IMG/VR virus record: IMGVR_UViG_3300035698_007946
Location: 1 to 44,878 of that record
Origin: a virus
Direction: 5' to 3' (one strand)
Length of the DNA: 44,878 bases
The position numbers and the translations under genes were made by a program. The notes under the pieces are model-generated. The model ran no database searches, had not been told where the DNA came from, and saw only the letters and a program-made list of their open reading frames with translations. Below, in pieces: positions 1 through 44,878 of the stretch; within the stretch, counting starts at the first letter, position 1, and each line of letters starts with the position of its first letter.

Positions 1-127
1 GCAAGGTCTACGAGTATGACCTTGGCACGCCATATCAACTAAACACAGTTACTTATTCGGGCAATTCTCTTGATGTTAGTGCGCAGACTACGGTTGGCGG
101 TTTTACATATGGCGGGATGATGCGCAA
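1..127. repeat. Terminal direct repeat, left copy (circular closure)
   Basis: The first 127 bases are identical to the last 127 (44752-44878). The repeat lies inside a single tail gene whose reading frame continues without a break when the copies are merged. A 127-bp exact overlap is typical of a circular assembly broken at one k-mer, so this probably marks a circular or circularly permuted genome of 44751 bp and not a biological terminal repeat. Confidence 0.95.
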
Positions 128-488
128 TAATGGGTTGGCGCTTGTTTTAACTTCTGGCGACAGCGCCTTTGTAAACCCGACCTCGTGGCAATACGCGCTT
201 TCTACCGCCTTCGATCTTTCAACTGCGACATATTCGGGGCTGGAAAACACTAGTATTAATGGCGGCGACGCAAACGACGGCATCTCATTTATCGCGGGCA
301 GCGACACGTTTTACGCTATGATAAGCGGGGGCGAAGTTTTGCGAACCTATCGAATGTTCGAACTTCCATCTATTTCGCTACCTAGTTCCGTAAAAAACGC
401 GGTTAATGCCGTCGACGGTTTAGGTACGTATTTTTTGAACTTTTACACAGTGGACGGCGGTGTGAACGTCTACGCAAGCAATGGGTGA
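1..488 (+). CDS. Tail fibre/receptor-binding-type protein, C-terminal part (gene crosses the window ends)
   Basis: This is the 3' part of the gene that starts at 44055. Position 1 equals position 44752, and the frame (codons starting at positions divisible by 3 here) carries through, giving one protein of 394 residues. The sequence is rich in Gly, Ser, Thr and aromatic residues, with recurring blocks of the type AFDLSTATYSG spaced along the chain, suggesting a repetitive beta structure such as a propeller or beta-sandwich. It lies between the tail hub gene and a DUF4376-type gene, the usual place for a distal tail or fibre protein that touches the host surface. The stop overlaps the next start (481) by 8 bp. 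The role comes from position and repeats; I recognise no named domain. Confidence 0.75.
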   Translation, partial: KVYEYDLGTPYQLNTVTYSGNSLDVSAQTTVGGFTYGGMMRNNGLALVLTSGDSAFVNPTSWQYALSTAFDLSTATYSGLENTSINGGDANDGISFIAGSDTFYAMISGGEVLRTYRMFELPSISLPSSVKNAVNAVDGLGTYFLNFYTVDGGVNVYASNG

Positions 489-1107
489 TGATGTGCTATT
501 CGCAAAAGAAATAGACAGCACGGCGACAATTTTTTCGCTTGAAGAATTAAGGGCGGCATATCCTAGCGCGGGCTTGTCAGCATCGCCCTCCGATGGTGCG
601 CTGGATCGGCTGGGCTTTGGTCGCGTGGCGGTGGACCCAGAACCCAGCGGGCTAGGGCAGGCGGCAACGCTACAAGGTGCGCCGACCAAAAATAAGTTTG
701 GCCGTTGGATTTTGGGTTGGTCGCTTGAGCGTTTGCCCGACGACGAATTGCGCGAACTAATCAACGCCGAACGCGACCGCCGACTGGCGACTGACTTTGC
801 GTTCGGCAAGAAGCGATACCAAAGCAAGCCCGCCGACATTCAGCGCATCACAGGCGCGGCGACGCTTGCGGGCTTTGCTTTGGGGGCTGGGTCGCCAGAG
901 GGCAATTTGCGATGGGCCAACGCCAACGCAGACTTTACATGGATCGCACAAGACAACACACTCACGCCAATGGACGCACAAACCTGTTTCGCGTTCGGTC
1001 AGACGGCGGCGACACATGAAAGTACACATGTCTTCGCCGCAAGATCGCTGAAGGACGCGAAAGTCATCCCGCTTGACTTTACTGACGACAAGTATTGGCC
1101 GTCATGA
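481..1107 (+). CDS. DUF4376-like tail/fibre-associated protein
   Basis: A 208-residue protein. The C-terminal half (about residues 100-205) has the pattern of the phage DUF4376 family: RRLATDFAFGKKRYQSKP, then LRWANANADFTWIAQDN and a distal TFAFG-like helix pair. DUF4376 proteins usually follow tail fibre genes and are thought to help fibre assembly or to form part of the fibre tip. The N-terminal 90 residues are acidic and low in complexity, with no recognised fold. It overlaps the fibre gene upstream by 8 bp and the next gene by 4 bp, so translation is probably coupled. Base use (many GCG and ACG codons, few GTCC/GGAC steps) looks like the neighbouring fibre gene and unlike the rest of the late operon, suggesting a shared exchange module. 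Confidence 0.65.
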   Translation: MGDDVLFAKEIDSTATIFSLEELRAAYPSAGLSASPSDGALDRLGFGRVAVDPEPSGLGQAATLQGAPTKNKFGRWILGWSLERLPDDELRELINAERDRRLATDFAFGKKRYQSKPADIQRITGAATLAGFALGAGSPEGNLRWANANADFTWIAQDNTLTPMDAQTCFAFGQTAATHESTHVFAARSLKDAKVIPLDFTDDKYWPS

Positions 1108-1379
1108 TGCTTGGATATTTCTCCTTCACGCGTCTGCAAATGATCGGCAGCGCCCTGTCGCAGCTTGGCAATGTTCTAACGGCGGTCGACCTGACGCGAA
1201 CCGGACCTAACGAGAGCGTCAGTGCGAGGATGCACAGGCAAAACAACTCGAGGGGGGAGCGATTCATAAACCGGATCTTTTTCTGGCAGACGAACCCCCC
1301 TCACTGTGAGCGGTCTCACTTGTCCGACGTGTTTGACGCAAGAGCCTTAATCGAAGAAGTGGAAGACCGGAATGCTTGA
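1104..1379 (+). CDS. Conserved small phage protein next to the lysis cassette
   Basis: The start ATG at 1104 overlaps the upstream stop (ATGA), giving 91 residues; the frame is open further upstream but coupling favours this start. The centre, with TGPNESVSARMHRQ followed by INRIFFWQ and HCERSH, resembles a widespread family of short phage proteins encoded near holin/endolysin genes in proteobacterial phages. Its biochemical role is unknown. The gene overlaps the next by 8 bp, so it is part of the lysis-region transcript. I can place it in a recognisable family but cannot assign a function. Confidence 0.65.
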   Translation: MMLGYFSFTRLQMIGSALSQLGNVLTAVDLTRTGPNESVSARMHRQNNSRGERFINRIFFWQTNPPHCERSHLSDVFDARALIEEVEDRNA

Positions 1380-1563
1380 TGACCAAGATGCGCTCACACA
1401 AGAGGAAATCAAAATACTGAAGGAGCTGGCCGTGTCGTCGCAGAGAACAAAGTGGTTGGTCCAAGGAGTGCGCCAAGTGGCTCTGTGGATAACTGCGATG
1501 GGAGCGGCTTGGCTCATGGTGAAAGGGTTCTTGTCGGACCCTAGCTTGTGGAGTGGAAAATGA
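1372..1563 (+). CDS. Small single-span membrane protein, possible holin/antiholin partner
   Basis: A 63-residue protein with a charged N-terminal helix (residues 1-32), one hydrophobic segment (about 35-55, ending in MVKGFL) and a short tail. It lies two genes before the endolysin and overlaps both neighbours. One membrane span just upstream of an endolysin fits a pinholin, antiholin or membrane anchor, but the two-span protein at 2691 is the better holin candidate. No family was recognised. Confidence 0.6.
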   Translation: MLDDQDALTQEEIKILKELAVSSQRTKWLVQGVRQVALWITAMGAAWLMVKGFLSDPSLWSGK

Positions 1564-2033
1564 CATATCTAGTAAAGTTAATCAGTTCTCTGATTGTCGC
1601 CCTGTTGATCGTCTATGCGGCTATTCCCCTGATCTCTACTAAATACATCGTAAAGACCCTTGATCTATACGTTGAAGGTGGGACAGTCCACTATACAAGA
1701 ACTGTGGCGTTTCCGGTCAGCGGCTACGTCACAGTTGAAGTCAGCCACAACGGCAAGCTCCGACCGGAATGCAACGTGGCGACCACCACTATATATGAAG
1801 TTCGCGGCGATGCAGGGCTGGACCCTGTTGTGTACGACCTCCCCTGTGAAGTTTCTGCGGACGGGATCTACGTCATGAGGAGATGCTTGCAGGTCGACGG
1901 ACCAATGGGTCAAAGATTTGGTCCGGACTGCTCTGCGACAACATGGGTTCTTCCGGAACCTTCCGACCTATCAACACGCATCAGGGATCTTGAGTCACAA
2001 GTCAAGTCCCTAGAAGGAGTTAAAAATGAATGA
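1560..2033 (+). CDS. Membrane-anchored extracytoplasmic protein of unknown function
   Basis: ATG 1560 is chosen because it overlaps the upstream TGA (ATGA); a GTG 12 bp earlier is possible. The 157-residue product begins with a hydrophobic segment (residues 4-22, LISSLIVALLIVYAAIPLI), which can be an uncleaved signal anchor. A mixed region follows with at least four cysteines (two in a CEVS...RRCLQVDG stretch), suggesting disulfides in the periplasm, and then a C-terminal coiled-coil-like heptad stretch (LSTRIRDLESQVKSLEG). It lies inside the lysis cassette directly before the endolysin. A role in envelope disruption or surface exclusion is possible; nothing is proven. Confidence 0.6.
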   Translation: MTYLVKLISSLIVALLIVYAAIPLISTKYIVKTLDLYVEGGTVHYTRTVAFPVSGYVTVEVSHNGKLRPECNVATTTIYEVRGDAGLDPVVYDLPCEVSADGIYVMRRCLQVDGPMGQRFGPDCSATTWVLPEPSDLSTRIRDLESQVKSLEGVKNE

Positions 2034-2694
2034 CATGAAGACGAGCGACAAGGGTCTACTTGAGATAGCGGAGCACGAAGGCGTCGTGCCAGCGCCCTAT
2101 TTAGACAGTGTCGGAATCGCCACCTATGGGATCGGCCACACTGTTTCAGCAGGGTTCCCGAATCCGTCTACCATGCCTCGTGGAATGCCTGTCGGAAAAG
2201 CAGCTATGGACAAGGCGATCTTGAATGCGGTTGAAGTGTTCAAGCGTGACGTTACGATATACGAAAAGCGCGTCAACAAGGCGATCAAAGTTCCAATATC
2301 CCAGCACGAGTTTGATGCTTTGGTGTCCTTCGACTTTAACACAGGGGGGATATTCAAGGCGAAGCTGACTCGTCAAATCAATGAGGGAGTTCCAGAGGCC
2401 TCAAAACACTTCTTTGGATGGCTCCGACCCCCCGAACTGCGCAAGCGTCGCACGGCTGAAAAGAACCTGTACGACTCTGGCGACTATGACGCCAACGGGA
2501 CAGCTATTCCAATCTGGAAAGTCGATGTTAGTATGCGTCTTCGCGGCCAGTATGGCACGATGGATGGTCTCGAACTGCTTGAGATGATGGGCCGAGGCGA
2601 AAGCACGCCGACCAAGAAGCCTGTCCAAACCGCAACCACAAGCAAGAAGTCTCTTCTGGACCTGTTGCTGGAATTCCTAGGAGTACGGAAATGA
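2026..2694 (+). CDS. Endolysin, GH24 lysozyme (T4/P21-type muramidase)
   Basis: A 222-residue cell-wall hydrolase that should cleave the MurNAc-GlcNAc bond of peptidoglycan. The catalytic signature E-8aa-D-5aa-T is complete: Glu18 in EHEG, Asp27 in YLDS, Thr33 in ATYGIGHT. Further family features include SFDFNTGGIFKAKL and a C-terminal RGQYGTMDGLELL stretch. About 25 residues after the catalytic domain are Thr/Lys rich and end in a hydrophobic LLDLLLEFLG helix, an unusual tail that might bind membrane. There is no N-terminal signal or SAR segment, so release would need a holin; a two-span candidate follows directly with a 4-bp overlap. An AAGGAG-type ribosome site precedes the start. Confidence 0.93.
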   Translation: MNDMKTSDKGLLEIAEHEGVVPAPYLDSVGIATYGIGHTVSAGFPNPSTMPRGMPVGKAAMDKAILNAVEVFKRDVTIYEKRVNKAIKVPISQHEFDALVSFDFNTGGIFKAKLTRQINEGVPEASKHFFGWLRPPELRKRRTAEKNLYDSGDYDANGTAIPIWKVDVSMRLRGQYGTMDGLELLEMMGRGESTPTKKPVQTATTSKKSLLDLLLEFLGVRK

Positions 2695-2888
2695 ACATAT
2701 CGAATATGAATTCACCCGCAAAGTCTAAGATCAACTGGACCGCGCTGGCCACTCTCGTCGTAGGCGTGCTAGTGGCGACTGGCATCGTTCCGGAAGAGGC
2801 AAAGGAACCTTTGATGGAATTGACCTTGCTGGTCGTGCCTGTCCTGATCATCACGTTCCGTACTTGGTTCACGGAGCCACGGTCGTGA
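2691..2888 (+). CDS. Putative holin, two membrane spans
   Basis: A 65-residue protein with two hydrophobic segments, about residues 17-33 (TALATLVVGVLVATGIV) and 43-59 (ELTLLVVPVLIITFRTW), joined by a short acidic turn (PEEAKEPL). Size, topology and location directly after the endolysin gene (ATGA overlap) fit a class II-type holin that permeabilises the inner membrane to release the endolysin. No family signature is visible beyond that, so the call rests on architecture and context. Confidence 0.7.
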   Translation: MNISNMNSPAKSKINWTALATLVVGVLVATGIVPEEAKEPLMELTLLVVPVLIITFRTWFTEPRS

Positions 2889-3124
2889 TTTTAAGATCAC
2901 TGGTCGTCATAGCTGTTTTGGCTACCCTAACGTCGGTTGTGCAGACCATCCGGCTTAAAGCTTCGCATACGTCGGGGGCTGTCGGGAATATACAGCTACA
3001 GGCTTGTGGAGCGCGGCTTACCAACCTTTTGGAAGACTTGGAGAGAGATAATGCAGTTGAAAACCTCACTGATGACGACTTGCGCAGTGTTCCTTCTGAC
3101 TGGATGCGCGTGGCTGTTCCCTGA
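2885..3124 (+). CDS. Putative i-spanin (Rz-like inner-membrane subunit)
   Basis: The start is taken as GTG 2885, which overlaps the holin stop (GTGA); a TTG start at 2864 is possible. The 79-residue product has an N-terminal membrane anchor (ILRSLVVIAVLATLTSVV) and a periplasmic part with a helical charged stretch (ARLTNLLEDLERDNAVENL). The gene is overlapped in another frame by a lipoprotein gene (3051-3302), the classic arrangement of Rz and Rz1. Spanin complexes fuse inner and outer membranes in the last step of lysis. The short periplasmic domain makes this a small example. Confidence 0.6.
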   Translation: MILRSLVVIAVLATLTSVVQTIRLKASHTSGAVGNIQLQACGARLTNLLEDLERDNAVENLTDDDLRSVPSDWMRVAVP

Positions 3125-3302
3125 CCCGCCTATTGTGGTCGAAGACGACGCCCTGTTTTGCGACATAGAAGAGCCTAGACGATTCACACAAGAGGAGCTG
3201 GATTGGCGTGCCATCAACGCTCCTTGGAATCTTCGCCGAGATTACAGTACGAATCTCGCATGGGACGAAGAATGCGTGGCCTTGCCTCCCGAGGGCGCGT
3301 AG
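3051..3302 (+). CDS. Putative o-spanin lipoprotein (Rz1-like), embedded out of frame
   Basis: ATG 3051 gives 83 residues starting with a lipoprotein signal peptide; the lipobox LLTGC places the lipidated cysteine at residue 19. The mature part begins AWLFPDPPIVVEDD, Pro-rich as in many o-spanins, and continues with a conserved-looking RRFTQEELDWRAINAPWNLR segment found in small lipoproteins of proteobacterial phages. The gene starts inside the i-spanin gene in a different frame and ends 178 bp after it. The frame is open upstream to 2937, but only this start gives a signal peptide, and GAGAGAT lies about 10 bp upstream. It should be anchored in the outer membrane and pair with the 2885 product. 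Confidence 0.72.
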   Translation: MQLKTSLMTTCAVFLLTGCAWLFPDPPIVVEDDALFCDIEEPRRFTQEELDWRAINAPWNLRRDYSTNLAWDEECVALPPEGA

Positions 3303-3345
3303 ACGGAGCGGCCGAACAGAACTCCTCCTCGATGTTTGGTCGCAG

Positions 3346-3392
3346 AATGACCCCCCTTCCTTCCCGGAGCAGGGGGGTCATTTTCGTTTTAG
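3346..3392 (+). terminator. Intrinsic terminator at the end of the late/lysis transcript
   Basis: A perfect 11-bp stem, AATGACCCCCC (3346-3356) with GGGGGGTCATT (3372-3382), and a 15-nt loop, followed by TTCGTTTTAG. It lies between the last lysis gene (ends 3302) and the convergent minus-strand gene (ends 3520). The stem uses the same G6 tract that recurs over the genome. It lacks a T-run on the minus strand, so it mainly serves plus-strand transcription. Confidence 0.85.
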
Positions 3393-3519
3393 AGGTGATT
3401 AGTTGCGGGCCTGCGTCCACCTCACCCGCCGAAGGCTACTAGGACCACGATCCTGCATTGTGTTTCGGCACGCAACAGGACCGCTTCTCCAGGACTACTC
3501 GAGGGTTGCCCCGAGATTC

Positions 3520-4389
3520 TTAGAAGTTGAACCCGACCAGAAGTTCCACGCCTTGCGTCTTGCGGTCTTCAAGTTCGGCCTGATACATGCCGAGACCAAC
3601 AGTGGTTCCGGACTGATGCATCCATTCTGCCGACGCGCCATACGTACTACCGCTGTTTGACACCGACATGTCGTTGAAGTCTACTAATCCTGCGAAGCCT
3701 GCCGACGCGGAGAGTAGGACATTCCCCGTAGCATATCCAGCGGTAAGCTCAAGTGAACCTAGAGGCTGTGCGGATCCGTCGGCTTGGCGCAGTGTCACCT
3801 TCGAGCCGATCAGCACGTTTTCTGCGATCTCGAAGCGATATCCACCATAGACGCCATAAGTCAAGGCTTCTTCGGACTCCACAAAGCCTTCGAACAGCTC
3901 CCCGATGACAGTGTTGGACGCATAGCGGGACTCCCCATACTCGGAGCCGTCCCGCGAGGAGTAGCGCACGGAACCAGACTCCTCAGAGACCCAGACTCCG
4001 GGATACCCTGATTCATAGCGAAAGTCCGTAGTCAGGTCGCCGTTGTTGCTCGGGTGACCAGAAACAGGTTCGCCGAGTGCGAGCAGTTCTGGGCTTTGGA
4101 GCCAGTCATCGCTGGAGACTTCGCATTTACCTGCCCACGTTCCCTCCTCGGCTCGCAAACATTCCCGCTTATAGCCTGTCTGGCGAGTGCGGTCAATTTC
4201 TGTACGTGATCCGCCAACAGAGAGGCCTCCATACAGACCCGCGAATCTTGAACCTACAGAAACAGGCGTGCCGACAATTGGATCGGCGAGCCCTAGTTCC
4301 ACCTCTGGTCCACTGGCGTAGGCAGAACCTGTGAGTGCAAAGACCGCGACCGCGACCGCTGCAGATGTGCGACGTAACATACTTTTCAT
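3520..4389 (-). CDS. Phage-encoded outer-membrane beta-barrel protein
   Basis: A 289-residue protein with a clear Sec signal peptide (residues 1-26, MLRRTSAAVAVAVFALTGSA, cleaved after AYA). The rest shows alternating hydrophobic/polar strands rich in Gly, Tyr and Ser (YGVYGGYRFEIAENVLIGSK; GNVLLSASAGFAGL) and ends in Phe (LLVGFNF), the C-terminal signature used by the BAM machinery. It resembles the OmpA/OmpW/porin-family small barrels and the lambda Lom type. Phage barrels of this kind can alter the host surface, for example to block superinfection. It is the last gene of the minus arm. ATG 4380 is an alternative start. Confidence 0.82.
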   Translation of the reverse strand: MKSMLRRTSAAVAVAVFALTGSAYASGPEVELGLADPIVGTPVSVGSRFAGLYGGLSVGGSRTEIDRTRQTGYKRECLRAEEGTWAGKCEVSSDDWLQSPELLALGEPVSGHPSNNGDLTTDFRYESGYPGVWVSEESGSVRYSSRDGSEYGESRYASNTVIGELFEGFVESEEALTYGVYGGYRFEIAENVLIGSKVTLRQADGSAQPLGSLELTAGYATGNVLLSASAGFAGLVDFNDMSVSNSGSTYGASAEWMHQSGTTVGLGMYQAELEDRKTQGVELLVGFNF

Positions 4390-4452
4390 GATGTGTCCTT
4401 TCTAGGAACGTTTTGATTGGCGAGGGGGGAATCCCTCTGTCCCTGACTTCAA

Positions 4453-4737
4453 TCAGGTATTTCTATGTCCGCGAAGATGATCTTGTTGGCGACCACATGC
4501 GGATATGATCTTTGCGAGGTCGGCCTCATGCTCTAGCCCTGCTATCAAGTCTCGAATAAAAACCCCCCTCATCGTTTGCGGTAAGGCCTCAGCCATTTCT
4601 ACCGCGCCAAGATAGTTGACTGCAAGACCAGTTCTATCCGCCAACCTTTTATCTTTCGCACGGTCAGGGAAAGGCTTGGTCGGTTTCGGCGCTGGAGGTC
4701 TTCGCAGAAGTGTGAATATTTTTCTAATAGGTCCCAT
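4453..4737 (-). CDS. Small hypothetical protein
   Basis: 94 residues, basic and Pro/Lys rich at the N-terminus (RRPPAPKPTKPFPDR), then predicted helices (LADRTGLAVNYLGAVEMAEAL; FIRDLIAGLEHEADLAKII). The start has a near-perfect ribosome site (AGGAGG, 4742-4747 region), placed at the very end of the helicase gene, so it is probably translated from the same transcript 10 bp after that gene. No family recognised. Confidence 0.65.
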   Translation of the reverse strand: MGPIRKIFTLLRRPPAPKPTKPFPDRAKDKRLADRTGLAVNYLGAVEMAEALPQTMRGVFIRDLIAGLEHEADLAKIISACGRQQDHLRGHRNT

Positions 4738-4746
4738 GGGATCCTC

Positions 4747-6468
4747 CTATGTTCTGATGTCGAAGAGCATGGAAAGAACTTCCTCGCCCAGTGAGTCGCC
4801 GTCTTTATCGTCGGTCCGGATGGAGTCTGCCAGAACCCTCTTGCGCTGTAGTGCCTCCGCGATCTTGTCGTCCACGGTGTTAGGCGAGACAAGATCAATG
4901 TACTGACACTTGTTCGACTGGCCGATTCGGTGGATGCGGTCTTCTGACTGCCATCGCTCAGAGGCGTTGAAACTGTTGGAGTAGTATATCGCAGTATCGA
5001 AGTGAGTCAGGTTGAGGCCCGTGCCTGCCGATTGTGGATTAGCGATCAGCACGTCTACCGCGTCGGGTTTTACGACCGCCAGTCGGTCTTCTGCGCTGGT
5101 CCCCCCATGGAAGGTTCCCACGCGGTATCCAGCCTTCTTAAGCGCGAACTCTAGAGCTGACAAATCATAGCGGAAGCGCGACCAGACGATAGCCTTCTTG
5201 CGGGACTCCAGAATATCCAGGACCGCCTGGATACGGTTCTGTGGAAACTCGGTAAGCGCACCGTCGTCGTCTATGATGAAGCCTGATACGACCTGTTGTA
5301 GCTTCATCAGCAGGGTCAAGGCTAGAGGGACTTCCAGCACTTCGCCATTCAGAACGACCGCCATGTACTTGACGAGACTCGTGTAAGCGGCTGTCTGCTC
5401 CTTGGACATCGGGACCGGATACTTCGTATAGACCTTTTCAGGCAGGCTCAGGCAGTCCTTCTTCAAGGCACGCATGGTACAGCCTGCGACCCTGTCGGTC
5501 AGTCGCTGAACATTCTGGTATCCCACAATCTTGACCGCTCCAGCAGGAGCTCCTGGAACTGGTATCGTGCGACAGTATTCGTTGCGGAAGCTGTAGAACG
5601 ACTTATGGCCTAGGACGCTGGGATGCAGGAACCGAAGCTGGGAAAACAGATCCTCCAGACCTTGCGTGAGCTCGGTGCCTGTTGCAATGCGGCGGTAATC
5701 CATCAGGGGGGACATCTTCTGTAGAAACTTGGTGCGACCCGCTGATGGATTCTTGAATTGGTGGCTCTCGTCTACGATGACCAAAGTTTGCGCGTCTGCG
5801 AGCCAGTCCATAGCGACTTGCTGCGCTTTCTTGGACGCAAGGCTGGGAGTCGCCATTGTTAGGATCTGCAATGTGTCATGGTCCTCCATACGTTCGTAGA
5901 GGTCCTCTAATTCTTTCTTACGCATTCCAGAACGGTAGGCCAACGCCTGATAGTCGTCTGCTCCGCAGTGCGTCGGCAATTCTGAGTTGACCCATTGCTG
6001 GTGAACACCAGACGGAGCAAAGACCAGTACGCGGTTGATCTGGCCAGTGTTAAACAGACGGACCATGTCGTCTATGAGGATCTTGGTTTTACCAGTCCCC
6101 ATTTCCATGAACAGGCCGAAGAACTTGGCTCCCTGCATCATGTCAAGGGCTTTCTGCTGATGGTCGTAGGGAGTTGTCTTGAATACTAGGCCCTCTCCGT
6201 CGACTGGCTCGCCTGTTGATTTCCTAGCTCTGGTCGCGGCCATAGTGTCCTGGACTCCCAGATACTCATTGACAACGTCCAAGCCCATGGCGGACACTTC
6301 TGGATAGGTTGTCAGCACAAGAGCAATGTTGGCTCCCGACCCTTCGACGTGCAGGTCACCATCACGGAACTTCTTTCGTCCGGGAAGAGCGCGTGACATT
6401 TCAATAGTTCGGTGAGTAGGCCGAGGGAACACTAGGTTCGGGCCTTTGGCCTTTATGGAGACGGACAT
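4747..6468 (-). CDS. SNF2/SSL2-type superfamily 2 DNA helicase
   Basis: 573 residues with a complete SF2 helicase core: Walker A MGTGKT (residues 123-128), motif Ia around VLVFAPSGVHQQW, motif II DESH (233-236), motif III around ATGT (262-265), motif V in NPQSAGTGLNLT (from 477), motif VI SEDRIHRIGQ (508-517). The HRIGQ form of motif VI is typical of SNF2-like translocases, which many phages carry near replication genes; they move on duplex DNA and may help replication restart, recombination or strand separation. The first 90 residues are phage specific. A promoter at 6499-6527 lies 31 bp before the start codon, so the gene can be expressed on its own. Confidence 0.93.
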   Translation of the reverse strand: MSVSIKAKGPNLVFPRPTHRTIEMSRALPGRKKFRDGDLHVEGSGANIALVLTTYPEVSAMGLDVVNEYLGVQDTMAATRARKSTGEPVDGEGLVFKTTPYDHQQKALDMMQGAKFFGLFMEMGTGKTKILIDDMVRLFNTGQINRVLVFAPSGVHQQWVNSELPTHCGADDYQALAYRSGMRKKELEDLYERMEDHDTLQILTMATPSLASKKAQQVAMDWLADAQTLVIVDESHQFKNPSAGRTKFLQKMSPLMDYRRIATGTELTQGLEDLFSQLRFLHPSVLGHKSFYSFRNEYCRTIPVPGAPAGAVKIVGYQNVQRLTDRVAGCTMRALKKDCLSLPEKVYTKYPVPMSKEQTAAYTSLVKYMAVVLNGEVLEVPLALTLLMKLQQVVSGFIIDDDGALTEFPQNRIQAVLDILESRKKAIVWSRFRYDLSALEFALKKAGYRVGTFHGGTSAEDRLAVVKPDAVDVLIANPQSAGTGLNLTHFDTAIYYSNSFNASERWQSEDRIHRIGQSNKCQYIDLVSPNTVDDKIAEALQRKRVLADSIRTDDKDGDSLGEEVLSMLFDIRT

Positions 6469-6498
6469 GGTTGATTCCTTTGGTTTGGTGTGACCCTG

Positions 6499-6527
6499 TA
6501 AATAGCGTCAGCGGCGTGGTGTTGAAA
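6499..6527 (-). promoter_or_regulatory. Promoter P1 upstream of the SNF2 helicase
   Basis: On the minus strand TTTCAA (6522-6527), 17 bp, then TATTTA (6499-6504), followed by CAGGG like the other promoters of this arm. The start codon at 6468 is 31 bp from the -10. Confidence 0.55.
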
Positions 6528-6533
6528 GGACTG

Positions 6534-6815
6534 TTATTCGGGCGACAGTCGCTCGGTCCGGCTGGCCAGAAGTATGGAATACAGCACATTCCAAGTCAGG
6601 GGGGTTTTTGGAACGTCTGTGAACTTCAGGTCTCGCAGGTATGCAAACTGATGCTTCTTCCTGTCGTCCCACAGGATCATCGCTCCAGGACCGTATTTCC
6701 ATGACCTAGCGGGCCTCACGACTTCGCCATACAGGCGGACTTCCCCCCGACCTAGGAACTGGTATGACACCCGCTTGCCGATGTCATCCGGAGTGATCTC
6801 AGATATGCTGCTCAC
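6534..6815 (-). CDS. Small hypothetical protein, beta-rich
   Basis: 93 residues starting MSSISEITPDDIGKRVSYQF, then a SH3/Tudor-like run of alternating strands (GEVRLYGEVVRPA; GAMILWDDRKKHQFAYLRDL). The WDD..K......L..L pattern resembles short phage proteins that fold as a small beta barrel, but I cannot name a family. It overlaps the gene upstream by 4 bp (ATGA). Confidence 0.6.
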   Translation of the reverse strand: MSSISEITPDDIGKRVSYQFLGRGEVRLYGEVVRPARSWKYGPGAMILWDDRKKHQFAYLRDLKFTDVPKTPLTWNVLYSILLASRTERLSPE

Positions 6816-7099
6816 GGTTTTATCTCGCCCATCATTTTGAGGACCTCGTGACGAACGAGGGTGAACCTGCTCATCATCTGAGCCTTCGTATAGCTTTCGT
6901 TGACGTTGACATGAGAATGTATTTGCAGCAGGCGTGGATAGAGTTTGTCAGGCCCTAAGCTGACAGGTTCGTCAGGCTCCTGCGTCCGTATTGCATCAAG
7001 CTGGTGAAGTAGATCCTCCGAAGTGTGGCGGCTCATCTTGACCCGAGACAGGACGATTTCCAAGGCCCTGCGAGTGGGCATGTTTATGCGGTCAGTCAT
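6812..7099 (-). CDS. Small hypothetical protein, helical
   Basis: 95 residues, largely helical and charged (RRALEIVLSRVKMSRHTSE; RFTLVRHEVLKMMGEI). It overlaps the previous gene by 8 bp and the next by 4 bp, so it is translated within a three-gene block (7349 to 6534). No motif identifies a function. Confidence 0.55.
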   Translation of the reverse strand: MTDRINMPTRRALEIVLSRVKMSRHTSEDLLHQLDAIRTQEPDEPVSLGPDKLYPRLLQIHSHVNVNESYTKAQMMSRFTLVRHEVLKMMGEIKP

Positions 7100-7349
7100 A
7101 GTCTATTCCTCCCGGAAGTTTTCTCGCTTTTCGTATCGCTTCATGGTCCCATTCACCTACAGAGGAGCGCACAACCTGAGCGGGACCAAAGGTTCTGGAG
7201 TCGTCGTATCGCTCCTTGCCACATCGAAGACAAAGCTTCGCATCACTCATGCCGCCAAGGTTGTCCAACACCACTCCGTGGAGTCCGAACTGCTTTCCCG
7301 GACGACACTTCGCGACTCCAATAAGTCTCGTGAATAGTTTGCGGATCAT
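7092..7349 (-). CDS. Small basic hypothetical protein with a Cys pair
   Basis: 85 residues with one CLRC motif and several further basic residues; a small metal-binding site is possible but only one cysteine pair is clear. GGAAGGAT upstream is a good ribosome site. First gene of a compact block lying after the G6 inverted repeat at 7382-7404. Confidence 0.55.
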   Translation of the reverse strand: MIRKLFTRLIGVAKCRPGKQFGLHGVVLDNLGGMSDAKLCLRCGKERYDDSRTFGPAQVVRSSVGEWDHEAIRKARKLPGGIDYD

Positions 7350-7381
7350 GGTCTATCCTTCCTTTTGTCTACTTAGATTGG

Positions 7382-7404
7382 TCAGGGGGGTCCGACCCCC
7401 CTGA
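7382..7404. repeat. Inverted pair of the TCAGGGGGG motif (hairpin)
   Basis: TCAGGGGGG (7382-7390) and its exact complement CCCCCCTGA (7396-7404) separated by TCCGA form a 9-bp GC-rich hairpin in the gap between the genes ending at 7411 and starting at 7349. No T-run follows on either strand, so termination is uncertain; it could slow polymerase, protect mRNA ends or be a protein-binding site. Confidence 0.7.
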
Positions 7405-7410
7405 TGTAGG

Positions 7411-8082
7411 TTAAGATATACGACGAACTGCGTTTCCGCCAGCCTGAAGGTTGAGGCTGATCTTGGACACCGCGTCGCGAGCGGATGACGTGGACCCTGT
7501 CTGGGACTTGCGCGAGTTTGACAGGTTTGGGAAATGCTTGGCAACTTCGTTGCTGACCTCGTCCTTGAGGACTAGGGACATTCCGCCGCCTGCGACCTCA
7601 GCGGCCTTCTCGTCCCGAACTGTCAGGCTGTATAGACGATAGCGCATGGCTTCGGCTGTGCGACGCTGTGCCGCTCCCGAGGACATGCTGTCTGACTTGG
7701 CGACCGCCTTTGCAGCACGCTTGACTTCGGCCAAGATGAAAGGCCACATGACCTCCAGTGTTGCCAAGCTGGACTCACGGCCCATGGCTGTCGGACGACC
7801 TTTCTTGCCAGTCCAATGTCCATTGTCGATAACTGCAGATGCTCCATAATACTTGGCTACGGAGCCAAACAAGCGGTTCTCCCAAGAATGCTTCGAGTTG
7901 TCAAAGTTCTTGCGACCCATGGGATCCATCGTCGCGCGGACGGTTGCATCTACTTGCTCAAGTGTCAGGTTGTGCTCTGCCAGCATGGACTGGACTTTGG
8001 CCATGAGCGATTCCGCCTCGGCCTCACTGTTAGTGGAAGTGGCCTTAGCCATGATCTTTTGGATTTTGGACTCGATGGACAT
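7411..8082 (-). CDS. DUF2786-domain protein
   Basis: 223 residues. The N-terminal 45 residues match the DUF2786 pattern (KIQKIMAKATSTNSEAEAES, then LAEHNLTLEQV), a short helical domain common in phage and bacterial proteins of unknown activity, often followed by a less conserved domain as here (WENRLFGSVAKYYGASAV, later AAQRRTAEAMRYRLYSL). The C-terminus is Ser rich and basic. It has its own promoter (8129-8157). Confidence 0.75.
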   Translation of the reverse strand: MSIESKIQKIMAKATSTNSEAEAESLMAKVQSMLAEHNLTLEQVDATVRATMDPMGRKNFDNSKHSWENRLFGSVAKYYGASAVIDNGHWTGKKGRPTAMGRESSLATLEVMWPFILAEVKRAAKAVAKSDSMSSGAAQRRTAEAMRYRLYSLTVRDEKAAEVAGGGMSLVLKDEVSNEVAKHFPNLSNSRKSQTGSTSSARDAVSKISLNLQAGGNAVRRIS

Positions 8083-8128
8083 TGGATAGTCTCCTTTGAT
8101 TTACGTTGTTGGCCTACTTAGTGAACCC

Positions 8129-8157
8129 TGTCTAAGGACAGTCCATCAAGATCACAA
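8129..8157 (-). promoter_or_regulatory. Promoter P2 (TTGTGA-17-TAGACA class)
   Basis: TTGTGA at 8152-8157, 17 bp, TAGACA at 8129-8134, followed by GGGTTCA. Same sequence block as at 17957, 18841 and 20075. It precedes the DUF2786 gene start by 47 bp. Confidence 0.65.
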
Positions 8158-8167
8158 GACTTAATCT

Positions 8168-8356
8168 TCACCCGTCTGATATTTTCTTCAGCAGGTCGTG
8201 CGCCAGTTGTAACTTGTTGCACATTAGCTGGAGCTCGGCCCGTGTCGGGGATTTGCGACGCACAACCGACCCATAGAGAGATCCGCTTATAGGCCCTAGG
8301 ATATCGGCCGCTGTGGACAAGGCGGGTCCGGCAGGGATCGGTTTATCGTCCGGCAC
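8168..8356 (-). CDS. Small hypothetical protein
   Basis: 62 residues beginning MPDDKPIPAGPALS; the C-terminal half is a basic amphipathic helix (AELQLMCNKLQLAHDLLKKI). Overlaps the HNH gene by 14 bp. No family recognised. Confidence 0.5.
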   Translation of the reverse strand: MPDDKPIPAGPALSTAADILGPISGSLYGSVVRRKSPTRAELQLMCNKLQLAHDLLKKISDG

Positions 8357-8657
8357 GTTGCTTCACTTTTCGCCTCTGGTTCTGCTTGGGAGTCAGCAAC
8401 TGTAGATGCTCCGGATTACAGCACAGCCGATTGTGACATATGTGGTCTACACGCTTCTTTCCTGGAATGTAGCCATAATAGTGCGTAAACACGACGAGGT
8501 GGACTGCTACAGTTTGCCCACCGAGTGACATGCGCCCATATCCACCGCCTCGCCCTGTCCCGCTGGTTGGCCCCTGCCAGTTCCAGCATCCAGTATCACT
8601 GTCCACCAGAACCCGTCGCATAGCCTTTGTCAGTATATCGTTGCGTCTTGCAGGCAT
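8343..8657 (-). CDS. HNH endonuclease
   Basis: ATG 8657 with GGAG 8 bp upstream is chosen over a longer frame that runs through a terminator. The 104-residue product has CWNWQG (24-29), GYGRM, then RVDHICHNRLCCNPEHLQLL: the His of DH (71-72), an Asn, and the final His84 of NPEH fit the HNH beta-beta-alpha metal finger, with cysteines at 75, 79 and 80 for structural zinc. Free-standing HNH genes in phages are often homing endonucleases; others act in packaging. Lying alone between the minus-arm operons, this one looks like a homing type. Confidence 0.9.
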   Translation of the reverse strand: MPARRNDILTKAMRRVLVDSDTGCWNWQGPTSGTGRGGGYGRMSLGGQTVAVHLVVFTHYYGYIPGKKRVDHICHNRLCCNPEHLQLLTPKQNQRRKVKQRAGR

Positions 8658-8667
8658 GATAGATACT

Positions 8668-8717
8668 CCAAATGAAAAGGAAGCTCGACCCCCCTGTTGC
8701 GCTAGGGGGGTCGAGCT
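8668..8717 (-). terminator. Intrinsic terminator after the winged-helix gene
   Basis: A perfect 13-bp stem, AGCTCGACCCCCC (8682-8694) with GGGGGGTCGAGCT (8705-8717), 10-nt loop, and on the minus strand the U-rich tail TCCTTTTCATTT. It lies 12 bp beyond the gene ending at 8729 and just upstream of the HNH start, separating the two transcripts. It again uses the G6 tract. Confidence 0.85.
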
Positions 8718-8728
8718 GATTGTTGGCC

Positions 8729-9286
8729 TTAGCTGCGAGCCTTGACCCACTGTGCCTTAGCTGTTTTCTCCAGCACCTTGTTTTTCATTGCCGCTGCGAC
8801 AAACTCCTCCTCGGTGTTGGCGGAGGTCTTGGCAACCTTGCGGAGTGCGGCCCGTGGTGAAGCCATTGTGTCCAACAGTGCGCCGAGAGCGGTTGACAGG
8901 GCAGCGGCGGACAACGGCTTTTCTGGTGTTGCTGCTTCTGGCTTGACTTTCGCCGCTGGCTTGACTTTCGCCGCTGGCTTGGCTTTCGCCGCTGGCTTGG
9001 CGGGAGTTGCGTTGTGGGCGATTACCGCGTCGCAGCCTTCTTCGGTGATGCATTGGATGCTGCCTGATTCGCCGTTTGACTTTTCGTCGCTTGCAACAAA
9101 GCCCTTTTTAACAAGCGAACCGAGAATGCCTTTGACAGAGCGAACTGTTTTACCTGTTGCTGTTGCAAGGGCCTCTGCATCTGTCCATGTGCAGCCTGTG
9201 TCGCCACGAGCGCTTTCAGGCGATGTGCCGTCAAGTACGGCTGTGATTACGATAAGTTCTGCGGCTGTGAAAGTTGCGTTTGTCAT
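8729..9286 (-). CDS. Winged-helix DNA-binding protein with Ala/Lys/Pro linker
   Basis: 185 residues. The N-terminal 80 residues look like a winged helix: ELIVITAVLDG, then WTDAEALATATGKTVRSVKG as the recognition region and LVKKGFVASDEKSN as a wing. A linker of KPAAKVKPAAKVK repeats resembles histone H1 tails, and the C-terminal helical domain (SPRAALRKVAKTSANTEEEF) has no name I know. It could act as a nucleoid or transcription regulator. Its own promoter (9332-9360) and terminator (8668-8717) make it a single-gene transcript, consistent with separate regulation. Confidence 0.7.
   Translation of the reverse strand: MTNATFTAAELIVITAVLDGTSPESARGDTGCTWTDAEALATATGKTVRSVKGILGSLVKKGFVASDEKSNGESGSIQCITEEGCDAVIAHNATPAKPAAKAKPAAKVKPAAKVKPEAATPEKPLSAAALSTALGALLDTMASPRAALRKVAKTSANTEEEFVAAAMKNKVLEKTAKAQWVKARS
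8940..8999 (-). repeat. 18-bp tandem repeat in the winged-helix gene linker
   Basis: Three consecutive 18-bp units (8940-8957, 8958-8975, 8976-8993; GGCTTGACTTTCGCCGCT on the plus strand, one base changed in the third) encode the KPAAK(A/V) linker. A fourth unit starts and breaks off. Length variation between relatives is likely. Confidence 0.85.
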
Positions 9287-9331
9287 TTGTTAGTTCCTTT
9301 GATTTACGTTGTTGACTTGCTTAGTGAACCC

Positions 9332-9360
9332 TGTCTAATGAATGTTTCGGCAGGGCGCAA
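9332..9360 (-). promoter_or_regulatory. Promoter P3 upstream of the winged-helix gene
   Basis: TTGCGC (9355-9360), 17 bp, TAGACA (9332-9337), followed by GGGTTCAC as in P2. The -35 differs from the TTGTGA of its siblings. Start codon 46 bp downstream. Confidence 0.5.
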
Positions 9361-9391
9361 TGAACATTCGTAACGCCCTGCCGATTATTCT

Positions 9392-11329
9392 TCATTCCCC
9401 GATATTGTCGTCTAAATCAGGGTTCATAGAGTGTCCCCAAGATTTGCCTATCTCGATATCACAGGGAATAGGCACCACAAGCGGGATGGAATTAGACATC
9501 AGCTCCGCCGCCTGCTCAGCCTGCTCCCTGTTCTGAATGCTGAAGGCCAATTCGTCATGCACAGACAGGATCGGCGTTAGGCCCGCATCGTCACAGTCTA
9601 GCATCGCCTGCTTCATCTGGTCGGCCGCCGAACCTTGGATAATGCGGTTCAGGGCTTTGTGCGTAAACCAGACTTCCCCGTTTGGCCTGCGAGGGAAGCG
9701 AGACCTGCGACCCATGAGGGTCTTTACGAACCCTGCTCGCTTGGCCTTGCCTTGCGCTGTCTTGCTCAACTCCTTGTCCATAGGCGACGCCTTGTGGAAC
9801 TTCTCCAGCAGGGCCTTGCCTTCTTCGCCAGCGTAAAGAACAGGCTTGCCCTTCCAGATACCGTCCTCGGTCGGCAGGCCAAGGCTTTGACACAGCTTTC
9901 CGCCGCCCATGCCATATAGAACTCCTAGCTTGATGGTCTTGGCGTCCTTGCGGGCAATGTCGCAGAGCTCCGCTGTTGGCCCATAGGCGTCCAGTCGCGG
10001 GTCGGCCTTGTAGCGTTCCACCATTTCCGCCGCGCCTTTACACTTGAGCAGGGCGGCAAAGTGCAGAGCGATCTTAGGCTCCTGTGAGGAGTAGTCCAAC
10101 GAGGCCCATTGGTCGTCATCAAACGGGATGAAGATACTACGGATAAGCGGGCCGAGCTCTGGGTCGCGAGAAGGAACCTGTTGCAGATTTGGGTTTGTGC
10201 TTGAGAAGCGTCCGGACACTGTACCTCCGTCGTCCCCGCGCAAGGCTCTTAGTTCTGTGTGAATAACGCCGTCCCGATGATGGTCGAATATCATCCGCTC
10301 GATAAACGTGGTCTTCGCGCGGTTGTACTTGCGCCACAGGTAGATCGCTCCAGCTATCTTGCAGATCCTGCTAGTCAGCAGAGGTAGGATCTGCACGGTA
10401 ACAGCTTGGTCGGGGGGCGACCCGTCTGGCAGGCCAAGCAAGGCCAGCATCTGCAAGAAGTCTGAGGTGATAGAGTCTTCGCCTTTCTTTTCAGTCTTGG
10501 GAAACTCTGATACCCCTTCCGCCTTTAGTGACTTGATAATGGTGGACGAGGTCCAAGGCTCGATGTGACAGGACGACATATGTTCCGTCATCTGCTTTGC
10601 GACCTTTTCCCGCTTCTCCAACAGGCCGTGGACCAAGCGAGCCCGTTCCACGTCAACCTTCACTCCACGCTTCCGCATCTTGTATAGCAGCGGAATCAGG
10701 CGGTCTTCCATGTCGTGAACCCGTCCAAGTTCCTGCTCCTCGATCATCGGTAAGAAGTGTTCATGCAATAGCAGGGTTAATTCTGTGTCGCCCTCTGCAT
10801 ACTCACGAACCATGCCAGCGGGCATTCGCCAGAGGTTGGCTTTGACGTCCTTAATTCCCATGTCCGCAGCGGCCTTGCGTAGACCCGCCTCAGATTTGGT
10901 TATTCCAAGATAGTCCTTTCCGAGGTTGTTCAACGAGAACGACATGCGGTTGTCATCCAACAGGGGGGCATCAATCTGGACATCTCCGAGCGGCCCCTGA
11001 ATGTCGAACCCGTCCCACAGCGACCATCCATAGTCGTATCCCATGTTCGCGCCGACCTTAGTCACCCGCTTGTCTGCCAGCACGGGTTGGATCAACTTCC
11101 GGACGTCTGCCATTTCCATATTTCCACCCCCCTCATGCCTGACAGGGAAATAGTGATTGTGGAGCTCGCCCGACTCATCACTGCGCCACGACAGAGCATA
11201 GCCGACTGGATAACCTGTTTCGGCCTCCTGCTTATGGTAGGCCCATCCAGGACCCATTTCCTTCAGGTCGGGGTCCCGTGTTTCAAGGTCAAGGGCGACG
11301 ACGCTGGAATCAATTACAAGTTCTTTCAT
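9392..11329 (-). CDS. Family A DNA polymerase with 3'-5' exonuclease
   Basis: 645 residues. Exonuclease domain: Exo I DLE (Asp14, Glu16), Exo II NMGYD (95-99), Exo III Y177-x3-D181. Polymerase domain: GRFSSTNPNLQQVPSRD (373-389), motif A LDYSSQEPKIALH with catalytic Asp412, motif B from Arg460 to YG (472-473), motif C HDE (591-593). All catalytic residues are present, so it should be an active proofreading replicative polymerase. No 5' nuclease domain, as in most phage polymerases. The residue after Glu in motif A (EPK rather than EIR) is uncommon and could matter for handling modified nucleotides; that is speculation. It overlaps the next upstream gene by 4 bp. Confidence 0.95.
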   Translation of the reverse strand: MKELVIDSSVVALDLETRDPDLKEMGPGWAYHKQEAETGYPVGYALSWRSDESGELHNHYFPVRHEGGGNMEMADVRKLIQPVLADKRVTKVGANMGYDYGWSLWDGFDIQGPLGDVQIDAPLLDDNRMSFSLNNLGKDYLGITKSEAGLRKAAADMGIKDVKANLWRMPAGMVREYAEGDTELTLLLHEHFLPMIEEQELGRVHDMEDRLIPLLYKMRKRGVKVDVERARLVHGLLEKREKVAKQMTEHMSSCHIEPWTSSTIIKSLKAEGVSEFPKTEKKGEDSITSDFLQMLALLGLPDGSPPDQAVTVQILPLLTSRICKIAGAIYLWRKYNRAKTTFIERMIFDHHRDGVIHTELRALRGDDGGTVSGRFSSTNPNLQQVPSRDPELGPLIRSIFIPFDDDQWASLDYSSQEPKIALHFAALLKCKGAAEMVERYKADPRLDAYGPTAELCDIARKDAKTIKLGVLYGMGGGKLCQSLGLPTEDGIWKGKPVLYAGEEGKALLEKFHKASPMDKELSKTAQGKAKRAGFVKTLMGRRSRFPRRPNGEVWFTHKALNRIIQGSAADQMKQAMLDCDDAGLTPILSVHDELAFSIQNREQAEQAAELMSNSIPLVVPIPCDIEIGKSWGHSMNPDLDDNIGE

Positions 11330-11799
11330 GATCTGTTCCCCGTCGAACCCTTGCCGCCAAACATACGGTCTTCTACGTCGGGGATTTTACTCAGTTCGTC
11401 CAACCAGTCGCCGTTCTTATCTGACATGACGATGCTCTGCCGACGCTTGGCCTCGGCCATCACGAGCAACAGGTAGCAGACCAAGTCTTCCACATCGTCT
11501 GCGACATCTCCTGGATTCACAGCCAAGCATCCCAGGATGTCGTAGGGCGCAAACCCTGTGTCGGGCTGGTCGTTGGACACGATGTTCTCAAGGCGGTCCC
11601 ACTTGCGGGCGAGCATCATAAATGCGCCAATGCCTCCGCGCTTCTGCCACGATCCGCCATAAACGGCATCCTTCTCGTACAGGGTCTCGACCAGCCTTGC
11701 GGTAATCGGACCCAGCTCTGCCAGCCACGGAAAAGCCTGCTCCAGCTCTTCCTGGACCTGTTGTTTGGCGTGCGAGTAGTTTTCAGGTTCTTGAGTCAT
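11326..11799 (-). CDS. Putative nucleotide-metabolism protein (MazG/Nmad-like)
   Basis: ATG 11799 is preferred to an upstream TTG. The 157-residue product has EKDAVYGGSWQKRGGIGAFM followed by LARKWDRLENI and, later, DDVEDLVCYLLLVMAEA. This pattern (tyrosine-glycine-glycine loop, then WDRLE helix and an acidic D..DL..Y helix) recalls the all-alpha NTP pyrophosphohydrolase type and the phage 'nucleotide modification associated' domains. It lies between the polymerase and HD-phosphohydrolase genes, downstream of the thymine-modification genes, so a role in shaping the dNTP pool is reasonable. Family membership is from memory of the pattern. Confidence 0.6.
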   Translation of the reverse strand: MTQEPENYSHAKQQVQEELEQAFPWLAELGPITARLVETLYEKDAVYGGSWQKRGGIGAFMMLARKWDRLENIVSNDQPDTGFAPYDILGCLAVNPGDVADDVEDLVCYLLLVMAEAKRRQSIVMSDKNGDWLDELSKIPDVEDRMFGGKGSTGNRS

Positions 11800-11812
11800 A
11801 GTAGATTCCAAT

Positions 11813-12448
11813 TCAAATAAGGTCAAAGGGTGAAGGTGTCATGTTACGTCCCGGAGCAACCCGTTGCAACAGCACGTCCGGAAGAGGTAGGGCCGAGGTC
11901 ATCGCTTGCGCGACGTGGCCTATGGCCTTCAGTTTGTCGGCGTCAAACGGAGCGCGTGCGACCTGATGAACTGTTCCTTTTATCAATGCAGCGTGTCCAT
12001 TGCTGTAAACGTGCCAGTATCGAGCAGAACCGTACTCTTCAAACAGATGCTTCGCCCACAGAACAGCTTCCATCATGTCAGCCCATTCTACGATGGAGTT
12101 TTCCACGAATGTCAAGTCGCGAACAAAGCGATAAGAACCCAGATCAGAAGCGAATCTACGCTCCGCAACCTTGAGTAGACCAGACAGTTCCGGTTCAGAC
12201 TGCTTGAGCATGTAGGACGGGTCTCCTGCGAGCAACTCGCCATAGTCGTGGAACAGCGCACATTGGACGACCTTGAGCTTGTCTAGATATTCGGTCGGGG
12301 GGATATCGGCCAAGGCAATAGAGCAGAGACAGGCGACCCCCCATGCATGAGCAGCGTCGTTCTGCGCTTCCGCTCCGATTTGCTGGTGATACCGCGTCAC
12401 AAGTCCGGCGGCGATGAGCGTATTCATCAGTTTAATTTCAGCAGACAT
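11813..12448 (-). CDS. HD-domain phosphohydrolase (YfbR-like 5'-nucleotidase)
   Basis: ATG 12448 with GAAAGG upstream gives 211 residues. The HD metal site is visible: His34 in DAAHAWG, His67-Asp68 in LFHDYGE, Glu71, and a later Asp in EWADMMEAV. The order R..H..HD..D matches YfbR-type deoxynucleoside 5'-monophosphatases. In a phage with modified thymine such an enzyme could remove dTMP or other host nucleotides and favour the modified precursor, as known for other hmdU phages; here that is inferred from its place right after the ThyA-like gene. Confidence 0.75.
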   Translation of the reverse strand: MSAEIKLMNTLIAAGLVTRYHQQIGAEAQNDAAHAWGVACLCSIALADIPPTEYLDKLKVVQCALFHDYGELLAGDPSYMLKQSEPELSGLLKVAERRFASDLGSYRFVRDLTFVENSIVEWADMMEAVLWAKHLFEEYGSARYWHVYSNGHAALIKGTVHQVARAPFDADKLKAIGHVAQAMTSALPLPDVLLQRVAPGRNMTPSPFDLI

Positions 12449-12452
12449 TTGG

Positions 12453-13523
12453 TTAACCTTTCTTTGATTTGTTTGCGAGGCGGCGATCAAGCCACATCTG
12501 TCCGGCACGGAGCCAGTCGTTTTCCAGGAACATGGAGTCCTGCATGGTGTCGAGGACCATCAACGCTTCTTCGATGCGGTCTTCTTTGTACAGTCCGTGA
12601 GCGTTCCACATGGTCTGGACAATCTCGCGGAAGAATACAGTGTTGAATTTCGCCACATCCGCGGAGCCGCCAAGAGGCAGCTTCATCAACATGTCAATGT
12701 CTTGATCCACCATCCAAGGTTCCTCAAAATCCTGCATGAGTCTTATCGAAACACAGGGCATAGAATCTTCACCCTTTCTGGATTGTGTCCCATAGTCTTG
12801 TGGAGCGTCCTTCATACCCCTCAAGCAGCGTTGAACAACTTCAGCTTCTGTGTAGATGTGCAGGCTGTTGGAGGTGAAGTACATTTTCCCCATTTCATAG
12901 CCTGTAGAAGCCGACATGTATTCCAGCAGGAAACTGAAGTGAACAGCGTTGGCCCCGAATAGACCCCAGACCGCGTCGTTGGAGCGGTTGCTGACTGTTA
13001 GGTCCAACGAGCCATTGGCACGAACTCGAAACATGCATTGCAGGTTACATGGATGATCCTTGGCGAAATTTGGAACATCCACATTGGCGTCCCACATAGA
13101 GACTACTACGCGACGACTGTCTGGGTTTTCCACCAGTTCCGTGATTGCCCAGTCCAGCTGATCCTTGCCGAAGTGGTTCCGCCAACGATGACCATATGCG
13201 CCGTGAAGGATACCGTCGTCTTCCGCATAGTTGCGAATGTTACCTGCGAAATGTGCTGGAAATTCTACGTCGTTGCGGCCTTGTAGCATCCAGAAGGATT
13301 CAAACAGGTGGAAGAACGGGTTGGCGTCACGGACGGGCGACAGGCTGACGCGCTGAATTGGCCTGTGAAATGTGGTCAGAACAGGATTTGGAAACTCTAC
13401 GATTGGCCCGTTGCGGCTGGGCATTCCGACATCAGGATCGCGGGATATCATCTCACGATAATTAAGTAGAGCGATCCACAGACCTTCGTCGGGTCCATCT
13501 TCAACTGAAATAGCTTTTGTCAT
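12453..13523 (-). CDS. ThyA-family enzyme, probable dUMP hydroxymethylase (or thymidylate synthase)
   Basis: 356 residues with the thymidylate synthase fold signatures: catalytic Cys159 in HPCN, RSND (180-183), the pyrimidine-recognising Asn192 in GAN, and HIY (222-224) for ribose contact. Asn in this place indicates dUMP, not dCMP, as substrate. ThyA methylates dUMP; phage relatives next to hmdU kinase genes instead add a hydroxymethyl group to give 5-hydroxymethyl-dUMP. The surrounding region (FRPIQRVSLSPVRDANPFF at the N-terminus, CNLQC in place of the usual CH...QF) departs from housekeeping ThyA, as in the hydroxymethylase group. It overlaps the HMUDK-helical gene upstream by 4 bp. Function is inferred from context. 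Confidence 0.8.
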   Translation of the reverse strand: MTKAISVEDGPDEGLWIALLNYREMISRDPDVGMPSRNGPIVEFPNPVLTTFHRPIQRVSLSPVRDANPFFHLFESFWMLQGRNDVEFPAHFAGNIRNYAEDDGILHGAYGHRWRNHFGKDQLDWAITELVENPDSRRVVVSMWDANVDVPNFAKDHPCNLQCMFRVRANGSLDLTVSNRSNDAVWGLFGANAVHFSFLLEYMSASTGYEMGKMYFTSNSLHIYTEAEVVQRCLRGMKDAPQDYGTQSRKGEDSMPCVSIRLMQDFEEPWMVDQDIDMLMKLPLGGSADVAKFNTVFFREIVQTMWNAHGLYKEDRIEEALMVLDTMQDSMFLENDWLRAGQMWLDRRLANKSKKG

Positions 13524-14386
13524 TTGTATATTCTTCCTTTGTAAAAGTCGCTCGTATGGAGCCTATGGTATTTGTAGGTTTCGCAGTTGACGTTGCTGGC
13601 CACGTCATGCAGGTTCAGGGGGCGGGGAATTGTGTCCGCCGCTCCAGTCTCTTCCAACTCCGCCAGTTGGCGCATTCCCACGACAAGATAGTCTGCGTGG
13701 GAAATCAGTTTATTTGGGGTCCGCCCCCTCGCGAGGTTGGCTCCCTTCGCCGCTCCTGGACCCAGTGGAGCCCATGTTCGGTGATCCGGAGCGTGGTCCA
13801 GGAGGCTGGTATAAGCCATGTCTGCCACGACCTGCCCTGCAAGGAACGACCCCATTCCAGCAACGTCCCGCACGATAGCAGCGTGTACGCCTTGGCGGGA
13901 GGTCAAGTCATCTGGCAATTCAGCAGCCCGTGCCATCGCAACGGCATAGTCCGTCTTCCGCATACCTGTCGCACCGGAAGACGTCACCATATAAGCTCCG
14001 CTGAACACTGTGTCTCCGGCGTCGACCATCACCCGCAGCTTGTTCGCAATGCTGTCCCAGTCTGGATCCAACGTGGCGTCCAGCACTCCATAGTCTGCGA
14101 GAGTGTCAAACGTCTCCACTCGATTGAGCAGGCGGGCGAATATGATCATGCGGTAAAGGTTGAGCGGGGACGACAGCTTGTCATATGGGTCACGAATGTG
14201 CTCCTTGATGGACACAGTCCCACGGTCGTCCTCACGTGACACGTTGCAGAAGCGATTTCGGGCAACCACAGGGTCCACCGACCATGGGCGTTCGTGGCCT
14301 GCTTCTTTATTGACACGAGCGGCTTCGCGATGGACAACCCATGCCAAAAAGGTCCGGTCCACCAATACATTGTCGTCGGTGATCAT
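13520..14386 (-). CDS. Thymine hypermodification protein: 5-hmdU DNA kinase helical domain / alpha-glutamyl-putrescinyl-thymine pyrophosphorylase clade
   Basis: 288 residues. The N-terminal half carries the signature I associate with this family: FLAWVVHREAARVNKEAG (13-30), RPWSVDP (33-39), RFCNVSREDDR (45-55), then a NLYRMIIFARLLNRVETF helix. The all-helical fold is distantly related to HhH DNA glycosylases. In T-hypermodifying phages these proteins work with a P-loop kinase on 5-hydroxymethyl-dU in DNA, either as the kinase's DNA-binding domain or as a transferase that replaces pyrophosphate with an amine. Here it is a separate gene overlapping both the kinase and the ThyA gene by 4 bp, so the three are co-translated. 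The exact reaction cannot be read from sequence. Confidence 0.8.
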   Translation of the reverse strand: MITDDNVLVDRTFLAWVVHREAARVNKEAGHERPWSVDPVVARNRFCNVSREDDRGTVSIKEHIRDPYDKLSSPLNLYRMIIFARLLNRVETFDTLADYGVLDATLDPDWDSIANKLRVMVDAGDTVFSGAYMVTSSGATGMRKTDYAVAMARAAELPDDLTSRQGVHAAIVRDVAGMGSFLAGQVVADMAYTSLLDHAPDHRTWAPLGPGAAKGANLARGRTPNKLISHADYLVVGMRQLAELEETGAADTIPRPLNLHDVASNVNCETYKYHRLHTSDFYKGRIYK

Positions 14387-15030
14387 TTGGATAATCCAAA
14401 CACAACTTCTTGGACATACTGGTCCGCCTCGGTGGAGTCCTCAAACACGGCAACTTTGATGTTTGACCCGTCCCGCATGTGCTGCAAGGCGGTCTGCGAC
14501 TGGCGTACCATGTGCTCCGCCTTCTTAGTGACGTTGTAGACGACGCGGTCGGTGGTCGGGTTGCCATTGCGCAGTTGAATGCGGCTGACGCACTCGTCGA
14601 TAGGCGTCAGCAGGTAGACCAGATGTGGAGTCAGACCAGCGTTCTCCAGGACCGTGGCGTAGCGGCCGAATGAAGAGGACACAATGGCTCCCTCAAAGAG
14701 AACCACGTCATGCAGGGTCGCGGCGTGGAGGATCCCTTCTGCGATTGCGTCGTGAGCTCCCTTCCAGCTGAATCCGTCACATCCACCGCAACTGTTGGCA
14801 TATGCACCGAGAGCGCATATCTGGCCAGCGGTATCCGACTGCACGACTGTGCCTGTGATCAACTTGTCTATCTTACGGAGGGGGTCGGCCTTGGTTGGCT
14901 TGAGGACCTTGTCAACTGCCAGTGTGACCGCATGGCCTGTCGGAACGGCGACGGACTTGTGGTTTAGAATATTGTTTGCGAGGGTTGTTTTGCCAGAACC
15001 GTGAGTTCCGCGAATGTTGAGAATTGTCAT
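14383..15030 (-). CDS. P-loop kinase of the 5-hmdU DNA kinase type
   Basis: 215 residues. Walker A GTHGSGKT (8-15), then a conserved GAYANSCGGCD element (75-85) that recurs in phage P-loop kinases paired with the helical-domain gene, then VVLFEGAIVSS (Walker B-like, with Glu) and RVVYNV. The predicted reaction is ATP-dependent phosphorylation or pyrophosphorylation of 5-hydroxymethyl-dU, probably after its incorporation into DNA, to activate it for further substitution. First gene of the modification operon, right after promoter P4 (15060-15088), with AAGGAG 7-8 bp before the ATG. Confidence 0.8.
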   Translation of the reverse strand: MTILNIRGTHGSGKTTLANNILNHKSVAVPTGHAVTLAVDKVLKPTKADPLRKIDKLITGTVVQSDTAGQICALGAYANSCGGCDGFSWKGAHDAIAEGILHAATLHDVVLFEGAIVSSSFGRYATVLENAGLTPHLVYLLTPIDECVSRIQLRNGNPTTDRVVYNVTKKAEHMVRQSQTALQHMRDGSNIKVAVFEDSTEADQYVQEVVFGLSK

Positions 15031-15059
15031 CTCTTGCTCCTTTGATGCAATATAGCCTA

Positions 15060-15088
15060 ACTCTACTTGAATCCCCCCTAGATGTAAA
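15060..15088 (-). promoter_or_regulatory. Promoter P4 driving the thymine-modification operon
   Basis: TTTACA (15083-15088; 5 of 6 bases of the sigma70 -35), 17 bp containing a G6 run, TAGAGT (15060-15065). Start codon of the kinase 30 bp from the -10. The -35 directly follows the T-run of the terminator at 15086-15125. Confidence 0.6.
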
Positions 15089-15125
15089 ACAAAAAAAGTC
15101 CGGCAGCGAAGAATGCATACCGGAC
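15086..15125 (-). terminator. Intrinsic terminator before the modification operon
   Basis: On the minus strand GTCCGG (15120-15125), a loop of 16 nt, CCGGAC (15098-15103), then seven T and GTTTT. It ends the transcript of the gene at 15153-15680 and overlaps the -35 of promoter P4 at its tail, a compact terminator-promoter joint. Confidence 0.8.
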
Positions 15126-15152
15126 CAGTTTGGCGGAGGATGAATGTTGGAG

Positions 15153-15680
15153 TTAAGCGGCCTTCAGTGCGCCTGCATCTACAGCACGGCGAACGTGCTT
15201 CATGAAGTATGCTGTCGGGTCGTCGGCGTACTTCGCGGACTTGACATTCGGGCCAATCGCCTTCTCGGCCTTTTTCAGCACGGCGGACAGCTTGGCTGTG
15301 CCGTCAAACAGTTCACTGACCTGTACCGCAACGCCTTTGCGCAGGTTGTCGACTTTGCCTGTCTGGACTAGAACGTCTGTTGGAAGTGGACCTTTTGGAG
15401 CCGCCTTCTCTTTGACTACTTTTTCAGCCTTTGGAGCTTTTGCTTTGGTCTCTGCTTTGGCTTTTGCCATGGTCTTTCCCTTCGGGGTTTGTGTCGCGTG
15501 CGACGTTGTGAGGATGGACGTTACGCGGTTGACCGCGGAATGCAACGTTCCACCGAGATATGTGACTGGATCAGTGTCAAACAAGCCACGGTCTTTGTCC
15601 TGCATCTCACCGGACTTTACAAGCGATGCAAAGACGAGGTCTGCTGTTTCTTGGCTTCCCGGAAATTTACTAGTGGTCAT
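15153..15680 (-). CDS. Lys/Ala-rich basic hypothetical protein
   Basis: ATG 15680 with AGGAG 9 bp upstream gives 175 residues. The centre (about 70-105) is a low-complexity KAKAETKAKAPKAEKVVKEK stretch, as in histone-like or linker proteins; an internal ATG in this stretch (MAKAKAETK) could give a shorter form. The C-terminal part (ADDPTAYFMKHVRRAVDAGAL) is helical and basic. DNA binding is plausible from composition only. It has its own promoter and terminator, like the winged-helix gene at 8729, with which it shares the A/K/P-rich linker style. Confidence 0.6.
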   Translation of the reverse strand: MTTSKFPGSQETADLVFASLVKSGEMQDKDRGLFDTDPVTYLGGTLHSAVNRVTSILTTSHATQTPKGKTMAKAKAETKAKAPKAEKVVKEKAAPKGPLPTDVLVQTGKVDNLRKGVAVQVSELFDGTAKLSAVLKKAEKAIGPNVKSAKYADDPTAYFMKHVRRAVDAGALKAA

Positions 15681-15704
15681 TTGAACTTCTCCTGTCAATA
15701 CCTG

Positions 15705-15733
15705 ATTCTAGCTGGAGTGTCTAAAAGGTGAAA
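15705..15733 (-). promoter_or_regulatory. Promoter P5 (TTTCAC-17-TAGAAT)
   Basis: TTTCAC (15728-15733), 17 bp, TAGAAT (15705-15710), 25 bp before the start codon at 15680. It lies in the 3' end/downstream gap of the gene finishing at 15740. Confidence 0.6.
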
Positions 15734-15739
15734 GAGCTA

Positions 15740-16228
15740 TTATTCGCAATCCCCAGAAAACCATGCTGGCACGTCTCGGCGAGTGTACTTCCGCATCCCA
15801 GCCTTCTCACCGTTATAGTATCTACGATAGGAAGCGACTGTGCTCGTCCCCTTGTACTCGTCAGGCATCGCTAGGGGCTTAGTGGTCGGCCGCGAGTACG
15901 GGAACGACTGTACGGTCTGCACAGCGGCCATCAGCGGAGAAGCCAGAAGCATGGACTTGTGGATCTTATCAAACCGATGCGTGTATTCCGTCCCGAGGCA
16001 CATCAGCAGTATTATGGCCTCTTCAAAGTTGTCCTGTGATTGTGCCGCCCAGACTGTGCATGGATGATGTGGATGCGTCTTGCGATACAGGCCCGTCGTA
16101 TCGCCTTCGTGAAGATGTATAACGGTTGACAGAACCTGTGCGGTCTCCACTGTCATCTTGACCACATGCTTGTCGCAATGATATCGGGCATTGGTTGCAG
16201 GGTCTTTGTCAAGCCAGAACAGGTTCAA
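15740..16228 (-). CDS. Conserved phage protein with YHCDKHVVKM motif
   Basis: 162 residues. The beginning, FWLDKDPATNARYHCDKHVV, and the block THPHHPCTVWAAQSQDNF plus the ending RYYNGEKAGM...DVPAWF match a well-spread phage/bacterial family of unknown activity. Its several conserved His/Cys residues (HCDKH, HPHHPC) suggest a metal site. It overlaps the PP-loop gene upstream by 4 bp, so the two may work together. Families of this look have at times been annotated as DNA glycosylases, but I see nothing in the sequence that proves it. Confidence 0.65.
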   Translation of the reverse strand: MNLFWLDKDPATNARYHCDKHVVKMTVETAQVLSTVIHLHEGDTTGLYRKTHPHHPCTVWAAQSQDNFEEAIILLMCLGTEYTHRFDKIHKSMLLASPLMAAVQTVQSFPYSRPTTKPLAMPDEYKGTSTVASYRRYYNGEKAGMRKYTRRDVPAWFSGDCE

Positions 16229-17010
16229 GGGGGGGTCTCCTTCTCCAATGCCTCTTCGCAGAATATTCCGCAGTCTATGGAGTCTAGTGTTTTCATAGGT
16301 CTGCCCATTTCATCTGGGTGAAGCTCGTCCAGAAATATTCTTTCACCTCTAACTCTGACGAGCCTAGTTCCAAGCTCCCTGGATAAGCTGGCTCTTCTGC
16401 TGAACACTTCTGGGTGGACTTCGCGAACGTGGTTCCAGTAAGTTGGGGAGGTTGCCTTCACGCATCCAATGCAGTTGGCGTTCGGATATCCCAGCCCGTA
16501 TATTCGGGGCAGCTTTATTCCGAAATTGAATAACACCTTATAACAGTCTTCTTTTGTGAGCTTTTCCTCTATGAGCACTGGAAGAACATTATTTCGCTCT
16601 GTCAATATGAACCTTTCGTGTCTGGACTTTTCTTCGTGCGTGAATCCAAGCACCATGTGGTCGCAGTAGTTTTCTCGTTCCCATTCTTGTCTAGCTTGAA
16701 TCTTTAAATGCTTGGTGCATGGAGCGCCAGCAACACCGGACATGTATTTCCGCTGAGTCCAAACCTTTTCTGCAGAAGCGTCTGGGAAGGAAGGGTTGGT
16801 TGAAGGTTCCACCTCCACGGATAGCCACTCGGACACATCAAGCAGGAACCTTCTGTTGTCCTCGTCTTCCTCAAGAACTGGGTTGTTGACCAGTGTTATT
16901 TCGGCGAGGTGGGAATATTTTTGGATTGTCAGCCAAGCTGCAACTGCACTAGCCGCGCCGCAACTGAACCAGACAACTATCTTGTCGCCTTCCTTTACTT
17001 TTGCGCTCAT
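16225..17010 (-). CDS. PP-loop ATPase, PAPS-reductase-like
   Basis: 261 residues. The PP-loop is at residues 14-26 (WFSCGAASAVAAW, a variant of SGGxxS), followed by a NPVLEEDEDNRRFLLDVSEW segment in the place of the second nucleotide-contact loop, KH-L cluster CTKHLKIQARQEW, and a Cys pair CIGC in YPNANCIGCVKA. This is the adenine-nucleotide alpha-hydrolase superfamily; phage members are often labelled phosphoadenosine phosphosulfate reductases but are probably adenylating enzymes acting on other substrates, possibly nucleic acid. It is coupled to a 17-codon leader ORF upstream (17007-17060) and to the 15740 gene downstream. Confidence 0.8.
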   Translation of the reverse strand: MSAKVKEGDKIVVWFSCGAASAVAAWLTIQKYSHLAEITLVNNPVLEEDEDNRRFLLDVSEWLSVEVEPSTNPSFPDASAEKVWTQRKYMSGVAGAPCTKHLKIQARQEWERENYCDHMVLGFTHEEKSRHERFILTERNNVLPVLIEEKLTKEDCYKVLFNFGIKLPRIYGLGYPNANCIGCVKATSPTYWNHVREVHPEVFSRRASLSRELGTRLVRVRGERIFLDELHPDEMGRPMKTLDSIDCGIFCEEALEKETPP

Positions 17011-17060
17011 CTCATTCCCTCTCGCACGCTTAATTCTAGGTCGTCAATAAAGTCGCTCAT
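17007..17060 (-). CDS. Tiny ORF (17 residues) coupled to the PP-loop gene
   Basis: ATG 17060 is preceded by AAGGAGG at the best spacing in this region, and its stop overlaps the PP-loop start (ATGA). The peptide is MSDFIDDLELSVREGMR. It could be a leader peptide that recruits ribosomes to the downstream gene, or a real micro-protein. The PP-loop gene itself has only a weak GAGGGA site, which supports coupling. Confidence 0.4.
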   Translation of the reverse strand: MSDFIDDLELSVREGMR

Positions 17061-17164
17061 GTCAGCCTCCTTGTTTAACATATTAGGTGAGCGAGGCCCC
17101 ATACCGTCAGACCGAGGATTTCTCCCATCAGCCTCGCTTCTTACTTCTGACTTAACCTAGACCC

Positions 17165-17683
17165 TCACGAGCCGTTCTTTTTGAGCCAGCGTCCAAACTT
17201 CCGTTCCGCTGACTTTGGCGATATGCCGTGATCCTTGAGTATGGCAAGCCCGCGCGCGGAGTCACCTTTGCTCAGGGGGGTCGTTGCATGTTCTGCGTCC
17301 AAGGCCTTTGCCCATCCGGCGGAAGAAGCCCGTCCCCCCTGACGCTTGCTGGGCGAACCGCTGGGTCGGGACCTTGTCGCCGCTGCACCATCTTGTCGGC
17401 GCTTGGCCCTGTCGGGATCTGGGTCCGCTTTGGGGGTCTTGAATTGCTGCACCTCATAACCTAATGCTGTCATCTCCGGCGAAGGCCTGTCCATTATCAA
17501 GATGCTGACAAACCCGTGGTCCGGCTCAAACTGCACGGTCGTGGCCTGTAATCCCTTGGCGTCTGCCTGCTCCTCGGAGAACCTGTCGGCCAAGGGCCTG
17601 TTCTTCCAGTAGCGTCGCAGGTCGCCCTCTGTGCGTCCAATAGTGAAGTCTGGAGCGTCGGCTTGCTGTTGCTTGAAACTCAT
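17165..17683 (-). CDS. Hypothetical protein with basic, disordered centre
   Basis: 172 residues. Residues 1-80 look folded (RTEGDLRRYWKNRPLADRF; HGFVSILIMDRPSPEMTALG). Residues 85-135 are Arg/Ser/Gly/Pro rich and probably disordered (RAKRRQDGAAATRSRPSG). The end (KSAERKFGRWLKKNGS) is a basic helix. Overlaps the next gene upstream by 4 bp. No family recognised; nucleic-acid contact is possible from charge. Confidence 0.55.
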   Translation of the reverse strand: MSFKQQQADAPDFTIGRTEGDLRRYWKNRPLADRFSEEQADAKGLQATTVQFEPDHGFVSILIMDRPSPEMTALGYEVQQFKTPKADPDPDRAKRRQDGAAATRSRPSGSPSKRQGGRASSAGWAKALDAEHATTPLSKGDSARGLAILKDHGISPKSAERKFGRWLKKNGS

Positions 17684-17919
17684 CTGTTGTCCCGACGAGT
17701 TAAACCAAAGGCTTCAGGCTTCGGGGTGACAATTATGTTGTATAGAGCAGAGGAACGTTTGAGGCCGATCCCAGAATATCCTTCCCTTGAGCCTGCCCAA
17801 GTGGCCTTACCATATCGAACGCGGCCCTGTCGGATGTACACTGGAATCCTCGCGGACTTGTTGTCTTTGACTATGGATCGGCATATCAAACGGTTTCTAT
17901 TTAAGATGCTGTCGTACAT
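17680..17919 (-). CDS. Small basic hypothetical protein
   Basis: 79 residues, strongly basic and beta-rich in appearance (NRLICRSIVKDNKSARIPVY; SALYNIIVTPKPEAFGL). First gene after promoter P6 and coupled (ATGA) to the gene at 17165. Function unknown. Confidence 0.55.
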   Translation of the reverse strand: MYDSILNRNRLICRSIVKDNKSARIPVYIRQGRVRYGKATWAGSREGYSGIGLKRSSALYNIIVTPKPEAFGLTRRDNR

Positions 17920-17956
17920 TTGCTTGGTCCTTTGTTTTGTTTTACTTGCTGAATCC

Positions 17957-17985
17957 TGTCTAAGGAAGACAGTCGAAGATCACAA
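17957..17985 (-). promoter_or_regulatory. Promoter P6 (TTGTGA-17-TAGACA class)
   Basis: TTGTGA (17980-17985), 17 bp, TAGACA (17957-17962), then GGATTCAGCAAGTAAA. The same block as at 18841 and 20075. Start codon 38 bp downstream (17919). Confidence 0.65.
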
Positions 17986-17988
17986 GAA

Positions 17989-18297
17989 CTATTCTTCGAG
18001 ACTCATGCTGTTCATGAACTTTTCCCAGTCTGCAGCTCCACGCTCGTCGGCCAGTTTACGCCGATTCTGTTCGACTACGTCCCAGCATGAAACTATGCCG
18101 ACAGGATCCTGTCCGGACCCGTCTAAGAGGGCAAGTATCTCATCTAGGGGCATGGCCGCAAGGGCCTCGGCGTAAGGCTTGTCTGCTATGATCTCCGACG
18201 GTGACCACGAGCATTCCTGATTAGGGTCGGCAGCGGCACTAATTCCGATTGCGGTCAGAACCACAACTCCAACAAATAAAGTCTTCAAGTTAGTCAT
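17989..18297 (-). CDS. Small exported protein
   Basis: 102 residues with a clear Sec signal peptide (MTNLKTLFVGVVVLTAIGIS, cleavage near AAADP, about residue 22-24). The mature part is acidic with two cysteines (QECSWSP; VSCWDVV) that could form a disulfide in the periplasm. Phages rarely export small proteins from the replication arm; an envelope effect such as superinfection exclusion is a guess. Overlaps the gene upstream by 4 bp. Confidence 0.6.
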   Translation of the reverse strand: MTNLKTLFVGVVVLTAIGISAAADPNQECSWSPSEIIADKPYAEALAAMPLDEILALLDGSGQDPVGIVSCWDVVEQNRRKLADERGAADWEKFMNSMSLEE

Positions 18298-18467
18298 TGA
18301 ATATTCTCCTTGGCTGTGCGCGTGAGTGCGCGTTGTAGGTTAAGCGTAGCTTGCAGCTTGGCCTCACGGACTTTGCTCTCCGCCAGTTGTTTTCTGAGCG
18401 TAGCAGCTTCGTTCATCAAAACAGCTATGTATGTCAGGGGGTCGGGCAACATTATAGATCGGCGCAT
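18294..18467 (-). CDS. Small coiled-coil protein
   Basis: ATG 18467 with AGGAAGAAG upstream gives 57 residues; the open frame reaches further but would lie over the neighbouring gene. It is almost one amphipathic helix (LMNEAATLRKQLAESKVREA, continuing to LNLQRALTRTAKEN). The start is 16 bp inside the end of the 18452 gene, and the stop overlaps the exported-protein gene (ATGA). Function unknown. Confidence 0.5.
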   Translation of the reverse strand: MRRSIMLPDPLTYIAVLMNEAATLRKQLAESKVREAKLQATLNLQRALTRTAKENIQ

Positions 18468-18808
18468 TTGTACTTCTTCCTTCCTGACATTGGCCCCACG
18501 TCCTTGGCGAATACGATCTGTGCTAGGTAGCGAGTCCCTTCGACACAGTTGGGGATAATCATGAACATGATGTAGTCTCCCGGAAGACCGAGGACTGAAG
18601 TGCCTTTGCAGGTATGAACAGTGATCCCCCCTGCATCGCCACTCCAGCCATCGCCATACGGGCCAAGGTCGGGAATACGAGGCAACCACTCTTCAACCAG
18701 TTCTTCCATGTCCGCAGTGTCTTCGCTATCTTCTGAGGGAATACGAAACGCAACGTATCCGCATTCTGTTTCGCGGCTGATCAGGTTGACTTTGGTACAG
18801 GCTGGCAT
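18452..18808 (-). CDS. Hypothetical protein
   Basis: 118 residues with an acidic segment (RIPSEDSEDTADMEELVEEW) and a hydrophobic core segment (LGLPGDYIMFMIIPNCVEGT). It is the first gene after promoter P7 and leads a three-gene block with the coiled-coil and exported proteins. No family recognised. Confidence 0.6.
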   Translation of the reverse strand: MPACTKVNLISRETECGYVAFRIPSEDSEDTADMEELVEEWLPRIPDLGPYGDGWSGDAGGITVHTCKGTSVLGLPGDYIMFMIIPNCVEGTRYLAQIVFAKDVGPMSGRKKYKCADL

Positions 18809-18840
18809 TGGGTGGCTCCTTTGGTTTACTTGCTGAACCC

Positions 18841-18869
18841 TGTCTAAGGAAGTCGATTGAAGATCACAA
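18841..18869 (-). promoter_or_regulatory. Promoter P7 (TTGTGA-17-TAGACA class)
   Basis: TTGTGA (18864-18869), 17 bp, TAGACA (18841-18846), then GGGTTCAGCAAGTAAACC. Start codon 33 bp downstream (18808). Confidence 0.65.
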
Positions 18870-18891
18870 GACCTATTCTAGAGGCCCTTCT

Positions 18892-19179
18892 TCACAGGTA
18901 ATCTTTGTCCAAGGCTGCAAACTGTTCTTGCATGGTCGGTTTTTCTGGCGGACTCCAATGCAGTCTAAGAATCGCATCCATCAGCCTCGGCTCTTCCGTC
19001 ACCGCTTTAATAATCCACTCGTAGACAATATGGGAACTTCGACCTTCGAGTCCACTGGAGGCAAGCCACCTGTAGAGAGTTATTCGGGCGTTAGACTGTT
19101 CTGCCTCACGCATTGTCTCGTGAGGCGTTTCAACCATGTCTATAAATTGCTCTACCTTAGTTGGTGTCGGATATGTCAT
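18892..19179 (-). CDS. Small helical hypothetical protein
   Basis: 95 residues, predicted mostly helical (TKVEQFIDMVETPHETMREA; RSSHIVYEWIIKAVTEEPRL), acidic overall. The ATG at 19179 is 9 bp after the previous gene's stop, in the same transcript. No motif I know. Confidence 0.55.
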   Translation of the reverse strand: MTYPTPTKVEQFIDMVETPHETMREAEQSNARITLYRWLASSGLEGRSSHIVYEWIIKAVTEEPRLMDAILRLHWSPPEKPTMQEQFAALDKDYL

Positions 19180-19187
19180 GATGGGTC

Positions 19188-19478
19188 CTATTTTATGACT
19201 CCGAGGATTTCAGTTCCCTCATAGCCGTGGTTGATGAATTGGGTGGACAGAAGAGTGGAGGTGATGCAAGCTGCCGCAGAAGGGTCTGACTCCTGCTTGT
19301 CTTTGTCAAACCACTGGTCCGCGGAGTGTACCTCGTAGTGGAGGAACTTAGTCAGGGGGGCTGGAGCCGTCTGTACAATGCGAAACAAGGCGACTCCACC
19401 GATCTCGAACGCGTCGCCATAGGCGTAGAGTCCATATGGGCTGATGTAAATGTGGCATCCAGTTTTAGTGCAGGTCAT
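19188..19478 (-). CDS. Small hypothetical protein
   Basis: 96 residues with alternating short strands (CHIYISPYGLYAYGDAFEIG; LFRIVQTAPAPLTKFLHYEV), suggesting a small beta fold. GAAAGGAC precedes the start. Nothing identifies the function. Confidence 0.55.
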   Translation of the reverse strand: MTCTKTGCHIYISPYGLYAYGDAFEIGGVALFRIVQTAPAPLTKFLHYEVHSADQWFDKDKQESDPSAAACITSTLLSTQFINHGYEGTEILGVIK

Positions 19479-19611
19479 TGGTTGTCCTTTCGAATTAAGT
19501 TTGAACCTGAATAGTGAGGCGGGATGACCCCGATAACGTCCAGCGATGGAGTCGAACCAAGCATACCGTCATCCGCTCTACCCACAAGGCTTCCGCCGCA
19601 ATCTGCGCAAC

Positions 19612-19878
19612 CTATGCCCATTTCCACGCTCCAGCCTTGTGGGTCCCGACTAGTGCGCCCATGCCTTCGCGAATGGCGTAGATTGTCACAGCCTTCAGCC
19701 CTTCAATATGGGCGCGGCCTTCGACAATGCTTACCAGTTCAGCGCGGGGGGTGGATCCTGGAAAGTCGCTGTTCTGGCGTCCCCCCTGACCAAACAAGGC
19801 AACAACTCGGAAGCTGTCCGGTGCGTCTACAATGGGCTGTTCGTGGGCTTGGATTAGAATGCGTGGTGCGAGATTCAT
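19612..19878 (-). CDS. Small hypothetical protein
   Basis: ATG 19878 overlaps the upstream stop (TAATG), giving 88 residues. An alternating strand pattern (NLAPRILIQAHEQPIVDAPD; LKAVTIYAIREGMGALVG) suggests a compact alpha/beta fold. Contains a TCAGGGGGG motif on the minus strand (19781-19789). No family recognised. Confidence 0.55.
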   Translation of the reverse strand: MNLAPRILIQAHEQPIVDAPDSFRVVALFGQGGRQNSDFPGSTPRAELVSIVEGRAHIEGLKAVTIYAIREGMGALVGTHKAGAWKWA

Positions 19879-20036
19879 TAAAGGCACTCCTCAAATGTAA
19901 GGTTGGTGAAATAGCAGTTCTCTGACTCTGCAAGGCTTTCTATGGCTTCACGCATTTCTACTGGACAGTCTCCGTAGAGTGTGTCGTCATTTTCGTTGCC
20001 GTTGTCATCGTACAGAGTGAATGAAGCCTTGAGCAT
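19878..20036 (-). CDS. Very small acidic hypothetical protein
   Basis: ATG 20036 with AAAGGA upstream and promoter P8 39 bp away gives 52 residues. Composition is acidic and Asn rich (LYDDNGNENDDTLYGDCPVE). The longer open frame includes promoter sequence and is not used. Coupled (TAATG) to the 19612 gene. Acidic micro-proteins of phages can be inhibitors of host nucleases or transcription; no evidence here. Confidence 0.55.
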   Translation of the reverse strand: MLKASFTLYDDNGNENDDTLYGDCPVEMREAIESLAESENCYFTNLTFEECL

Positions 20037-20074
20037 TTGCTTGGTCCTTTGGTTTACGTTTACTTGCTGAACCC

Positions 20075-20103
20075 TGTCTAAGGAGTACTTATGAAGATCA
20101 CAA
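20075..20103 (-). promoter_or_regulatory. Promoter P8 (TTGTGA-17-TAGACA class)
   Basis: TTGTGA (20098-20103), 17 bp, TAGACA (20075-20080), then GGGTTCAGCAAGTAAAC. Start codon 39 bp downstream (20036). It abuts the stop of the upstream gene at 20107. Confidence 0.65.
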
Positions 20104-20106
20104 GAG

Positions 20107-20268
20107 CTATTCTTCAAGGCTGTTGATATAAGTCAGCAGGGCAAAGGCGGCAATCGCCAGCGTCGCAAAGGCTGGCACGGCCCAAAACGTAGCGCCGAGA
20201 AATAGTACAGCCAACAATCCGACCAAGCTCCCGACCAAAATGACGATTACAAGAGCAACAGTGGTCAT
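20107..20268 (-). CDS. Small membrane protein, two hydrophobic segments
   Basis: A 53-residue frame: ATG 20268 with GAGGT 7 bp upstream, stop at 20107-20109. Nearly the whole chain is hydrophobic (VALVIVILVGSLVGLLAVLF, then FWAVPAFATLAIAAFALL), consistent with two inner-membrane spans, and ends NSLEE. Its start overlaps the stop of the 20265 gene (ATGA), so it is coupled. Function unknown; a membrane effector of the early region is possible. Confidence 0.6.
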   Translation of the reverse strand: MTTVALVIVILVGSLVGLLAVLFLGATFWAVPAFATLAIAAFALLTYINSLEE

Positions 20269-20432
20269 TTGCGGACCTCACTTAGCTGTTTGTTTAATTG
20301 TCTCTGTGCGACGCGCATTGCGCGATGACTGGGCTTGTGGCCGACCAGAACAAACTTGCCCGTTGGCTGATGAATCATCTTGCCGCCTTGAATGATGTAG
20401 TTTGGCACTTTGCCTCGGTGATCTTTAATCAT
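20265..20432 (-). CDS. Very small basic hypothetical protein
   Basis: 55 residues: ATG 20432 with AGAGAGG upstream, stop overlapping the next start. Very basic (KMIHQPTGKFVLVGHKPSHR; AMRVAQRQLNKQLSEVRK) and likely to contact nucleic acid or an acidic partner. It overlaps the upstream gene by 8 bp. Function unknown. Confidence 0.55.
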   Translation of the reverse strand: MIKDHRGKVPNYIIQGGKMIHQPTGKFVLVGHKPSHRAMRVAQRQLNKQLSEVRK

Positions 20433-20802
20433 GTTCTTGCCTCTCTTTTCTTGTCAGCGGAATGTTGGCGATAACCTTCGCCTGTGCGAATTCTACCGCC
20501 GGAACGAGTTTGATTTTCGTCCGTATGACGTAGGCCTTTTCTACTAAATACAAGGCTAGGTCTTCTTCGCGAAAGTCCTTCCATTCCAGTTCCTGCCAAA
20601 ACCTTCGACTGTCTGGGTCGGGGTAATATGGTGTAGAGCACAGCTTCCGCAGGTTGGCGGCTACTCCGTCCGGAGTTCGTAGCATGTACGCGGGAGTCTG
20701 AGACCAGCAATTCTTGTCTACCCCGCGATGAGCGGAATAGTGACCTTCCACCTTGCGAAGATAAAACCCGTCCAATTTCCGGCGTATCATATACAGTATC
20801 AT
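20425..20802 (-). CDS. Small phage protein of the MIRRKxDGxY type
   Basis: ATG 20802 with AAAGGA upstream gives 125 residues. The beginning (MILYMIRRKLDGFYLRK) and the W...G...L+ pattern resemble small phage proteins of unknown role, found singly in replication regions, in which an N-terminal strand pair reads out sequence like 'IRRKSDGLYS'. The C-terminal part is helical and basic (AQAKVIANIPLTRKER). A second frame open across the same bases (20429-20872) lacks a good start. Confidence 0.6.
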   Translation of the reverse strand: MILYMIRRKLDGFYLRKVEGHYSAHRGVDKNCWSQTPAYMLRTPDGVAANLRKLCSTPYYPDPDSRRFWQELEWKDFREEDLALYLVEKAYVIRTKIKLVPAVEFAQAKVIANIPLTRKERQEHD

Positions 20803-20877
20803 AATGTCGATTCCTTTGGTTGGCCGAGTAATGCAGCTCACGGGTGAGGGCATGAGCTGCACAGTTGACCAACGCCT

Positions 20878-21750
20878 TTAGATGTGCTGGTCAGCTTCTT
20901 TAGTGTTGCGGGGACCAGCCTCGCCGCCACCTTCTTGCTCATGCTCGACTTTAACTTCGCCTTCCATGATCATGGTGTAGAACTCTTTCGCTGCACGATA
21001 GATTTCAGCGCCTTTACCAGACTCGTGAGACAGGATAGAACCGTCGTACTTAATCTTCCAGTTGAACCAGTCACCTTGGTCGTTGGACTCCGGAATGGTG
21101 TGAGCATTGTATGCACCATAGAATCGGGCAGGGTTGACACGACGGCCAGTCGCAGGATTCTCCACACGGAGGTTGCGAATTTGCGTATTCCATGCGCGGC
21201 TGACGCGGGCTTGCGTAGAAGACATGCTCATGACCAGTTGGTCGTAGGAGCCGTCTTCGTGGACGAGCAAGACATAGTGCTCAGGCGTGTCGCTGATCTC
21301 GTTGCCGTTCGGCAGGATCATCTTGCCCTTTTCGCCCTTCACCGCGTCCTCCATAATGGATTCGTCGTGGTCAGGGTTTACAAGGCCACCGCCGGAGTCG
21401 CGGGGGGTCCACTCGATGAAGCGGCGGCGATAGAACACTGGCACGAGGGTGATTGGGCTTTCGTTCAGGTCATCTGTTGTGCCGACGAGTGTGTCCAGAC
21501 CGCCGATGAATACCGAACCGTCTTCACAGCCCTCAATATATTCGGCCTTGGCTTTCTTGACCTGCGGAGACAACGCCTGTGCGATCTTGATGCGTGGAAT
21601 CAGGACGTCTTTGCGGCCGAGGTCTTCGTTGCCTACGCCAGCATCGGCGAACACGTCAAGGTCCACTGCGTCGGCGATTTCGGTGTTGGCTTTGGTTGCG
21701 ACGTCCGTTGACTTCTTGGACGCGGTTGACTTCTTGGTAGCTTTTGCCAT
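20878..21750 (-). CDS. Putative ssDNA-binding/recombination-region protein
   Basis: 290 residues. A basic Thr/Ser/Lys tail (MAKATKKSTASKKSTDVATK) leads to a folded centre with DVLIPRIKIAQALSPQVKKA, then YYRRRFIEW-like strands and a RVSRAWNTQIRNLRVENPAT block; the C-terminus is acidic (EGEVKVEHEQEGGGEAG). This layout, a beta-rich core and an acidic tail, together with its place between replication genes, is what I know from phage single-strand-binding-like proteins of T7-like and siphophages. A strong antisense open frame covers it but has no support. Confidence 0.55.
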   Translation of the reverse strand: MAKATKKSTASKKSTDVATKANTEIADAVDLDVFADAGVGNEDLGRKDVLIPRIKIAQALSPQVKKAKAEYIEGCEDGSVFIGGLDTLVGTTDDLNESPITLVPVFYRRRFIEWTPRDSGGGLVNPDHDESIMEDAVKGEKGKMILPNGNEISDTPEHYVLLVHEDGSYDQLVMSMSSTQARVSRAWNTQIRNLRVENPATGRRVNPARFYGAYNAHTIPESNDQGDWFNWKIKYDGSILSHESGKGAEIYRAAKEFYTMIMEGEVKVEHEQEGGGEAGPRNTKEADQHI

Positions 21751-21789
21751 GAGGAATCTCCTATTAAGGCTTCGGTTGATTTGGTGGAG

Positions 21790-22371
21790 TTACTTCGCCC
21801 GCTTCTTGCGTGGCTTGGTGATCTTCAGAGCGCGACGAATCCGCAGTCCGAGGGTTTCAAGTTGGAGGTCTTCGCCTGCTTCGATCTGCTCACGCGCCCA
21901 TGCCGCCAACGTCTGGGGGTGGACGTCTTCCTTGAGCTCCGGAGCATATCCATTGTCCATCAGCAGACGATAAGCGGCTTGTGCCTGCTCAGTGTCACCT
22001 TTGGCATACGTGGCGGACACGACCGCTTTGAGTAGGCCTTCACCCCCCTTGGTTTGTAGATAGGCCATCGCCAGCGCCCGTTTCTCTGGGTCGCGGGATG
22101 GAAGTGAACCGTACATCTTGTCGGCGACCTCCAATTTGTAGCCGGAGTCAGCGTCTGTGAATGATGTAACGCCAACCTCGTCAAATAGCTCTGGAAACAG
22201 CCATTCGTCAAAGCGGGCTAGAGACTCTTGCTGTGCTTTCAACTCGGCGGTTAGACGTTGCACCTCGTCGTCAACTTCATTGCGCTTGGCCAGCATGTTT
22301 GACAGGCGGGTCAGTCCGTCTTCTGATGCACCAACTTCGGCATCATCAAATACGTCAATTTCTTCAGTCAT
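21790..22371 (-). CDS. Conserved phage protein paired with the ssDNA-binding-like gene
   Basis: ATG 22371 with AAAGGAT upstream gives 193 residues. An acidic N-terminus (EEIDVFDDAEVGASEDG) is followed by a coiled-coil-like helix (KRNEVDDEVQRLTAELKAQQ), a small beta unit (VTSFTDADSGYKLEVADKMY) and a basic C-terminal tail (RRALKITKPRKKRAK). Phages often have a gene of this plan directly before an ssDNA-binding-like gene; the usual guess is a DNA-replication accessory protein. Role not proven. Confidence 0.55.
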   Translation of the reverse strand: MTEEIDVFDDAEVGASEDGLTRLSNMLAKRNEVDDEVQRLTAELKAQQESLARFDEWLFPELFDEVGVTSFTDADSGYKLEVADKMYGSLPSRDPEKRALAMAYLQTKGGEGLLKAVVSATYAKGDTEQAQAAYRLLMDNGYAPELKEDVHPQTLAAWAREQIEAGEDLQLETLGLRIRRALKITKPRKKRAK

Positions 22372-22388
22372 TGTTTGATCCTTTATCT

Positions 22389-22736
22389 TCAGAGAGTAAA
22401 TACGCATGGAACATAGGTTCCGAAAGCGCCGTTGAGGCCACGCTCCCAGCGCAAAGTCTGGAAGGTGGAATAGGTTGGATTCATTCGCGCCATAACAGTA
22501 GCGCAGATAATCATGCCAACAGGGTCACCGCCCGAGAACACGAGATAGTCCACGTCGGGGTTAAAGTCCTCCAACGCGTCCTCCGCCAGTGCCACAGCAA
22601 TGTCTTGCTCCTGGGAAGGTTGAAACACGGAGTTGGGGAAGATGAACTTCAGCACGCCATAGTCGCGAGCCGGAGTCACAGACCGTCCTGGTCCTGGAGG
22701 CGAGATGATGAATACGGTAGGCTCTAAGAGTGGCAT
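22389..22736 (-). CDS. Hypothetical protein
   Basis: 115 residues, starting MPLLEPTVFIISPPGPGRSV; the DVDYLVFSGGDPVGMII part looks like a small Rossmann-like or beta-alpha unit seen in short phage proteins. AAAGGA precedes the start, and promoter P9 lies 31 bp upstream, so it leads the transcript that covers the ssDNA-binding-like genes. No catalytic motif seen. Confidence 0.55.
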   Translation of the reverse strand: MPLLEPTVFIISPPGPGRSVTPARDYGVLKFIFPNSVFQPSQEQDIAVALAEDALEDFNPDVDYLVFSGGDPVGMIICATVMARMNPTYSTFQTLRWERGLNGAFGTYVPCVFTL

Positions 22737-22766
22737 AGCGGTTGATCCTTTGTTTTATGTTAGGGC

Positions 22767-22795
22767 AGACTAGCCGCTATTGCGGGGTCGTGAAA
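22767..22795 (-). promoter_or_regulatory. Promoter P9 (TTTCAC-17-TAGTCT)
   Basis: TTTCAC (22790-22795), 17 bp, TAGTCT (22767-22772). Start codon 31 bp downstream (22736). Same -35 as P5. Confidence 0.55.
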
Positions 22796-22798
22796 GGT

Positions 22799-23152
22799 TT
22801 ATTGTTCGCGGTCAGATGTCTTATTTTCCATCTCATCCAAATATGCGTCAGCAACAATCGACCTGATAACGTCAGACATCATAAGGTCGCCCTCGGCCTG
22901 CTCTATAAGCCAAGTCACAGCTTCCACGGACAGGTCGCGCAGCACAGCAGCCATCGTGCCTGTCCGGAGACCCTTGAGTTGAGCATTGGCCACCAGTTTA
23001 GAAGCGCTCGTCGGCACATAGTCGGTGCATTTCCGACAGACGCATCCCTTCTTGTGGGTGTGAGGCTTGCAGACGCGGGTTCTAGAGTCACGTCTAACGG
23101 TATTCGTGCATCCTGGATGGGCGCATATCAGGGGGTCAAAGTTCTTTGTCAT
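22799..23152 (-). CDS. Cys-rich (zinc-binding) hypothetical protein
   Basis: 117 residues. The N-terminal part has Cys10, Cys15, Cys28, His31, Cys37, Cys39 and Cys42 (CAHPGCTNTV...RVCKPHTHKKGCVCRKC), enough for one or two zinc sites. The C-terminal part is helical (AAVLRDLSVEAVTWLIEQAE). Possible small transcription or host-takeover factor, but no family is recognised. Overlaps the next gene upstream by 4 bp. Confidence 0.6.
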   Translation of the reverse strand: MTKNFDPLICAHPGCTNTVRRDSRTRVCKPHTHKKGCVCRKCTDYVPTSASKLVANAQLKGLRTGTMAAVLRDLSVEAVTWLIEQAEGDLMMSDVIRSIVADAYLDEMENKTSDREQ

Positions 23153-23394
23153 TTTGTGTCCTCAGTTTGTCTATATAGGTTCGGCTTGGAAAGAGGCTTC
23201 AGTAGGGCGACATGATCTTCTATGTCCGTGATAGCACGTCGCTTGCTCCCTCGCCATTCTCCATCCAGCGGCCACCAAAACTTGAGCCATAAAAACGTCG
23301 CTTGACGCTCGGCCAGAAACATTTTCACCCTTTGGGTCTTACCGCGCTGTGATACTCGGGTGACTACGGCCTCTCTGGTTCGGTACAGGGTCAT
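23149..23394 (-). CDS. Small basic hypothetical protein
   Basis: 81 residues, basic and aromatic (QRGKTQRVKMFLAERQATFL; WLKFWWPLDGEWRGSKRR). Coupled by 4-bp overlaps to the primase gene upstream and the zinc protein downstream, which suggests it belongs to the replication block. No family recognised. Confidence 0.55.
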   Translation of the reverse strand: MTLYRTREAVVTRVSQRGKTQRVKMFLAERQATFLWLKFWWPLDGEWRGSKRRAITDIEDHVALLKPLSKPNLYRQTEDTK

Positions 23395-25736
23395 ATCACA
23401 TCATCCACTTCTTTGTTTTTGGTTGGCGAGGAATTTGCCCCTTCCATTCGATACTTGAGCATCACCTTGCTCCTTAAGTCAGCGTTAGTAAAGACCCAAT
23501 CGTAGACTGTCTTTCGCGTGTCCTTCTTGGCCAGTGCCTTCTTGTCCTCTGGTCTGCAGTACATGCGCAACGACAACGTCGTGCCTTCCACGGCTATCAC
23601 AGTCGGCTTAGTGGTCTCTTGTCCACTGGGTGACGGGTTTATTTCAACTAGTCCCATCTCCTCCACCTCGCGGCGTAGCTTCTGGGTGGAGGCCTTGACA
23701 TTGCGCTCACGGCACAGTTCTTGAATATCACGCAACACAATGACTTGTCTGAGGGGGTCAGTTTGGTCCAGCCACTCGTCTGTTATCAGCTCCTTGATTG
23801 TTCCCATGGTTCGCGCCTGTACTTTGCGCTTCTGCTCGGTGTCGGGTGCTTCGGCGTTGCGGGCGAGCCATCCAGCATTGCGCAGTTGGTCGCCGTACTC
23901 ACGGACAAGCCATAACAGGGTCCCCAGCCGCTCGGGGTCTTTGCGTAGCTCGTGAACCGCTAGGGCTGTACGCGGGTTGATCTTGCGCTCGGCGACCTCC
24001 GGCATAAACCAACGACGGTCCTGATCCCCGACTCGCAGACAGTCAAAGTGGTTTGAGCAGGCAATTATCGAGGCCCTGTTCTCCACTGAATAGGCGTCCT
24101 TATTCATCCGTCTAACGGAAATCGACTCCTCGGTGATGATGGGCTTCAGCTTCTCTACCAGAGCATAGTTCCATCCTCCCTTGCTCTCCTTCAGCTCGTG
24201 GCAGGCAATCAACTGCTTCCCTTCTGCCCAGCCATTAAACTTCTCCTCCATTATCATGCTGGTCACGTCAACCTTGTTGTCCTCGCCAATAATCGACCCG
24301 CATAGCTCCACAAGAGTCGACTTGCCTGTGCCTTGCGTGTCGCTTATCAACAGGGTTGCCCACATCGGCTTCTCGCCAACTGCAATGCAGCACATCCACC
24401 TGATAAACAGCTTCCGCTCGCTCACGTTAGGTAGCAGGTGTTTCAACAGTCGCTGCACTACAGCGGTCTTTCGTTTATACATCGCTACGGTCTTCACTGG
24501 TATCACAGGCCTCAGTGACGGTCTAAATCGGTTAACAACCTGAATGTCGCGTCGTGAGTAAAACATGGGCGGAGCCAGCCATACGCCTTCCCGCGACTTG
24601 CGAATCTGGGGGTTATAGCCGTATCCGGCAACGCCGCGCAAGTCCTTCGACTTCCATAGGTCTCCCATCACACCTACAGGCGCTCCGACTGGCGTCGTAA
24701 AACGGTAGTTCTCCATAAACGCTGCACTGTTAAAGGGTCCATGCAGGCGGTCCCCGCGCACTACCAGATATTCTTGCGTCTGCTCCACTCGCACAATCTT
24801 CTGCGCAAACTGCTTCCGGAGCTTCCATACTATCTTCTCTTTGTCGTTGTCGTCCACTATCATCTTGGCAACGTGCGACTCCTCCGCAATTCGTGCTCCG
24901 TTGACAATGGCCGACGGGTCAAAAAACGGCGGCTCATCCGCTATGTCCCATCCGCGCAGTCCACGGTCGTTCTCGAGGATAGTGCCTCGGTAGTCGGCTA
25001 TCAATACACTTTCCACATGCGACAGGCACCGCGCAACCGTCCACATGGCGTCAAACCCCGCGCCATCGTTGTCGGGCATTAGGAACACTTTGGTTTTCGG
25101 GGGGATGCTCTGCCAGTCCGCTTTCCATGGCGAACCCGCAATCGCGCCTCCGCGCCAAGTCACGTGAGCATACTGGCTCAGCCACATCTGCCATGGGTGG
25201 CCACTCTTGGGGTGACTCGCTGCAACAGCCGCGTCCACTGCTTTCTCACCCTCATGCACCATAATCTTGTCTCGACTCCAGTACTCACCATAGAGAGGGC
25301 GTGGCGTCGGGTATTCTTGCTGGACCCAGTTCACCCCCTCGGCGCATATCCATGCAAAGCATCGCTTCTCTGTAAAGTCGTTATCGTCGGCGGGGTCAAT
25401 GCGCTGTACAATCAACCCTGTCTCGCCGTCCCTGTTCTTGTAATAGTAGTGCGTGCCTGCATAGCCACGCTTATCCTCCGTCCCATTCGTTGTCGGGTAA
25501 AAAGGCGACCTCGTCCACCGAGGTACTTTAATCAATATCAGGGTTTCATGCTTCTGCTTTAACTCGTCCAGTTCCTCCGGCGTCGGGGCAGGCAACTCCG
25601 GACCGTCATTCAGTATTTCAATGGTCCCGTCTGGGTTGAGGCGGAACAGCGTGGTGGAGTATCCATCTCCTTGGACGCTGAATTGGTTGTCGCCTTGTGG
25701 GGTGGCGAATATTCGATGTAGATATTTCGCGTACAT
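23391..25736 (-). CDS. Primase-helicase with Toprim and DUF5906-type ATPase domains
   Basis: 781 residues. Toprim domain: EGEK (162-165) and DND (222-224) in FLMPDNDGAGFDA, the metal-binding residues of primases. Helicase domain: Walker A GTGKST (469-474) in SDTQGTGKSTLVELCG, later HELKESKGG and EKLKPIITEES, typical of phage D5-like/DUF5906 superfamily 3 helicases. The C-terminus (about 640-781) carries a helix-turn-helix-like region (RDIQELCRERNVKASTQKLR). It should start replication forks at the nearby origin candidate (26581-26857) and work with the family A polymerase. No DnaB-type helicase is present, so this is likely the replicative helicase. Confidence 0.9.
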   Translation of the reverse strand: MYAKYLHRIFATPQGDNQFSVQGDGYSTTLFRLNPDGTIEILNDGPELPAPTPEELDELKQKHETLILIKVPRWTRSPFYPTTNGTEDKRGYAGTHYYYKNRDGETGLIVQRIDPADDNDFTEKRCFAWICAEGVNWVQQEYPTPRPLYGEYWSRDKIMVHEGEKAVDAAVAASHPKSGHPWQMWLSQYAHVTWRGGAIAGSPWKADWQSIPPKTKVFLMPDNDGAGFDAMWTVARCLSHVESVLIADYRGTILENDRGLRGWDIADEPPFFDPSAIVNGARIAEESHVAKMIVDDNDKEKIVWKLRKQFAQKIVRVEQTQEYLVVRGDRLHGPFNSAAFMENYRFTTPVGAPVGVMGDLWKSKDLRGVAGYGYNPQIRKSREGVWLAPPMFYSRRDIQVVNRFRPSLRPVIPVKTVAMYKRKTAVVQRLLKHLLPNVSERKLFIRWMCCIAVGEKPMWATLLISDTQGTGKSTLVELCGSIIGEDNKVDVTSMIMEEKFNGWAEGKQLIACHELKESKGGWNYALVEKLKPIITEESISVRRMNKDAYSVENRASIIACSNHFDCLRVGDQDRRWFMPEVAERKINPRTALAVHELRKDPERLGTLLWLVREYGDQLRNAGWLARNAEAPDTEQKRKVQARTMGTIKELITDEWLDQTDPLRQVIVLRDIQELCRERNVKASTQKLRREVEEMGLVEINPSPSGQETTKPTVIAVEGTTLSLRMYCRPEDKKALAKKDTRKTVYDWVFTNADLRSKVMLKYRMEGANSSPTKNKEVDDVI

Positions 25737-25770
25737 TCGTCGTGCGCTCCTCGGCTTAGGGTTGCTGGGA

Positions 25771-26238
25771 TTAGGTTATTCGTGGTCTATTTCGTCGTCC
25801 CAAGAGTTCGTTGTAGTATTTGTCTATTGGAACCTGCTTGAGTGGTTTGGTGCATTCAGGATGTGCTACGTTTGGGAGGCCGTACTTTTTGATGAACTCT
25901 TCAAACGGGTTGCCTGCTCTGTCAGTCGGACGGCTCGCGGTTTTGAAGTCAACGACCCTTGGAACAGGGCCGACCCCCCGTTCTGCAGGAATCTCCGACT
26001 CCAGCCACGTGACTCCAAAGTTCCACTCCCGATCACATCGGTCCACGAATTCTAGAGTTTTCACGTGCTCCTGACCTGTATTGGCGAACACCACATGCAG
26101 ATTATCACAGTATTTTTCACGGTTGTTTACCATCCACCAACACAGATACGCCGATGTCTCGCCTCCGGAAAACGAAATGACTAGGTTCTCCACCCGTTCG
26201 CCGTTCCAGATAAGCGGAGGCTTCTTTTCCCTGCTCAT
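25771..26238 (-). CDS. PP-loop ATPase, short PAPS-reductase-like protein
   Basis: 155 residues with a canonical PP-loop SGGETS (24-29) in ISFSGGETSAYLCWW, then VVFANTGQEHVKTLEFVDRC, the standard second motif, and HPECTKPLKQVPIDKYY. PAPS-reductase-like phage proteins are usually 230-270 residues and continue after the CTxxLK motif; this one stops about 15 residues later. I see no frameshift that restores the missing part, so it may be naturally short or degenerate. The substrate is unknown. Confidence 0.75.
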   Translation of the reverse strand: MSREKKPPLIWNGERVENLVISFSGGETSAYLCWWMVNNREKYCDNLHVVFANTGQEHVKTLEFVDRCDREWNFGVTWLESEIPAERGVGPVPRVVDFKTASRPTDRAGNPFEEFIKKYGLPNVAHPECTKPLKQVPIDKYYNELLGRRNRPRIT

Positions 26239-26468
26239 CGGCGGAAGCTTTTGGGATGGTGGTTCTTCGGCCTGTTGCGATGCTTGTCAGCAAAGTCTGG
26301 TCCGTGGTGGAGCACTACAGTCCGCAGGCTTGGCATATGGTATATATCCAGTTGTCGGTTTGTGGGGCAGTCTAATAGGTCCAGTTTGTCTGTGTCTTCA
26401 TCGGCGCAAGCCTGTTCTGCGACCGTGGCTAGTATGACTGCGGAGTGTAAACGGGTGGAGTGCGGCAT
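26235..26468 (-). CDS. Small hypothetical protein, first gene of the minus arm
   Basis: 77 residues, with an acidic start (ADEDTDKLDLLDCPTNRQLD) and a His/Arg/Pro-rich end (PDFADKHRNRPKNHHPKSF). An AGGAT site precedes the ATG at 26468, and the stop overlaps the PP-loop gene start (ATGA). Nearest gene to the origin candidate on this side. Function unknown. Confidence 0.55.
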   Translation of the reverse strand: MPHSTRLHSAVILATVAEQACADEDTDKLDLLDCPTNRQLDIYHMPSLRTVVLHHGPDFADKHRNRPKNHHPKSFRR

Positions 26469-26580
26469 GTGGTTGATCCTGTTTTGGGCTGTGCAACGCC
26501 TGCAACGTACCTTGGGCAGCGGTTCTTGAATAGGGGTTAAATGTCGGCTTCAGGGAGGTCGGTAAACCAAATGGCTGTTT

Positions 26581-26857
26581 TCTTAAATGTTAAATAAGTT
26601 ATTAAATCGGTTATTAAATGTTCAATTCGGCTTGTTTACTCCGGCTTGAGGTCCTTTTCCCCCTGATTATTTAACTATTTAATAATAGCTTCTATACAGC
26701 TATATTGGCTAAGGGTAAAAAGGGTAGGCTGTATATAGCAGTATAGAGGCTATTATTAAATAATTAAAGGTTCAGGGGGGTTTGGAGGTTAAGCTGTTGT
26801 AAATAAAGGAAATGAATCCTTTAATAACCGATTTAATAACCGATTTAACATTTAAGA
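26581..26857. other. Nested long inverted repeat, candidate replication origin, in a 520-bp gene-free gap
   Basis: The gap 26469-26991 has no supported gene and is AT rich. Outer arms: 26581-26620 matches the complement of 26818-26857 at 37 of 40 positions. Inner arms: 26659-26710 pairs imperfectly with 26728-26779, including exact TATTTAATAATAGC and TCTATAC blocks. Both pairs share a centre near 26719, at AAGGGTAAAAAGGGTA. The outer arms repeat ATTTAATAACCG/CGGTTATTAAAT two times, like iterons, and both inner arms carry the TCAGGGGG motif. It lies between the divergent arms next to the primase-helicase region. Origin, bidirectional promoter and protein-binding site are all possible; I think origin most likely. 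Confidence 0.7.
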
Positions 26858-26991
26858 ATGTGGGGTTTTGGTTTATTTTTGCAACTGAGGCCGACACTTG
26901 TGAATAAAAGGGCCTGTTGCTGATTTGTTTTTAAGGGTAAACAGGGCTGTAGGTAAAGCCCTTATTTCTCGGGCAGTCAAAAGGCGGCACA

Positions 26992-27378
26992 GTGCTAGAA
27001 TCAGACATGTGGAAGGCGATGCAGCGAGGTCTCTCAGGGGGGACCATGTCAGCCGAAAGGTTTGAGCCGGGAATGCCTGTCGGAATGTCGGATGTTCATT
27101 GGTGGGACTCAGTGTCGTTCACAGCAGGTTGGCTGGAGCTGAAGCTGTATCCACGCGAGAAGCTCAGGTCGGCGCAAAGGGCGTTCCTCCGCAAGCTGGC
27201 CAACACAGGCGGCAGGGCGCATATCTGGTATGTTGATCAGGATATGATGTCGCACGTATTTTCATGTTCATCGCTTCCTGTGTCTGTCGACCTGCCATGG
27301 GAGTCGGTTCTGATCACGGAGCCATATGAGTCAATCAATTGGAACAGGTTTAAGAGGACGCTAATCAGTGGTAGATAA
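26992..27378 (+). CDS. PD-(D/E)XK-type nuclease (Holliday-junction resolvase/VRR-NUC-like)
   Basis: GTG 26992 follows AAAAGGCGG at good distance; ATG 27007 is an alternative. 128 residues: N-terminal ESDMWKAMQRGL, RFEPGMPVGMSDVHWW with the first acidic residue, then GWLELKLYP giving E-L-K, and LRSAQRAFLRKLANTGGRAH with the conserved Gln, the order expected for VRR-NUC and phage HJR-type nucleases. It could resolve branched replication products before packaging or act as a restriction-like nuclease. First gene of the late arm, close to the origin candidate. Confidence 0.75.
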   Translation: MLESDMWKAMQRGLSGGTMSAERFEPGMPVGMSDVHWWDSVSFTAGWLELKLYPREKLRSAQRAFLRKLANTGGRAHIWYVDQDMMSHVFSCSSLPVSVDLPWESVLITEPYESINWNRFKRTLISGR

Positions 27379-28084
27379 CGAAGAAATAATGCTGGTCTAT
27401 CGGGGGGAATCACTTTCCTGTGATCTATCAGCCACGCGCGAATCGGAACTCATGCGGTTTCCATATCGAGATCTAGACCAAACAATCGGCATGATAACCG
27501 ACTGGGAAGTCTGGCAGTACTCCAAGAGGGTCCCGACGACGCCCTTTGTGGCCAGCTATGTATCGGAAATCCGACGAGGACGTGATCGCGCCCGCATTGA
27601 TCGTGTGTTTCAGCTGATAGGCGGTGTCATGTTTATCCCGAAGACCTTCATAGACGCAGGCGGAAATCCGCCGCGAGGATATAGTCGCTATACGTTCCCA
27701 CGCATGGCTTACGAAAACGGGGTCCACGAGCAGATGAAGGATCCAGTAGATGTCTCATGGGGGGAGATCCTCACTATGGGACTGCACATGGAGCAGGCGA
27801 GCAAGGTCAGCAAGGTCAGCAAGGTCAACAAGCCAACGCAGACACAGGCCGGACCAGCATCCCAGCCAAACGAACACAAGGCCACGGCTCCGGCATACCA
27901 GACAGGGCAGACCGTATGGATCACCAGCGGCGTTCTAGCAGGGTTCCAAGCCAAGGTGGAGGCAGTGGAGCAGGACACAGGCAAGGCCCGACGAGGACAT
28001 ATCTACTCTGTGGACGCAGGCAATGGCATCGCCTGCAAGGTTCCCGAGGCGGACCTGTCCGCCGAACCCGACGCGGAGAAATAG
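27368..28084 (+). CDS. KOW-domain protein, candidate NusG-like antiterminator
   Basis: GTG 27368 (AGGACG upstream) overlaps the nuclease gene by 11 bp; ATG 27389 is possible. 238 residues. The N-terminal part (TDWEVWQYSKRVPTTPFVAS, then RIDRVFQLIGGVMFIPKTFI) recalls the NGN domain of NusG, which ends in a FVP-type strand. A charged linker with SKV repeats (27800-27826) follows, and the C-terminal KOW (from about 179) is clear: GQTVWITSGVLAGFQAKVEA. NusG paralogues tie to RNA polymerase and allow it to pass terminators. Its place directly before the terminase genes is that of a late-gene antiterminator. Confidence 0.6.
   Translation: MVDNEEIMLVYRGESLSCDLSATRESELMRFPYRDLDQTIGMITDWEVWQYSKRVPTTPFVASYVSEIRRGRDRARIDRVFQLIGGVMFIPKTFIDAGGNPPRGYSRYTFPRMAYENGVHEQMKDPVDVSWGEILTMGLHMEQASKVSKVSKVNKPTQTQAGPASQPNEHKATAPAYQTGQTVWITSGVLAGFQAKVEAVEQDTGKARRGHIYSVDAGNGIACKVPEADLSAEPDAEK
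27800..27826 (+). repeat. 9-bp tandem repeat in the KOW protein linker
   Basis: Three copies of AGCAAGGTC in tandem, followed by a degenerate fourth (AACAAG), encode the SKV linker repeats between the N-terminal and KOW domains. Confidence 0.8.
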
Positions 28085-28160
28085 GTCTTGTCACAGCGAG
28101 TTTTCTGCCTTATTCTCGGTTTAACGGTTCATCTGTGGTTTCCACGAAGAACGAACATTA

Positions 28161-28174
28161 GACAGTTATCTGTC
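28161..28174 (+). promoter_or_regulatory. Small inverted repeat in the leader before the terminase genes
   Basis: GACAG-TTAT-CTGTC in the 125-bp gap 28085-28209, 36 bp upstream of the terminase small subunit. It starts with the TTAGACAG string that forms the -10 region of several minus-strand promoters, but I find no -35 at 17 bp. It may be an operator or RNA hairpin. Confidence 0.3.
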
Positions 28175-28209
28175 ACGATCATCCGAACGACTAACAGGAT
28201 TCAAGATCA

Positions 28210-28779
28210 ATGGCTCGCAGGAAGAAGCTCACCAAGCAAGAGATGATGGACCAAGCCGCTCGAGATCGCATTGATGCTGAGGAGATGTTTGGTCCACGAC
28301 CCTCTCGGGCGAAGACTGTTGAGCTCCACGAGGTAGCGACCCTGCGCCGTGCGGACCGTACATCAGACGACGGAGCCTATCACTCTCCAAAGTATGCAGG
28401 TCCGCAGGAACTTTCCGTCCCGATCAACGACTACTTTGCATGGAGTGCAGCGAACCCGCTTTATACTGAGCAGGCACAGTTCGCTAGGGGCGAATGGCAG
28501 ACACACGAGAAAACTCACCCTCGGCCACTCACCAACGGCGCTCTATGCGTGTTCATTGGCATCAGTCGTCGGACGTGGCAGGACTGGCGGGCCGATCGCG
28601 AAGACCTAGCAGAACTTATCCGTGAAACAGACGAAATCATCTTCAACCAGAAGTTCGGCCACGCTGCGATCGGCGTCTACAACGCTGGACTCATCGCCCG
28701 CGACCTAGGGCTGGCGGATAAGACAGAAGTAGTTGACAAAACCCCTGTCATCATCGAAGCCGACGATCGTGACCTCTAA
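28210..28779 (+). CDS. Terminase small subunit (P22 gp3-like)
   Basis: 189 residues. The basic helical N-terminus (RRKKLTKQEMMDQAARDRID) is followed by a helix-turn-helix-like unit (LCVFIGISRRTWQDWRADRE) and the end GHAAIGVYNAGLIARDLGLAD, a pattern of the phage DNA-packaging gp3 group. It should recognise the packaging site and load the large subunit. It overlaps the large-subunit gene by 11 bp. Confidence 0.8.
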   Translation: MARRKKLTKQEMMDQAARDRIDAEEMFGPRPSRAKTVELHEVATLRRADRTSDDGAYHSPKYAGPQELSVPINDYFAWSAANPLYTEQAQFARGEWQTHEKTHPRPLTNGALCVFIGISRRTWQDWRADREDLAELIRETDEIIFNQKFGHAAIGVYNAGLIARDLGLADKTEVVDKTPVIIEADDRDL

Positions 28780-30070
28780 GGCATTCAGCCTGTCAGACAA
28801 GCAGAAGGAACAACGGGACCTCGCAGCCTCGTCTGCCCGACACATACTCGCGTTCGGCGGTGGACGGTCTGGCAAGACATTCGGATTCCTCTACTGCATA
28901 GCCAAACGCGCCTTGATGGCTCCCGAGTCACGCCATGGTGTCTTCCGTCTGCATAACGTGGACGCGAAGCAAGCGGTCCTCATGGACACTTGGCCTAAGA
29001 TGATGAAAGTTGCCATGCCCGATGTCCACTGGGACGTCAACAAGTCTGACCAAGTCGTCTACCTTGGCGATGGAGCAGAAGTTTGGTTTGCAGGGCTGGA
29101 CGACAAGGAGCGCGTGGAGAAGATCCTCGGCAAGGAATTCGCGACGACCTACCTCGGTGAGTGCTCGCAGATCAGCTATCCATCGGTCAGGGTTCTACGA
29201 ACTCGACTAGCGCAGAACGTTGACAAACTGGACGGGCGACCGCTGAAGCTGAAAGCCTATTACGACCTGAACCCTGTCGGCAAGACACACTGGACGAACG
29301 TTGATCTCCTACAGGGCATTCAGCCGGAGACCAAGGAACTGTTCCCTGCTGGCACGCGGGCTGTCATACAGATGAACCCTATCGACAACCCTAATCTATC
29401 GGAGGAATATCTGGAGGAGCTTGCTGCCCTGCCGGAACGTGACCGTCAGCGGTTCTTGCTCGGCAACTATCAGGAGTCTGTTCCTGGATCGCTGTGGCCT
29501 TCAGAGCGGTTGGACGCCAATCGCCGAGGCACGCATCCCGAGCTCACACGGATCGTGGTTTCTGTTGACCCCTCGGGGGGAGACGGTTCCGGAAACGATA
29601 GCCAAGGCATCATCGCCGCTGGCCGAGGCGTGGATGGCAATGCATACGTCCTGAAAGACGCCACATGCTCACTCAGCCCTGCAGGATGGGCAAGGCGAGC
29701 CGTAGAACTATATCACAGGCTCGGGGCTGACTGTCTTGTGGCCGAGGCCAACTATGGAGGCGCGATGGTAGAGTCCACTATCCGCGCGGTAGACTCTACG
29801 GTCAAAATCAAGATGGTATCGGCCTCTCGCGGCAAGCATATCCGCGCCGAGCCTTGCGCGTCGCTATACGAAGAAGTCCTAGGCTCACCGCCGAAGGTCT
29901 ACCATGTGGGAACCTTCCCCGAACTCGAAGAGCAGATGGCGGCATTCACGACAGACGGATATCAAGGTGCAGGGTCTCCGGACCGTGCTGACGCTCTGGT
30001 ATGGGCGCTGACGGACCTGATGCTCGGCAAGAACAAACAACTCGGCCTTATGGCTAAGAAGCGGACATAG
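28769..30070 (+). CDS. Terminase large subunit
   Basis: GTG 28769 is preferred (short overlap with the small subunit); TTG 28733 would give 445 instead of 433 residues. Walker A is GGGRSGKT (residues 30-37 with the GTG start). The Walker B/catalytic region is FATTYLGECSQ with Glu. A C-terminal nuclease domain has VVSVDPSGG with the metal Asp, later ADCLVAEANYGG and SPDRADALVWALTD. It powers DNA translocation into proheads and cuts concatemers. The subfamily, and so the packaging style (pac or cos), cannot be settled by eye; the circular assembly is consistent with headful packaging. Confidence 0.95.
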   Translation: MTSKAFSLSDKQKEQRDLAASSARHILAFGGGRSGKTFGFLYCIAKRALMAPESRHGVFRLHNVDAKQAVLMDTWPKMMKVAMPDVHWDVNKSDQVVYLGDGAEVWFAGLDDKERVEKILGKEFATTYLGECSQISYPSVRVLRTRLAQNVDKLDGRPLKLKAYYDLNPVGKTHWTNVDLLQGIQPETKELFPAGTRAVIQMNPIDNPNLSEEYLEELAALPERDRQRFLLGNYQESVPGSLWPSERLDANRRGTHPELTRIVVSVDPSGGDGSGNDSQGIIAAGRGVDGNAYVLKDATCSLSPAGWARRAVELYHRLGADCLVAEANYGGAMVESTIRAVDSTVKIKMVSASRGKHIRAEPCASLYEEVLGSPPKVYHVGTFPELEEQMAAFTTDGYQGAGSPDRADALVWALTDLMLGKNKQLGLMAKKRT

Positions 30071-30074
30071 CAAA

Positions 30075-31469
30075 ATGATCCCACAACTCAACAGCGCACA
30101 GACCCACGCCGCAATCAGGCTGATGGGGAACTCTGCGACGTCGTACACGGGCCGAGGCTCGCTGATCGGGCCAATGCAACAGTCGTCCACCTTCAAGCAT
30201 GACATCGCGTATGACTTCGGCTATCCGCGGACCGCAGAAATGAGCTTCAGCTACTTCTACGAAATGTGGAAGCGTCAGGGCCTTGCCCGAGGTTTAGTGC
30301 TGAAGACCGCCTCCAAGACGTGGGAAGAAAACCCGACCTTGTCCGAGGACGGTAACGAGCACGAGGAAACACCTGCCGAGGAAGAAGTACGCAACCACTT
30401 CCGGAAGATTCGCTTTTGGCAGAAGCTTCAGGAGGCAGACAAGCGCAGCATGGTCGGCCGATATTCTGCGGTCGTGTTCCAACTCGGTGACGGTTTACCT
30501 TACGACCAGCCCGTCACAGCCGTCGCAGGGGGGATCACTGGCATTGTGTCTGTCATTCCTTGCTGGGAGCAGCAACTTGAGCCGTCCTCATGGGACATGG
30601 CCAAGGACTCCCCGACATATGGACAGCCGACGATGTACCGCTTCAACGAGTCAGCAGTGGACCCGACGTCCGGCAAGACCCGTTCCTTCATTGTCCACCC
30701 CGACCGAGTTGTCATATGGTCCGCGGACGGTACGACATTCGGCGACTCGAAACTAGAGTCCTGCTACAACGCGCTGATGGACATTGACAAGGTTCGCGGC
30801 GGTGGAGCCGAGGGCTTCTGGAAGAACGCCAAGAGCCAGCCTGTGCTGAACGCTTCTGCTGACGTGGACTTCAACCAGTTGGCGACCATGCTCGGAACTG
30901 ACCTTGAAGGCCTGCCAGACGCACTGGACGAGGTCGTCGGGCGATGGTCCAAGGGCTTCGACGAGAGTCTGATGCTGCAAGGCATGGAAGCCAAGACTCT
31001 TGGCGTCAGCCTGTCAAGCCCAGAGCACTTCTTCAGCATTGCGCTGCAGGAGGTCGCCGCATCTTGGCCGATCCCAGTCAAGGAACTGGTCGGTATGATC
31101 ACAGGCGAGCGAGCCTCCACCGAGGATGCTAAGGGCTGGGCGCAAGTAAACAAGAGTCGTCGCACCAATCTGGTCATCCCAAACATTATGGACATCATCG
31201 ACAGGTTCGTGCAGTGGGGAATCCTAGGCGACCTGAACTGGGACGTTGAATGGTCGGACCTCACTGCGCCAACCTTGATGGAGAAACTTGATATCTCCAA
31301 GAAGATGGCCGAGGTCAATCAGCATATGTTCGCGACTGGCGAAGTTGTATTCACGGACAGTGAAATCCGGATCGTGGCAGGCTACGAGGGTGAGCCAGAA
31401 GGTGAATCTGATTTGGAAGGCGAAGGCGATGACGACGAGGACGACTTTGAAGAGCCGGAAGACGAATGA
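30075..31469 (+). CDS. Portal protein (DUF1073/Mu gp29-like)
   Basis: 464 residues, directly after the terminase. Features: FSYFYEMWKRQGLARGLVLK (membrane-free helical crown start), VIPCWEQQLEPSSWDMA, FIVHPDRVVIWSADGT, WPIPVKELVGMITGERAST and a clip/stem part DIIDRFVQWGILGDL, all of the DUF1073-like portal pattern. The last 25 residues are almost purely acidic (GEGDDDEDDFEEPED). The portal ring is the DNA gate and head-tail joint. The stop overlaps the next start by 4 bp. Confidence 0.88.
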   Translation: MIPQLNSAQTHAAIRLMGNSATSYTGRGSLIGPMQQSSTFKHDIAYDFGYPRTAEMSFSYFYEMWKRQGLARGLVLKTASKTWEENPTLSEDGNEHEETPAEEEVRNHFRKIRFWQKLQEADKRSMVGRYSAVVFQLGDGLPYDQPVTAVAGGITGIVSVIPCWEQQLEPSSWDMAKDSPTYGQPTMYRFNESAVDPTSGKTRSFIVHPDRVVIWSADGTTFGDSKLESCYNALMDIDKVRGGGAEGFWKNAKSQPVLNASADVDFNQLATMLGTDLEGLPDALDEVVGRWSKGFDESLMLQGMEAKTLGVSLSSPEHFFSIALQEVAASWPIPVKELVGMITGERASTEDAKGWAQVNKSRRTNLVIPNIMDIIDRFVQWGILGDLNWDVEWSDLTAPTLMEKLDISKKMAEVNQHMFATGEVVFTDSEIRIVAGYEGEPEGESDLEGEGDDDEDDFEEPEDE

Positions 31470-31726
31470 TGGCCAGCAACTCCCTCATCATGGACAACAG
31501 CGACGCCAACCTCGTGACCGCAGAAGTGGTTCGGCTGATCAAGGAGCATCCACACAAGGCTGACGTTATATGGGCCGACGTTCGACTGTTAATGGCTATG
31601 GACAAGGCGTTCGAGGTCTACAGCCACCAAAACATCATCACGACACTGGCGTCCAGCCATTTGCTGAATGTAATTGCGACTCATGGGGGGATTGGCCATG
31701 CGGAATCCAAGCATTCCCCGTTCTAA
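31466..31726 (+). CDS. Small hypothetical protein between portal and F-like genes
   Basis: 86 residues, helical (TAEVVRLIKEHPHKADVIWA; LASSHLLNVIATHGGIGHAE). The ATG overlaps the portal stop, and the 3' end overlaps the next gene by 29 bp. Nothing identifies its role; internal or accessory head protein is possible from position. Confidence 0.5.
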   Translation: MMASNSLIMDNSDANLVTAEVVRLIKEHPHKADVIWADVRLLMAMDKAFEVYSHQNIITTLASSHLLNVIATHGGIGHAESKHSPF

Positions 31727-32612
31727 GTCCAACCCGATCGGTCAAACCAAGCGCATCCTTCGTACGCGTCGGGCCATGTTCAGGGACATCAACACTGCTC
31801 GCGACCTGACACTTCAGGCTGTCGCCGCTTGGCCCTTTGTGGTGCAGAACCGGACAGAGGGCCTGAAGGTCAACGCATTCTACGAGTTCTTGGTCGATGT
31901 GACCCAGATAACTCGTCTTTTGCAGATCATACAGCAGACAATCGCCAATGGCGGTGGTTCGATAGAGATACAAGAGGCTGTGCGCGGATCATACAGAGAG
32001 GGAGTCGCCCGTGCGGTGGATAACCTAGCTGGGCTGGACACAAGCTACCCTAGATCTTCGCTTATGCGGCTGGGCGAGCAACAGGTGCTCCGGCGGGCGA
32101 CCCTTGTAGGCTCTAGGGCCTTCGAACAGATGAAAGGGTTCAGCCACGACACAGCGGCGGATCTGTCGCGCGTGTTATTCGAGGCCATACAGAACGGCGA
32201 AACTCCACGGTCCGTGGCTCGGCGCATCCGCAAACGGTTTGCAGTCAGCAAGGTTCGGGCCGAGCGCATAGCGCGGACAGAAATCACCATGGCGCAAAGA
32301 CGCGCTCGCTGGGACGAAGCACGGGACGCAGAAGAGAAGTTTGGCATCAAGACCAAGATACTGCACAACTCGGCGATGATTCCTGGACGGACGCGACGTT
32401 CGCACGCCATACGCCATGGACGCCTATACACGCGAGAGGAAGAAGCCCTCTGGTATACGATAAACGGAAACGCGATCAACTGCTTATGCTCGCAGACAGA
32501 AGTAACAGTGGACAAGAACGGCGATCCTCTGTTCGGGGACAAGCTGATGGAGCGCATGGTAAAACAGCGTGACGCCTTCCTAAAGTCCAGTATCACATCA
32601 GGAGACACCTAA
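31698..32612 (+). CDS. Minor head protein, SPP1 gp7/Mu F-like (head morphogenesis)
   Basis: ATG 31698 is chosen as it follows GGGGGGA at 13 bp; ATG 31683 is possible. 304 residues. The C-terminal Mu F-like domain shows RAERIARTEITMAQRRARWD, SAMIPGRTRRSHAIRHGR and NAINCLCSQTEV with the paired cysteines that characterise this family. These proteins bind the portal and may be injected. Its stop overlaps the protease start (TAATG). Confidence 0.85.
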   Translation: MRNPSIPRSKSNPIGQTKRILRTRRAMFRDINTARDLTLQAVAAWPFVVQNRTEGLKVNAFYEFLVDVTQITRLLQIIQQTIANGGGSIEIQEAVRGSYREGVARAVDNLAGLDTSYPRSSLMRLGEQQVLRRATLVGSRAFEQMKGFSHDTAADLSRVLFEAIQNGETPRSVARRIRKRFAVSKVRAERIARTEITMAQRRARWDEARDAEEKFGIKTKILHNSAMIPGRTRRSHAIRHGRLYTREEEALWYTINGNAINCLCSQTEVTVDKNGDPLFGDKLMERMVKQRDAFLKSSITSGDT

Positions 32613-33778
32613 TGACTAAGAAAATGCAGTTGAACTTCAGCACAGGGCAGAAGCTTCGCGCCAACCTTCGCACTCAGGTCAACGCAAGCAAGATTGTCAG
32701 TGAAGTCCGCAACGGTCGGGACGTCATCGTGGTTCCCAGCTTTACGCTTCCGGACGACATTGTGATGAATGGCATCAAGTATCCGGCCGAGGAGATCCGC
32801 AAGAGCTTCAAGACACTTCAAGGCACGCCAGCGCCACTCGGCCACCCGATGGACGCAGACACGGGCTTTGTCCCTGCTTCTTCGCCCTTGGGGCTGAACC
32901 TTGGCTACTTCGGCGCATGGAACGACAACGTAGTACAGGTCAGCGGTCGCGTGTTCATGGAAAAGGTCATCGACGTTAAGCGAGCCAACGAAAGTGACAT
33001 GGGCAAGCGAGTCCTTGCGGCCATTGCTGCAGGAGACCCTGTCCACACGTCAACAGGCCTGTTGATGAACGTTCGTGAGTGCGCTGACGAAGGCATCGAC
33101 TGGGAAGGCTACGACATGGAGTTTGACCACGACGCCATCCTCTTGGACGAGGAAGGTGCGGGAACCCCTGCTCAGGGGGTGGGAATGTTGGTCAACGGAA
33201 AGAAATTGATGGTCGTGAACGGTACGATCGAAACAGACTTCGAGCAAGAACTCGAATGGGCAGCCGAGCAAGTTGCTCGCGCTGTTGAACGTGCGGAGGA
33301 GCGGGAGGAAGACAAGCCTCTTGTCCAAAGCATTAAAGCCGCGATCTTAAAGGCGTTGGGCCTTGAGCGTGAAACTGTAACCGAAGAAGGGATTTCTGTC
33401 ATGGACGCTAATGACCAGAAACTATTCGACGACCTGAACGCCAAGGTCGATAAGCTGGCGGAAACCAACCACGAAGAAGCGATCACGACCGCTGTGAATG
33501 CAGCAATCGCGCCTCTTGCAGCAGCCATCGCCCCATTGACAGACTTTGTCAATGCGCAGTCTGCCGCCTCTGCCGTGGAGCACGAAGCCCTTGTCGCAGA
33601 AGCAGTGAAAGCTGAACTTTTGTCAGAGGCCGACGCCAAGGCAACCCCCCTCAATGCTCTTAAGGCATTGGTCAACAGCGCGACGAAGTCCAAGGCCACT
33701 CCGGCTCCTGGAATCGGCGGAGCGTTTAACCACAAGGCGTCAGAAGCTGACAGCCTTGCTGAAGACTGGGAGAAGTAA
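32612..33778 (+). CDS. Prohead protease (DUF2213) with C-terminal scaffold region
   Basis: 388 residues. The N-terminal 200 residues have the DUF2213 pattern: LQGTPAPLGHPMDADTG with His, VHTSTGLLMNV with the candidate nucleophile Ser, and DMEFDHDAILLDEEGAGTPA. Residues 210-330 are helical and charged (EWAAEQVARAVERAEEREED; LFDDLNAKVDKLAETNHEEA), as in scaffold proteins, ending in a Lys/Ala-rich tail. One gene therefore makes a protease-scaffold fusion that shapes the prohead and is then degraded. An in-frame ATG at 33402 could give a free scaffold. Confidence 0.82.
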   Translation: MTKKMQLNFSTGQKLRANLRTQVNASKIVSEVRNGRDVIVVPSFTLPDDIVMNGIKYPAEEIRKSFKTLQGTPAPLGHPMDADTGFVPASSPLGLNLGYFGAWNDNVVQVSGRVFMEKVIDVKRANESDMGKRVLAAIAAGDPVHTSTGLLMNVRECADEGIDWEGYDMEFDHDAILLDEEGAGTPAQGVGMLVNGKKLMVVNGTIETDFEQELEWAAEQVARAVERAEEREEDKPLVQSIKAAILKALGLERETVTEEGISVMDANDQKLFDDLNAKVDKLAETNHEEAITTAVNAAIAPLAAAIAPLTDFVNAQSAASAVEHEALVAEAVKAELLSEADAKATPLNALKALVNSATKSKATPAPGIGGAFNHKASEADSLAEDWEK

Positions 33779-33781
33779 TCC

Positions 33782-34252
33782 ATGACAACTGCAAATGTCG
33801 TCTTCTCGGGTCCCGCGCAAAAAGTGGACCCAATCACCCGCTCTGCAATCATCGCCGCTGGTAACACGATCCTTCCTGGAATGCTCGTGAACATCACGGC
33901 GGCTGGCATGGCGATTCACACTGCCGATGGCGCTGGAGCTGGAGCTCTTATCGCCGACATGAACGTCATTGAGCAGAAGCCTGTCACCGCTGCACTGACA
34001 ATCGGGGACACGGCGAAGGCCTTCGTCATCGAGGTCGGATGCACCTACAATCTGGTCGTTCCGGATGGTGAGACTTTGACAGTGGGCATGGCCCTGACGT
34101 CGGACGACGCAGGCGGTGTCGTTGAAGCAGTCATCGCAGGCGCTACGCCTGATCAGGTGCTGTTTGTGGCCGAAGAGGTGTTGACCACGTCCGGCTCCAC
34201 TGGTCGTATCCGCGCTCGCGCTGTTGCGTCTGGCTATCCTTCAGCGGCATAA
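33782..34252 (+). CDS. Head decoration/capsid cement protein
   Basis: 156 residues, small-residue rich and predicted beta (VFSGPAQKVDPITRSAIIAA; NTILPGMLVNITAAGMAIHT), with the look of the small proteins encoded just before the major capsid protein that stabilise the shell (DUF2190/lambda D-like). Transcribed in the same operon 3 bp after the protease gene. Exact family uncertain. Confidence 0.65.
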   Translation: MTTANVVFSGPAQKVDPITRSAIIAAGNTILPGMLVNITAAGMAIHTADGAGAGALIADMNVIEQKPVTAALTIGDTAKAFVIEVGCTYNLVVPDGETLTVGMALTSDDAGGVVEAVIAGATPDQVLFVAEEVLTTSGSTGRIRARAVASGYPSAA

Positions 34253-34269
34253 CCGCTCTCGAACCTTAG

Positions 34270-34291
34270 TCCGGCCCGATTCTGGGCCGGA
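34270..34291 (+). other. RNA hairpin in the leader of the major capsid gene
   Basis: TCCGGCCC-GATTCT-GGGCCGGA: an 8-bp perfect GC stem 18 bp after the decoration gene and 33 bp before the capsid ATG. No T-run follows, so a mRNA-stabilising or processing role is more likely than termination. The ribosome site AAGGAGAG lies 3' of the hairpin and stays free. Confidence 0.55.
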
Positions 34292-34324
34292 TGACACCCA
34301 AAACCATTGACAAGGAGAGCAGCG

Positions 34325-35383
34325 ATGTTCCACTTCGATAAAGAGTTCGCGAACGGTACACGTTCCGGACAGAATCACAAAGCCCAGAAGCAGCACGTCA
34401 CGCGTCAGCGCGAACACTTCGCTGCTCACAATGCTCAGTTCTTGGGCGCAAACGGGATCTTCGCGGGCAACGCAGCCGCGATTATACCACAAGACGTCTA
34501 CCGCGAGTTTGAGTCCACGACCAAGGAACTCATGCGTGCGCCTAACCTGACCCTGCTCAACGACTTGCAGGCTCTGGCCAAGGGTCTTCCAGTCGGAAAG
34601 ATCGAACACGTCTACCGTCAGGCTTCTGACAGCGGCATCGTGGTCACCGATCTTGAAGGTTCGTCTCCGGTCGAGATTGACAAGGCGAAGTACAGCTACG
34701 ACTCCACGATCAAAGTTGTACACAAGACAGGCTTCGGCCGTTCTTGGATGGAGATGGAAGGTCAAACGTCCGAGGGCTTTGACGGCCTGATCGACGACCA
34801 AGCCAACTCTGTCCGCCTGATGCAGGAGACTATTGCTGGCCACATCTACAACGGCGTGGACGTGACCTTCAAAGGCACATCGGCTTCGGGCATCAAGGAC
34901 TCTGCGAAAGTGGCGTCTGTCGACTTGGACGCCAGCGGCTTGGATATTGACTTCACGTCGGCAGCAACATCTGCCTCGGACATTCGTGCCGCATTCATCA
35001 GCCTTGTTGATACACTGCGCATCTCGAACAACGTGTCCGGCGACATCACGTTCTATGTGTCGCGTGAAATCATGTCCAACCTGCAACGCTTCTTCAACAC
35101 TAACGACATCGGCTTCGGCACGATTCTGCAGTCTCTGCTGACGTTGAATGGCGTGGCAGCGGTCAAAGAAGACGCGCAACTGTCTGGCAACGAACTGATC
35201 GGCGCTGTACTCAGCGCCGAGTACATTCGTCCGCTGGTCGGCATGGCTGTGACAACTGTGCCGTTGGTTCGCTCCAACCCGTTCGACAACTACAATTTCC
35301 TGACATGGTCCAATGTGGGCCTGGAAATTAAGGTTGACTACAACGGCAAGGTCGGCGTGCTGTACGCTCGCGAAATCGCTTAA
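34325..35383 (+). CDS. Major capsid protein (HK97-type fold, gp13-like)
   Basis: ATG 34325 with AAGGAGAGCAGCG upstream; the open frame begins 18 bp earlier but without a site. 352 residues with AGNAAAIIPQDVYREFESTT (N-arm), KELMRAPNLTLLNDLQAL, an E-loop region around VHKTGFGRSWMEMEGQTSE and a beta-rich C-terminal P/A-domain part (LVRSNPFDNYNFLTWSNVGL) ending in YAREIA. Position after the protease and decoration genes and a following terminator confirm it. No separate delta domain is evident, consistent with scaffold supplied by the protease gene. Confidence 0.88.
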   Translation: MFHFDKEFANGTRSGQNHKAQKQHVTRQREHFAAHNAQFLGANGIFAGNAAAIIPQDVYREFESTTKELMRAPNLTLLNDLQALAKGLPVGKIEHVYRQASDSGIVVTDLEGSSPVEIDKAKYSYDSTIKVVHKTGFGRSWMEMEGQTSEGFDGLIDDQANSVRLMQETIAGHIYNGVDVTFKGTSASGIKDSAKVASVDLDASGLDIDFTSAATSASDIRAAFISLVDTLRISNNVSGDITFYVSREIMSNLQRFFNTNDIGFGTILQSLLTLNGVAAVKEDAQLSGNELIGAVLSAEYIRPLVGMAVTTVPLVRSNPFDNYNFLTWSNVGLEIKVDYNGKVGVLYAREIA

Positions 35384-35408
35384 GCCTGCTTCACGGCCCT
35401 AAGCAAGC

Positions 35409-35439
35409 GGCTCAGGGGGGATTCCTTCCTGAGCCTTTT
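35409..35439 (+). terminator. Intrinsic terminator after the major capsid gene
   Basis: GGCTCAGG (35409-35416) pairs with CCTGAGCC (35428-35435) and is followed by TTTTCC. It includes the TCAGGGGGG motif (35412-35420). Such partial terminators lower transcription of the tail genes relative to the capsid gene. Confidence 0.8.
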
Positions 35440-35471
35440 CCACCTTAACTTTATCATCGGGAGACGATATT

Positions 35472-35810
35472 ATGTTGGTCAAATGCATCAACCCTAAGTT
35501 TAATCATGTCCACTTCGGGACGGACGCCAATGGCAAGCGCACGCCAAAGAAGATCGCTTTCGGCGATGTATTTCCGGTCAAGGGAATCCCCCCTGAATGG
35601 GAAAACATGGTTGCTCCGGTTGGAGTTCAAGAGACGGTCTCTGACACCCGCGTCCAAGTCACCAACCCTGCCGAGCCTGCCTCCATGGAGGAGTTGAAGG
35701 CAAAGTATAAAGAGTTCTCCGGCAAAGCGGCGCATCACACTTGGGACGAAGCCAAGCTGGTCGAACTCATCGCCGAATACGAAGAAGACGAAGACGAGAA
35801 CGAAGACTAA
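35472..35810 (+). CDS. Small head/neck-region hypothetical protein
   Basis: 112 residues with a beta-rich N-terminal half (KRTPKKIAFGDVFPVKGIPP), a HeH/SAP-like helical unit (ASMEELKAKYKEFSGKAAHH, then WDEAKLVELIAEY) and an acidic tail (EEDEDENED). SAP/HeH-like motifs bind DNA in some phage proteins encoded at this spot. It sits between two hairpins (35409-35439, 35817-35850), so it is in its own transcript interval. Function uncertain. Confidence 0.6.
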   Translation: MLVKCINPKFNHVHFGTDANGKRTPKKIAFGDVFPVKGIPPEWENMVAPVGVQETVSDTRVQVTNPAEPASMEELKAKYKEFSGKAAHHTWDEAKLVELIAEYEEDEDENED

Positions 35811-35816
35811 CTCCAA

Positions 35817-35850
35817 CAGAAGTCCTCGCCACTTCGGCTGAGGACTTCTG
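35817..35850 (+). other. Strong RNA hairpin between head and connector genes
   Basis: CAGAAGTCCTC (35817-35827) with GAGGACTTCTG (35840-35850), extended inside by GCC/GGC around ACTTC, gives a stem of about 14 bp with one bulge. No T-run, so it may be a weak terminator, processing site or mRNA stabiliser. Confidence 0.65.
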
Positions 35851-35883
35851 GCCACATAGAATTCACAAAGGCGGCTTTCCATC

Positions 35884-36267
35884 ATGTCTTACGCGATCAC
35901 ATCCACTGAAGTATTAGACGGATTCTCGACGAGTGCCTCCACGGCGGATCTTGACGCGTTTATTGCGGTCGTGGATCAGGCAGACGCGTGTCTTACAGCC
36001 AAGGGTCAGACAGCGGCTATCGGAAAGCAGATGAAAATTCTTGCTGTCCGTCACTTGGCTGCCAACTCCATCGACAACGGAACTGTTGAAATGCAGCGAG
36101 CCGTTTCCGGTGCTTCGCGATCCTATGGCAAGCGCAAGGAAGGCGAGACGGGTTACTTGGAGACACTTCGCACTATAGATAAGTTCGGCTGTGTCATGGC
36201 CACGGTGACCAATGGTGGTCGTATTCAATTCCGGTCCGTGGGACGCCATTCAGGGGGATCTGTCTGA
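35884..36267 (+). CDS. Head-tail connector (adaptor) protein, DUF4054-like
   Basis: 127 residues, helical (ADLDAFIAVVDQADACLTAK; QMKILAVRHLAANSIDN) with a GASRSYGKRKEGETGYLETL loop, then IDKFGCVMATV. This layout resembles the head-completion adaptors at the start of siphophage connector blocks (gp6/gp15 type). It is the first of four compact connector genes; the stop overlaps the next start (TGATG). Confidence 0.65.
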   Translation: MSYAITSTEVLDGFSTSASTADLDAFIAVVDQADACLTAKGQTAAIGKQMKILAVRHLAANSIDNGTVEMQRAVSGASRSYGKRKEGETGYLETLRTIDKFGCVMATVTNGGRIQFRSVGRHSGGSV

Positions 36268-36611
36268 TGGGAACCTTTTCAGCGTGGTCGTATACGGCCG
36301 ACTGTACTATCTGGACTCCTACGATGGACGAGTACGATCAACCCGTCAGCTATGCACGGGCGAATTTCAAGTGTTCGTTCAAGACAGGCGGCTCTTTGGC
36401 CGTGGACAGTCAGGGTCAGGAGTTTTCCCCCCTGACGACCGTGTATTTGGAGGCAGCGGATGCTGACGCGCCTGTAGTTGGGGCCTATCTGACGATAGGG
36501 CGATCAACAGCGGACGTCCCTCCTGCAGCGGCGGAAGTTATACGCAGCGCAACAGGTCACGACCCTAGCCTCTTCTCACAGGGTCTGCCAGATAGGGTCT
36601 TGGTGACGTAA
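36267..36611 (+). CDS. Head-tail connector region protein
   Basis: 114 residues, beta-rich (FSAWSYTADCTIWTPTMDEY; RANFKCSFKTGGSLAVDSQG), in the slot normally taken by the stopper/second connector. No family recognised; the call is from gene order. Confidence 0.5.
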   Translation: MGTFSAWSYTADCTIWTPTMDEYDQPVSYARANFKCSFKTGGSLAVDSQGQEFSPLTTVYLEAADADAPVVGAYLTIGRSTADVPPAAAEVIRSATGHDPSLFSQGLPDRVLVT

Positions 36612-37016
36612 ATGAATCAGACTCGCGTAACAGGCATTGAAACGGCTCAAAAGCGCCTAGCGGAAGCAATGCAGGATATTGAAATCGCCTCAGAGGAAAT
36701 GTTGGCTGTGATGCTGCAGTCCATATCCGCGAATACCATGCCATATGTTCCGGTCGACAATGCTTACCTCATCAACAGCGAATACAGGCGGACGGGCGAC
36801 GGTCCTGATGGTCCGTGGGGGGTCATCGGCTACGGAAGTCCAACGGCGGCGAGCAAAGCAGGCGGAACTCCTGTCCAAGAGTATGCGGTCTATGTCCACG
36901 AAGGCAAGCAGAAGAACTGGCAGAAACCGGGAGCGAGTAACAAGTATCTCTCCAAGGGAATACGCGATTTCCAACAGGACGACTTGTCCAGAATCATAGC
37001 GGCGTATCAGTCATGA
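36612..37016 (+). CDS. HK97 gp10-like tail completion/neck protein
   Basis: 134 residues. The block PYVPVDNAYLINSEYRR, then GPWGVIGYGSPTAASKAGG and EYAVYVHEGKQKNWQKPGAS with YLSKGI, is the typical gp10-family pattern ('PVDTG.L..S', 'YA.Y.HEG', 'FL.+A'). These proteins join tail and neck. The gene starts right at the preceding stop and overlaps the next gene by 4 bp. Confidence 0.8.
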   Translation: MNQTRVTGIETAQKRLAEAMQDIEIASEEMLAVMLQSISANTMPYVPVDNAYLINSEYRRTGDGPDGPWGVIGYGSPTAASKAGGTPVQEYAVYVHEGKQKNWQKPGASNKYLSKGIRDFQQDDLSRIIAAYQS

Positions 37017-37402
37017 GCCTACAACTCCTCACCCGAACCAAAGCGCACATCATTGACGTTGGCAACTTGCTCGCGGCATACTCGGTGAAATACTATCGCT
37101 GGTCAGACGCAGACCTAAAAGGCTCGGCCTCTGTTGCCCTGTTCCGCAGTCCAGGAACGAGCGGAGAATCCGACCCTGTTGCGCAACAGAACGATGTGTC
37201 ACTGTTTCTGCTCACGTCCCCCTCGCTTGTTACGCAGGCTGACGCGGACATGCTCGCAGTCCAAAGATACCTCCGCACGGATTTTGAGTCGGCCAATGTC
37301 TTCTCATATGTTCCGCTCGGAGGCTATAGCGGTCCGACCTACCTTGACAACGGTCGCGCCATGTTTGAAATGTTGATTCGGTGCAGTACCGAGGATCACT
37401 AA
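37013..37402 (+). CDS. Putative tail terminator protein
   Basis: 129 residues: helical start (TRTKAHIIDVGNLLAAYSVK) followed by strands (DVSLFLLTSPSLVTQADADM; YVPLGGYSGPTYLDNGRAMF). Position between the gp10-like gene and the tail tube gene is that of the tail terminator, which caps the tube at its final length. Assigned by order and size. Confidence 0.6.
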   Translation: MSLQLLTRTKAHIIDVGNLLAAYSVKYYRWSDADLKGSASVALFRSPGTSGESDPVAQQNDVSLFLLTSPSLVTQADADMLAVQRYLRTDFESANVFSYVPLGGYSGPTYLDNGRAMFEMLIRCSTEDH

Positions 37403-37420
37403 CCAAGAAGGAATAAGACA

Positions 37421-37834
37421 ATGGCAGCAGCAGCAGGTCGTAAGCTCCGCATCAAGTATGATCCAGGAGCAGGTATGGCCGTCATCGCGGGAGCGCGTAC
37501 GGATTCGTTTACAATCGCAAACGAGCCTATTTCAATCACCGACAAGGACGATCTCGGCGTTCAAAAGTTGTTGGATGACGTCGGCACTCAGTCCATGACA
37601 ATGGACGTTGAAGGTGTTCTGAAGAATGCTACTCTGCCAGAACTGGCAATTGACACAGCAGAAGGCGCGGCGCTCCACGACTTTGAGATTGACTTGATCG
37701 GCCTTGGCGTCATCACTTGCGCCGACGGGTTCTTCATCTCCAACTTCGGGGTCAGTGGTGCAGAAGGCACCGACCCTGCAACTTTCACGTGCTCCCTGAC
37801 TTCGTCCGGCGCACTCACATTCACGGCGGCATAA
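37421..37834 (+). CDS. Major tail tube protein
   Basis: 137 residues, small residue rich with alternating strands (RTDSFTIANEPISITDKDDL; GTQSMTMDVEGVLKNATLPE; FTCSLTSSGALTFTAA). The phrase 'EPISITDKDD..V..LLDD.G.QS' matches TP901-1/HK97-like major tail proteins. GAAGGAATAAG precedes the start, fitting a highly expressed gene. Confidence 0.82.
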   Translation: MAAAAGRKLRIKYDPGAGMAVIAGARTDSFTIANEPISITDKDDLGVQKLLDDVGTQSMTMDVEGVLKNATLPELAIDTAEGAALHDFEIDLIGLGVITCADGFFISNFGVSGAEGTDPATFTCSLTSSGALTFTAA

Positions 37835-37838
37835 GACA

Positions 37839-38183
37839 ATGAGCGTATTCCGGGAAACTACAATCACATGGAAGGGGAAGACTCACAAGTTCACCCCTTC
37901 CATGAAACTCCTTCGGGCGATTGAACGAGGAGATGGCAACGGCACAGTGTCCATCATTGAGTTGATCCATGGAGCCAATTCTGGTCGTCCACAACTTAGC
38001 TTTATGGCTTGGATCGTAACACTTGTGCTTCTCCATGCAGGAGCAGAGTCCGCCGACGAGGAGGAAGTCTACGGCGAGATGCTGGGCTTTGACGAGGAGG
38101 CGTTTGCTCTGTATCGTGCAGTAATCGACGCGATTAGTCCGTCTTCGTCAAAAAAGACCGAGGTCCCCGCCGAGTCGCCCTAG
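37839..38183 (+). CDS. Tail assembly chaperone (G-type, zero-frame product)
   Basis: 114 residues: an N-terminal small beta unit (ETTITWKGKTHKFTPSMKLL), then helices (MAWIVTLVLLHAGAESADEE; FDEEAFALYRAVIDAISP). It sits between the tail tube and tape measure genes, the fixed place of the lambda G/GT chaperones. A slippery heptamer A-AAA-AAG at 38150-38156, in the right phase near the 3' end, allows part of the ribosomes to shift -1 into the T frame. The zero-frame stop is TAG at 38181-38183. Confidence 0.8.
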   Translation: MSVFRETTITWKGKTHKFTPSMKLLRAIERGDGNGTVSIIELIHGANSGRPQLSFMAWIVTLVLLHAGAESADEEEVYGEMLGFDEEAFALYRAVIDAISPSSSKKTEVPAESP

Positions 38184-38198
38184 GTCAGCAGGGACCTC
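38150..38198 (+). promoter_or_regulatory. Programmed -1 frameshift signal (A AAA AAG + hairpin)
   Basis: Heptamer A AAA AAG at 38150-38156, read as tcA-AAA-AAG in the zero frame. Downstream GAGGTCCC (38160-38167) pairs perfectly with GGGACCTC (38191-38198), enclosing the zero-frame stop. Heptamer, phase, hairpin and an open -1 frame all agree; the same heptamer is used by E. coli dnaX. Confidence 0.8.
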
Positions 38199-38386
38199 TA
38201 GAAGGAATCAACTGGGACGTTCTGTACCTCACGGCTCGCGCTTGGGGAGTACAGCCTTCCGAGTTCTGGGAAATGACGATGGCAGAATGGTTCTGCGAAT
38301 ACGACTACAATCGCTCAATGGAGACCGGAAGGTTTGCCGGAAGACTTACCGAGCGTGACGTAGATGAACTGATGGAGTTGCTCTGA
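38156..38386 (+). CDS. Tail assembly chaperone T part, made as a -1 frameshift extension
   Basis: After slippage the frame runs on from 38156 to TGA 38384-38386, giving a G-T fusion of 182 residues (106 from the G frame and 76 from here). The T part reads GINWDVLYLTARAWGVQPSE, then FWEMTMAEWFCEYDYN and RLTERDVDELMELL, the usual 'W..L...A..WG..P.EFW.MT..EW' pattern of T-type chaperones. It has no plausible start codon of its own. The stop overlaps the tape measure start (TGATG). Confidence 0.75.
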   Translation, partial: DRGPRRVALGQQGPLEGINWDVLYLTARAWGVQPSEFWEMTMAEWFCEYDYNRSMETGRFAGRLTERDVDELMELL

Positions 38387-40515
38387 TGACTATGCCGAGA
38401 ATTGAAGTACAGGTCGGAGCAGACACCACACAGGCAGACGCAGGACTTGATCGCGTCAAGCAGGGCCTTCATGATGTGGACGCGGCCGCAAGAAAAGCTG
38501 GAAAGTCCATCACAGCAGGGGGGTCCAAGCCCCTTGTCAAGTATGGTCAACAGGCCAAGGTCGCGTCACATCACACTGCCAACCTGACGTCCCAGTTTAA
38601 CGACATCGGAATGATGCTCGCCGCTGGCCAGTCCCCGTTGATGCTGGCCATGCAACAGGGTACTCAAGTGTCTGAAGTGTTTCAGCGCATGGGTGGAACT
38701 GGAAAGCTGGCCTTTGGCGGGATCATGTCCGGCCTTAAGGCCATGATCAGCCCCATGTCGCTAATCACCATCGGCTCTATCGCAGGCGGTGCAGCCCTCT
38801 TCCAGTGGGCTAGAGGAGCTATTTCAGCAGGCGAGGAGGCTATGACGTTCAAAGAGCGTCTGGAGTCGGTTGACGAAGCCCTGAAGAACTACGACGTGGC
38901 AATGGCTGACGCCAATATGTCCACAGACGAAATGATGAAGAAGTTCGGATCAGCGAACGTAGAAATGCAGTCCACGCTGGACCTACTTCGGATGATCGCA
39001 GAAAACGAAGCACAGAGAGCAATTGACGGACTCAGCAAATCCCTGTCGGAGCTTATGGGGACAGCAGGCGATGGCGATAGACGACAAGGTCTGGCCAGCT
39101 TCTTCGACGTGAACATAGGCCTAGCTTTCACAGATGTCCAGCGCGAAGCTCGCGAGGAAGCACGTTTGCTGACCGCTGAGTTTTCCAACCAACAGACTGT
39201 CCTCCAGAACTCTGTCGGAGACATTGAAGCGCAGATTGCGGCGACTGAAAGAATGTTGGCCTCTGCTCAGTCCTTGGCGGAAGCTACAGGCGATGTGTCA
39301 GCGGAAGAAGAGGCCATCATAAAGCAGTTGGCTGAAAGCCTTGTGTTGATGAGAAAGAAGCTTGGAACCACTGTCGAACAGGTTCAGGTCAGCGCAGTGT
39401 TCTTGGACTTGGTACGACGGACCTCAGACGCCGAACGTGAAGTCGGGGAAAACATGGAAGCGGTCGTGGTGCATACAGCCGAAGCCGCTGCAATGGGGGA
39501 GCTGCTCAAAGCCGGGATCTCAGCTTCTGTTGTTCAGGCTATGCAGTTGTCAGACATTGACGTTGCATCTGGGATAGACTCAGCCGCTATGGCCGCTGCG
39601 AAAATGGCGACGAACCTTGGGATATCTCTACAGACTGCGAGGGACATTGTTGCCATAGGCGGCGAAGGAGTAAGCGGTCCAGACGGAGCCATTCAACAAG
39701 GCCGAAGCGTCATTGACGGACTAGGCAGTCGTGAGAATGGAATGTTCGGAGTCGTCTCCACTCGCTCCTTCAACACCAACAAGGGTCCAGACAGTGGGTC
39801 CAGCGGTGGATCAGGGGGCAGCGAAAGTCGCGGACATATTGAATCATTGATAGAGAGCCTTGCCACTGAAGATGAAATACTCGAGGAATGGTATGCTACC
39901 AGTCAGGAAAATTTGGCAGAAGCCTCCCGTCAAGAACTTGACATTCTGGGGGGACAGGCCAACGCCAAACTCCGCCTAGAAGAAGAGTATCAGCGCAAGT
40001 TGCTCGGACTACGCTCGGGGTATCACGGAACAGGACTTCAGCAGGCCGAAACATTCTTCGGCGAAATGGCTGGAGCGATGCAAGGCGGCACAGAAAAGAT
40101 GATGCGGATTGCCAAGGTCTTTGGAGCCGCAGAAGCCTTGATAAACAGCTATCGGGCCTATACTCAGGTCATGGCGGATCCTACGCTACCTTGGTTCGCC
40201 AAGATTCCGGCGGCAGTCAGCGTTATGTCTGCGGGCCTCGGAATGGTTAGTGCCATTAAAGGAGTCAGTGCAGGCGGTGGAGGCGGAGGTCGGGGCGCAT
40301 CGGCCCCAGCGATCAACACGTCGGGAGGTTCCGGCTTTGGCGGTAGCAGCGGAGGAAGCAGCAGCGGCGGCGACACAGGGTCGTCTGGGGCTTCTTTAAA
40401 CCGCTCCATAACTATCATTGGTGAATCCGTCAGCTCTAGACAGGCGGAAAACATCGCAAAGTTCATGAACGAGGGAACTCAAAATGGACTTACAATCAAC
40501 GGGAGACGGGCATGA
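38386..40515 (+). CDS. Tape measure protein
   Basis: 709 residues, the longest structural protein besides the hub. N-terminal part with the TMP_2 pattern (ANLTSQFNDIGMMLAAGQSP; MAMQQGTQVSEVFQRMGGTG), a hydrophobic MISPMSLITIGSIAGGAALF segment, long helical stretches (to about 450), a Gly/Ser-rich linker and a C-terminal Gly-rich tail (GGGGGGRGASAP; SGGSSSGGDTGSSG) before an amphipathic end. Using the common rule of about 1.5 angstrom per residue the tail would be near 100 nm. It sits inside the tail tube during assembly and passes out at infection. Confidence 0.92.
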   Translation: MTMPRIEVQVGADTTQADAGLDRVKQGLHDVDAAARKAGKSITAGGSKPLVKYGQQAKVASHHTANLTSQFNDIGMMLAAGQSPLMLAMQQGTQVSEVFQRMGGTGKLAFGGIMSGLKAMISPMSLITIGSIAGGAALFQWARGAISAGEEAMTFKERLESVDEALKNYDVAMADANMSTDEMMKKFGSANVEMQSTLDLLRMIAENEAQRAIDGLSKSLSELMGTAGDGDRRQGLASFFDVNIGLAFTDVQREAREEARLLTAEFSNQQTVLQNSVGDIEAQIAATERMLASAQSLAEATGDVSAEEEAIIKQLAESLVLMRKKLGTTVEQVQVSAVFLDLVRRTSDAEREVGENMEAVVVHTAEAAAMGELLKAGISASVVQAMQLSDIDVASGIDSAAMAAAKMATNLGISLQTARDIVAIGGEGVSGPDGAIQQGRSVIDGLGSRENGMFGVVSTRSFNTNKGPDSGSSGGSGGSESRGHIESLIESLATEDEILEEWYATSQENLAEASRQELDILGGQANAKLRLEEEYQRKLLGLRSGYHGTGLQQAETFFGEMAGAMQGGTEKMMRIAKVFGAAEALINSYRAYTQVMADPTLPWFAKIPAAVSVMSAGLGMVSAIKGVSAGGGGGGRGASAPAINTSGGSGFGGSSGGSSSGGDTGSSGASLNRSITIIGESVSSRQAENIAKFMNEGTQNGLTINGRRA

Positions 40516-41762
40516 CAATAGCTATTCAGGGGGGATACACCCTTCCCGACGGAAAGAATGCTCGCATTGTCCACAGAGGCATATCCCCCCGACCAAAGAC
40601 CGTGTCGGCGTCCTCGGAACTCGCCCTGTATCCAGCGTCCGCTGTTGCGGCTGGTGATACCGTGGACCGCTGGCGTCCGTTTGCAAATGACCTTGCAAGC
40701 CCTGCTAACTTCGCAGCTGACGATTGGACAGCAACGGCGGTGACGGTTGGCAGCGATAGCCTATCGCTTGCAGAGACCACGGCAAACAGCCAACACGACA
40801 TCTCGCAGGCGTTTACGTTTACGGCGGTTGAATACGTCACGGCGTTCAAGGTATCACGGCAAACGGCTCCGGAATTGCAAGTCAGGGCCAATGACAGCAC
40901 GACATCGTTTACATGCTTTTTTGACTTGCGCGATGGCACTGTCGGAACGGCTGCAAACTGCGTTGGGCAGATCCGCGACCTTGGCAAAGGTGAGTATCTT
41001 TGCATTATTTATTACACGCCACTTGCGGCAACAGGCGTCATTGAATTATTGATCGCCGATGGCTCCGAGGCTGTCAGCTATACAGGCGCGGTCACGAACA
41101 CGCTCAAGGTCATATCGGGATACACGCACGAAAGCGCGGCAACCTTGCGGCTCGATCTATTCACGCCGACGGAATGTGACACGTTCGCAATCGCGGCGCA
41201 CAATCTGGGCTTAGGTGGCGCACGGATCACATTTGAACACGACAGCAATAACGACGACACGTGGACGACACTCGGTGTGTCTTCCCCGACGGACAACAGC
41301 CCTATTCTGTTCTTGCATTCTGGCATCACGTCATCACGGTGGCGGATCACGGTTGATCGTGGCGTATTGCCCGAGGTCGGCGTACTGCGAGTCTGTGAGG
41401 CTCTAGTAATGCAGCAGCCCTTCTATGCGGGATACTCTCCAACACCCATGAATCGAGCTACCGAAGTGCAGGGAAACTTGAGCGGCTCAGGTCAGCTTAT
41501 GGGAAGGTCTGTGAAGAGGACGGTATTGATGTCTTCCTATGCATGGGATCACTTGAAATATGACTGGGTCCGCGCCAACTTAGATGGACCTAATGGCTTG
41601 ATTCAGGCGTTGGAGGTCGACGGATCCTTTGTGGCATGGCGTCCTTCCGTAACTCAGGACGTGGACTACGTTATGCGAGGGGGGTCCCAACCTCCGCAGA
41701 CAACCGGAATACGAGCATATATGTCGTTCGCAATGAACGGTGAGGTACATAGCTATGAATGA
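40512..41762 (+). CDS. Distal tail/minor tail protein with an inserted beta domain
   Basis: 416 residues. The beginning (TLPDGKNARIVHRGISPRP) and the last 130 residues (VLMSSYAWDHLKYDWVRANL; DVDYVMRGGSQPPQTTGIRA) look like one tail-tip protein. Between them, residues 70-285 form a beta-rich carbohydrate-binding-like unit (FTCFFDLRDGTVGTAANCVG; GEYLCIIYYTPLAATGVIEL). This insert (about 40660-41400) has different base use from the flanks, so it may have been exchanged as a module. Position after the tape measure fits a distal tail (Dit-like) protein, possibly with host-surface contact. Confidence 0.65.
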   Translation: MTIAIQGGYTLPDGKNARIVHRGISPRPKTVSASSELALYPASAVAAGDTVDRWRPFANDLASPANFAADDWTATAVTVGSDSLSLAETTANSQHDISQAFTFTAVEYVTAFKVSRQTAPELQVRANDSTTSFTCFFDLRDGTVGTAANCVGQIRDLGKGEYLCIIYYTPLAATGVIELLIADGSEAVSYTGAVTNTLKVISGYTHESAATLRLDLFTPTECDTFAIAAHNLGLGGARITFEHDSNNDDTWTTLGVSSPTDNSPILFLHSGITSSRWRITVDRGVLPEVGVLRVCEALVMQQPFYAGYSPTPMNRATEVQGNLSGSGQLMGRSVKRTVLMSSYAWDHLKYDWVRANLDGPNGLIQALEVDGSFVAWRPSVTQDVDYVMRGGSQPPQTTGIRAYMSFAMNGEVHSYE

Positions 41763-44055
41763 GTCAAGTCTGGATCGCGAACCAATTGAACTGGTCGAGA
41801 TAGTCCTTCCAAAGTGCGCGAATGTTTTTGGGGTCTCCCCCTGTGCTGCTTCAGGCTCTATTGGCAGTGAGTGCTTTAATTGCCGAGCAACCTGTCAGGA
41901 CACTGACAACTATCGGGCGACTCCTGATGGACACCTGACTCCCGATCTTTTACGGATGGACAAGGAGTCTATCGCCAGCGACGACCTGACTCGCTCGTCC
42001 AGCCTATTCGCCGCGTTTCAGGTTCGCTTTGGGACCGAGCCGGAAGGGATCATATGGGATCAAGGCGGCACAGCGGCCGAAGCGGCCTATCTGGGAGTGA
42101 CGTCAGGCAATCTTGTCTTTAGAGCAGGTGATGGAAGCGTCGCCAGTGGAAGCGGTTTAGGTAAGGTGTCTGTGGACGCGACTTCATTCGCAGGTAAGAC
42201 TTTGACTTTGTACGTTGAGATTGACTTCACAGCGTCTGGCGCAAGTTCTGTGAGCCTGTGGGCGTTTGACAGAGTCGAACTGTCAATGTCTTTTCTAGGG
42301 TCTGACTCTTTTACGGCTGGAGCCACATGGGCGGACAGTGAGGCAGGCGCAATCGGAGAGCTCGGATCGGCCGAAGTCGCAGAAGGCGAAAGCACCGCTG
42401 ATTGGAACGGCGACATCAAACTCGCAGCATTCTACGACAGCCAAACGGCTCCGGCCGACATGGGCGACAGCTTCCGACAGAACCTGTTTCTGGGCAAGGG
42501 CCTTCAGGGGGAGCCAACGGACCAAGTCTATATCGTCCCCCTCTTAGACAATCTTTCCACTATGGGGTCTATCATCAACCTTAGCGGCTTTGACGACAAC
42601 TACGACCCCCTCGGCCGTCGGGCAACATTGGACTTCACCTGTCGTGATGCTCCACATTCCGACATAGGCCAAGACCCTTATCAGTCTACGCGTCTGTACG
42701 ACCCTAGAACAAGATCGACTTTCTGGCGTAAATGGCTTCGCCGACAGAAGTTCGGCAAGGTCGGGGCATTCGTTAGAGTCTACGACGGATACGCTGGCCA
42801 AAACCTGAGTGACTATAGGACGCGAACATACGTCCTCGAGCGTGCCAACTACAGCGAAGATGACATTGCGTTTTACTGTCGTGACGTGCTTTCCAAAACC
42901 GAGTTCAACAAGGCGAAAGTCCCAGCAGCTTCGACGGGGATCCTCTTGGACGATATCGACGATTCAGTCGCGACATTCACTCTAGTTGGAAACGTGACAG
43001 GCGAATATCCAGAATCTGGAACTGTACGGATAGACGACGAGATAATGACATACACTGGTCGAACTTTCTCTGATCCGGACACAGACTTCTCGGGAGTAAC
43101 ACGAAAGACAGATGGATCTTCCGCCGACGACCACGACAGTCTTTCTCTTGTGCAACTGTGTCGCAGATACGTGGACAATACTATTGAGAACGTCGTCACC
43201 GGATGGATCCTAGACGATGCTAAGGTGCAGGGCCAACTTGTAGACTTGGCTGGAATAAAAGTTGAACAAGAGTCTTACCTGCTCGCGTATCAGATCACGG
43301 GACTAATCACTGAACCCACAGGAGTCTCGAACCTCATTGGCAAGCTGTCCGAAGAGTGTTCTTTCTATGTCTGGTGGGGGGAGCGGGATCAGAAAATCAA
43401 AATGAAGGCTATCCGTGCAACTACAGGGTCAGACCTTGAAGCCAACTGGACCTATGAAGACAATATCGTTGCGGGATCTTTTAGAGTCGAGGAGAAGCCG
43501 AGGCAGCGATTGAATGTCATAGACTTTTACTTTCGGCCTATCAACTTTGCAGGGGACCTAAGAAAGCCTGCAAACTTTAGCAGGGGCATCCAGTTTGTCA
43601 ATGCGACCAGTAGTCTTCCAGACCAGTATGGTGATCAGCTGCAGAGCAGAGAGATATTTTCACAGTTTCTGGACGTTGATGCGACAGTCCGGCAAACCGC
43701 AGACCGTCTGATAGTCAGGTATTCAGACATTCCAAATTTCGCGGAGTTCTACTCTGATGCTAAGGACAGGGCGGTCTGGACTGGCAGCATGTTGACTCTA
43801 AGCCACCCCCTGTTCGTCACCGATACAGGCGAACGTGAAGCAAGAAAATGGTTGATCGTGGAGGCAGAAGAAGTGTCGTCCGGACATCTCGTCCGATACA
43901 TGGCAGCGGACATCACATTAGACGGATCTATTTTCACCATTACGATAGATGGGCTTGGAACTTTCACTCCTGAGCTTTTCAGCGCAGGCAATGCCTTCAT
44001 CACCAACGACGACGGCACAAACATAGACGGATCACAGGGAGCGAAAATAAGCTAA
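41755..44055 (+). CDS. Tail hub/tip protein (central fibre base) with LamG-like insert
   Basis: ATG 41755 with GAGG upstream is taken rather than the frame's earlier extension; 766 residues. The N-terminal Cys cluster (KCANVFGVSPCAASG, then ECFNCRATCQDTDNY) is a signature I associate with tail proteins of alphaproteobacterial siphophages, in which the cysteines may hold a metal or cluster. Residues 85-215 resemble a LamG/concanavalin jelly roll (SSLFAAFQVRFGTEPEG; VEIDFTASGASSVSLWAF). The rest (YDPRTRSTFWRKWLRRQKFG; SGTVRIDDEIMTYTGRTFSD) is hub-like. It probably forms the tail tip. The stop overlaps the fibre gene start (TAATG). Confidence 0.7.
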   Translation: MNESSLDREPIELVEIVLPKCANVFGVSPCAASGSIGSECFNCRATCQDTDNYRATPDGHLTPDLLRMDKESIASDDLTRSSSLFAAFQVRFGTEPEGIIWDQGGTAAEAAYLGVTSGNLVFRAGDGSVASGSGLGKVSVDATSFAGKTLTLYVEIDFTASGASSVSLWAFDRVELSMSFLGSDSFTAGATWADSEAGAIGELGSAEVAEGESTADWNGDIKLAAFYDSQTAPADMGDSFRQNLFLGKGLQGEPTDQVYIVPLLDNLSTMGSIINLSGFDDNYDPLGRRATLDFTCRDAPHSDIGQDPYQSTRLYDPRTRSTFWRKWLRRQKFGKVGAFVRVYDGYAGQNLSDYRTRTYVLERANYSEDDIAFYCRDVLSKTEFNKAKVPAASTGILLDDIDDSVATFTLVGNVTGEYPESGTVRIDDEIMTYTGRTFSDPDTDFSGVTRKTDGSSADDHDSLSLVQLCRRYVDNTIENVVTGWILDDAKVQGQLVDLAGIKVEQESYLLAYQITGLITEPTGVSNLIGKLSEECSFYVWWGERDQKIKMKAIRATTGSDLEANWTYEDNIVAGSFRVEEKPRQRLNVIDFYFRPINFAGDLRKPANFSRGIQFVNATSSLPDQYGDQLQSREIFSQFLDVDATVRQTADRLIVRYSDIPNFAEFYSDAKDRAVWTGSMLTLSHPLFVTDTGEREARKWLIVEAEEVSSGHLVRYMAADITLDGSIFTITIDGLGTFTPELFSAGNAFITNDDGTNIDGSQGAKIS

Positions 44056-44878
44056 TGACATACACAAATATCATAGACGCGAGGGTCGCATCAGGAGCTC
44101 CTCTGTCCACCTCGCTGATGACACAGCTCAGAGACAACTCTGCGTGGACATATGGCGCGGTTGATTTGGCAGGAACCGCAGAACTAGACTATTCGTTAGG
44201 CTGGTTTTTTGCTGACGATCAAGTGACCTCTGACAAGGTTTTAAGCTTCACAAACCTACCAGCAGGCGCGGCGCATTGGGCATATCGGGTGATTATAGGT
44301 CCGGGGGCGGGCGCGAATTTGGCAGCGGTTGCGGCGGGGCCTACCTTGGCCATGAACAGCGTGGACAATCAGATGTTGGGCGCTCAAATGTCGCCAGACG
44401 GGTTGTATATGTTGTCCGTTGGGGCACAGAATGATGCGGTTTACGAATGGACGGGAACCGTCGCATTTGATGTTAGCACCTTCACCTATACAACTACTTC
44501 ATTTTCTGTTTCGGGACAGATGGCAAGTATGCGGGAACTACTGATGAAGCCAGATGGGACAGGCTTTATCATCCTAGAAAACACGGGTGAATTCCACGAA
44601 TATTCAATGTCAACAGCGTTCGACCTTTCCACGGCATCTTACACAAGCCGAACATTCACTCCAGCTCAAATTTCTACGGCGGCATTCGGTGCTTTTTTCG
44701 GGGACAGCGGCAGCAAATTTTATGCTAGTGACGGCGGAACTGGCACGCGTAGCAAGGTCTACGAGTATGACCTTGGCACGCCATATCAACTAAACACAGT
44801 TACTTATTCGGGCAATTCTCTTGATGTTAGTGCGCAGACTACGGTTGGCGGTTTTACATATGGCGGGATGATGCGCAA
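44055..44878 (+). CDS. Tail fibre/receptor-binding-type protein, N-terminal part (continues at position 1)
   Basis: ATG 44055 overlaps the hub gene stop (TAATG). The frame is open to the window end and continues at 1-488, since 44752-44878 equals 1-127, giving 394 residues in all. The N-terminus (MTYTNIIDARVASGAPLSTS, then MTQLRDNSAWTYGAV) looks like an attachment domain to the tail tip. Further on come blocks of the kind AFDVSTFTYTT and AFDLSTASYTS, each followed by a Gly-rich turn, consistent with repeated beta units. Base use shifts at about 44290 to GCG/GGC-rich codons, continuing into the next gene; this distal part may be exchanged as a host-range module. Confidence 0.78.
   Translation, partial: MTYTNIIDARVASGAPLSTSLMTQLRDNSAWTYGAVDLAGTAELDYSLGWFFADDQVTSDKVLSFTNLPAGAAHWAYRVIIGPGAGANLAAVAAGPTLAMNSVDNQMLGAQMSPDGLYMLSVGAQNDAVYEWTGTVAFDVSTFTYTTTSFSVSGQMASMRELLMKPDGTGFIILENTGEFHEYSMSTAFDLSTASYTSRTFTPAQISTAAFGAFFGDSGSKFYASDGGTGTRSKVYEYDLGTPYQLNTVTYSGNSLDVSAQTTVGGFTYGGMMR
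44752..44878. repeat. Terminal direct repeat, right copy (circular closure)
   Basis: Identical to 1-127. One copy should be removed to get the unit genome (44751 bp) and an intact fibre gene. Confidence 0.95.

Follow-up and report, generated by a model that had tools for sequence, protein, structure and literature searches.

A complete phage genome with a thymidine-modification cassette that lacks a recognisable amino acid:DNA transferase

The window (44,878 nt; positions 1 to 44,878 of the IMG/VR virus record IMGVR_UViG_3300035698_007946) is a complete phage genome which carries a thymidine-modification cassette, and no amino acid:DNA transferase (ADDT) can be recognised in it. The genes, their families, their synteny, the completeness of the genome, and the lack of a recognisable ADDT are direct observations; new here are the completeness, the ADDT absence, and the finding that the nearest complete relatives form an ADDT-lacking clade. 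We consider the chances about even that the cassette makes phosphorylated hmdU in the phage DNA and stops there. Somewhat more tentatively, we propose that this phage lineage packages DNA in which a fraction of T is 5-(phosphooxymethyl)- or 5-(pyrophosphooxymethyl)-uracil, a finished base that would be made by a minimal hydroxymethylase and a two-part DNA kinase, with no transferase.

Organization of the cassette

The following features were assigned to the cassette and its immediate surroundings.

9392..11329, minus strand: family A DNA polymerase (PolA); PF00476, E=3e-44; syntenic, with the same order as in relatives
11326..11826, minus strand: small conserved cassette protein; phmmer matches to G003, G006, G001, and Pam3, E 1e-31 to 5e-20
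11813..12448, minus strand: HD-domain YfbR-like nucleotidase; PF12917, E=6.5e-9; start ATG at about 12448
12453..13523, minus strand: ThyA-family enzyme, putative dUMP hydroxymethylase; 356 aa; catalytic Cys159, Asn192
13520..14386, minus strand: HMUDK_hel/aGPT-Pplase1 helical protein (HEL); 288 aa; PF18723 over residues 11-279
14383..15030, minus strand: P-loop kinase, putative catalytic subunit of a 5-hmdU DNA kinase; 215 aa; Walker A GTHGSGKTT; CGGCD motif
15037..15041, minus strand: Shine-Dalgarno sequence AGGAG; precedes the kinase ATG
15090..15126, minus strand: intrinsic terminator; -17.6 kcal/mol, z=-4.2, followed by a T run; upstream of the kinase gene

The three minus-strand ORFs which the initial annotation had placed at 12453-15030 are present at exactly the coordinates claimed (14383-15030, 13520-14386, and 12453-13523), and the 4-bp overlaps were found for both neighbouring pairs (kinase/HEL and HEL/ThyA). 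Its description as a three-gene cassette applies to the core, but the unit is larger: its conserved order continues with an HD phosphohydrolase, a small ORF, and PolA. A promoter had been proposed at 15088-15060 (TTTACA-17-TAGAGT). The sequence exists and matches at 9 of 12 positions, but sites of this kind are about as frequent in shuffled sequence (seven in the promoter scan, compared to 5.6 +/- 2.1 expected). A separate transcription unit is better supported by the terminator (~15126-15090, z=-4.2), which parts the cassette from ORF 15153-15698, and by the AGGAG sequence just before the kinase gene.

ORF 15153-15698 codes for a Lys/Ala-rich protein, sits between a phrog_624 gene and the cassette, has its own terminator, and has no homologue among the fetched loci. 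The phrog_624 gene is located just upstream of the cassette.

The order kinase-HEL-ThyA-HD-small ORF-PolA is the same in Pseudanabaena phage Pam3, and the same block is found, with variations, in PaMx11, AIIMS-Plu-RaNi, Ab18, YuA, Sonora, Rhizobium phage TM26, and many IMG/VR contigs. Gene order is thus conserved with known thymidine-hypermodification cassettes (Pam3, PaMx11, YuA/M6-like, and Rhizobium phages), which supports the original interpretation of the locus as one for thymidine modification. The HD gene follows ThyA also in Pam3 (gp53), in PaMx11 (gp52), and in the IMG/VR phages G003 and G006 (also labelled L015 and L018). Because a dTTPase activity appears in phiW-14 infection (PMC5977210), the HD protein may, by analogy, be the enzyme that removes dTTP or dTMP. 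The small protein encoded at 11326..11826 is a homologue of Pam3_54, which is annotated as "nucleotide modification"; the Pfam scan assigned it to no family.

The three core proteins

HMM searches with the three core proteins favour the earlier reading of their families. The ThyA-family protein matches PF00303 (E=7e-24) and phrog_5131 (E=5e-94). Asn192, which had been taken to indicate a dUMP substrate, is present and is invariant in the ThyA alignment. With the cassette ThyAs of Pam3, PaMx11, and YuA, the protein shares 38-44% identity. It is divergent, with a best score of 73.8 bits versus a cut-off of 327, and it stays far under every NCBIfam cut-off for true thymidylate synthases (equivalogs). 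Its sequence points to a putative dUMP hydroxymethylase of the ThyA family.

The helical protein was correctly assigned to its family, as PF18723 matches with E=4.9e-34 (118.4 bits, compared to a gathering cut-off of 25). HEL keeps all 16 residues which are invariant across 64 homologues, and its AlphaFold2 model has a pLDDT of 94. It is without a clear fold match in the PDB, the first match being a weak one to the archaeal 8-oxoguanine DNA glycosylase MjOgg (3fhf; probability 0.90, E=0.15). This match between predicted and solved structures, though weak evidence, would fit a base-presenting, DNA-binding role, and HEL is presumed to be the DNA-handling partner of the kinase. A sequence search of HEL in the PDB returned only spurious matches to designed Pizza proteins.

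The P-loop kinase assignment is backed by AAA_33 (E=1e-6) and by a match to phrog_505 polynucleotide kinase (E=4e-5). The score against the curated 5-hmdU DNA kinase model PF18748 is sub-threshold (21.5 bits versus a cut-off of 27; E=2e-4), and the other cassette kinases in relatives are also near or under this cut-off. The CGGCD motif had been singled out initially, and CGG.D is indeed nearly invariant among 36 relatives; all residues invariant across these 36 homologues are kept in the window kinase. The AlphaFold2 model (pLDDT 90) has polynucleotide kinase 4gp6 as its best PDB fold match (E=1e-4). The kinase gene, with Walker A and CGG.D, adjoins the HEL gene and occupies a position orthologous to Pam3 gp49, PaMx11 gp49, and YuA gp13. 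Because all residues invariant across the 64 HEL and 36 kinase homologues are present, both genes look functional, and their products are a putative pair for the phosphorylation of hmdU in DNA. The M6-like phage SN1 encodes a hydroxymethylase, Nmad5, aGPT-Pplase1, a nucleotide kinase, rSAM, a PLP enzyme, and aGPT-Pplase2 (PMC9476957). We thus equate HEL and the kinase of the window with the aGPT-Pplase1 and the nucleotide kinase of the M6-like pathway.

In several records, the cassette kinase carries the label "terminase small subunit" (phrog_800; YuA gp13, PaMx11 gp49, Ab18 ORF12). This is apparently a propagated misannotation.

Completeness of the genome and search for a transferase

The window starts and ends with an exact 127-bp direct terminal repeat (1-127 and 44752-44878), so that its unique length is 44,751 bp. 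Repeats of this kind typically mark a closed circular assembly, and we thus consider the window to be a complete circular or permuted genome. Accordingly, genes that are missing are not located on a lost fragment, and their absence is not a truncated-contig artefact.

ADDT (aGPT-Pplase2, PF18724) has no match in the window at E<=10; as positive controls, the same model finds the ADDT in phiW-14, Pam3, TM26, PaMx11, YuA, Sonora, and Simon. A broadened ADDT profile, run with the HMMER filters off, detected none in the window either (best E 5.6 on a spurious frame, compared to 1e-94 for the Pam3 control). This broadened HMM was used instead of HHalign comparisons of the ADDT alignment to single window ORFs, which were uninformative as the true ADDTs of L046, L051, L057, and L080 also scored poorly. 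Neither Pfam/PHROG searches nor profiles from relatives revealed a sculpting enzyme (radical SAM, PLP, FAD lyase, acetyltransferase) in the window.

The initial annotation had reported no PLP enzyme, amino-acid ligase, or other obvious tailoring enzyme. This is borne out in the complete genome, from which ADDT is absent as well. Its caution regarding the final base was justified and can now be sharpened, since the complete genome and its nearest complete relatives are all without an amino acid:DNA transferase. For the term "hypermodified", no recognised encoded enzyme gives support beyond phosphorylation.

Several ORFs of the window are without a known family (e.g., 3520-4389, 15153-15698, and 17165-17683), and an uncharacterised transferase could hide among such lineage-specific genes. 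The window also has two PP-loop genes (PAPS-reductase-like, phrog_424) at 16225-17010 and 25771-26238, the second being of half length only. The first was considered as a general tailoring enzyme and rejected, since neither of the complete relatives G003 and G006 has it, and hardly any other cassette does.

Relatives without ADDT

The nearest relatives of the window are G003 and G006. Both are complete: G003 has 38,439 bp and a 55-bp terminal repeat, and G006 has 54,901 bp and a 127-bp repeat, corroborated by the independent permuted contig G005. PF18724 has no match at E<=0.1 in either. Only one or two small ORFs lie between the homologue of Pam3 gp34 and the kinase gene, so that there is no room for an ADDT before the kinase. 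The genes common to the window, G003, and G006 are replication, head/tail, and cassette genes; no clade-specific gene resembling a tailoring enzyme is common to the three. Their remaining larger proteins match no transferase, decarboxylase, radical SAM, PLP, or FAD family in the Pfam scan. L015:169-810 and L018:1191-1976 were considered as shared PP-loop enzymes and rejected.

In the HEL tree, which was computed by a quick method and has long branches at a HEL identity of 35-39%, the window groups with L018 and L015/L014 in a single clade without ADDT (support 99, branch length 1.6). Of the sampled records which are 25 kb or longer and carry the kinase, 14 have an ADDT and nine do not (the window, L006, L014, L015, L018, L038, L061, L069, and L072, with L014 and L015 being identical in HEL sequence). 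The IMG/VR phages L061 (G025) and L069 (G031), with terminal repeats of 127 bp and 47 bp, respectively, which point to complete genomes, have kinase, HEL, and ThyA but no ADDT, and sit on other branches of the HEL tree than the window. The layout thus recurs on more than one branch. Beside the L069 cassette there are only a helicase, a nuclease, DUF3310, and a ligase; in L061, an uncharacterised 262-aa ORF precedes the kinase.

The ADDT-less layout is not uniform. L006 (IMGVR_UViG_3300022723_000094) carries other genes at the ADDT position (7552-9601), namely those for an inositol-3-phosphate synthase (TIGR03450, E=2e-150) and a 334-aa protein, immediately upstream of the hmdU kinase. The 334-aa protein is that genome's best sub-threshold match to the broadened ADDT profile (E=0.13). 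This gene content suggests an inositol-type thymine modification in L006.

Microbacterium phage YuuY (L008), a complete isolate, encodes HEL, ThyA, a "thymidylate kinase", and a glycosyltransferase, and has no ADDT. As YuuY is a cultured phage, its end product could be measured now. Units of HEL, ThyA, and a small ORF without the kinase occur on bacterial contigs, some of them very long (L151, L152, and L211 from Hyphomicrobium and relatives; L147; L155). These are possibly prophage or host defence units; recent work has validated TS and 5-hmdU kinase domains in defence systems (PMC13092281).

Comparison with known systems

In PaMx11 (Abidjanvirus), the order kinase, HMUDK_hel, ThyA, HD, PolA is the same as in the window, but genes for an ADDT (gp46, the solved glycinyltransferase PDB 8z2m), an FAD enzyme (gp47), and an acetyltransferase (gp48) directly precede the kinase, and the window has none of these. 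In phages of the M6, PaMx11, and phiW-14 type, ADDT displaces the (pyro)phosphoryl group on hmdU. We take the base made by the PaMx11 cassette to be 5-NmdU (N-alpha-GlyT). M6/YuA also resemble the window (in YuA: kinase gp13, HEL gp14, ThyA gp17, PolA gp21), but profile searches detect ADDT, a PLP enzyme, radical SAM, and Nmad5 in YuA and none of them in the window; the base is presumably 5-NedU. Pam3 is close by gene content, sharing the same block together with gp32-gp34-like and SNF2 helicase genes, but it has aGPT-Pplase2, PLP, radical SAM, Nmad5, and ribonucleotide reductase, none of which was found in the window. phiW-14 has a HEL homologue (gp72) and, unlike the window, an ADDT (E=4e-12); we assume alpha-putrescinylthymine to be its pathway product. 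Pyrophosphoryl-hmdU is an intermediate in phiW-14 DNA and accumulates in the DNA of a phiW-14 amber mutant (PMC5977210).

Proposed pathway and alternative explanations

We infer which activities the enzymes have, in what order they act, and which base results, as follows. The ThyA-family enzyme would convert dUMP to 5-hydroxymethyl-dUMP, the HD protein would probably remove competing dTMP/dTTP, and the phage PolA would incorporate hmdU. After replication, the P-loop kinase would phosphorylate (or pyrophosphorylate) the 5-hydroxymethyl groups, with HMUDK_hel acting as its DNA-handling, base-presenting partner; probably only some sites, such as TG/TC, would be affected. With no ADDT, the negatively charged 5-(phospho- or pyrophospho-oxymethyl)dU would be the end product and would protect against restriction.

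That phosphorylated hmdU may be the end product is argued from the lack of ADDT in the window phage and its nearest relatives. That phosphorylation alone may protect is argued from SP8 hmdU DNA which, with ~20% of hmdU phosphorylated by a kinase, wholly or partly resists many Type II enzymes with TG/TC-containing sites in vitro (PMC7653180). Heavy phosphorylation could harm the phage, since transcription by E. coli RNA polymerase from a phosphorylated hmdU template is down to 37% in vitro (PMC6457204). No description of a naturally phosphorylated terminal base was found in the literature searched, the original thymidine-hypermodification papers lying outside that search.

The main alternative, which is a real possibility although short of probable, is that phosphorylated hmdU is only an intermediate, the substitution being completed by a phage protein that escaped recognition, by an enzyme of the host, or by a free amine or thiol, to give a hypermodified T. 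Phosphorylated hmdU undergoes further modification in the characterised systems (PMC5977210, PMC6449724). Unusual replacements can occur in other cassettes that lack ADDT (as in L006), and a PP-loop gene and a phrog_624 gene lie just upstream of the cassette in the window. However, the PP-loop gene is absent from both complete close relatives, no clade-specific enzyme-like gene is common to the three complete genomes, and the remaining larger proteins of G003 and G006 match no transferase family.

It is improbable that the cassette is a decaying remnant which has lost its ADDT and now yields functionless hmdU, either plain or with sparse phosphorylation. The clade does sit among phages many of which have ADDT, and its long branch (1.6) indicates fast divergence, but all invariant residues are kept, the operon overlap is tight, and genomes with only 35-39% identity in HEL keep the same gene set, which indicates long-term selection.

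We consider it quite improbable that the P-loop protein is a nucleotide-level (hm)dUMP kinase which supplies hmdUTP rather than a DNA kinase. Weak matches to deoxynucleoside, (d)CMP, and thymidylate kinase models would be compatible with this, but the best fold match is a polynucleotide kinase, there is a weak score with the 5-hmdU DNA kinase model, and the kinase adjoins HMUDK_hel in relatives. Moreover, the cassettes of M6-like relatives have been described with a nucleotide kinase/5hmdU kinase (PMC9476957, PMC11946847). Finally, an ordinary thymidylate synthase beside unrelated genes, with normal thymine in the virion DNA, would agree with the ThyA fold and the catalytic Cys/Asn, but is highly improbable given the orthology to cassette ThyAs, the scores far below all true-TS cut-offs, and the linkage to HMUDK_hel in most relatives.

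Implications

What is unusual is that the transferase is missing in complete genomes of a conserved clade. Phages with and without ADDT which share the same kinase allow a clean comparison of how hypermodification pathways are assembled and lost. If phosphorylated hmdU is the end product, so that the kinase step ends the pathway, a phosphate on the base would be a natural end state of DNA modification rather than a mere intermediate stage. In that case, this genome would represent a minimal system and would show that phosphorylation by itself is worth maintaining. The split kinase/HEL pair would be a compact DNA-marking tool.
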